33,811 nt of DNA, from contig NZ_PRLH01000193.1 in assembly GCF_003013815.1 (NCBI RefSeq), forward strand, positions 1 through 33,811, written 5' to 3'. The notes beneath the pieces were generated by a model that saw only the letters and a program-made list of their open reading frames with translations, made no database searches and was not told where the DNA came from. This DNA is from Cyanothece sp. BG0011. Lineage in GTDB: Bacteria; Cyanobacteriota; Cyanobacteriia; Cyanobacteriales; Microcystaceae. Below, one piece after another: positions 1-33,811 of the stretch. How positions within the stretch are numbered: the stretch's first letter is position 1; each line of letters opens with the position of its first letter. The translations under genes were made by a program, and so were the position numbers.

Positions 1-162
1 TACTACATAATGGTGTTTTTCGTACTGTAAAAATAATCCTTGAAAACTAGCGATGAGTAAGTTTAACCCTTCGCAAACGGGAGTGGTAACACTTTTGTCT
101 AATAAGACGGGGTTTTCTCCTACTTCACCAAATGCACGGAGTAAGCCTTGAGCAGTTGCCAT
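1..162 (-). CDS. dps: Dps-family ferritin-like protein (N-terminal part)
   Basis: Partial gene read leftward and cut by the left window edge, leaving 54 codons. The N-terminus starts MATAQGLLRAFGEVGENPV and continues to QYEKHHYVV. The paired histidines after a short helix resemble the start of the Dps ferroxidase region. Dps proteins form dodecamers that oxidise and store iron and shield DNA from peroxide. The ATG at 162 is preceded by AAGGGA about nine bases upstream, a good ribosome site. Only the first helix is visible, so the family call rests on local similarity; another ferritin-like protein is possible. Confidence 0.6.
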   Translation of the reverse strand, partial: MATAQGLLRAFGEVGENPVLLDKSVTTPVCEGLNLLIASFQGLFLQYEKHHYVV

Positions 163-409
163 GTCTGTAATTCCCTTTTTAACGACACTTCTATCATTAA
201 AATACCTCATTTTAGCAATAGTTTATCAAGAGCCTGCAAAATCATCTAAAAAAATTTAACTTTTATCAGCCCCAACCAGGGGAACTCCCTAGTCCCTTCT
301 AGCCTAGGTTGAGCTATAATTTTTTTTGAAAAATAATTGAGAATATCTTGCAGTTGTCTGTTACACTAGGTGAAGAAACAATGACAATTATCTTCAATTG
401 CTTGAGTCC

Positions 410-661
410 ATGAATTTAACCAACCTCCCTCTCGAACCCAGGCAAGTTGTAGAAGTAGATTGGTGCGATCGCTGGATCGTCTACCATCGCCTTCAGGAAT
501 TAGACATTCCCTGCTCTTGTGAAACCCACCAACCCTTGCAGGCCGAGTTATCAGGACCCACAGCCATGATTCAACTGTGGAGTGTGACCAAACAATATTC
601 ATCCTCTCGCCAGGAATTAATCGACTGGCTCAAAGGTTGCTGGAATCTTAATAAGCGTTAA
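410..661 (+). CDS. Conserved small cyanobacterial protein, unknown function
   Basis: Encodes 83 residues from ATG 410; an in-frame TTG at 398 would add four residues but has no clear ribosome site. The protein has no membrane segment. It carries two close cysteines (IPCSCETH) and a C-terminal amphipathic stretch (SSRQELIDWLKGCW). It contains a HIP1 octamer in frame, as resident cyanobacterial genes often do. It is followed after 33 bases by the ferredoxin-like gene on the same strand, so the two may be co-transcribed. I do not recognise the family. Confidence 0.6.
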   Translation: MNLTNLPLEPRQVVEVDWCDRWIVYHRLQELDIPCSCETHQPLQAELSGPTAMIQLWSVTKQYSSSRQELIDWLKGCWNLNKR

Positions 662-694
662 ATGATGAGTTCACGAAATTCTAAATAAAAAATT

Positions 695-1252
695 ATGTCA
701 AAAACTACTACAACCTCCCAATTCCGTCTGATCGGTCAATTAGAAAGTTTTGTCATTAAAAAAGGTGACAAGATTAAATATCTACGAATGAAAGTAGAAG
801 AAAAGGAATATTGGCTGAAAATGCCCAAAAAATTGCGCTCAGAAATGGATATTAAAATGATTCCTGGAACTTGGTTAGAAGTGACAGGAAATCGAGAATT
901 TAAGAAGAAAAAGGGTTTCTTTGAATTAGAAGCCAGTCAGATCAAATTGTTACCAAATCCTGACAAACCTTGTGTGGCTATCGTAGCAGAAACCGAGTCC
1001 TGTGATGCCGGCAAAATTTTAGTTTGTCAGAAATCAAGTTGTTGGAAACGAGGGGGCAAAAGTGTCTGTCAACAATTAGAACAGGAATTAGAGCAACAGG
1101 GATTAAGCGATCGCGTTAAGGTGAAGTTAACGGGATGTTTAAAACAGTGTAAGAAAGGCCCCAACGTCGTTATTATGCCTCATAAAGCTCGTTACTGCCA
1201 AGTACAACCCGGTGAAGTAGACAAATTAGTCAATAAGCATTTTACGACTTGA
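695..1252 (+). CDS. (2Fe-2S) thioredoxin-like ferredoxin domain protein
   Basis: A 185-residue soluble protein. The N-terminal ~90 residues are lysine-rich and beta-strand-like with no family I can name. The C-terminal ~80 residues carry the pattern [11 protein letters not shown] followed about 35 residues later by [16 protein letters not shown]. This is the two-pair cysteine arrangement of thioredoxin-fold [2Fe-2S] ferredoxins, related to the NuoE/HoxE cluster domain. It probably transfers electrons, but the partner cannot be told from the neighbourhood. Its 3' end overlaps the convergent ispF gene by 11 bases. Confidence 0.75.
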
Positions 1253-1721
1253 CCAATAACACCACTGCATAGACTGCAATACCCTCTTGTCGTCCCACTG
1301 GGCCTAATTTTTCGTTGGTAGTTGCTTTGATCCCTACTTGATCAATATCGATCTGTAAGGTGTGAGCAAGTTTTTCCTGCATGGCCTGAAGATGGGGCTT
1401 CATTTTTGGTTGTTCAGCAATAATCACAGAATCAATATTACCCACTTGCCAACCCCTGGCTTGTATTAACTCGTCTACTTGTTGTAATAATAATAAACTG
1501 TCAGCCCCTGACCATTTAGGATCAGACGGGGGAAAATAGTGACCAATATCTCCTAAACTTAATGCCCCTAACATAGCATCCATAATGGCATGGGTCAGCG
1601 CATCAGCGTCACTGTGTCCTAATAAACCTAAAGAATGGGGAATTTTGACACCACCCAAAATTAACGGGCGATCGGGGACTAAGCGATGAATATCATAACC
1701 GTTACCGATGCGAATGTTCAT
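1242..1721 (-). CDS. ispF: 2-C-methyl-D-erythritol 2,4-cyclodiphosphate synthase
   Basis: IspF converts CDP-ME 2-phosphate to ME-2,4-cyclodiphosphate and CMP in the MEP isoprenoid pathway, which feeds carotenoid, chlorophyll phytyl and quinone synthesis. The 159-residue protein has the usual family length. The metal ligands are visible as GYDIHR (D10, H12) and H44 in [11 protein letters not shown], and the C-terminal signature [15 protein letters not shown] is intact. The start is placed at ATG 1721 because [13 protein letters not shown] matches the family N-terminus; the frame stays open a further 12 codons upstream. It overlaps the convergent ferredoxin-like gene by 11 bases. Confidence 0.95.
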
Positions 1722-1749
1722 GATAAAACGTTCTATAATTATTGAAACA

Positions 1750-2355
1750 ATGTACAAATTATACGATTTTTTACCCTCTGGTAATGGCTATAAAGTGAGA
1801 TTGTTATTAACTCAATTACAAATCCCTTTTACTCGAATTGAAGTTAATATTTTGAACAATGAAAGCCGAAGTCCAGAGTTTTTAGCTAAACATCCTAATG
1901 GGAAAATTCCACTATTAGAAATTTCCCCTAATCAATATCTAACTGAGTCTAACGCTATTTTATTTTATTTAAGTCAAAATACTAGCTATTTTCCTAATAA
2001 TAATTTTGAACAAGCGCAAGTAATGCAATGGCTGTTTTTTGAACAATATAGTCATGAACCGAATCTTGCAACATCTCGCTATTGGATATCAATTTTAGGA
2101 AAAGAAAAAGAATATAAACAAGCTTTAGAACAAAAACAAAGTTTAGGTTATGCTGCACTCAATATAATGGAGAAGCATCTACAAACACAAGATTTTTTTG
2201 TGGGAAAAACTTATACAATTGATGATATTGGACTTTATGCTTATACTCATGTGGCTGAAGAAGGAGGATTTAGTTTAACTGAATTTTCTTATATTAAAAG
2301 GTGGTTAAACCGTATTGGAAACCAACCGAGATATATTAATATTTCTAACTATTAG
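1750..2355 (+). CDS. Glutathione S-transferase family protein
   Basis: A 201-residue protein with the two-domain GST layout. An N-terminal thioredoxin-like domain ([19 protein letters not shown], then [10 protein letters not shown]) includes the glutathione-binding element [11 protein letters not shown] near residue 70. A helical C-terminal domain carries [19 protein letters not shown], the usual GST helix-6 capping region. The start at ATG 1750 gives the family N-terminus. It is divergent from ispF with only 28 bases between start codons, so both promoters overlap the neighbouring sequence. The substrate cannot be inferred. Confidence 0.85.
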
Positions 2356-2385
2356 ATATGTTTAAGATATATATTATTAGTTGAG

Positions 2386-2421
2386 TGTTGGGTTTCGTTG
2401 CCTCTACCCAACCTACAAGAT
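2386..2421 (+). repeat. Dispersed palindromic repeat, left copy
   Basis: The stretch contains GTTGGGT and ACCCAAC, which pair as a short hairpin, followed by CTACAAGAT. An inverted copy lies at 3068-3102 on the other side of the LRR gene with about 34 of 35 positions equal. The TGTTGGGTTTCGTT type is a commonly seen intergenic repeat in cyanobacteria. Confidence 0.7.
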
Positions 2422-2456
2422 TGCGATCACAGTGATTCTATAACTTTTTTGATTCG

Positions 2457-3032
2457 TTACATATCTATTATGTTAGAAATGCATTTAGGATAATAGACAA
2501 TTGGATTATCGTATAAGCTGATGTATTTTAGTTTGGTAAGTTGACAAATGCAATCAGGAATTTCTTTTAATAAATTATCGTCTAAGAACAATTCTTCTAA
2601 ATTATTAAAACGTGAAATATATGAAGGAAGTTTAATTAATTTATTATTTATTAAGTCAAGAGTTTTTAATTTAGTCAACTTAAATTCAAGTGGATTATCA
2701 GGAAATAAATCTATAGAATTAGAGGTTAGTGTTAAATAAAGCAGATTAGGCAATTCAAAAATAGCTGTAGGAATTGAAGAAATGCAGTTTCTCTGTAAAG
2801 AAAGCTCTTCTAAATTCGTAAGTTTAGCAAAGCAACTAGGCAAGTCTTTTATCTTATTATCATCCAAACGCAAATAACGTAACTTGGTTAGTTTTGATAT
2901 TTCAACAGATATATGTTTAATATTATTTCCTTTTAAATCTAACTCCTGTAAGATTTTCATATCGAAAATTTCTGTAGGAAGTTCGGTTAAATTATTATAA
3001 ATAAAAGTATAAAAAGTTGAGTTTATATTCAT
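2457..3032 (-). CDS. Leucine-rich repeat protein
   Basis: A 191-residue protein made almost entirely of about seven leucine-rich repeats of 23 residues, for example LTKLRYLRLDDNKIKDLP and FNNLEELFLDDNLLKEIP. The LxxLxxLxLxxNxIxxLP pattern is the bacterial type also seen in eukaryotic Ras-group LRRs. Such folds bind proteins. There is no signal peptide, membrane segment, kinase or ROC domain, so this is a stand-alone LRR block or a fragment of a larger LRR protein. The gene is very AT-rich and sits exactly between inverted copies of a dispersed repeat (2386-2421 and 3068-3102), suggesting it was moved or is maintained as a cassette. Confidence 0.85.
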   Translation of the reverse strand: MNINSTFYTFIYNNLTELPTEIFDMKILQELDLKGNNIKHISVEISKLTKLRYLRLDDNKIKDLPSCFAKLTNLEELSLQRNCISSIPTAIFELPNLLYLTLTSNSIDLFPDNPLEFKLTKLKTLDLINNKLIKLPSYISRFNNLEELFLDDNLLKEIPDCICQLTKLKYISLYDNPIVYYPKCISNIIDM

Positions 3033-3067
3033 GTTTAAAATTATGTTTTAATACGTTTTTGAAGCCG

Positions 3068-3102
3068 ATCTTGTAGGTTGGGTAGAGGAACGAAACCCAA
3101 CA
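3068..3102 (-). repeat. Dispersed palindromic repeat, right (inverted) copy
   Basis: Reverse-strand copy of the 2386-2421 repeat, reading ATCTTGTAGGTTGGGT then GAGGAACGAAACCCAACA on the + strand. One base is missing or changed at the centre relative to the left copy. The pair brackets the LRR gene. Confidence 0.7.
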
Positions 3103-3182
3103 ATATAATAAATTATTCTATCTATCGTTACTTAAAAAATATTCTACGGCATGCTGAAGTTGATCAGTTCGTGCTTGAATAG

Positions 3183-3572
3183 CTTGAATTTGTTAAAGAT
3201 AATTGGAAAATTACCCATGATCCCTTTAGATTACGTTTAGCAAGAGGTAAAAAGTTATTTATTGATTTAGGGGCAGAAACTTTAATCGCTGCTGAAAAAG
3301 AAACAGCAAAAATAGCTATAGAAATTAAAAGTTTTAGACGTTCTTCTGCCATGAAAGACTTAGAAGAAGCGTTAGGTCAATTTGTATTATATAACCATCT
3401 CTTACAAAGATATGATCCCAACAGAACACTATATTTAGCTGTAACAGAAGACGTAGGTAAAAGAGTTTTTGAAGAGGAAGCAGGTCAAGTTTTATTAGAA
3501 GATGGTATTATTCAATTATTTACCTTTGATCCTATAGCAGAAGAAATCATAAGATGGATAACTCAACCTTAA
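3183..3572 (+). pseudogene. xisH: XisH-family protein, 5'-truncated
   Basis: The reading frame from 3183 encodes the XisH hallmark blocks: WKITHDPFRLR, KLFIDLGAETLIAAEK, KIAIEIKSF and DLEEALGQFVLYN, ending EEIIRWITQP. XisH proteins accompany XisI in cyanobacteria and were first described as factors for excision of the fdxN element in Anabaena; they resemble a restriction-endonuclease-like fold. An in-frame TAG at 3180-3182 precedes the similarity, and no start codon occurs before ATG 3351, which lies after half the conserved region. The first ~20 residues are therefore missing. Just upstream (about 3122-3195) the minus strand reads QIQAIQARTDQLQHAVEYF then a stop, like the tail of another gene, so a deletion or insertion joint near 3190 probably removed the start. 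Confidence 0.7.
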
Positions 3573-3892
3573 ACTATCAAGACATTATCGAAGAGATACT
3601 TAACGAATATATTGACTATTTAGGAGAAGATGAACAAGTCGAGATAGAACTTATTTGCGACTCCAACAAAGGACATTATTTAATCACAGAGATAGGATGG
3701 TCAAACGGATATCGTCTTTATGGGACATTAATCCATATTGATATAATTGACGATAAACTATGGATACAACAAGACGGAACAGAAGAAGGAATTACCGAAG
3801 AATTAGTAAAAAAAGGAATTTCTAAAGATAGAATTGTTCTTGCTTATAAATCATTACAAGAAAGAAAAATTACTGAGTTTGCTGTCTCTTAA
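3554..3892 (+). CDS. xisI: XisI-family protein
   Basis: A 112-residue protein with the XisI pattern: YQDIIEEILNEYIDYL at the N-terminus, VEIELICDSNKGHYLI, GWSNGYRLYGTLIHIDI, LWIQQDGTEEGI and the closing ITEFAVS. It overlaps the xisH reading frame by 19 bases, the usual translational coupling of the pair. XisH/XisI pairs are abundant in cyanobacterial genomes, far outnumbering known excision elements, and their general role is unsettled. Because xisH is truncated here, xisI may be an orphan kept from a decaying pair. Confidence 0.85.
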   Translation: MDNSTLNYQDIIEEILNEYIDYLGEDEQVEIELICDSNKGHYLITEIGWSNGYRLYGTLIHIDIIDDKLWIQQDGTEEGITEELVKKGISKDRIVLAYKSLQERKITEFAVS

Positions 3893-3900
3893 CTTAATAA

Positions 3901-3917
3901 GGTGGGCATTGCCCACC
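3901..3917. repeat. Short hairpin between convergent genes
   Basis: GGTGGGC, three bases, then GCCCACC gives a 7-bp GC-rich stem between the convergent xisI and radical SAM genes. No T-run follows on either strand, so it may be a dispersed hairpin repeat rather than a classical terminator. Confidence 0.45.
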
Positions 3918-3925
3918 CTACCACA

Positions 3926-4432
3926 TTAACTTACTGCTAAAATTAACCGTTGACGATGAACTTTACTTAACTGTAATTCCATCCCCGATATTTTTTCTAA
4001 CATCAACATAACGTGCTGTGGTTGCAACATTGTTCCGTCATTACGACAGCTACCAATATAATGTAACGTTACAGCATTATCCTGATAAGAGTCTAAGGAT
4101 AAACTAGAAAGGCGATCGCGTAAATTAACCGTTTTCTTTTTACCTGACTTAGTTGTTTTCTCCCAGTTAATTTCTGAAGTATCTAAAACATTTTGAACCC
4201 AAGTTTGCCAAGTTTCCTTAGAAAAAAACATCCTCAGTTTCAACTGTCATTAAATAGTCAGCTTCTTCTAATAACCGAGTCGCAGAAGTAGAATTAACTG
4301 ATACTTCTTCTACGTTATAAATAGGAATATCTGAGGGTAAATGTTTCTCTAAAGCGTGACGAAACTTGTTAAGATCCATCATTTCAGTCAACTCGAAATC
4401 CACAATTTCACCATTGCTAGTAACCCCCAACG
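3926..4432 (-). pseudogene. Out-of-frame DUF2344 C-terminal domain of the radical SAM gene
   Basis: Continuation of the radical SAM gene in shifted frames. After LPISFTG at the upstream end, the expected GYHPGPRISIANALTLGVTSNGEIVDFELTE is recovered only if one base is added to the C5 run at 4474-4478. A second break occurs at the A7 run 4222-4228. Removing one base there joins EADYLMTVETEDVFS to KETWQTWVQNVLDTSEINWEKTTKSGKK and the rest of the domain. Both breaks lie in homopolymers, so they are either sequencing errors or recent decay. Codon-level similarity remains high on both sides, which argues against old pseudogenisation. Confidence 0.7.
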
Positions 4433-6502
4433 TTAACGCATTCGCAATAGAAATTCTTGGTCCCGGATGATATCCCCCGTAAAAGAAATGGGTAAGGCTG
4501 CACGACGCACCACCCGATCAAATAACCGCACTAAATCAAGGTGACTAACTAAGGCCATTTCGCCAATTTTACCAAAATAAACCCGAAACCTCTGTAAACG
4601 GTCTTGGTTAGGCTGAAAGTGACCGCTAAAGGAAGGAATAGTAGGGGGTTGCACCACAATGTTATGACCAAAATCTAACCCACAGACCCCACAATGGGAA
4701 CACCCTTCAAAGGCACAGTCGGGAACGGTAGCAGCCTCTAACGCCCGTTCTAAGTCCTCTTGTAACCATTGTTTCTCAATTCCCGTATTAATGTGATCCC
4801 AAGGTAAAGGGGCGTTGTAGGAGTCTGTATTTCCTTCAAAAATATTCCATTCTCCCTCTTCTACCTGACGGTATTTCCAGCTTAACCCGGCTTCTTCGAT
4901 CGCTTGTTCCCAGGCATCATAAGCTTGTTGGGCATTTTCCCACCAGGAGTCCATACCGGCCCCTAATTCCCAGGCGCGACGAATCACAGGGGATAAACGG
5001 CGATCGCCTCGTCCCACAAAATCCTCCATTCCTGAAATTCTCACATCGGTATAATTAGCTTTAACCCCTCTTACACTGCGAAAGGCTTCCCGTAATAATT
5101 CCTGTTTCCGTTTAAACTCTGCTGTAGACACGGAATGCCACTGAAACGGGGTATGAGGTTTCGGGGTAAAATTAGACACCGTAATAGTAAATTGTAGGGG
5201 CTTACGGCCTTTAATTCGACATTCTTGACGTAACCAGCGCACTGTGTCCACAATACCTAAGACATCCATATCGGTTTCTCCGGGTAAACCGATCATAAAA
5301 TAGAGTTTAACCTTATCCCAACCTTGTTCAACTGCGGTTTTGACCCCTCTTAATAACTCCTCATTGGTTAACCCTTTGTTAATGACATCACGCATTCTTT
5401 GGGTTCCGGCTTCTGGGGCAAAAGTTAACCCTGACTTACGGTTTCCCCCGATAATGTTGGCGATATTTTCATCAAACCTATCTACCCGTTGACTGGGTAA
5501 AGAAAGGGTAATATTTTCATCTTTGAGACGGTTTTTAATTTCCGTTCCCACTGCCGGCAGGGCTAAATAGTCCGAACAACTCAGAGAGAGTAAAGAAAAT
5601 TCGTTATGGCCCGTTTCTCTAATACCCCGTTCAATGGTTTCGATAACATCATCTGGTTGTACATCTCTTGCCGGACGGGTTAACATCCCTGGTTGACAAA
5701 AACGACAGCCCCTAGTACAACCCCGTCTTATTTCTACCACTAAGCGATCGTGAATGGTTTCAATAAAGGGAACTAAACCAATGGCATAGGCTGGCATGGG
5801 AGGGGAAACACGGCGTAAAATTCTAGCAGGAACATCAGGCCGGTTGGGAATCACTTCCCCTGCTTCTGTCACGTCATAAAAGCGAGGGACATAAACCCCT
5901 GGAATTTGGGCTAAATCTAATAATAAAGCTTCTTTACTCAGCTTATTGTCTTTGCCTTGTTCAATAATTAAACCAATTTCCGGTAATAATTCCTCTCCGT
6001 CGCCGAGTGCCATAAAATCGAAAAATTCGGCAAAGGGTTCGGGGTTAGAGGTGGCGGTTTGTCCCCCTGCAAAAATTAACGGATAAGTCCCTGAGTCTCT
6101 CTCTTTTGATGTGAGGGGAATTTGAGCCAAAGCGAGCATTTCTAAAATATTGGTCGCTCCTAGCTCATAACTTAGGTTAAAGCCTAATATATCAAAATCA
6201 GTCAGAAAACGACGGGATTCTAAGGCAAATAGAGGCGTATTGCTTTCTCGTAATTTCTCAGCTAAATCGGGGGCGGGTAGATAAGTGCGATCGCACAGTT
6301 GACGAGGCTGAGCATTAAGAATATTGTAGAGAATGATATGGCCTAAATTAGAAGCTCCTAATTCATAAACCTCTGGATAAGTCAACACCCAGCGTACCGT
6401 TGCCTCGTTCCACGGTTTATGTTTAGCTCCCAGTTCGTTACCCAAATAACGGGCAGGTTTATTGATCTCTGGGGTGATCAGTTTTTCAATGGCGATAGTC
6501 AC
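4433..6502 (-). CDS. B12-binding radical SAM protein (TIGR03960-type), frameshifted at the 3' end
   Basis: The protein has an N-terminal cobalamin-binding-like region (YELGASNLGHIILYNILN, then FDILGFNLSYELGATN) and a central radical SAM domain with EIRRGCTRGCRFCQPG, the C-x3-C-x2-C iron-sulfur site. It later has FEGCSHCGVCGLDFGHN, a second cysteine cluster. In cyanobacteria this family is normally one polypeptide of roughly 850-880 residues ending in DUF2344; here the frame stops early as GDIIRDQEFLLRMR because of a homopolymer shift at 4474-4478. GTG 6502 is preferred to TTG 6508 because GGAGG lies seven bases before the GTG and only about two before the TTG. The exact reaction is not known; tRNA or protein methylthiolation-type chemistry is only inferred from related families. 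Confidence 0.85.
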   Translation of the reverse strand: MTIAIEKLITPEINKPARYLGNELGAKHKPWNEATVRWVLTYPEVYELGASNLGHIILYNILNAQPRQLCDRTYLPAPDLAEKLRESNTPLFALESRRFLTDFDILGFNLSYELGATNILEMLALAQIPLTSKERDSGTYPLIFAGGQTATSNPEPFAEFFDFMALGDGEELLPEIGLIIEQGKDNKLSKEALLLDLAQIPGVYVPRFYDVTEAGEVIPNRPDVPARILRRVSPPMPAYAIGLVPFIETIHDRLVVEIRRGCTRGCRFCQPGMLTRPARDVQPDDVIETIERGIRETGHNEFSLLSLSCSDYLALPAVGTEIKNRLKDENITLSLPSQRVDRFDENIANIIGGNRKSGLTFAPEAGTQRMRDVINKGLTNEELLRGVKTAVEQGWDKVKLYFMIGLPGETDMDVLGIVDTVRWLRQECRIKGRKPLQFTITVSNFTPKPHTPFQWHSVSTAEFKRKQELLREAFRSVRGVKANYTDVRISGMEDFVGRGDRRLSPVIRRAWELGAGMDSWWENAQQAYDAWEQAIEEAGLSWKYRQVEEGEWNIFEGNTDSYNAPLPWDHINTGIEKQWLQEDLERALEAATVPDCAFEGCSHCGVCGLDFGHNIVVQPPTIPSFSGHFQPNQDRLQRFRVYFGKIGEMALVSHLDLVRLFDRVVRRAALPISFTGDIIRDQEFLLRMR

Positions 6503-6604
6503 AGACAAACCTCCGGCACTTCCCTAGTCTTTTCCTGTTTTTCTAATATACCGGAAGTGTGGAGGAGTAAGCCAATACTTGATGATCCCAACTCGGTCGG
6601 GACT

Positions 6605-6958
6605 TCAAGCAGCTATGGTAGTATTCAAAGATGCTTCATAGGCTTGACGACTTTCATAGATTTCTAAGGCCCTATCTAACTGGGTTAATTCAAAGATAAT
6701 GCGGACTGATGGTGATAAGGAACAAACACTTAATCTTTTATTAAGACGCTGAGCCAAGCGAAAGGCAGACACAATGGCCATGAGTCCAGCGCTGTCAATA
6801 AATTCTACTTGGTGCATATCCACCAAATAATCCCTATTAGGATTATTACTGACAAATTTAGTTAGTTTTTCTTGAAAATCATCAATGTTAGCAGCAGTAA
6901 TGTAACCAGTGGGTTCTAACACCGCTACTCTTAAATTAATTAATTGACTCCCCATCAT
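6605..6958 (-). CDS. STAS-domain protein (anti-sigma factor antagonist-like)
   Basis: A 117-residue single STAS domain of the SpoIIAA/RsbV type. The phosphorylation loop is VEFIDSAGLMAIVSAF with Ser56 as the predicted phospho-acceptor. RsbV-type proteins bind or release an anti-sigma kinase depending on that phosphate; in cyanobacteria many such proteins serve partner-switching systems with PP2C phosphatases. No kinase or phosphatase partner lies in the window. GAGGG is placed about nine bases before ATG 6958. The long region upstream carries a Pho-box-like repeat. Confidence 0.85.
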   Translation of the reverse strand: MMGSQLINLRVAVLEPTGYITAANIDDFQEKLTKFVSNNPNRDYLVDMHQVEFIDSAGLMAIVSAFRLAQRLNKRLSVCSLSPSVRIIFELTQLDRALEIYESRQAYEASLNTTIAA

Positions 6959-7437
6959 TGGTATATACCCTCAATTTCAAAATTTAGTTTGCTTATGGTA
7001 TGACCAAATTATAATCACTTTTTTGTCAATTGACTCAGTCTTAACCGATTTAATCTATTTTTTTTTAAAGGAATTAACCATAGGTTAATAAGTGGTTAAT
7101 TTATGTGACTGAATCTTGTTTTTTATTTAGTTGAGTTAAATCTGGATTTTCCTCTATCCAAGGGCAGATTTTACCCAAACTTAACCATAATTTGGCCGTT
7201 ACACTGTTGTACTTTGTAAACTAATGAATGACAGTTTAGCATTGTATCAGTTTTTTTGTAAAAAAAAGTTAAGCAAGCTACAAAAGTTAGTCCCCTATTA
7301 ATGGTTTACTAGAGATCATCGCTGTTGTTAAAAAACTCTAAAAATTACAACCTATTGATCTGAGTGGAAGTAAGAGACTTCTCCACACCTACCAACTTAG
7401 CCTAAAATCCCGTGTTGTCAAGAGCGGAGAAAAATCT
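6959..7437. other. Long AT-rich intergenic region between divergent genes
   Basis: About 480 bases with no credible reading frame on either strand. It must hold the promoters of the STAS gene (leftward) and the 61-residue protein gene (rightward). Five TTAACC/GGTTAA elements occur (7041, 7074, 7084, 7095, 7181). An imperfect hairpin, GTGGAAGT with ACTTCTCCAC (7364-7386), lies just before the rightward gene. No RNA gene was recognised. Confidence 0.5.
7082..7100 (-). promoter_or_regulatory. Candidate Pho box (SphR-type)
   Basis: On the minus strand the sequence reads ATTAACCA, three bases, ATTAACCT. Two 8-bp direct repeats spaced by three bases match the layout of the cyanobacterial Pho box (YTTAACCW repeats), except that the first base is A. 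It lies about 125 bases upstream of the STAS gene. An inverted partner ATTAACC at 7073-7079 makes part of it palindromic. Confidence 0.35.
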
Positions 7438-7623
7438 GTGAATAGTCCCCCTTTAATTCGCCAATTAGTTGAAAAAGCTTTATATCTTAAACGATTAACC
7501 CCAGAAATAGAGATGGCCATCAACCATGAGTTAAGTCGTACGGGTTATATTTCTGATGTGGACTACGAGGCTTTGGAGTTACTTATGTCAGAAATGGACG
7601 AAGGACGCATTCGTTTTACTTAG
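7438..7623 (+). CDS. Small conserved hypothetical protein (61 aa)
   Basis: Starts at GTG 7438 with GGAGAA about eight bases upstream. The acidic, helical sequence (MNSPPLIRQLVEKALYLKRL, then YISDVDYEALELLMSEMDEG) has no cysteine and no membrane segment. It looks like the family of very small cyanobacterial proteins that are widely conserved but uncharacterised. It ends seven bases before the convergent MFS gene. Function unknown. Confidence 0.6.
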   Translation: MNSPPLIRQLVEKALYLKRLTPEIEMAINHELSRTGYISDVDYEALELLMSEMDEGRIRFT

Positions 7624-7629
7624 ACTAAC

Positions 7630-9075
7630 CTATTCTTTCATTCCCATCAACCAAGTTAAAATACCACCAGCGATCGCCATCACTCCCAAGCTTAATAATA
7701 CAGGTTGCAAACCGAAGAAGGTTTCAGCGATACCAGCCAAGGCCAAGGGTAAAGAAAGAGCAATATTAACGGCATTATTTTGTAGACCAAACACTTTACC
7801 GCGCATATCCACGGGGGTTTCTGCTTGAATGGTGGTTTGCATAGGAACACCGACAAAGGCAGCGAATACCCCTAAAAATGTGGTCATTAACAGCGTTAAC
7901 CATAAGCTGCTAGTGGATAAGGATAAACCTACCAAGGAAACAGCCATTCCCATTGATCCCCATAATCCTAACTGATGATTACGAAATTGTTGGCCCCAAC
8001 CCCCTAAAACCGCAGCCCCGCAGCCCATTCCTAAGCCACCAGTGGCCAATAAAAAGCCAAATTGTTCGGCTTTCATCCCTGGGATGGTTTCGGCCATGCG
8101 TACCGCTAACACTGACAAGGCTGCAAAAATACAGAATAAGATCACTAACTGAATTAAAGCATTGCGAACCCGATGATTACTCCCCAGGTAACGAATACCG
8201 TCTTTAATATCTTCTAAAACGTGGGGCTGTTCTTTTTCATAGTCTTCCCGTTTTTCCCCTGTTTTCAACATGATTAGGAGTAACCCTGCGATTAAATAAG
8301 ACACTCCTACCACAAAGGCTTTCCCCTCTTCCCAAGAAAAGCCCAAATTTTCAGCAAAATGAGAAGCCACTTCTAATAAAGGTTCTCCAATGGCAAAACC
8401 GACGATGGTCATGGCCATCATGGTAGTGGTAAACAGGGAATTGGCCGATAAGAGATGACGACGTTTGACCACTAGGGGAATAGTCGCTTGTTCAGCCGGG
8501 GCAAAAAATTGGGTGATGGTTGAATCTACCAGGGTTAACACCAATAAAATTAAAAAACCCAAGGGCAACAAAAACGCCTCTTGGGTTTGATTGTGCCAAC
8601 TGCGTAACCAGTGAGGCAACCAACTGACATTTAGGGTTAATGTATCGCCTTGGGATAACCAGAGTAAGGGAGGAATAATAAAAACAAAGGCCGCACGAAT
8701 GAGGTTAGAAATCACTAAGACCCCTTTTTTCGACCAGCGATCAACATATACGCCAGCTAAAGAACCAAAAAATACCGCCGGAATGGTAAAGGCGATCATA
8801 ATGGCTGATACCCAACCACTAATAGGCTGATTTTCTCCTTGAAAATGGCCAGCAATAAAAGCGATCATCAAGACTAAATAAACTTTATCTGCTAGTTGAG
8901 AAAATACCTGTCCTATCCACAAAATTAAAAATTGAGGATTCTCCAGCACCGGCGCAAACCCTTGACGGGGGGATTTTTTAGAAGTATTAGAACGGGCCAT
9001 AGATTCCTCTGGGTTGGCAGTATCTAAGGTTTTATTAGTAGGTGTTGGAGTGGTTTCAGAATCAGAAACTGTCAT
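7630..9075 (-). CDS. MFS transporter, EntS/MFS_3-like
   Basis: A 481-residue integral membrane protein with an ~40-residue Ser/Thr/Pro-rich cytoplasmic leader, then about ten to twelve hydrophobic helices. The segment GSLAGVYVDRWSKKGVLVISNLIRA is the A-like motif between helices 2 and 3, and VPMQTTIQAETPVDMRGKVFGLQ is the corresponding second-half loop typical of the MFS_3 (enterobactin-exporter-like) group. It likely exports a small hydrophobic molecule or siderophore by proton antiport; the substrate is not shown by its neighbours. It is transcribed alone. Confidence 0.85.
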   Translation of the reverse strand: MTVSDSETTPTPTNKTLDTANPEESMARSNTSKKSPRQGFAPVLENPQFLILWIGQVFSQLADKVYLVLMIAFIAGHFQGENQPISGWVSAIMIAFTIPAVFFGSLAGVYVDRWSKKGVLVISNLIRAAFVFIIPPLLWLSQGDTLTLNVSWLPHWLRSWHNQTQEAFLLPLGFLILLVLTLVDSTITQFFAPAEQATIPLVVKRRHLLSANSLFTTTMMAMTIVGFAIGEPLLEVASHFAENLGFSWEEGKAFVVGVSYLIAGLLLIMLKTGEKREDYEKEQPHVLEDIKDGIRYLGSNHRVRNALIQLVILFCIFAALSVLAVRMAETIPGMKAEQFGFLLATGGLGMGCGAAVLGGWGQQFRNHQLGLWGSMGMAVSLVGLSLSTSSLWLTLLMTTFLGVFAAFVGVPMQTTIQAETPVDMRGKVFGLQNNAVNIALSLPLALAGIAETFFGLQPVLLSLGVMAIAGGILTWLMGMKE

Positions 9076-9209
9076 AATGTAATTTTAAATTTTTTTCACA
9101 GGAAAAAAAAATCAAGTAACCTGGGTTCAGAATTAGGAGTTATGATTTTTTTGTGGCTGCACTAAGCAACAAGCAATAGATAGTTATCACAAGATAGCAA
9201 CAGCATTAT

Positions 9210-10589
9210 CTATGATAGTTTAGGAAGGGTTTGTTTCACAAAGCCCTGTAAGATTTCTGTTCTTTTTGTTTGCTCAAACACTTGTTTGATTTTCGTTGAA
9301 AGCTTTTCGATATCTAGACTTTCATGACTCTGGGAACTCACCTCTTGCTCTTGAAAATATTCCACTAAACTTAGGCCAGCGACACGGGTTAAATAGGCGG
9401 CACTAATGCCTTGGGTTGCTCCCCCTGCTACATAAGTAATGGCGTTACTTTTGAGTAAGCTACTAATCCCATGGGTTGATAATTCTACTAATCCTAATTT
9501 GAGCATTAATTTACCGATGGCTGCTGCTACTGCTTGCCCTTGAGATAGGGTGAATTTTTGTTGATAAATACCGCTTAAATCGACTACCATTTGAGCGTTA
9601 ATGGCAGCGGTGGCTAATAAATCTAAGGAAGAAACAGGGTTGGCAAAGGCTGCTGCGGCTGCGATCCATTGATATTTTTCTATTACAGGTAAAGCGCGAT
9701 CGCGTCTGATCTTATTTAAGATTTGCTTTCCTTTTTTCTTGATTTCTTGCGCTTCTCGCCATACTTTTCCCCAGATTAATTGTTCTCTTTCTTGACTTAA
9801 AATACCGTTTAATCTATTGGTTAAAGGAACCACATTAGGGGGTTTTATTTCTGTCCATTCTTGATAGGATTGATCGTCTGTATATTGACGAACTTTTAAA
9901 GGGGTTGGGGTTGACTTTATCCCGATCACATCATCGGGAGGAATAATCGTTTTCACTCGTTTTTTAATTTGTTGTAGTATGATTTCTTGTTCTTCTAAAT
10001 TAGATGTCTCAGGTTGATTTAATACAATTAAACACCGTTGATGATTTTGATGAAATTGTTGCATCAGTTGCCATTGAGATTCTGTTAAATCGGTGGTTAT
10101 CAAAAATATTATCAAGTCTATTTTAGGATTAATCGTTTCAATATTTTCTTGTGCTATCCATTGAATTTCTCTAAAATTTGTTTCTTGATTTAATAATAAT
10201 TGTAAACTACTTTTTACTCCATTAGAATGACTAATTGCTCCCAAACTAATCGATTGATTATTAAGTTTTTCGGGTAATTTTCTTAACTGAGTTTCTAACT
10301 CTAATAAATTAAATTCAGGATTTTCTTGTTTAACTATCTTTAATATTTTTTCTCCATCAGCAATTGCCCGATTAATTTCTGTTAGAGTTAAGGGGGAAAC
10401 AGCTTGATAAACTGGTTTTTTAGGTTGTTTTTCTTGCCACCACCAAATTCCTGTACCGATAGCCATCAGACTCAAAACACCCCATTCTCCTATGGCCATA
10501 ACTTCCTCATGGAGACTTTCCCCTAACCATAGTAAGAAAGAAATGCCTAATCCTGCTACAAGAATGGGTTTTTTTACCTTAACGCTCAT
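9210..10589 (-). CDS. Degenerate GTPase-like membrane protein with DUF697 domain
   Basis: About 459 residues. Two N-terminal hydrophobic segments (PILVAGLGISFLLWL; EWGVLSLMAIGTGIWWW) are followed by a region placed like the Era/YcjF-type G domain. Its P-loop is damaged: GAISHSNGVKSS replaces GxxxxGKS, and IVLNQPE stands where NKxD is expected. The C-terminal part (WIAAAAAFANPVSSLDLLATAAINAQM) is a DUF697 domain with further hydrophobic helices. Cyanobacteria carry several such GTPase-DUF697 proteins of unknown role; this one probably does not hydrolyse GTP. ATG 10589 is preferred to 10592 because GGGG lies only two to three bases before the first ATG. Confidence 0.65.
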   Translation of the reverse strand: MSVKVKKPILVAGLGISFLLWLGESLHEEVMAIGEWGVLSLMAIGTGIWWWQEKQPKKPVYQAVSPLTLTEINRAIADGEKILKIVKQENPEFNLLELETQLRKLPEKLNNQSISLGAISHSNGVKSSLQLLLNQETNFREIQWIAQENIETINPKIDLIIFLITTDLTESQWQLMQQFHQNHQRCLIVLNQPETSNLEEQEIILQQIKKRVKTIIPPDDVIGIKSTPTPLKVRQYTDDQSYQEWTEIKPPNVVPLTNRLNGILSQEREQLIWGKVWREAQEIKKKGKQILNKIRRDRALPVIEKYQWIAAAAAFANPVSSLDLLATAAINAQMVVDLSGIYQQKFTLSQGQAVAAAIGKLMLKLGLVELSTHGISSLLKSNAITYVAGGATQGISAAYLTRVAGLSLVEYFQEQEVSSQSHESLDIEKLSTKIKQVFEQTKRTEILQGFVKQTLPKLS

Positions 10590-10723
10590 CATTTCCCCTC
10601 AAAATTCCCCTAATTTTCCTTGATTTGATTGTACTCTTTTCGGGGGCATTTTTCAATGAAGTTGAAAACTCAACTATATCTTTAATAACCCGTTACTTTA
10701 ATACTTTAGCCATTATCAACTAT

Positions 10724-11221
10724 TTACGATAACCAAGCGGTTTTAATGCGATTCCAAAGACTAGAAATTGAGGCTTTCATTTCTCTTTTAAAATACCATT
10801 GTTGAAATGCTTTTTCATACTCATCCCCTTCGGTTTGAAAGGTTTTTAAGGTGTCTAATGCCAGGGGAAGTCCTAATAAAATTAATATATATAGTGACCA
10901 AGATAAGGTTCCTACTGCCAAAAAATTCAGCAACATGGCAAAAGAATTAATAATGGTATAGCGAATAAATTTTCGTTTTAATTGCCGTTGACGATATTGA
11001 TTAAATTCATCTTTTTTTGCTTGCTGTTGTTTTTGTAATAACCAGTCTTTTTCGGCCAGTTGCAAAACGGCAACATCAATATCTAATTCTGCTGCAATTT
11101 CCCAAAGTTGAGTACGAGACAATTCTTCAACCTCGGTTTTGCGAGCAATGGCCAAGTGTAAAATTTCTTGAACTTCCTCTTTACGGTAGGATTGAGGAGG
11201 TTGTACGTCAGAAGCAGACAT
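10724..11221 (-). CDS. 2TM-domain protein
   Basis: A 165-residue protein. The soluble N-terminal ~70 residues (YRKEEVQEILHLAIARK, then LSRTQLWEIAAELDI) form a helical, SHOCT/sensor-like region. A basic stretch (RQRQLKRKFIRY) comes next, then two close transmembrane helices (INSFAMLLNFLAVGTL and LYILILLGLPLALDTL) and an amphipathic tail. This layout fits the bacterial 2TM family, often found joined to regulatory domains. It precedes the DUF697 gene on the same strand by about 130 bases. Function unknown. Confidence 0.7.
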   Translation of the reverse strand: MSASDVQPPQSYRKEEVQEILHLAIARKTEVEELSRTQLWEIAAELDIDVAVLQLAEKDWLLQKQQQAKKDEFNQYRQRQLKRKFIRYTIINSFAMLLNFLAVGTLSWSLYILILLGLPLALDTLKTFQTEGDEYEKAFQQWYFKREMKASISSLWNRIKTAWLS

Positions 11222-11402
11222 ATATTTTAAGGTAACTGGGTGGTAACTGACGAAAGGGGTTGAGTCGCTGCAATTGTAAGATCAAACAGGGATCTTAATC
11301 AAGCTGCCCTTACTATTATATTATGCCTAATTTTTAGAGTTTTCGATTTTATCGTAGTTGTGGTTAGAGTAAATGCGATCATAGGGTGGGTTAGGCGTGG
11401 GA

Positions 11403-11537
11403 TTAATTTTGTAGAGATTCTAGAAACTGGTTGATTTCTTCTTCTAAGGTTTTATTGTAAGACTGGGTTTTTGATGTTGTTGCTTGAATTTCTAGCAATT
11501 CTTGTTCAATTCGTTCTTTAATTTTTTCTTTTTTCAA
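11403..11537 (-). CDS. Small coiled-coil protein (44 aa) behind a nucleotidyltransferase-like relic
   Basis: A short frame beginning with TTG 11537 (KKEKIKERIEQELLEIQATT and onward, ending NQFLESLQN). Its start codon overlaps the stop of the upstream fragment (TTGA), and AAGGGGG lies about 11 bases before it, so it looks translationally coupled. The sequence is charged and helical. It may be the remaining partner of a toxin-antitoxin-like pair whose first gene is broken. Codon content is plausible but the length makes the call uncertain. Confidence 0.4.
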   Translation of the reverse strand: MKKEKIKERIEQELLEIQATTSKTQSYNKTLEEEINQFLESLQN

Positions 11538-11659
11538 AGTTCAACCCCCTTATCAATAGCTTGACGAATATAGGGTTTAGCTTTTTCTGCTTCAACTAAA
11601 TCAATGGGAAACTCATGTCCTTTTTCAATCGCTACTCCTGCTTTAAATATAGCATTCAA
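11534..11659 (-). pseudogene. C-terminal relic of a nucleotidyltransferase-like (antitoxin-type) gene
   Basis: The frame reads LNAIFKAGVAIEKGHEFP, then DLVEAEKAKPYIRQAIDKG and stops. It looks like the C-terminal tail of a small MNT-type nucleotidyltransferase or similar protein, but this is recalled similarity and uncertain. Upstream the similarity ends abruptly; another frame there reads GLTFGSHVFHFYILEC, apparently from an unrelated sequence. The region is a joint between fragments. Confidence 0.35.
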
Positions 11660-11696
11660 GAATATAAAAATGGAAAACGTGACTTCCAAAGGTTAA

Positions 11697-11915
11697 ACCT
11701 ACGGGGGGCAAACTTCTCAGCAAAAGACTCATGCAGAATATAAAGCACAATTAACAAGAAAAAATACAGAAATTGAATCCTATAAACGAGAAAATACTAA
11801 TCTAATGAAAATCCTTGAAAGAGAAGCAAGTCGACCAATTCAAGTTATTCAACAAAGTCATTTAGGGGATGGGGATAATATTAGTAATGATAAAACAGAA
11901 AACAATAATATTTAA
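11697..11915 (+). pseudogene. Coiled-coil C-terminal fragment of an unrecognised gene
   Basis: An open stretch after a TAA at 11694 encodes a hydrophilic coiled coil (HAEYKAQLTRKNTEIESYKR and onward) and ends GDGDNISNDKTENNNI. No start codon with a ribosome site occurs near its 5' end, so it is probably the tail of a longer gene lost by rearrangement. With the minus-strand relic next to it, the 11.2-11.9 kb gap is mostly gene debris; the rest of the gap (11222-11402) shows only a small hairpin, AAGATC/GATCTT, near 11278. Confidence 0.35.
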
Positions 11916-11931
11916 AGATTATTTATTAAAA

Positions 11932-12780
11932 CTATTCAACCTCATAAGCAAAATGACGTAATTGTTCACTAGCAATATTATTAAATATTTCAATTTCTTC
12001 GGTTGAAAGTTCTTTTTTATAACGTTGAATACTAGAATTATTAATATTAGAAGAAAGTTTAGCGAACACAGGAGTTTTAATTTTAGTTATGGCATTATTA
12101 GAGTATTTACCAGGTTCTAATTGTTGAGGATGATAGGTTTCTCCGATAAAAGACATCATTCTTTTAATGGTCGTTTCGGGAGCCGATGCTAACGTTTCAT
12201 ATTTAACGTCTAAAATATTCTCTTTATCTCCTAATTTTATACGACTATTAAGACATTTTCGCCAATATTTTGCATACCGTTTAACATCACTTCCTTGAAC
12301 AACATTTTTATGATGTTTTGCAGAGCAATAACCGTCCCTTCCGTCTCGCACCATGTGAATAAATTTTGAATTAGGAAAATATTTGGTTAAAAATCCTAAT
12401 TGTAAAACGTGCTGAGGGGTTTTTTCAACATAATATTTAGCTTCTGAATGATCCATTAAAACCTGATGGGTAAACACATCAAAAAATTCGACAATATCAT
12501 GACAATTTTGCCGTAACTCATTCATTTTTTTTTGTTTAATTCCTGTAAATCTAAAACTAAAAATATCACGATAGGTAAAAAATGCAGTTTCGTAACCCGG
12601 ACCAACTAAATAAGGATGGGAAGTTAAAATTAATTTAGCTAAAGTTGTCCCACTTCTCGGCGCACCTAAGACAAAAATATGTTTTTTTGTAGATATTTTT
12701 TTTGGAAAACGCCAGATAATATTTTTAGGTAAATGGGAGGGATGTTTGATAAATTGATTAATAACTTGGGGTAAGGTCAT
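11932..12780 (-). CDS. Sulfotransferase family protein
   Basis: A 282-residue protein with both PAPS-binding elements of sulfotransferases. The 5'-phosphosulfate loop is GAPRSGTT (residues 39-46), and the 3'-phosphate element is FIHMVRDGRDGYCS near residue 145. The family moves sulfate from PAPS to hydroxyl or amino groups of sugars, lipids or tyrosine; the acceptor is unknown. The ATG has GAGG about ten bases upstream and follows the YqgF-like gene by 11 bases, so it is probably read with the ntcA cluster. Confidence 0.85.
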   Translation of the reverse strand: MTLPQVINQFIKHPSHLPKNIIWRFPKKISTKKHIFVLGAPRSGTTLAKLILTSHPYLVGPGYETAFFTYRDIFSFRFTGIKQKKMNELRQNCHDIVEFFDVFTHQVLMDHSEAKYYVEKTPQHVLQLGFLTKYFPNSKFIHMVRDGRDGYCSAKHHKNVVQGSDVKRYAKYWRKCLNSRIKLGDKENILDVKYETLASAPETTIKRMMSFIGETYHPQQLEPGKYSNNAITKIKTPVFAKLSSNINNSSIQRYKKELSTEEIEIFNNIASEQLRHFAYEVE

Positions 12781-12791
12781 TTATTTTATCC

Positions 12792-13211
12792 TCATTTAAT
12801 ACTCTTAAAATACCGTTCTATTAATAAAATGGCAACAATATCATCAATGGGACGAGGAGGGTTTCGCATTCCTTTCGGAAGCAGACGCATTAACCCTTGA
12901 GGGGTATACATTTCCCAATAGCGATCGCGTGCTTCTAAGGTACTATTTCGTTCGTCTATAAGAGTAATAGGAACAGATACCAATAACTCACTTTCTACCT
13001 GTTTTTTCCACTGTTTCGAGGTGGTTTGATTTCCCATTACTAACAAGGTAATAGAAAACTGTCCAATAAGATCATTAAGGGTTGAAATAGCTTGGGAAGA
13101 TTCGATCACCTCATGATAATAAATGTTACCTTTATTATCGGCGATCGCTACACCACATTTATCTCTTCCTGGATCAAATCCTAATATCATTGATGAGTTA
13201 TCTTGATTCAT
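12792..13211 (-). CDS. YqgF/RuvX-like RNase H-fold nuclease
   Basis: A 139-residue RuvC/RNase H-fold protein. The first catalytic strand is ILGFDPGRDKCGVAI with D13, a central acidic position occurs in TLIDERNSTLEARDRYWE, and PPRPIDDIVAILLIERY gives the last aspartates. It is related to the YqgF/RuvX group (pre-16S rRNA processing and anti-termination) but the GRDKCGVA motif marks the second cyanobacterial type found beside DUF3084 genes. It overlaps the DUF3084 gene by four bases (ATGA), indicating coupling. Confidence 0.75.
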   Translation of the reverse strand: MNQDNSSMILGFDPGRDKCGVAIADNKGNIYYHEVIESSQAISTLNDLIGQFSITLLVMGNQTTSKQWKKQVESELLVSVPITLIDERNSTLEARDRYWEMYTPQGLMRLLPKGMRNPPRPIDDIVAILLIERYFKSIK

Positions 13212-14668
13212 GATTCCTCTTGACTTTCAATAACAACTTGTCCATTTCTAATCCCTAATAATTTTAATTTAAGAGGCCCAATGGTTTTTGTATCTTTCAG
13301 AGCAACGGCTTTTAAATCGTCTAATCCTTCCTCATATTGCTTAATTTCTTCAATAAAATCTACCACAGTTTTCAGTCTTCCGTCTCCTACTTGAATTCCC
13401 CCTAAAATGCCGGAACGACGCGCACGAAATTGAGTAGCAGAAAGTAATAAATCTAGTCTTTCTTGTATAGTTTCATCGGTTAATTCTAAAGAATCCATGG
13501 AAATAACAGCGATGGTTTCCCCCTCACTAAAAATCTGCTGATTTAAAGCAATATCAGCAAACACCCTCACTTCTTTTTCTCCTTGAACGTAATTACCGGC
13601 TGCAATAATTCTCACCACATATTCCCGTCCATCTTGTAACTGTTCTACTAATTGTTGAACCTGGCCTTGAGTAATTTTAACCACTCTTTCATCTGGTTTA
13701 ATGTTTTCTTTTCCCACTAACTCGATGGCTGCTCGGTTGGCCTGTCGCAGTAGTTCATCCACTACTTGAGTTCCTGCTTTTGGAACCACCAAACGCACCG
13801 CTCCAATGGATAAAACTTGACCTCTAACAATGGCTATTTTTCTTTCTCGTAACTCTTGATAGGTTTGATAATATTGTTCTAAAAGTGCTACTTGTCTTTG
13901 TAGATAGTTAGACTCTCTTTCTAGCTGTTGTAACTGAAATTCTCTTTCTTTGAGAGCCATATCTTTGTCGTTAATAGCTTGGTCTAGTTGGGTAATTTCA
14001 GCATCTCTTTTATCAATTTGTGCTTGTAGGGTGCTTTGTTGTTCTTCTAAACTTTGAAGACGTTGTTGTCGTTCATTTAAAATCTGAGTTTGTTGAGCAA
14101 TTTGGGCTTTTCCTTTTTTCAGTTCTTCATCTCTTTGACTCACTTCTTGTTTAAGTTGTTCGATTTCTTGATCTAATTCAATTTTATTTTGTCGTAGTTC
14201 TTTTCTTTCATTGAGTAAACTTTGAATATCGGCTTTTAATTGAGTTGCTTGATTAGAAACAGCTTTGAGTTGTTCTTTAGCTTTATTAAAATTTTCGTTG
14301 GTGGATTGTAACTTTTTTTCGACGTTTTTTTGTTCTTCTGTTGCTTTTTGTAATTCTTTTTCAACATCGTCCTTATCAACGCCCAACCGTTCTAAATCCG
14401 CCTTAGCAATACGTAATTGTTTTTGAATTTCATCCAATTGAAAAAGCCCTTCTCGGAGGGATTTACTAAACGCGAGTAAAATCCCAAAGGTTGAGGCTGC
14501 AATTAAGGTTCCCGTTAATACTGTTACCACCACGGCCGTTTGTTTGGGCCGTAGTCCGCAAATGGTAAGTCTTTTTTTTCCGACTCTACTCCCCAAGCGA
14601 TCGCCCAATGCTGCGACTAAACCTCCTAAAATGAGGATTGATGCAATTAAGATATAAGCACTGGTCAT
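13208..14668 (-). CDS. DUF3084 coiled-coil membrane protein
   Basis: A 486-residue protein. Two N-terminal hydrophobic helices (YILIASILILGGLVAAL; TAVVVTVLTGTLIAASTFGILLAF) anchor a long coiled coil rich in E, Q and K (residues ~75-270). A globular DUF3084 domain follows (AVRLVVPKAGTQVVDELLRQANRAA and onward). The arrangement ntcA-DUF3084 is conserved in cyanobacteria (in Synechocystis 6803 as neighbouring genes). Function unknown; a membrane-tethered scaffold is only a guess. It follows ntcA by 24 bases. Confidence 0.85.
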   Translation of the reverse strand: MTSAYILIASILILGGLVAALGDRLGSRVGKKRLTICGLRPKQTAVVVTVLTGTLIAASTFGILLAFSKSLREGLFQLDEIQKQLRIAKADLERLGVDKDDVEKELQKATEEQKNVEKKLQSTNENFNKAKEQLKAVSNQATQLKADIQSLLNERKELRQNKIELDQEIEQLKQEVSQRDEELKKGKAQIAQQTQILNERQQRLQSLEEQQSTLQAQIDKRDAEITQLDQAINDKDMALKEREFQLQQLERESNYLQRQVALLEQYYQTYQELRERKIAIVRGQVLSIGAVRLVVPKAGTQVVDELLRQANRAAIELVGKENIKPDERVVKITQGQVQQLVEQLQDGREYVVRIIAAGNYVQGEKEVRVFADIALNQQIFSEGETIAVISMDSLELTDETIQERLDLLLSATQFRARRSGILGGIQVGDGRLKTVVDFIEEIKQYEEGLDDLKAVALKDTKTIGPLKLKLLGIRNGQVVIESQEES

Positions 14669-14692
14669 TCGCTTTTTAGGTTAACAATAAGG

Positions 14693-15370
14693 TTAGGCAA
14701 ATTGTTGAGACAGGGCAACAGGATTATGAACCGTAATTTTCTTTTTATGAATGGAAATCATTTCTTCTTGGCGTAAATCTCCCAAAAGACGAGTGACTGT
14801 CACACGGGTTGAACCAATGGCCTCAGCGATCGCTTGATGGGACAATTTTAAATCAATGCGAATGCCTTCAGGAGTCGGTACGCCAAAATCCCGACATAAA
14901 ATTAACAGAAAACTGACCAAACGGGAACCCATATCACGGTGAGCGAGGGTTTCGATCATCATTTCTGTTTGTAAAATCCGCGAGGATAGCCCCTGAAGCA
15001 TTAAAATAGACAAATCGGGGTTATTTTTAAGAGCTTGTTCTACTTGTTCAATGGGGGATGACAATAACTCCACAGGGGTAAACGCCACCGCATGGTAAAA
15101 GCGATCGGACCGTTGTCCTGTAATCAAAGACAGCACGCCAAAGACACTATTTTCTCTTAATAAGGCGACTGTAATTTCTTCCCCTGCTTCGTAAACCCGA
15201 GACAGTTTCACCGCGCCTTTGAGTAAAAAATAGACCCTCTCAGCCGGATCACCCGGAAAAAAGATAGTTTTCCCCCGATCAAACGCTTCAACAACAGGGG
15301 GATAGGCACCGCCACCGATACGGCGGAATACAGCAGCTAAAGGTTTATCTTGTGGTACAGACAATTCCAT
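14693..15370 (-). CDS. ntcA: Global nitrogen regulator NtcA (CRP family)
   Basis: A 225-residue CRP/FNR-family regulator that binds 2-oxoglutarate and activates nitrogen-assimilation genes at GTAN8TAC sites. Visible parts are the cyclic-nucleotide-binding-like beta barrel ([20 protein letters not shown]), the long dimerisation helix ([21 protein letters not shown]) and a C-terminal helix-turn-helix, [20 protein letters not shown], nearly invariant in NtcA. ATG 15370 matches the usual MELS-like start; a GTG one codon earlier is also possible. It leads a cluster with DUF3084, the YqgF-like gene and the sulfotransferase. I saw no canonical NtcA box in its own upstream region. Confidence 0.95.
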
Positions 15371-15600
15371 CACACTTTAATACAACACCGGAAAAATAAA
15401 GGGACTCAAAAGAGGACAGATCATTTTTAGTCCCAGATAAAAACAACACTTTAACGTATCTTCAAAGGTTTTTGCTACATTTTGCTTCACAATAATTTTA
15501 TTGGGATAATTTATCCTGGCTTCTGTCCCTGATTATAGCCACCATTATGAAACAATGGGGGTTGATTCAACAGAAACTTTGCCCATTTGTCAAAATAATT

Positions 15601-16380
15601 ATGTTAGATTTAACCGGAAAGAACGCGCTAGTTACAGGAATTGCTAATAATCGCTCCATTGCTTGGGGAATTGCTCAACAACTCCATAAAGCAGGGGCTA
15701 ACCTGGCTGTGACCTATTTACCTGATGAAAAAGGACGTTTTGAAAAAAAAGTCCGTGACGTGGTTGAACCCATCAATCCCGCGTTGATTCTTCCTTGTAA
15801 TGTCCAAAATGAGGATCAGGTAGAAGCCACATTTAAAGCCATCAAAGACACTTGGGGAAAATTAGATATTGTGATCCACTGTTTAGCCTTCGCCGATAAA
15901 GAAGGGTTAGGGGGTGATTTTAGTAGCATTTCCCGTGAAGCGTTTAGTCAGTCCCTTGAAATTAGTACCTTTTCCTTGGGGAATCTGGCTAAATACGCTA
16001 AACCTTTAATGACAGAGGGCGGTAGTATGGTCACTTTAACCTATTTAGGAGGGGTAAAAGTGATTCCCAATTATAATTTGATGGGGGTGGCTAAAGCCGG
16101 TTTAGAAATGAGTGTGCGCTATTTAGCCTCGGAACTCGGTCCTGATAATATTCGGGTCAATGCCATTTCTGCTGGCCCCATTCGTACCTTAGCTTCTTCT
16201 GCTGTCGGCGGTATTTTAGATATGATTCGTCATGTTGAGGAGGTTGCCCCTTTGAAACGAACGGTAACACAATTAGAAGTCGGTAATACCGCTGCTTTTC
16301 TCTGTAGCGATTTATCCAGTGGTATTACCGGCCAGGTGATTTATGTCGATGCAGGTTACGAGATTATGGGCATGGGATAA
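15601..16380 (+). CDS. fabI: Enoyl-[acyl-carrier-protein] reductase (NADH)
   Basis: FabI reduces trans-2-enoyl-ACP, the last step of each fatty-acid elongation cycle. The 259-residue protein starts MLDLTGKNALVTGIANNRSI, the FabI-type nucleotide-binding motif. The catalytic pair is Y158 and K165 in YNLMGVAKAGLE, and IRVNAISAGPIRTLA follows as usual. ATG 15601 is chosen because it gives the family N-terminus; an ATG at 15547 in the same frame would add 18 residues with no family match. It is divergent from ntcA. Confidence 0.95.
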   Translation: MLDLTGKNALVTGIANNRSIAWGIAQQLHKAGANLAVTYLPDEKGRFEKKVRDVVEPINPALILPCNVQNEDQVEATFKAIKDTWGKLDIVIHCLAFADKEGLGGDFSSISREAFSQSLEISTFSLGNLAKYAKPLMTEGGSMVTLTYLGGVKVIPNYNLMGVAKAGLEMSVRYLASELGPDNIRVNAISAGPIRTLASSAVGGILDMIRHVEEVAPLKRTVTQLEVGNTAAFLCSDLSSGITGQVIYVDAGYEIMGMG

Positions 16381-16405
16381 TTCCTTTCCCCTAATATAAG
16401 GTTAA

Positions 16406-16446
16406 CCTGACAAGGGAGGTTCTTATCCTCCTGTTTTTTTGTCAGG
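16406..16446. terminator. Intrinsic terminator between fabI and the ferritin-like gene
   Basis: GGAGG (16415-16419) pairs with CCTCC (16427-16431) and is closely followed by a T7 run (16434-16440), so it can end the fabI transcript. Flanking CCTGACA and TGTCAGG (16406-16412, 16440-16446) can extend the structure. Confidence 0.75.
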
Positions 16447-16465
16447 ATAACTCCCCTTAAGGTTA

Positions 16466-16966
16466 TCAGTCCGACAAACGAGATAAACAGCGTTCAAAGG
16501 CAACTTTGTGCCTGTTTTGGGAGACTTCACGTAATTGAGCAAAGGCTGCCCTTAAGTCTCTTTCTTGGACAAATGTAAGGAAATTATCGTACATTTCCAC
16601 GTTGGCGATTTCTCCTTCTACCCCCATCTGACAAGCTATTTTGAGGGTATCGGGGGCCTCTATATTTCCAGCATAGCTATCTGTGGGAATCGGTAGGCCA
16701 TATTGATTAAATAACCTATTCCATAGTTGTACGTGGCGATTTTCCGATTGAACAATGTTAATGAAAGGACTTATTGGGCCAAACTTCTCAATGATGGCAT
16801 TATAGAAGGCACGGGCATGATATTCGTCATTGATAGCGTCAATCATGGCCTGTTGGGTTCTAGGATCTAACTTAGTCTTAAGGGTTGAAACGGTTGTGCC
16901 TAAACCAGTGTCTACGCCGGAAGAGTGGTTAAAACGTCTTTGTCTACGGTGTTGATGTCTCATCAT
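16466..16966 (-). CDS. Ferritin-like diiron protein (DUF2202-like)
   Basis: A ~166-residue four-helix-bundle protein with a basic N-terminus (MMRHQHRRQRRFNHSSG). Carboxylate/histidine pairs occur in order: DEYHARAFYNAI, VQSENRHVQLW, GVEGEIANVEMYDNF and VSQNRHKVAFERC. This spacing matches ferritin-like diiron proteins of the DUF2202 type. The role may be iron or peroxide handling. The frame opens at TTG 16984, overlapping the stop of the upstream small gene, but ATG 16966 is the likelier start. It lies on the opposite strand from psbA, and its promoter may be shared with the region upstream of psbA. Confidence 0.7.
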   Translation of the reverse strand: MMRHQHRRQRRFNHSSGVDTGLGTTVSTLKTKLDPRTQQAMIDAINDEYHARAFYNAIIEKFGPISPFINIVQSENRHVQLWNRLFNQYGLPIPTDSYAGNIEAPDTLKIACQMGVEGEIANVEMYDNFLTFVQERDLRAAFAQLREVSQNRHKVAFERCLSRLSD

Positions 16967-16980
16967 ACTTATTCTCACTT

Positions 16981-17190
16981 TCAATTTTGTTGATTTTTGT
17001 TGCTTGACGATGCGATCGCCTCTGTTGAGACGGCAGCGATCGCTCTAGCTTTATTGTTGGGGAAAATTCTACATCCCTCAATTTTAACTTTATAACTATT
17101 TAGTAAATTTGTCAAGTGTTCTTGCCTTGTAGCAGTGTTCAATTGGCTGTATCCATATTCTCGTAAAGTGGGGAGAATTGTTAGTTTCAT
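16981..17190 (-). CDS. Small hypothetical protein
   Basis: About 69 residues from ATG 17190 (MKLTILPTLREYGYSQLNTA); the same frame extends upstream to TTG 17262 without a better start. No strong ribosome site is visible before the ATG. The C-terminal half holds two HIP1 octamers in frame. It stops next to the ferritin-like gene, so the two may be co-transcribed leftward away from psbA. No family recognised; may be a small regulatory or leader protein, or not expressed. Confidence 0.4.
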   Translation of the reverse strand: MKLTILPTLREYGYSQLNTATRQEHLTNLLNSYKVKIEGCRIFPNNKARAIAAVSTEAIASSSNKNQQN

Positions 17191-17303
17191 CGTTAATCTA
17201 GTAATCTGAAAACTGCTCTTAAGTAGGCTGTTGTTTCGGTGAAAAGAGTCAACGGAGAACAATGTTGTTCTGTTGCCTGTAACAATTAGTCATAAATACT
17301 CAT

Positions 17304-17332
17304 TGTTAAATATATAACTAATTAGTTATATT
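17304..17332 (+). promoter_or_regulatory. Predicted psbA promoter with a 20-bp palindromic operator
   Basis: TTGTTA (17304-17309), 17 bases, then TATATT (17327-17332) forms a plausible -35/-10 pair. A perfect palindrome ATATAACTAATTAGTTATAT (17312-17331) fills the spacer and overlaps the -10 element, the typical place for a repressor or a MarR-like switch. A degenerate version of the same core (AACAATTAGTCATA) starts at 17281. Downstream, TAAAAGG and CCTTTTA (17352-17369) form a 7-bp hairpin in the presumed leader, before the GAGGA ribosome site at about 17385. Confidence 0.5.
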
Positions 17333-17398
17333 GTTTATTATCAATACAAGATAAAAGGGATTCCTTTTAATACCACTGTCTCGAAGAGGATTTAAATC

Positions 17399-18475
17399 AT
17401 GACTATTTCTGCAGTTGAGCGATCAACAGAGAATAATCTGTGGTCAAAATTTTGTAATTGGATTACTAGCACCGAAAATCGCCTATATATTGGCTGGTTT
17501 GGGGTTTTATTAATACCCACCGGGTTAGTAGCTGCTATTGTCTTTATCTTGGCCTTTATTGCTGCCCCTCCTGTGGATCTTGATGGCATCCGCGAACCCG
17601 TTTCCGGTTCGTTGCTCTATGGCAATAACATCATCAGTGCCACTGTGGTGCCTACCTCTGCGGCCGTTGGTTTGCATCTTTACCCTTTATGGGAAGCCGC
17701 CAGCTTAGACGAATGGCTGTACAATGGCGGCCCGTATCAAATGATTGTGTTGCACTTTTTAATTGGAATTTTTGCTTATATGGGGCGAGAATGGGAGCTA
17801 AGCTACCGTTTAGGGATGCGTCCTTGGATTCCTGTCGCGTTTTCTGCCCCTGTCGCAGCTGCAACTGCTGTTCTTTTAATTTATCCCATTGGACAAGGAA
17901 GCTTCTCCGACGGCTTAATGTTGGGTATTTCAGGAACATTCAATTTTATGATTGTCTTCCAAGCCGAGCATAATATTTTAATGCACCCATTCCATGAGTT
18001 AGGGGTTGCCGGTGTCTTCGGGGGTGCGTTGTTTGCTTCCATGCACGGTTCGTTAGTCACTTCAAGTTTAATTCGAGAAACCACCGAAGCGCAATCAACC
18101 AATCAAGGTTATAAATTCGGACAAGAAGAAGAAACTTATAATCTAGTGGCTGCTCATGGCTATTTTGGACGATTAATCTTCCAATATGCTTCTTTTAACA
18201 ATTCCCGTTCCTTACACTTCTTCTTAGCGGCCTGGCCCGTCATTGGAATTTGGTTTGCTGCGATCGGTATCAGCACCATGGCCTTTAACCTTAATGGCTT
18301 TAACTTTAACGGATCAGTTCTCGATTCTCAAGGACGAGTCATCAATACCTGGGCCGATGTCATTAACCGTGCCAACATCGGCATAGAAGTAATGCACGAA
18401 CGTAACGCCCATAACTTCCCCCTTGATCTGGCGTTAGGGGACTCTCAACCCATTGCTATGGCAGTGAATAGCTAA
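17399..18475 (+). CDS. psbA: Photosystem II D1 protein, D1' (microaerobic) form
   Basis: D1 binds P680, pheophytin, QB and most of the Mn4CaO5 ligands in photosystem II. The 358-residue protein keeps YZ (Y162 here, standard 161) and the ligands D171, E190, H191 (redox His), H333, E334, H338, D343 and A345, so it should support water oxidation; a 13-residue tail after A345 would be removed by CtpA. Relative to ordinary D1 it carries G80A, Q130E, C144P, Y147F, F158L, P173M and T286A (standard numbering). G80A, F158L and T286A define the D1' type induced under low oxygen, and C144P and P173M are known from the Thermosynechococcus PsbA2 version of D1'. It heads a rightward gene group with petC. 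Confidence 0.95.
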
Positions 18476-18490
18476 ATCTATCTAAAAATC

Positions 18491-18517
18491 GACCGATAGC
18501 TACTTTTCCTATCGGTC
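18491..18517 (+). terminator. Hairpin in the psbA-petC gap
   Basis: GACCGATAG (18491-18499) pairs perfectly with CTATCGGTC (18509-18517) around a nine-base loop. No T-run follows, so it may stabilise the psbA 3' end or attenuate read-through rather than fully stop transcription into petC 33 bases further on. Confidence 0.5.
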
Positions 18518-18549
18518 ACATTCCTTACCGTTACACTTCAAAAAACATC

Positions 18550-19083
18550 ATGGAAAATAACCTTTCTTTCGATCAAACTTCCTTATCAAGACGACAACTG
18601 TTAAACTTCTTAACTGGATCGACGGTTGCGGTGGTTGCCGGATCGGCCCTTTATCCTGCGGCCAAATTCTTCACCCCACCCAAAGAAACAGGGGAAGGAG
18701 GAGCAATATTGGCTAAAGATAAACTAGGAAATCCCATTCCTGCCTCCCAAATTCTGGAAAATCCCCCCGAAACCCGTGCCTTAGTGGCTGGTTTAGCTGG
18801 AGAACCCACTTATCTTGTCGTCACAGATGCAAATACCTTAGATGGACGGGGTATTGTGGATAATTGTACTCATTTAGGTTGTACCTTTCCTTGGAATGAG
18901 ACGGCCGAACAATTTCAATGTCCTTGTCATGGTTCCCGTTATGATGCTGAGGGTTCCGTGGTTCGTGGTCCGGCTAACCGTCCTTTAAAATTGGTTCATG
19001 TGGCAGTGATCGATAACGCTATTTGGCTTTCTCCTTGGACCGAAACTGATCCTCGTACGGGTGAACGCCCTTGGTGGGTTTAA
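18550..19083 (+). CDS. petC: Cytochrome b6f Rieske iron-sulfur protein, probable alternative form
   Basis: The Rieske subunit carries electrons from plastoquinol to cytochrome f in the thylakoid. The 177-residue protein has a twin-arginine N-terminus (LSRRQLLNFL), one membrane anchor (~20-40), and the cluster boxes CTHLGC (106-111) and CPCHGS (124-129), with H108 and H127 as cluster histidines. Many cyanobacteria have several petC genes; linkage to D1' suggests this is the PetC2-type alternative copy, as in Synechocystis 6803 where petC2 lies a few genes from psbA1 (from memory). The sequence alone cannot exclude that it is the main copy. Confidence 0.9.
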   Translation: MENNLSFDQTSLSRRQLLNFLTGSTVAVVAGSALYPAAKFFTPPKETGEGGAILAKDKLGNPIPASQILENPPETRALVAGLAGEPTYLVVTDANTLDGRGIVDNCTHLGCTFPWNETAEQFQCPCHGSRYDAEGSVVRGPANRPLKLVHVAVIDNAIWLSPWTETDPRTGERPWWV

Positions 19084-19129
19084 TTTATAGTTTTGGATAG
19101 GTGTATCAATATTGCGCTTCAGTGAGAGT

Positions 19130-19150
19130 GGGGAGGGTGGGGAGTGTGGG
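19130..19150 (+). other. G-quadruplex-capable run between petC and the rhodanese gene
   Basis: Four G tracts of at least three bases, with loops A, T and AGTGT, fit the G3+N1-7 pattern in an otherwise AT-rich region. On the transcript it lies about 70 bases before the rhodanese start. It may also be one of the G-rich dispersed repeats common in cyanobacterial intergenic DNA. Confidence 0.4.
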
Positions 19151-19221
19151 AGGAGAGGAAAGAATGTTTTTCTATCTTCTCAATACTACTTTTGTAAACT
19201 TTGAACAAATAGATAATCAAC

Positions 19222-19608
19222 ATGGCTGCAACAACTTCTTTAAAACCATCGGTTACGAATATTTCTCCTCAAGACTTTCATCAATTATCAAATCCTCCTT
19301 TATTGATTGATGTTCGTTCACAATTTGAATATGTTAGGGGTCATGCTCAAGGGGCGGTTAATCTTAGTTTACCTCGCATTTTAATGGCACAAAATGCTTA
19401 TTTACGTCAGTTGATTGTGCCGACATGGTTTCGAGATTTACCGAAAGAACAACCTATTGCTGTGATTTGTTTAACGGCTCATAGAAGTCCCATTGTCGCT
19501 AATTTTTTACTTAAAATGGGCTTTACTCAGGTCTTTAATATCACAGGAGGAATGAGTCAATGGTGGCAATTAAACTATTCTAATGTAACGGGAAATAAAC
19601 CAGAATAA
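19222..19608 (+). CDS. Rhodanese-like sulfurtransferase
   Basis: A 128-residue single rhodanese domain. The N-terminal substrate-pocket motif is LLIDVRSQFEYVRGHAQGAVNL, and the active-site loop is CLTAHR with the catalytic Cys83. The C-terminal motif is FNITGGMSQWW. Single-domain rhodaneses carry persulfide sulfur between donors and acceptors. It lies between petC and a haem protein gene, 20 bases before the latter, so the two are probably co-transcribed. With a sulfide:quinone oxidoreductase gene ~6 kb downstream, a role in sulfide or polysulfide handling under low oxygen is a reasonable inference, not shown by sequence. Confidence 0.85.
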   Translation: MAATTSLKPSVTNISPQDFHQLSNPPLLIDVRSQFEYVRGHAQGAVNLSLPRILMAQNAYLRQLIVPTWFRDLPKEQPIAVICLTAHRSPIVANFLLKMGFTQVFNITGGMSQWWQLNYSNVTGNKPE

Positions 19609-19628
19609 AGTTAGGAGAAAATAGAATT

Positions 19629-20228
19629 ATGTATCATCAGAATAGTTTCAAATTTTTGGGTTTGGTTGTAATTATTTTCCCTATAATACTGTTATTAATC
19701 ATAGGGAATCCTACTGTAGCCAATGCTCAAACTGATCCCAGTCAATTAACGAAAGCGGTTCAAGAAATTGAGTCACTTGATGGGATGCGATCGCAGTTAG
19801 CTTCAACCTTAAAAGATCAGCCAGAAACACCCAATTTAGATACCTTTAAACAAGTGTGTAAACCGGTGGGAATGCGGGCAAAACAACTGAGTAAAGAAAA
19901 CGGCTGGCAAGTGAGACAAATTGCTAATAAATATCGCAATCCTGCCCATTCTCCTAATAATTTAACCGAAAAAATGGCCTTAGCTAAATTTGAACAGAAT
20001 CCAGAGTTAATGGGGTTTTGGCAACGAGAAACTATGAAGGGAGAAAAAGGAACTGATTATTATCGACGGATTAATGTGGAAGCCAGTTGTTTAGCTTGTC
20101 ATGGGACAAAAAATTCTCGACCCAAATTTGTGCAAGAAAAATATCCTCAAGATTTGGCTTATGATTTTAAACCAGGAGATTTAAGGGGAATGTATGGGGT
20201 GTTTATACCTGATAAAAACCATATCTAA
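19629..20228 (+). CDS. Tll0287-like periplasmic/lumenal c-type haem protein (DUF3365)
   Basis: A 199-residue exported protein. A signal peptide (residues 1-33, ending TVANAQ) is followed by a PAS-like DUF3365 domain with one haem c site, CLACH (154-158). Cys77 in DTFKQVCKPVGM is the candidate sixth ligand. The family prototype Tll0287 of Thermosynechococcus has an unusual His/Cys haem ligation, a low redox potential and appears in a strain relying on psbA2, the D1' gene. The end GDLRGMYGVFIP matches the family. Close linkage to a D1' psbA here supports a working relation. It might act as a redox or gas sensor, or in assembly; this is inference. Confidence 0.85.
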   Translation: MYHQNSFKFLGLVVIIFPIILLLIIGNPTVANAQTDPSQLTKAVQEIESLDGMRSQLASTLKDQPETPNLDTFKQVCKPVGMRAKQLSKENGWQVRQIANKYRNPAHSPNNLTEKMALAKFEQNPELMGFWQRETMKGEKGTDYYRRINVEASCLACHGTKNSRPKFVQEKYPQDLAYDFKPGDLRGMYGVFIPDKNHI

Positions 20229-20373
20229 TCAGTTTTGATTATTAAAAAATATTAATAATCTTAACAATTTTACTGACATCAACCTTAATGTCTAATTGGT
20301 AACAAAAATTGAGTTAAACTAGAAAAGGGAGGTAAAGAGAAGTTTATAAAAAAATAAACAGGAGGATAAACTT

Positions 20374-20664
20374 ATGGCACTCAGCAATTTAATTCCTCAT
20401 ATTGACATCAAAGATACGATTGAAGACTTAGGAATTCCTGGAATTACAGCGATTGTATTACTTCCTATGTTAATTCCTGCTGCTGGTAAAGCGGCTAGAC
20501 CTTTAGCTAAAGCAACCATCAAAGGGAGTGTTGTTCTCTATGAAAAAGGCAAAGGTATGATTGCCCACGTGGGGGAAAGCGTTGAAGATTTGGTCGCTGA
20601 ATCCTTAGCCGAACTTTCTGAAGAAAAAGAACCCACTCCAGCGATCGCTGAAGGTAATAACTAA
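20374..20664 (+). CDS. Small DUF5132-like membrane-associated protein
   Basis: A 96-residue protein with a strong ribosome site (AGGAGG seven to eight bases before ATG). A hydrophobic, Ala/Gly/Pro-rich helix (GITAIVLLPMLIPAAGKAA) is followed by KATIKGSVVLYEKGKGMIAH and an acidic tail. The pattern resembles DUF5132 proteins, which are often encoded beside HMA2-domain P-type ATPases in cyanobacteria. Such an ATPase lies downstream, now separated by the iscB element. Function unknown. Confidence 0.65.
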   Translation: MALSNLIPHIDIKDTIEDLGIPGITAIVLLPMLIPAAGKAARPLAKATIKGSVVLYEKGKGMIAHVGESVEDLVAESLAELSEEKEPTPAIAEGNN

Positions 20665-20669
20665 TGATG

Positions 20670-20741
20670 ACAAGCCAGTGTAGCAGATGAAATGGACACA
20701 GTTCGATCAATTAGCATTAAAAAATGATCTCACTGGCTTGT
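20670..20741 (+). terminator. Long inverted repeat after the DUF5132 gene
   Basis: ACAAGCCAGTG (20670-20680) and CACTGGCTTGT (20731-20741) are perfect 11-bp inverted repeats around a 50-base loop. T-rich sequence follows. It may end the upstream operon or form the outer left end of the iscB element. Confidence 0.45.
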
Positions 20742-20752
20742 TGTTTCCCCTC

Positions 20753-20781
20753 GTTTTTATCCTTGCAAGGTGAGGTAAAAA
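20753..20781. repeat. Imperfect palindrome near the iscB left end
   Basis: GTTTTTA (20753-20759) pairs with TAAAAAC (20775-20781), with CCTTGCAAGG as an inner palindrome. Its position 30 bases before the candidate omegaRNA fits a subterminal structure of an IS200/IS605-related element. Confidence 0.4.
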
Positions 20782-20798
20782 CAACTCAGGTCTTTAGC

Positions 20799-21015
20799 GT
20801 CAACAACCCATCGCTGAAAGCGAGGGCTTGTAAGAGCCTATAGTTGACCAGTCTAAGTTCTAAGAGAACTACGTTTTTAAAGCCATCACACCTACAAATA
20901 CTTCGCTAGTTTGTAGCTCTGTGGTTAACAGTTAAACATCTGTAATTGGGTTAAAGAAGTGCTGTTAATTTGACAAACTTTAAAAACATTGACGAAGCGA
21001 CCTTTACCCTAGCAA
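20799..21015 (+). ncRNA. Candidate omegaRNA of the IscB system
   Basis: Non-coding, highly structured sequence directly upstream of iscB, where omegaRNAs are encoded. Stems seen by eye: TCGCT/AGCGA (20811-20823), GGCTT/GAGCC with a GTAA loop (about 20825-20838), AGTTCT/AGAACT (20856-20870) and CTACAAA/TTTGTAG (20892-20916). A long-range 10-bp stem GTTTTTAAAG (20873-20882) with CTTTAAAAAC (20978-20987) encloses the last hairpin. GTCAAC/GTTGAC (20799-20804, 20843-20848) can also pair. In IscB systems the guide is the 5' end of this RNA, so it should lie just upstream of the first scaffold hairpin, around 20790-20810; its exact limits are not visible. Confidence 0.6.
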
Positions 21016-21028
21016 TAGGAGATAACTC

Positions 21029-22309
21029 ATGCGAGTTTTTGTATTAGATTCCAACAAAAAACCATTAAATCCTTGTCACCCTGGTAAAGCAAGAAAATTG
21101 CTTAATCAAGGCAAAGCAAGTATGTTTAAACGATATCCTTTTACTATAATTCTGAAGGAAGAAAAACCAAATCATGTAAATAATAAATTTGAATTAAAAA
21201 TAGATCCAGGGAGTCGTACTACAGGCTTAGCAATCTTATCTGCCAATAATTTAATTTGGGCGGCTTTATTAAATCATCGTGGTTTACAAATTAAAGATTC
21301 TTTATTATCTAGAAAACAAATTAGACGTTCTAGAAGAAATCGTAAAACTCGTTATCGTCAACCTAGATTTTTAAACAGGAAAAAACCCAAAGGATGGTTA
21401 GCACCTAGCTTAATGTCCAGAGTTCACAATATTATTACTTGGGTAAAAAGATTAACTAAATTATGTCCTATAAATAAAATAGCCCAAGAATTAGTTAGAT
21501 TTGATACTCAAAAAATTAACAATCCTGAAATATCAGGTATAGAATATCAACAAGGAACTTTATTTAATTATGAAATAAGAGAATATTTACTTGAAAAATG
21601 GGGCCGTAGATGTGCTTATTGTGGTATTCAAAACGTACCATTAGAAATTGAACACATTATACCTAAATCAAAATCAGGAACTAACTCTGTTAATAACTTG
21701 ACATTAGCGTGTAGAAAATGTAATTTAGCAAAAGGTAATCAAGACATTAAAGATTTTCTTTCTAATAAACCAAGTATTTTAAACAGAATTTTAAAGCAAT
21801 GTAAACAAACATTAAAAGACGCTACTGCTGTTAATTCTACTCGATGGAAATTATTTAACAGTTTAAAAGAATTTAATTTAGAAATAGAAACAGGAACAGG
21901 AGGTATGACAAAATACAATAGAACAAAACAAGGATTAGAAAAAACTCACTGGTTAGACGCTACTTGTGTAGGAAAATCAACACCTGAGAAAATAAAAGTT
22001 GAAGTAATTAAACCTTTAATTATCACAGCTACAGGTAGAGGTTCACGTCAAATGGTTAAACCAGACAAATATGGTTTTCCTCGAACTTCTCCTAAATTAA
22101 GACAAAAACAGTTCTTTGGATTTCAAACAGGAGATATTGTCAAAGCTGTTGTAACTAAAGGGAAAAAAGTTGGTACTTATGTTGGTAGGGTAGCTGTTAG
22201 AAAAACAGGTAGTTTTAACATTAAAACTGCGTTCTCTACAGTACAAGGTATTAACTACAAATATTGTAAACCTATTCACAAAGCGGATGGGTATAGTTAT
22301 GCAACATAG
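21029..22309 (+). CDS. iscB: IscB RNA-guided endonuclease (RuvC + HNH)
   Basis: IscB proteins are the ancestors of Cas9 and cut DNA matched by an omegaRNA guide. The 426-residue protein holds the full set: an N-terminal PLMP-like region (MRVFVLDSNKKPLNPCHPGK), RuvC-I D59 in KIDPGSRTTG, and an arginine-rich bridge helix (~96-112). Next come RuvC-II E154 in AQELVRFD, an inserted HNH domain (residues ~185-245) with CAYCG, EIEHIIPKS (H209) and CRKCNLAKGN (zinc cysteines 195, 198, 228, 231), and RuvC-III D310 in THWLDA. No catalytic residue is missing and no frameshift is seen, so it may be active. AGGAG is about nine bases before the ATG. No tnpA accompanies it. The gene lacks HIP1 sites, unlike its neighbours, fitting an acquired element. 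Confidence 0.95.
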   Translation: MRVFVLDSNKKPLNPCHPGKARKLLNQGKASMFKRYPFTIILKEEKPNHVNNKFELKIDPGSRTTGLAILSANNLIWAALLNHRGLQIKDSLLSRKQIRRSRRNRKTRYRQPRFLNRKKPKGWLAPSLMSRVHNIITWVKRLTKLCPINKIAQELVRFDTQKINNPEISGIEYQQGTLFNYEIREYLLEKWGRRCAYCGIQNVPLEIEHIIPKSKSGTNSVNNLTLACRKCNLAKGNQDIKDFLSNKPSILNRILKQCKQTLKDATAVNSTRWKLFNSLKEFNLEIETGTGGMTKYNRTKQGLEKTHWLDATCVGKSTPEKIKVEVIKPLIITATGRGSRQMVKPDKYGFPRTSPKLRQKQFFGFQTGDIVKAVVTKGKKVGTYVGRVAVRKTGSFNIKTAFSTVQGINYKYCKPIHKADGYSYAT

Positions 22310-22315
22310 GTTATG

Positions 22316-22361
22316 CCCCTCATTTCCTCTCATCGCTAAAAGCGAGAGTCTCCATGAGGGG
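22316..22361. repeat. Right-end hairpin of the iscB element
   Basis: Outer arms CCCCTCAT (22316-22323) and ATGAGGGG (22354-22361) enclose an inner hairpin TCGCT-AAA-AGCGA (22333-22345), extended by CTC/GAG past a bulged A. The inner motif is nearly the same as that at 20811-20823 on the left. The outer right arm also supplies the ribosome site of the next gene. It may be the transposon end, an iscB terminator, or both. Confidence 0.6.
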
Positions 22362-22367
22362 GGAGAG

Positions 22368-25300
22368 ATGAAACAATATAATCTCATTGATCAATCCCAT
22401 CAACTATCCTTTGTCAAAATTCTCCACGCCACTGTCAAAGGAAGAGGTCGCTATCACGTTCAAGGGTTACATCATTCTCAGGAACTCAAACGGTATTTAG
22501 AGTTTAACTTGTCGATCCATAAAGCTATCAAGTCCGTTCGTGCTAGTTCCCTAACTGGGAATATTTTGTTGCACTTTGATCGAGATCAAACAGGAGAAGC
22601 CATAGGAACCCTTGTGGACACTTTAGTACAAAGCTATAAACGCACCCCTACGCAAATTTCTTCGCGATCGCCTCAAACATTAACCCCAGTTACCCATCAA
22701 CAGACCTTAGTTGCTTCGGGGGTTTCAGTCCCTTGGCATCTTCAAGAAATTGATAGTATTATTTCCCAACTCAACACTTCTAAAGAGAGGGGACTCTCTC
22801 AAATAGACGCAGAAACCTCTTTAAGAGAATATGGAGTCAACGCCCTGACCGAAACCCCTAACCGTTCGGGCCTTGATATTTTTATCGACTATTTTAAATC
22901 CGTTCCGGTTGCCCTCTTAAGTGGTGCAGCCCTATTGTCTGTCCTTACCGGGGGTGTAGCTGATGCCGTTGTCATCATGGGAGTGGTAACCATTAACGCC
23001 ATTTTGGGCTATGCCACTGAAAGTCATTCAGAACGGATTATTAATTCCCTCAAACATTGTATTAATCCTTCTGCTTGGGTCATTCGAGAAGGAAAATTAC
23101 AAGAAATTGAAACCCACAATCTGGTGTTAGGGGATATTTTACTGTTGCAACCCGGTTCCTATGTACCGGCCGATGCCCGTTTAATCGAAGTTGATCGTTT
23201 AAGCTTAGACGAATCAGCCTTAACCGGGGAAAGTTTGCCCATCCGAAAACAAGAAACCCTGATCACCTCCCCCCAAGAAACCATTCCCCTAGCAGAACGA
23301 AAAAATATGGTGTATCGGGGAACCTTTGTCATGGGAGGACAAGGGCGAGGGGTGGTGGTAGCCACCGGAGATTTGACAGAAATGGGAAAAATACAAGCTT
23401 TGGTAGGGCAAACCCCTCAACCCTCAACGCCGATGGAACGACAACTCGAACAGGCCGCAAGTCAACTGGTTTGGCTGTCGAGTGGGGTTTGTGGTTTAGT
23501 TTTGGCCATCGGGTTATTACGGGGTTATGGGTTATTAGAAATGGTGAAAACTTCCATTTCTTTAGCGGTGGCGGCCGTTCCCGAAGGCTTGCCCACAGTA
23601 GCCACCACGACGTTGGCCTTGGGTATTCTCAATATGCGTCAACAAAAAGTTCTCATTCGTCGTTTAGAAGCCATCGAAGCCCTAGGATCAATTCAAACCC
23701 TATGTCTAGATAAAACAGGAACCTTAACCACTAACCGAATGTCCGTCTTAAAACTCTGTTGGGATGGGCGAGATATCAAGCTGGCGGATGGTCATTTTTG
23801 GTCAGGATCACAACCCGTTAATCCTTATGAGTGCGATGAATTATTAAAACTGATTCATATTTCCCTGTTATGTAATGACAGTCAAATTATCACCCACCAC
23901 GACGGAACCTATGTACTTGAGGGTTCGGCCACAGAAAACGCCCTCATAGAAATGGGCATTAGTGCAGGGGTTGGGGTAGAAGATGTCAAACAACAATATC
24001 CTCGTCTCCTTACCTATCACCGTTCAACAGAAAATAATTTTATGGCCACGGTGCATCGTATTCATGAGTCAGCTTATTTGATGGCAGTTAAAGGCAACCC
24101 TGATGAGGTGTTAGAACGGTCTTCGACTCAGATGGTTAGTGGTCAATGGGTTCGGTTAACCGAGGCAGATAAACAAGAGATTAAAGGGCAAAATCAACGA
24201 ATGTCCGCTCAAGGGTTAAGGGTTTTAGGGGTGGCTTATAGACAGGGAGAAACGAGAGAAATTGAGTCTTTACCCGTCTCTAATCTAATTTGGGTAGGAT
24301 TAGTAGGGATGGCTGATCCTATTAGACCTGGGGTTAAAGAAAGTATTGCTAATTTCCACCAAGCAGGAATCAAAACGGTGATGATCACAGGAGATCAAAG
24401 TCACACGGCCTATGCCATTGGTGAAGACTTAAATCTCAGTCAAGGACAACCCCTTAAAATTCTCAATTCCCTAGAGTTAACGGAATTTTCTTCACAGGGT
24501 TTGTCTGATGTGTGCGAAGGGGTTCATGTATTTGCTCGTATTAGTCCGGCCAATAAATTAGAGATTGTTAAAGCCCTTCAACAACGGGGTTTAGTGGTAG
24601 CCATGACGGGAGACGGCATTAATGATACCCCGGCACTGAAAGTTGCAGAAGTGGGCATCGCTATGGGACATACAGGCACCGATGTGGCCAGAGAGGTGGC
24701 TGATGTTGTCCTCGAAGATGATAACCTCGAAACCATGATTATTGCCGTGAGTCAGGGACGCACCATTTATAACAATATTCGCAAATCAGTTCATTTTCTC
24801 CTCTCTACTAACCTCAGCGAAATTATGGTGATGTTATTCGCGACTATGGGAGGACTGGGCCAACCCCTTAATGCGATGCAGTTACTTTGGCTGAATTTAG
24901 TAACGGACATCTTTCCTGGGTTAGGGTTAGCGTTAGAACCCCCTGAACCGGATGTGTTAAACAGACCGCCTCGTTCTCCTGATGAACCGATTATTCAATC
25001 TTCTGATTTTGAGCGCATTGTTTTAGAGTCCACCACCCTATCTGTGAGTGCCTTAGCGGCCTATGGTTATGGAATCAGTCGTTATGGTATCGGTCCTCAG
25101 GCCAGTACCGTTGCCTTTATGAGTTTGGTCACCGGGCAACTATTACACGCCCTCAGTTGTCGGTCTACTCGACCGTTACGAGATCAACAACTGCCTCCTA
25201 ATCCCTATTTAAACGTAGCTTTGAGTGGTTCTCTGGCTCTTCAGTGGGTGTCTTTGGCAAGTCCTCCCCTCAGAAATCTTCTTCACGTTACACCCCTTAA

Positions 25301-25397
25301 TGTTGCTGATAGTCTGGTGATTGGCAGCAGTGCTATTTTACCTTTAGTCATTCATGAAGGCACTAAATCAAGTAATCAGCTACTGAACCAAAGATAA
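22368..25397 (+). CDS. Cation-transporting P-type ATPase with N-terminal HMA2-like domain
   Basis: About 1009 residues from ATG 22368, which follows GGGGGGAGAG; the frame opens 27 codons earlier inside iscB but that is not a credible start. Residues ~10-90 (FVKILHATVKGRGRYHVQGL and onward) form an HMA-like domain without the CxxC metal site, then a cation-ATPase N-terminal region. Landmarks follow: LTGESLPIRK (actuator), VPEGLPTVATTTLALG (helix 4), the phosphorylation site DKTGTLT (D448) and TGDGINDTPALKVAEVGIAMG (hinge). The PEGLP motif places it with P2-type (Ca2+/monovalent-cation-like) pumps, not the CPx heavy-metal type, so the transported ion is uncertain. It overlaps the convergent SQR gene by 18 bases. 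Confidence 0.85.
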   Translation: MKQYNLIDQSHQLSFVKILHATVKGRGRYHVQGLHHSQELKRYLEFNLSIHKAIKSVRASSLTGNILLHFDRDQTGEAIGTLVDTLVQSYKRTPTQISSRSPQTLTPVTHQQTLVASGVSVPWHLQEIDSIISQLNTSKERGLSQIDAETSLREYGVNALTETPNRSGLDIFIDYFKSVPVALLSGAALLSVLTGGVADAVVIMGVVTINAILGYATESHSERIINSLKHCINPSAWVIREGKLQEIETHNLVLGDILLLQPGSYVPADARLIEVDRLSLDESALTGESLPIRKQETLITSPQETIPLAERKNMVYRGTFVMGGQGRGVVVATGDLTEMGKIQALVGQTPQPSTPMERQLEQAASQLVWLSSGVCGLVLAIGLLRGYGLLEMVKTSISLAVAAVPEGLPTVATTTLALGILNMRQQKVLIRRLEAIEALGSIQTLCLDKTGTLTTNRMSVLKLCWDGRDIKLADGHFWSGSQPVNPYECDELLKLIHISLLCNDSQIITHHDGTYVLEGSATENALIEMGISAGVGVEDVKQQYPRLLTYHRSTENNFMATVHRIHESAYLMAVKGNPDEVLERSSTQMVSGQWVRLTEADKQEIKGQNQRMSAQGLRVLGVAYRQGETREIESLPVSNLIWVGLVGMADPIRPGVKESIANFHQAGIKTVMITGDQSHTAYAIGEDLNLSQGQPLKILNSLELTEFSSQGLSDVCEGVHVFARISPANKLEIVKALQQRGLVVAMTGDGINDTPALKVAEVGIAMGHTGTDVAREVADVVLEDDNLETMIIAVSQGRTIYNNIRKSVHFLLSTNLSEIMVMLFATMGGLGQPLNAMQLLWLNLVTDIFPGLGLALEPPEPDVLNRPPRSPDEPIIQSSDFERIVLESTTLSVSALAAYGYGISRYGIGPQASTVAFMSLVTGQLLHALSCRSTRPLRDQQLPPNPYLNVALSGSLALQWVSLASPPLRNLLHVTPLNVADSLVIGSSAILPLVIHEGTKSSNQLLNQR

Positions 25398-26639
25398 GCC
25401 TAACCCTTGTAATGCTAAGCGTTCAAACCAAGGAACTGACCAACCATGACGCATTTTGAAGAGGAAAAATTGCTCAAAGGCTGTTTTACTCCAACTCACC
25501 CATTTTCCTTGTAAGGCGATCGCTTTTCTCCTTTGTCCTGTGATAGCATCGGGTAAAATAGGGGCAGCCAAAAAACAAACCCCTGTTTGTCCAAAATCAG
25601 CCAAACACATCGCCTCTAGGGTTGGACTCATCAAATGACTAGAGATTTCTCCTAATTCACAAGCAATATTGTGAGCCACTGCCATTCCCATTCCTTCGGT
25701 CATCTGTCCGGTTTTAGGAACCCCGATAGGAATGGGAGTCACTTCTGGGGGGTTAATTTGCACCACTACACCGATACCATAAAGGGAGGGATAGTCAGGA
25801 TGTTGTCCCGTGGGTAAAACAGGTAAAAACCCTTTTTCATCCGTTAATCCAGGGATTTGTCGTAAAAAGCTAGGGCCTCGAAAGGGAGGTAACAGCATGG
25901 CATATTTAAAAGGCAACGTCTGACTATTGGATAAATAAATGGTATCGGGGGAAATATGACAAATATCAGCATTTTCTAGGACATTAATGTTATGTGCCGC
26001 CATTAGTTCGGTCACTAATGCTTGAGAGTTAGCCATACTACCGATTCCTAAATGTCCTAGATAGGGTTCTGGGGTGACGAAAGTGATAGAAATGCGATCG
26101 CGTTGTTGTAATCGCCTGAGAGTTTGATCGGCTAACATCGCAAATTCATAAGCCGGACCAAAACAACTGGCCCCAGGAACTGCCCCGACCACTAACGGGC
26201 CCGGATCAGCTAAAAATTCAGACCATGCTTGACTGGCTTGCTTTGCATGATGAGGATTGCATATAGATTGAGTAGATCCGGTTTCTGGTCCGAGTCCCGA
26301 CACAGCATCTAAAGCCAGTTCTGCACCAGTTGCGACGATAACATAATCATAGGTTATAATCTCATCTTCTACGGTTATTTGTTGTCTTTTTGGGTCAAGT
26401 TTAGTAACGGTTCCTAATAACCAATGAATCCCCCGTTTTTTCACTAAGGGTTCTATTTCTAGCTGAATACGTTGCAAAGAAATTAAGTTTAATGCTACCC
26501 AAGGTAAAGAGGGAATAAAAGTAAATAAGGGTTGATTAGAAATGAGGGTAATTTGATGATGAGAGGGCAATAAACGTCGCAATTCATAGACCGTAGGTAA
26601 TCCGCCGATTCCTGCACCAATAACCACAATATGAGCCAA
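25380..26639 (-). CDS. sqr: Sulfide:quinone oxidoreductase
   Basis: SQR oxidises sulfide to zero-valent sulfur or polysulfide and passes electrons to the quinone pool at the membrane. The 419-residue FAD protein has the dinucleotide site VVIGAGIGGLPT at the N-terminus and the second motif YDYVIVATGAEL. The three redox cysteines of the Acidithiobacillus-type enzyme are all present: C127 (SICNPHHA), C159 (GASCFGPAYEF) and C345 (EAMCLADFG). PIPIGVPKTGQMTEGMGMAVAHN is the conserved quinone-side segment, and a hydrophobic, amphipathic C-terminus (FFLFKMRHGWSVPWFERL) would dock to the membrane. TTG 26639 is preferred because GGAGGAG lies six bases upstream. Confidence 0.8.
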   Translation of the reverse strand: MAHIVVIGAGIGGLPTVYELRRLLPSHHQITLISNQPLFTFIPSLPWVALNLISLQRIQLEIEPLVKKRGIHWLLGTVTKLDPKRQQITVEDEIITYDYVIVATGAELALDAVSGLGPETGSTQSICNPHHAKQASQAWSEFLADPGPLVVGAVPGASCFGPAYEFAMLADQTLRRLQQRDRISITFVTPEPYLGHLGIGSMANSQALVTELMAAHNINVLENADICHISPDTIYLSNSQTLPFKYAMLLPPFRGPSFLRQIPGLTDEKGFLPVLPTGQHPDYPSLYGIGVVVQINPPEVTPIPIGVPKTGQMTEGMGMAVAHNIACELGEISSHLMSPTLEAMCLADFGQTGVCFLAAPILPDAITGQRRKAIALQGKWVSWSKTAFEQFFLFKMRHGWSVPWFERLALQGLGLSLVQ

Positions 26640-26820
26640 AACTACTCCTCCCAATACCTTAGAGATGAAATGGGTTTAAAACCTCAAAAAGAAAAATGGA
26701 TAATTATTCATTAATAATTACCCATGATCAATTATTTAATTTTAACAAAAATGTTAAAAGAAATCCCTCTCCAAAAATACGATTAGGAATACTCATATTT
26801 TAGATGGGAATGAATGTAAT

Positions 26821-27645
26821 TTAGCGTTTCATCTTGGGACGGGGAGCAGCTTTAGGTCCTTTGGGACTACTAATTTCTGATTTTAAGCCAATCCAACCAA
26901 TGACACTGTAAACGATCGCTAACATCAAACTACTTAATCCAATGCGAAGACTTTGCTTTAACGCTTGGGTAGTGGCTTGACTTTCAGCCTGTTTACGACG
27001 TTCTAAAAGTTGAGTTTCGAGTTGGTTTTTCAATTCCTCGGTTCTTTTTTTGTATTCTTCAGGATTTTGTGATAAATCCCGTAATCCTTGTAACTGTTGA
27101 CGTTGCTGACGTAGGGTTTCTAACTGTTGAACATTCAACTGTCTTCCTTGAACTTGGCCCGCTTCGATCGCTTGGTTGAGTCGTTGAATCTGCTGATTGA
27201 GTTGATTGGGATTTCTTGATAACGTATCAACTTGGGTTAGAAATTGTTGAATTTGTTCTGCCCCTTGACCAGCCCCTTGTTGAATCCGTTCTAAGGCGTC
27301 GGTTTTAGCACTATTGAGGTTATTGAGGTGTAAAGGAACCATCAACAAAAACATTAATCCTAAAACAGCCGATAGAATATAAACCGGCAGTTTCAGATTA
27401 AATCCTGATTTTTTTAGGGGGTTAGCATCGGCTAAACCATCAATAATATAGCCCACTAAAATAAAAGCAATACCGACCAAGGGAACCACCCCTCGGTCTA
27501 CAATACTGGTCACTAGACCAATTTGCCATGATTGATTATCCCAGTTGAGAGGAACGGCAAGGGTTATATAATCCAACAGAGAAGAAAGGATAAATATGAC
27601 CCCGATCAGTTTGAGAGTTAAAGAGGTAAAAGCTGAATAATTCAT
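26821..27645 (-). CDS. HpsJ-family membrane protein
   Basis: A 274-residue protein with four hydrophobic helices: LTLKLIGVIFILSSLLDYI, VVPLVGIAFILVGYII, LPVYILSAVLGLMFLLMV and a C-terminal LSSLMLAIVYSVIGWIGL. Between the third and fourth lies a ~120-residue Gln-rich coiled coil (QLNQQIQRLNQAIEAGQVQG and onward). This layout matches HpsJ-family proteins, named from the hormogonium polysaccharide locus of Nostoc punctiforme. HpsJ-like genes occur widely in unicellular cyanobacteria too, where the role is unclear; no other hps gene is adjacent here. Confidence 0.7.
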   Translation of the reverse strand: MNYSAFTSLTLKLIGVIFILSSLLDYITLAVPLNWDNQSWQIGLVTSIVDRGVVPLVGIAFILVGYIIDGLADANPLKKSGFNLKLPVYILSAVLGLMFLLMVPLHLNNLNSAKTDALERIQQGAGQGAEQIQQFLTQVDTLSRNPNQLNQQIQRLNQAIEAGQVQGRQLNVQQLETLRQQRQQLQGLRDLSQNPEEYKKRTEELKNQLETQLLERRKQAESQATTQALKQSLRIGLSSLMLAIVYSVIGWIGLKSEISSPKGPKAAPRPKMKR

Positions 27646-27908
27646 TGTTTTTATCAGTTTGTGGATAGCATTTCATTAAAGATAACAGCCAACAGGAACA
27701 ATACCCTGTTTGTTAAGAGATTCAATTATTCGGTGCGGGAGTTTTTATAATGGATTCGGCTAAATCGCCCATTAATCAGTAACATAACTGTTAAACCTGG
27801 CTACGAGCTTAAAAGATTTAGGGTAAATTCGCAAGGTACAGACTTCTAGTCATTACAATGATAGTCTAAACGTTGCTAAAAAGTTTCTTCGACGAGAATA
27901 GATTAGGA

Positions 27909-28628
27909 ATGACACACATACAAGTATTATCCGATAAACCCACTCTCATCTCTCACGCACTCAATTTAATCGTCGACAAAATTCATACTACTTTACAACA
28001 ACAAGACAAGTTTACCCTAGCTTTAGCCGGTGGTAGCACCCCTAAACCTCTTTACGAAGCTTTGGCTCAGCAGTCTTTACCTTTAGAAAAAATTCATATT
28101 TTTTGGGGAGATGAGCGTTATGTACCTGCTGATGATAACGAAAGTAACCAACTGATGGCCCGTCAAGCTTGGTTAGATCAGGTAGACTTTCCCCCCGCTA
28201 ATATTCATCCCATGCCAACAAACAATAATGATCCTGCTCACGATGCTCAAACCCATGAACAAGAAATCCGAGAATTTTTCGGGGTCAAAGCAGGAGAATT
28301 TCCAACCTTTGATCTGATTTTATTGGGTATGGGGGATGATGGTCATACCGCTTCGTTATTTCCAAAAACAGAAGCCCTAACCGTCAGCGATCGCTTAGTT
28401 ACCGTAGGCAACAAGGACGGAAAACCCCGTTTAACGTTTACCTATCCTTTAATCAATCATGCCCATTGTGTCATGTTCTTAGTGGCAGGAGAAAATAAAC
28501 GCCCTGCCTTAGCTCAGATTTTTTCGGAAAATGGAGACGAAACCCTCTATCCTGCCAAAGCAGTTAAACCTCAAGGGGAATTAATCTGGTTATTAGATGA
28601 AGCAGCCGGGGCAGAGTTAAATGGTTAG
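27909..28628 (+). CDS. pgl: 6-phosphogluconolactonase
   Basis: Pgl hydrolyses 6-phosphogluconolactone in the oxidative pentose phosphate pathway, the main route of dark sugar breakdown and NADPH supply in cyanobacteria. The 239-residue protein shows LALAGGSTPKPLYEAL near residue 40, HIFWGDERYVP, and FDLILLGMGDDGHTASLFP, all hallmarks of the DevB/Pgl family. ATG 27909 gives the usual family length; the frame extends upstream to TTG 27873 without similarity. It stands alone with a 260-base upstream region. Confidence 0.93.
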   Translation: MTHIQVLSDKPTLISHALNLIVDKIHTTLQQQDKFTLALAGGSTPKPLYEALAQQSLPLEKIHIFWGDERYVPADDNESNQLMARQAWLDQVDFPPANIHPMPTNNNDPAHDAQTHEQEIREFFGVKAGEFPTFDLILLGMGDDGHTASLFPKTEALTVSDRLVTVGNKDGKPRLTFTYPLINHAHCVMFLVAGENKRPALAQIFSENGDETLYPAKAVKPQGELIWLLDEAAGAELNG

Positions 28629-28690
28629 ATAAGTAGAGTAGTAGGGTGTAGGGAGCGCCGGAGCAGGGAGTAGAGGGAGATTAAAACTAT

Positions 28691-28723
28691 TGCCTTTTGC
28701 CTTTTGCCTCTTGCCTCTTGCCT
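28691..28723 (+). repeat. Heptanucleotide tandem repeat (STRR type)
   Basis: TGCCTTT twice, TGCCTCT twice and a final partial unit give about four and a half 7-base units. Such short tandemly repeated sequences are typical of cyanobacterial intergenic DNA. A shorter example of the same family lies at 33492-33516. G-rich repeat sequence precedes it (28645-28680). Confidence 0.75.
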
Positions 28724-28801
28724 GAAAAAGTTGTTTACCTTTCTTAAGACAGTTGATTTTATTGATGTCTGACCGCCTAAAATCATAGTAAAAATTTGAT
28801 T

Positions 28802-29533
28802 ATGATTACTTGTCCAAATTGTGAACATCAAAACCCCGATGGGGCAATTCAGTGCGAAGCCTGTTTTACCCCTCTTCCTCAACTGGTTAATTGTGGCAAC
28901 TGTGGTCAGCCTTTACTTAGTAATGCCACCTTTTGTGGGGAATGTGGGGCGGCCCATCCCTTTAAAGGTTCAACTGAAGCAGAAGGGGAATCTTCCCCAC
29001 CCCCTCCTCCTGTGACACCACCGCCACCTCCGCCAACAAGTAGTAATATTCCCGAATCATCCTCGCCCCCTCCTCCACCGGCTAGTAGTAATATTCCAGA
29101 ATCATCCTCACCCCCTCCTCCACCGGCTAGTAGTAATATTCCAGAATCATCCTCGCCCCCACCGCCACCTACACCAGTAACCAGCGCACGCACTCAACTA
29201 CAAACCCAAACCGCCAGTTTACTGCATCTTCAAACTGACACAGCCCTCGAACTTCCCCAAGGGTTAGACATTATCCATGTCGGGAAACCTAATGACCAAA
29301 TTCCCCCGGATCTCGATGTTTCAGGATTACCTGATTCTGAAGTGGTTTCTCGTATTCATGCGGATATTCGCAATGAAGCCGGAATCTTTTATATCGAAGA
29401 CGTGGGCAGTTCTAATGGGACTTATATTAATTACAATGCTTTACCCCCAGGAAACCGTCACCGTCTACGACCGGGCGATCGCATTTCTCTGGGTAAAGGG
29501 GATTTAGTTACTTTTATTTTTCAGTTGTCTTAG
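28802..29533 (+). CDS. Zinc-ribbon and FHA domain protein with proline-rich linker
   Basis: A 243-residue protein in three parts. Two zinc ribbons come first (C4-C7...C18-C21 and C31-C34...C45-C48). A linker of residues ~60-125 contains three copies of SSNIPESSSPPPPPA. An FHA domain follows (residues ~145-243) with VVSRIHADI and DVGSSNGTYIN, the phospho-threonine-binding residues. FHA domains read Ser/Thr kinase signals, so this is a candidate signalling adaptor in the cytoplasm. ATG 28802 is chosen over TTG 28796. No kinase gene lies nearby. Confidence 0.85.
   Translation: MITCPNCEHQNPDGAIQCEACFTPLPQLVNCGNCGQPLLSNATFCGECGAAHPFKGSTEAEGESSPPPPPVTPPPPPPTSSNIPESSSPPPPPASSNIPESSSPPPPPASSNIPESSSPPPPPTPVTSARTQLQTQTASLLHLQTDTALELPQGLDIIHVGKPNDQIPPDLDVSGLPDSEVVSRIHADIRNEAGIFYIEDVGSSNGTYINYNALPPGNRHRLRPGDRISLGKGDLVTFIFQLS
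29041..29175 (+). repeat. 45-bp in-frame tandem repeat
   Basis: Three units start at 29041, 29086 and 29131 with a period of 45 bases and only one or two differences, encoding the 15-residue linker unit of the FHA protein. The near identity at DNA level suggests recent expansion or length variation between strains. Confidence 0.85.
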
Positions 29534-29736
29534 AGACTGTTTCCAAAAAAATAATAACAACGAATTTTGTAAGGTGGGCAAGTCAAAGACTTATCTAAAT
29601 TAACTTCATCCTTGAAAACCTTGCTCACCCTATTCTTTTAAAATTCTTCTCTCAGGTAACAGGAGTCACCGAGTCACCGAGTCGCGTTAGAATGGCAAGT
29701 ATTAATTAATTCGTTTAAAAATTAGTTTAGATATCA

Positions 29737-31176
29737 ATGACCCAAGTCTTAGAAACCTGGTTAAAAGAAATTCATGTCCCTGCTGATTGGATCGGGTTAC
29801 GCCAAGTAACAGAAACCTCTACCCTACGCTATGTCAGGGATGGTAAACCCCAAAGTAACGGACGCGCCCAAAGTAAAGGGGTAATGGTGGAAGTCTTGGC
29901 TAAGGGGCAAATGGGTTATTGTGCCACTAATCATTTAACCCTCGATAATATTAAACTGGCTGCAGAAATTGCCTATCAACAAGCAGTGACGGCGGCTGAT
30001 TGGGGAATCTATCCTTTTACCGTAGAACAACGCCCCAAAGCGGTAGGAACCTATTATTCTCCTTATCTCAAACCTTTAGATATTCTCAGTCCTAAAGATA
30101 TTAACGATCTGCTACTGAAAGTTAATGAAACCCTCAAAGTTAACGATAAAATTGTTAGCACTTCTGCGATCGCTCGTCTGGTAGAAACAGAAATACAATT
30201 AGTCAGTAGTAACGGGTCCGATGCTTATCAAAAGTTCCTCTTAGTCACCACAGACTACACCGCAACAGCCCAAGACGGCAATATTATTCAAAAACGCACC
30301 GATAACGGACTTACCGCCCGATCTTATCAAGGTGGGATGGAATGTCTTGATGAGACGGAAGTTTTAGCCCGTGCCAAAAAGATCGCAGAACAAGCATTAG
30401 AATTATTATCGGCCCCAGATTGTCCGACTACGACGACAACCCTGGTTTTAGCCCCTGACCAAATGATGTTACAAATACATGAAAGTATTGGTCATCCGTT
30501 GGAACTCGATCGCATTTTAGGGGACGAACGAAACTACGCCGGATCAAGTTTTGTCAAATTAGAGGACTTTGGCCAGTTGGTTTATGGTTCCCCATTAATG
30601 AATGTTACCTTTGATCCGTCGGTATCGGGACAATTTGCTAGTTATCGCTTTGATGATGGGGGAAATTTAGCCACCCGTGAATATTTAATTAAAGAAGGGC
30701 TATTATTACGAGGTTTAGGGAGTAAAGAAAGTCAAATTCGCTCAAATGTGCCAGGAGTGGCGAATTTACGGGCTTCTTCGTGGAATCGTCCCCCCATTGA
30801 CCGCATGGCTAATATTAACCTTGAACCGGGTAACACTTCTTTTGATGAGATGATCGCTAACATCGAATCAGGGGTTTATATGGAGTCTAACCGATCCTGG
30901 TCCATTGATGATTATCGCAATAAGTTTCAATTTGGTTGTGAATATGCCAAGCTGATCGAAAATGGCAAGCTCACTAAAACGTTGAAAAACCCTAATTATC
31001 GAGGCATTACTAATCAATTTTGGCGTAGTTTATCCCAACTGGGCGATCGCTCTACTTTGGGGATGTATGGAACCCCTAGCTGTGGTAAAGGGGAACCTAA
31101 CCAAGCGATCCGCGTTGGCCATGCGTCTCCTGTTTGTGCTTTTGATAATATCGAGGTCTTTGGTGGAGTCGGTTAA
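29737..31176 (+). CDS. tldD: TldD/PmbA-family metalloprotease, TldD-like
   Basis: A 479-residue protein with the TldD zinc motif HESIGH (H248-H253) followed by PLELDRILGDERNYAGSSF, and a C-terminal CGKGEPNQAIRVGHASPVCAF region typical of the family. In bacteria TldD works with TldE/PmbA to trim peptides, including microcin leaders, and to degrade unfolded short proteins. A TldE partner is not in the window. Cyanobacteria usually carry both subunits at separate loci. The 200-base gap before it holds a short tandem GAGTCACC motif (about 29663-29680). Confidence 0.9.
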   Translation: MTQVLETWLKEIHVPADWIGLRQVTETSTLRYVRDGKPQSNGRAQSKGVMVEVLAKGQMGYCATNHLTLDNIKLAAEIAYQQAVTAADWGIYPFTVEQRPKAVGTYYSPYLKPLDILSPKDINDLLLKVNETLKVNDKIVSTSAIARLVETEIQLVSSNGSDAYQKFLLVTTDYTATAQDGNIIQKRTDNGLTARSYQGGMECLDETEVLARAKKIAEQALELLSAPDCPTTTTTLVLAPDQMMLQIHESIGHPLELDRILGDERNYAGSSFVKLEDFGQLVYGSPLMNVTFDPSVSGQFASYRFDDGGNLATREYLIKEGLLLRGLGSKESQIRSNVPGVANLRASSWNRPPIDRMANINLEPGNTSFDEMIANIESGVYMESNRSWSIDDYRNKFQFGCEYAKLIENGKLTKTLKNPNYRGITNQFWRSLSQLGDRSTLGMYGTPSCGKGEPNQAIRVGHASPVCAFDNIEVFGGVG

Positions 31177-31281
31177 TTATTTTAGATTTCTTTAATATTA
31201 AGTTTTATTACGTTAAGATGAAAAATAGGATCGGCTGATCTTTATCATCCGTGACGTATTAATGCACTCAATAAATTCCTC

Positions 31282-31674
31282 ATGTTAAAGAAAATAATTG
31301 GCCCTGCCATTGCCCTTGCGTTTGCGATCACAACCATAACCATTCTTGGTTTAAATTTAACCAATCTAGCTCAATCTCATATTGAGGATAAAGATTACTT
31401 TATTAAAGTGAATCGTCAAGCTAATGTAGCTATTGTAGAACCAAATTATGGTTACTATTTCCACCCCGATCCTGAAGTGGAAGGCGATCCCACAGGACAG
31501 GTTTTATATCAAGCGTTAAGCGAACTTAACCAAGAATACGGGGTTAAAGAGGCGATGATGGTTCGTTTTGAACGTAAAGGATATATGATCCCTAATTTAT
31601 ACGTTTTTCTCAAATCTAATCAACCTCAACAAACTTTAGCCGAAAGTCAATCTCCTGATCAATTATCGATGTAA
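31282..31674 (+). CDS. Membrane-anchored small protein, unknown function
   Basis: A 130-residue protein with an uncleaved-looking N-terminal hydrophobic helix (IIGPAIALAFAITTITILGL) and a ~95-residue external domain (NVAIVEPNYGYYFHPDPEVE and onward). It has no cysteine and no recognisable catalytic motif. It is the last gene before the CRISPR array; a strong terminator-like hairpin lies about 100 bases past its end. Confidence 0.6.
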   Translation: MLKKIIGPAIALAFAITTITILGLNLTNLAQSHIEDKDYFIKVNRQANVAIVEPNYGYYFHPDPEVEGDPTGQVLYQALSELNQEYGVKEAMMVRFERKGYMIPNLYVFLKSNQPQQTLAESQSPDQLSM

Positions 31675-31690
31675 TCTGAGTTTAGAATTG

Positions 31691-31741
31691 TAGGGTGTAG
31701 GGGCATAATATATTATGCCCCTACCAATTTTTGGGTTTCAC
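31691..31741 (+). repeat. Palindromic dispersed element, left copy
   Basis: Contains a perfect 28-bp palindrome (31697-31724), GTAGGGGCATAATA joined to its reverse complement. The direct copy at 32561-32611 is the same over the first 35 bases and similar over the next 16. The two copies bracket the CRISPR array. Confidence 0.85.
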
Positions 31742-31777
31742 GTTATGTAATCAAAAAAAGAATTAATTTCTATTAAA

Positions 31778-31815
31778 ATAAGTATCCTAAAAAAGCATAG
31801 GATACTTATTTTTTT
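31778..31815. terminator. Strong intrinsic terminator at the CRISPR trailer side
   Basis: ATAAGTATCCTA (31778-31789) and TAGGATACTTAT (31798-31809) make a perfect 12-bp stem followed by a T6 run on the + strand. On the minus strand TTTT follows, so it may also stop CRISPR precursor transcription if that runs leftward. Confidence 0.75.
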
Positions 31816-31824
31816 ACCTTTATT

Positions 31825-31850
31825 GTAGGGCGATGCACTCCCCACCTTAC
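31825..31850 (+). repeat. Dispersed repeat abutting the degenerate CRISPR repeat
   Basis: GGCGATGCACTCCCCACC (31829-31846) occurs again exactly at 33446-33463. GTAGGG and CTTAC at its ends give a partly palindromic form. It replaces the 5' part of the outermost CRISPR repeat. Confidence 0.65.
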
Positions 31851-32343
31851 TAATGTCTCTTATAAAAAGAGAGTTACTCTGTACCTTTCAAACTTCAAAC
31901 CGACAAATACGAAAAAGACGAGTTTCCATTCAACTAAGTTCTCTTATAAAAAGAGAGTTGAATTCCTTTTTTAACTTTCATGTATTGTTTACCAGGTTTC
32001 CATTCAACTAAGTTCTCTTATAAAAAGAGAGTTGTCTTGTCTTCTAATAGCTTTTTTTCTTGTGAAGCATAGTTTCCATTCAACTAAGTTCTCTTATGAA
32101 AAGAGAGTTTTGAAGCCAATAAGCAACACCCTGATTGGAAGGGTAAAAAAGTTTCCATTCAACTAAGTTCTCTTATAAAAAGAGAGTAGAAAATAATAAT
32201 GACTTTCAAAACCTTAAAACTTTAGGTTTCCATTCAACTAAGTTCTCTTATAAAAAGAGAGAACTTAGCTCCTGAATTAGCTGCTAATGTTATTGAAGAT
32301 TTAATAAGTTTCCATTCAACTAAGTTCTCTTATAAAAAGAGAG
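31849..32343 (-). CRISPR. CRISPR array: six full 36-bp repeats plus one degenerate repeat
   Basis: Full repeats start at 31922, 31996, 32072, 32151, 32226 and 32308; each begins GTTTCCATTCAAC and ends TATAAAAAGAGAG, with one substitution in the third (ATG for ATA near 32098). A partial, altered repeat ends at 31873. Spacers are 48, 38, 40, 43, 39 and 46 bases and differ from each other. The arms TTCTCTT and AAGAGAG form a hairpin. Read on the minus strand the repeat ends in GAATGGAAAC, the usual 3' handle, and the degenerate copy lies at the left, so the leader is most likely on the right. No cas gene is present in the window; the subtype cannot be assigned. Confidence 0.95.
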
Positions 32344-32560
32344 GGTACTCGCTACAACCCCTATCCTGACTAGAGTCTAGAAGCGGTTTGCGAGGGATAG
32401 CTTTATTGTAACCCAAAGCCCTAAAAAATCTCTCCGTAAAATCGCTGAAATCCGCATCTAGTAAGGGTGCGAGGGTTAGAACGAGATCATCAGGGTTTCA
32501 GACATTTTCCTTATCCCTCGCAAGATGATGATACAAAATTCTTGAACACAAAAAATTTAA
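32344..32560 (-). promoter_or_regulatory. Probable CRISPR leader region
   Basis: Gene-free sequence beside the most conserved repeat end. TTGCGAGGGATA (32388-32399) has a perfect inverted copy TATCCCTCGCAA (32512-32523) and a direct variant TGCGAGGGTTA (32468-32478). These may be binding or structural elements of the leader. The short rightward frame here is not a convincing gene. Confidence 0.45.
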
Positions 32561-32611
32561 TAGGGTGTAGGGGCATAATATATTATGCCCCTACCCATTT
32601 TTGTATTTCAC
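32561..32611 (+). repeat. Palindromic dispersed element, right copy
   Basis: Direct copy of 31691-31741, with the 28-bp palindrome at 32567-32594. The distance between copies is 870 bases and the CRISPR array lies wholly between them. Confidence 0.85.
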
Positions 32612-32701
32612 TAAATTGCAATGTATGGTCACAAATTTTATCGAAGGTACAGGATCTAAGTATAAAATAGAGAAATGACGTAATAAGACTAGGGTAAAAA
32701 T

Positions 32702-33385
32702 TTGGACAGTAGAACGGAACTAAAACAAGAATTATTAACTAAAATTGAACAACTGAAAACCCCCACAGACATTAAACTGGGTTCTCCTATTACGGATGTT
32801 CAACTGAAAGATACCATTAGTCAAGAAATTGAGCAATTAACGCAAAAAGTAGAAGCCCAAAACCCTAATTTATACCCTTTATGTTATGCGGTTAATCTTT
32901 TAGATGGGGTTTGGCATTTGCAATATTCAACCTCTAGGGAAATTCGGTCGTTAAGTAAGTTAAAATATGGGTTAAAAGTTGGCTCAGTTTATCAAGTCAT
33001 TGATCTTGAAACAAAATCTTTTTTTAATCAAGCTTTTGTGAAACATCGGTTAGGATTAATTTCAGGCTATGTTTTAGTAACGGCTACCTTTGAACCTGCA
33101 AAAGATAATGGTTCCCCCTTACCTGATAAACGGCTAAATATTGACTTTAAAAAACGCTATTTAGCCATCGAAACTATTGGGGGAGTTACCACACCTCAAT
33201 TAAATCCTTTTAAAATTGTACCGGCACGTAATCCTAGGGGAAGAGTTCCCGTTTTTGATATTACTTATTTAGATGAAACCTTACGCATTGGTAGAGGAGG
33301 AGATGGGGGACTTTATATTTTAACTAAATCAAATTCTGTTGCCATGAAAGAATTTATGATGGCTGAAGGGTTGGGAAAAAATTAA
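32702..33385 (+). CDS. Fibrillin / plastid-lipid-associated (PAP) family protein
   Basis: A 227-residue protein with the lipocalin-like PAP core: NLLDGVWHLQYSTSREIRSL, YQVIDLETKSFFNQAFV, and the end VFDITYLDETLRIGRGGDGG then LYILTKS. Fibrillins bind lipids and prenylquinones at thylakoids and plastoglobule-like bodies; cyanobacterial members affect photosystem protection. The start is TTG 32702 with AGGG about ten bases upstream; no in-frame ATG exists before the conserved part. It stands alone. Confidence 0.85.
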   Translation: MDSRTELKQELLTKIEQLKTPTDIKLGSPITDVQLKDTISQEIEQLTQKVEAQNPNLYPLCYAVNLLDGVWHLQYSTSREIRSLSKLKYGLKVGSVYQVIDLETKSFFNQAFVKHRLGLISGYVLVTATFEPAKDNGSPLPDKRLNIDFKKRYLAIETIGGVTTPQLNPFKIVPARNPRGRVPVFDITYLDETLRIGRGGDGGLYILTKSNSVAMKEFMMAEGLGKN

Positions 33386-33445
33386 TAAGATGATAAACTA
33401 AAAATATAACTCTATTTTATTTTTTAGTTTAAAAAAGTAGAGTAA

Positions 33446-33516
33446 GGCGATGCACTCCCCACCCTACAAAGTCTTTCTAAATCAAATTAATCCTTTTGCC
33501 TTTTGCCTCTTGCCTT
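33446..33516 (+). repeat. Dispersed repeat copy and heptamer tandem repeat
   Basis: 33446-33463 repeats the 18 bases at 31829-31846. At 33492-33516 the TTTTGCC/TCTTGCC heptamer family appears again, as at 28691-28723. Both lie in the gap between convergent genes. Confidence 0.65.
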
Positions 33517-33518
33517 TT

Positions 33519-33811
33519 TTAAGCATCAATAATAACTTTCCCTTGAGGATAGGCAATACAAGCTAAAATATAGCCGTCTTCTTCATCATTAGATTCTAAC
33601 CCATCGGGTTCACCTTCATAACGAATATTGCCCTCTAGTTTCTTCACTTTACAACTACCACATCCTCCACTACGACAACTACAGTCAATCTCGATCATTT
33701 CTTCTTCAGCTAACTCTAATAATGACATTTGTTCGTCACATAAAACCTCTTTTCCTGACTTGGCAAATACCACAGGATAAGACTTATTATTGCTAGAAAC
33801 AGCCACAGGTT
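33519..33811 (-). CDS. [2Fe-2S] ferredoxin domain, probably the C-terminus of a larger reductase
   Basis: Plant-type ferredoxin domain of ~95 residues. The motif CSCRSGGCGSC provides C-x4-C-x2-C, and the fourth cysteine is in YILACIAYPQGKV. The closing PQGKVIIDA and the opening YPVVFAKSGKEVLCDE match ferredoxin domains fused to the C-terminus of FAD/NAD(P)H reductases of the hybrid-cluster-protein reductase type. The frame is open to the right edge; the GTG at 33806 could be a start but lacks a visible ribosome site inside the window, so this entry is given as partial at its 5' end. A free-standing ferredoxin is the alternative. Confidence 0.75.
   Translation of the reverse strand, partial: PVAVSSNNKSYPVVFAKSGKEVLCDEQMSLLELAEEEMIEIDCSCRSGGCGSCKVKKLEGNIRYEGEPDGLESNDEEDGYILACIAYPQGKVIIDA

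Follow-up and report, generated by a model that had tools for sequence, protein, structure and literature searches.

D1' is a photosystem II variant and Tll0287 is a haem protein, and the task of each is unsettled. For Thermosynechococcus, a 2013 report by Boussac is said, going by its title, to treat Tll0287 together with the PsbA2-photosystem II. The Tll0287 of this organism is orthologous to the haem protein studied here, and in our alignment its PsbA2 (locus L072) shows all three residues that mark D1'. The arrangement differs, however: in Thermosynechococcus the haem gene lies beside the gene for sulfide:quinone reductase (SQR) and far from psbA2, whereas in our sequence it stands with D1'.

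Clusters of D1', petC and a rhodanese gene are already published. Excerpts of PMC5295598 describe clusters in which a D1' form is accompanied by petC and a rhodanese gene for Acaryochloris (AM1_0448-0451, with microoxic induction) and for Synechocystis (slr1181, slr1184 and slr1185), and report low-oxygen induction of orthologous psbA1-petC-rhodanese clusters in other species. The corresponding three genes are adjacent in our sequence as well. Compared with the cluster in those excerpts, ours has an added Tll0287 homologue and an SQR gene 5 kb further on; the novel element is the stand-alone Tll0287-like haem gene. Passages of two other reports place sqr near group 2/3 psbA in 15 genomes (PMC5061849) and petC2 next to type I sqr (PMC11304991). 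What these systems have in common with ours is the proximity of SQR to petC2 or to a D1 of non-standard type; neither a haem protein nor a common operator appears in the passages. The sCache_heme/DUF3365 family resembles our haem protein in its CXXCH motif, its conserved Cys and the absence of a signalling domain, and passages of preprint PMC12889525 give the stand-alone members redox roles, with no D1' or SQR context. In the literature searched, partly as excerpts, we found neither a D1'-Tll0287 link, nor an SQR-Tll0287 link, nor the palindrome described below; an earlier mention is possible.

Gene identities and layout of the cluster

We refer to the whole 33,811-nt stretch analysed as the window and list its relevant features in Table 1. 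The preliminary description had reported five rightward genes with short gaps at 17399-20664, and this is confirmed: five ORFs lie on the + strand with gaps of 74, 138, 20 and 145 bp, as measured from the ORF positions. Their matches to Photo_RC, TM_PetC and Rieske, Rhodanese, Tll0287-like (PF11845) and DUF5132 are all above the curated Pfam cut-offs, and the identities originally given to the five genes are upheld by Pfam, NCBIfam and the D1 residues. That earlier reading mentioned neither SQR nor the palindrome, and it missed the clusters already in print.

Table 1. Positions, strands and supporting evidence for the features of the cluster and its surroundings
Feature	Position	Strand	Evidence
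psbA, low-oxygen D1 form (D1')	17399..18475	+	ORF, Pfam, NCBIfam, residues, tree
petC, Rieske subunit of cytochrome b6f	18550..19083	+	Pfam, NCBIfam
Single-domain rhodanese	19222..19608	+	ORF, Pfam
Stand-alone Tll0287-like (sCache_heme) c-type haem protein	19629..20228	+	Pfam, alignment
DUF5132 protein	20374..20664	+	Pfam; no conserved partner
Sulfide:quinone reductase (SQR)	25380..26654	-	Cysteines aligned with 3hyv
Ferritin-like DUF2202 protein	16466..16984	-	Pfam 21.5 bits, just below cut-off of 22
Palindrome, candidate operator	17312..17331	.	Perfect 20 bp

The psbA gene scores 721.5 bits with the NCBIfam psbA model (cut-off 596). In the alignment its product has Ala80, Leu158 and Ala286; at these positions Gly, Phe and Thr stand in the three standard D1 proteins that the genome also encodes. 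Ala80, Leu158 and Ala286 are reportedly the marks of D1' given by Sicora et al. in 2009. The manganese ligands D170, E189, H190, H332, E333, H337, D342 and A344 are all retained, unlike in rogue D1. In a tree of 76 D1 proteins the low-oxygen type is split into two groups overall, and the protein of the window is one of 17 rows, all of this type, that group together with strong support (99/98). Both the three residues and the tree position bear out the original D1' call, D1' being the low-oxygen D1 of group 3. The petC gene, one of three in the genome, scores 292 bits with the NCBIfam model for PetC of cytochrome b6f (cut-off 250), and the loop of the rhodanese reads CLTAHR by eye, that is Cys-X4-Arg.

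The haem protein has 199 aa with a PF11845 match at 34-194 and no further domain. The alignment displays a CLACH (CXXCH) motif and an invariant Cys77, and the protein has a putative covalent c-type haem with Cys/His ligation. The gene of the crystallised Tll0287 (5B82), which we located by identity over 191 residues, adjoins SQR. For a stand-alone member of the family, a preprint (PMC12889525) reports that the Cys/His ligation is stable and that there is no strong binding of O2 or NO, which disfavours the proposal that the haem protein senses a gas ligand. In our view the haem protein would act as a redox partner or redox protector of the altered electron transport chain and not as a sensor of gases. 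In the SQR of the window three cysteines align, by eye, with their counterparts in the solved structure 3hyv; we take them to be the catalytic cysteines of the Aquifex-type enzyme.

Across 16900-21100 the promoter scan gave 9 matches compared to 10.5 in shuffles and thus no excess, and the terminator scan gave 6 compared to 3.6 (sd 2.1); with such counts the scans are uninformative on transcript ends. The genes at 17399-20228 are presumably co-transcribed. An IscB-type element with HEARO RNA adjoins the cluster, and the DUF2202 gene is divergent from D1'.

Neighbours of the haem gene and of D1' in other genomes

The survey from the haem gene started with 120 Tll0287 loci (the window, L010-L048 and L110-L189); L049-L054 had been excluded beforehand because they were without a match. 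We removed 6 of the 120 loci with no match or less than 45% identity to the haem protein of the window and 9 as duplicates. For the remaining 105 distinct orthologous stand-alone loci an average of 16 kb out of 20 was examined. Neighbours were accepted at an identity of at least 40% for SQR and PetC, 28% for rhodanese and 35% for ArsR; the last two cut-offs make the respective counts loose. Within 10 kb we encountered SQR at 45 of the 105 loci, petC at 28, rhodanese at 27 (loose, 28%) and ArsR at 37 (loose, 35%), with no correction for kinship in any of the neighbour counts. At 36 loci SQR, petC and D1 were all absent from the stretch examined. SQR is present in 23 of the 33 genomes that carry this haem gene compared to 12 of 353 others, and it is a frequent neighbour of both Tll0287 and D1' in other genomes.

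D1 genes were found at 29 of the 105 loci, 31 genes in all: 21 D1', seven that carry the marks and are without the manganese ligands, two fragments and one standard copy. Hence 28 of the 31 are non-standard. As controls we used 22 standard-D1 loci, where Tll0287, SQR and petC were near none, and 15 loci of longer Tll0287-like proteins, assigned to the membrane-sensor type by ORF length (302-365 aa), where D1, SQR and petC were near none.

The survey from D1' is based on the top of the D1 identity list and is no census, as a profile search of 386 genomes failed to separate D1' from standard D1. One of 18 loci (L044) was removed because it had been selected via its own haem gene. At the resulting 17 loci, picked by D1 identity alone, an ArsR gene was near 9 and SQR near 6, and four of those with SQR and petC come from a single genus (kinship uncorrected). 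Tll0287 was within 10 kb of 0 of the 17, and the link between D1' and Tll0287 is therefore limited to some lineages. The survey of D1' neighbours proposed in the preliminary description consequently divides: non-standard D1, petC and rhodanese do recur near stand-alone Tll0287 and are absent at the controls, but starting from D1' the haem gene does not reappear.

DUF5132 does not recur beside D1', Tll0287 or SQR. It has 20 matches in 12 of the 22 genomes searched and only the copy in the window is at a cluster, so its earlier inclusion fails and we rejected it as a fifth member. Homologues of the DUF2202 protein occur close to SQR or Tll0287 in a few genomes, with counts of 6 of 105 Tll0287 loci and 2 of 17 D1' loci, and its membership is doubtful.

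One possible reading of these neighbourhoods is hitch-hiking, in which adaptive islands of cyanobacteria gather accessory genes by chance and without a joint task. It would account for the gene order and strand, which differ among loci, for DUF5132 as a chance neighbour, for the adjoining IscB-type element and for the result at the 17 D1' loci. Yet standard copies of D1 are common in the genomes surveyed and account for just one of the 31 D1 genes near Tll0287, and the same palindrome precedes genes that do not lie together, including two on a further contig of the window's genome. We therefore regard hitch-hiking as very unlikely.

A palindrome upstream of D1' and its candidate regulators

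The palindrome ATATAACTAATTAGTTATAT lies 67 bp upstream of the D1' start codon. A sigma-70-like match at 17303-17332 overlaps it, in a region where such matches are no more frequent than in shuffles. The core of the palindrome recurs upstream of D1', SQR, petC and related genes elsewhere: upstream stretches of module genes make up 6.0% of the 3.0 Mb analysed, and 41 of 49 core sites, including all 10 with exact arms, fall there. After removal of duplicates and of upstream stretches below 150 bp, the core was observed in 7 of 37 low-oxygen D1 promoters compared to 0 of 29 for standard D1 and 1 of 1126 for other ORFs. A fresh test on SQR promoters gave 4 of 14 (permuted mean 0.03). Most module promoters are without a recognisable site, and across the whole genome of the window the palindrome occurs 16 times compared to 15 for the control at up to 2 mismatches; the case thus rests on position across genomes. 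The palindrome may be the common switch of the cluster parts.

A first candidate for the protein that binds it is a sulfur-sensing regulator of the SqrR/BigR type from the ArsR family. The window itself contains no such regulator, two ArsR proteins are encoded elsewhere in its genome, and ArsR genes lie near 37 of the 105 Tll0287 loci (loose count, as above). Two Cys positions are conserved, by eye, among 22 aligned ArsR-family proteins, one in 20 and the other in 21 of them; the BigR model match is below its cut-off.

A second candidate is ChlR, an oxygen-labile activator. The response would then be purely to low oxygen, and the nearby sulfide genes would reflect the fact that habitats with sulfide lack oxygen too. 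According to an excerpt of PMC4500134, a gel shift showed binding of ChlR D35H to the psbA1 promoter of Synechocystis, and the palindrome core precedes chlAII- or ho2-like genes (named by eye) in L074, L110 and L114, for which reason we retain ChlR as a rival. The ChlR motif, given as TTMCC-N3/4-GGWAA in excerpts of PMC13421787 and PMC5295598, does not match the palindrome and was rejected as its source; it was found in 0 of 37 low-oxygen D1, 0 of 5 chlAII-like and 0 of 11 ho2-like promoters, filtered as above. Searches of the window's genome with MarR and MarR_2 gave no convincing ChlR protein by eye, and palindrome sites also precede SQR, a sulfide gene. Overall a pure ChlR response seems unlikely.

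A probable low-oxygen and sulfide regulon

We think that the genes at 17399-20228 are probably one of the outputs of a regulon for low oxygen and sulfide, through which photosynthetic electron transport is remodelled. Low oxygen, probably together with sulfide or persulfide, would switch the state of the regulator at the palindrome, and D1', the second Rieske protein, the rhodanese and the haem protein would be produced jointly. D1', with its manganese ligands intact, would replace standard D1 in photosystem II, and the spare Rieske protein would retune cytochrome b6f. SQR, encoded 5 kb away, would supply the quinone pool with sulfide-derived electrons, and the sulfane sulfur so formed would be handled by the rhodanese. 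The haem protein, on the lumen side, would serve the altered chain. The low-oxygen remodelling module of the preliminary description survives in part: the induction of orthologous clusters at low oxygen (PMC5295598, as excerpted) speaks for it, while DUF5132 drops out and the gas ligand is disfavoured.

A broader version can be put forward only tentatively, and we would sooner bet against it. Here one oxygen- and sulfide-gated cyanobacterial regulon with the operator ATAACT-N4-AGTTAT would swap the photosystem II core (for D1' or a D1 unable to oxidise water) together with the Rieske protein of b6f and the low-oxygen pigment enzymes, and would turn on SQR at the same time. Tll0287 would be its lumenal redox partner and would connect sulfur oxidation with the altered photosystem II by carrying or buffering electrons.

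The linkage of D1' and Tll0287 to SQR and a common promoter element gives these two proteins a testable setting, namely low-oxygen photosynthesis with sulfide. If true, a single operator would be a genetic handle on the passage of cyanobacteria between oxygenic and sulfide-fed photosynthesis, which is relevant to microbial mats and to the history of oxygen on Earth.

The five-gene run and its D1 protein

The window (G000:C182) belongs to a cyanobacterial genome of 5.6 Mb. The preliminary description had noted a rightward run of five genes, and this was confirmed by five same-strand open reading frames separated, in order, by gaps of 74, 138, 20 and 145 bp. The sulfide:quinone reductase (SQR) gene further right encodes a protein in which three cysteines align with those of the solved enzyme 3hyv. 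Between DUF5132 and the P-type ATPase, positions 20799-22309 are occupied by an IscB-type element, made up of a HEARO RNA and, after it, an RRXRR-HNH ORF.

Features of the window around the run
Feature	Coordinates	Strand or place	Basis
ntcA-like Crp-family gene		left of run	named by eye
Enoyl reductase gene		left of run	named by eye
DUF2202 protein gene		left of run, opposite strand	
Palindrome	17312-17331	67 bp before D1' start codon	
psbA (D1')	17399-18475	same strand as other four	above Pfam cut-off
petC	18550-19083	same strand as psbA	above Pfam cut-off
Rhodanese gene	19222-19608	same strand as psbA	above Pfam cut-off
Tll0287-like (haem) gene	19629-20228	same strand as psbA	above Pfam cut-off
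DUF5132 gene	20374-20664	same strand as psbA	above Pfam cut-off
HEARO RNA	20799-21007	right of run	158 bits
RRXRR-HNH ORF		right of run, after HEARO RNA	
P-type ATPase gene		right of run	
SQR gene	25380-26654	opposite strand to run	match to 3hyv, 4.6e-94

Alignment with a standard D1 of this genome shows Ala80, Leu158 and Ala286 in the window D1, together with retained manganese ligands. Standard forms and rogue forms (manganese ligands lost) were each set apart by a branch in a tree of 76 D1 proteins. Low-oxygen forms made up two groups there, and the window D1 fell within a set of 17 rows, all low-oxygen (99/98). The psbA gene thus encodes D1', as had been proposed, and not a D1 form incapable of water oxidation.

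Neighbours of the haem gene, D1' and SQR

PF11845 matches were found in 98 of 386 cyanobacterial genomes. For 45 short and 15 longer copies we retrieved the surrounding sequence, 20 kb at most, and from named genomes we added the best 80 of 105 confirmed Tll0287 loci; removal of weak matches and duplicates left 105 distinct orthologous haem-gene loci, the window among them. Within 10 kb of the haem gene we encountered DUF3122 at 58 loci, SQR at 45, ArsR at 37, D1 at 29, petC at 28 and rhodanese at 27, and SQR, petC or D1 was present at 69. DUF5132, which had been counted as a member of the run, recurred at 1/105 loci, the window itself, and is dropped. At the 29 loci with D1 we counted 31 D1 genes: 21 are D1' by their marks, one is standard, two are fragments and seven carry the D1' marks but have lost the manganese ligands. 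Neither control showed this pattern: none of the 15 longer Tll0287-like loci had D1, SQR or petC nearby, and no Tll0287, SQR, petC or ArsR lay around 22 standard D1 loci.

Other characteristics were observed at these loci. The commonest neighbour, DUF3122, looks secreted (e.g. L036:11238-11747), and a limited literature search found no printed account of its role. Pro162, the residue after TyrZ, is replaced by Ser or Ala in D1' genes adjoining Tll0287 (L017, L023, L025, L027, L028, L037, L045 and L046; in named genomes L111, L174, L175, L179-L181 and L183-L187). Low-oxygen pigment genes (HemN-like, ho2-like and chlAII-like, HemN being the one scanned by Pfam) share the stretch with D1' or Tll0287 at 11 loci (L017, L025, L028, L037, L074, L082, L110, L114, L140, L147 and L186). 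One of the longer Tll0287-like genes, a 334-aa open frame in the window's genome, has psbD (D2) as a neighbour at a distance of 2.6 kb (G000:C155, L055:7581-12193).

The survey from the D1' side was weaker and spoke partly against the proposed joint run. Among 17 D1' loci from the top of the D1 identity list, ArsR was near nine, SQR and a nitronate-monooxygenase-like (NMO-like) gene near six each, petC near four (all of one genus) and rhodanese near two; at least one of SQR, ArsR and petC occurred at nine. In this sample, chosen by D1 identity, Tll0287 was near none, so that the haem gene appears as a member of a wider module that meets D1' in some lineages (the window, L044, L111, L119, three loci of family f9 and Cyanobium/Synechococcus loci). 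SQR (E <= 1e-60) was detected in 35 of the 386 genomes: in 23/33 with an orthologous stand-alone Tll0287 compared to 12/353 others (P 9e-21, ignoring kinship). The two genes lie within 10 kb in 15 of those 23, by comparison of coordinates by eye. The idea of a joint low-oxygen module for photosystem II and b6f remodelling is therefore partly supported, through the linkage, and widened, while absence of the haem gene at all 17 sampled D1' loci, established in a recount, counts against it and lowers its probability slightly.

The original Tll0287 fits the wider module. One locus (L014) encodes a protein whose 191 residues all agree with PDB 5B82; the genome is therefore that of T. elongatus or a very close relative. 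The same-strand neighbour of this haem gene is SQR, in contrast to the association of the protein, which Boussac reportedly found in 2013 with PsbA2-photosystem II; a D1' gene of that genome (L072) adjoins a standard D1 gene elsewhere on the chromosome.

A palindrome shared by module promoters

Upstream of D1' we found the perfect palindrome ATATAACTAATTAGTTATAT, whose 18-base core has no other match in the window at up to three mismatches (0.06 expected). We scanned for ATAACT-N4-AGTTAT with at most one mismatch within 250 bp upstream of genes, counting sites between divergent genes, where serving two, once for each. The motif preceded low-oxygen D1 (7/37 promoters), SQR (10/51), NMO-like (6/15), DUF302 (5/17), chlAII-like (2/5), ho2-like (2/11), petC (2/29), Tll0287 (2/110), rhodanese (1/19) and MBL genes (1/17), compared to 1/1126 other ORFs. 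It was absent before ArsR (0/51), DUF3122 (0/61), HemN (0/11), DUF2202 (0/10), TRX-like (0/10), rogue D1 (0/7), standard D1 (0/29) and longer Tll0287-like genes (0/15). With thirty permuted-arm patterns, low-oxygen D1 promoters scored 0.03 hits on average (maximum 1) and SQR promoters 0.13 (maximum 4). Stretches up to 400 bp upstream of module genes account for 6.0% of the 3.0 Mb scanned and contain 41/49 motif sites, including 10/10 with exact arms. As the motif had been derived from the first set, 14 previously unexamined SQR loci (one a truncated gene) were tested; in 4/14 the motif was located no more than 400 bp upstream (permuted patterns: mean 0.03, maximum 1). The majority of module promoters carry no site, and the window's own genome shows no excess (16 copies at up to two mismatches vs 15 for the reversed pattern).

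A second island of this genome, on contig C19, has two one-mismatch cores. An HdrC-HdrB-FAD-HdrC-HdrB-like run begins ~45 bp beyond the first (3334-3349), and after it come an SQR-like gene and DUF3122 (G000:C19:3393-10312, L208; NCBIfam matches below cut-offs); we take this set to resemble an sHdr-type sulfur oxidation operon, here in a cyanobacterium. The second (21952-21967) precedes a YgaP-like membrane gene, a second petC and a rogue D1. Of the three petC copies in the genome two thus adjoin a non-standard D1, D1' in the window and rogue D1 on C19. Transposase-like ORFs interrupt this rogue D1, leaving two fragments (G000:C19:18817-20944, L208, L209); the petC before it is whole.

Two candidate readers of the palindrome can be named. 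ChlR is described as an oxygen-labile activator binding the Synechocystis psbA1 promoter (PMC4500134). The printed ChlR motif occurred in 0/37 low-oxygen D1 promoters, and MarR-type searches of the window's genome returned no protein judged by eye to be ChlR. The other candidate is a SqrR/BigR-like regulator of the ArsR family, whose genes are frequent neighbours of module loci. By eye, 20 of 22 aligned ArsR proteins have a Cys in the first helix segment, in columns that are not identical, and 21/22 have one in the last. One such gene in the window's genome is divergent from a rhodanese-TauE pair, and between them lies a two-mismatch palindrome copy, of a class as frequent as expected by chance.

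Published clusters and a possible mechanism

Extracts of four papers describe psbA1 with petC and rhodanese, induced under microoxic conditions (PMC5295598), sqr near group 2/3 psbA in 15 genomes (PMC5061849), petC2 adjoining sqr (PMC11304991), and polysulfide raising psbA (copy unnamed) and petC in Synechococcus 7002 (PMC12466478). The window cluster is a variant of the published low-oxygen psbA1-petC-rhodanese cluster. The literature searched held no account of the haem gene linked to D1' or SQR, nor of the palindrome.

Beyond the observed gene identities, linkage and shared element, we infer that low oxygen and/or reactive sulfur would most likely act on the palindrome, upon which the D1'-petC-rhodanese-haem genes and SQR would be produced. 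SQR would pass sulfide electrons into the quinone pool, b6f would operate with a spare Rieske protein and D1' would be built into a reconstructed photosystem II; rhodanese would handle sulfane sulfur, and the haem protein may serve as a lumen-side redox partner or protector. What is new is a candidate regulon element and, for Tll0287, a candidate genomic setting.
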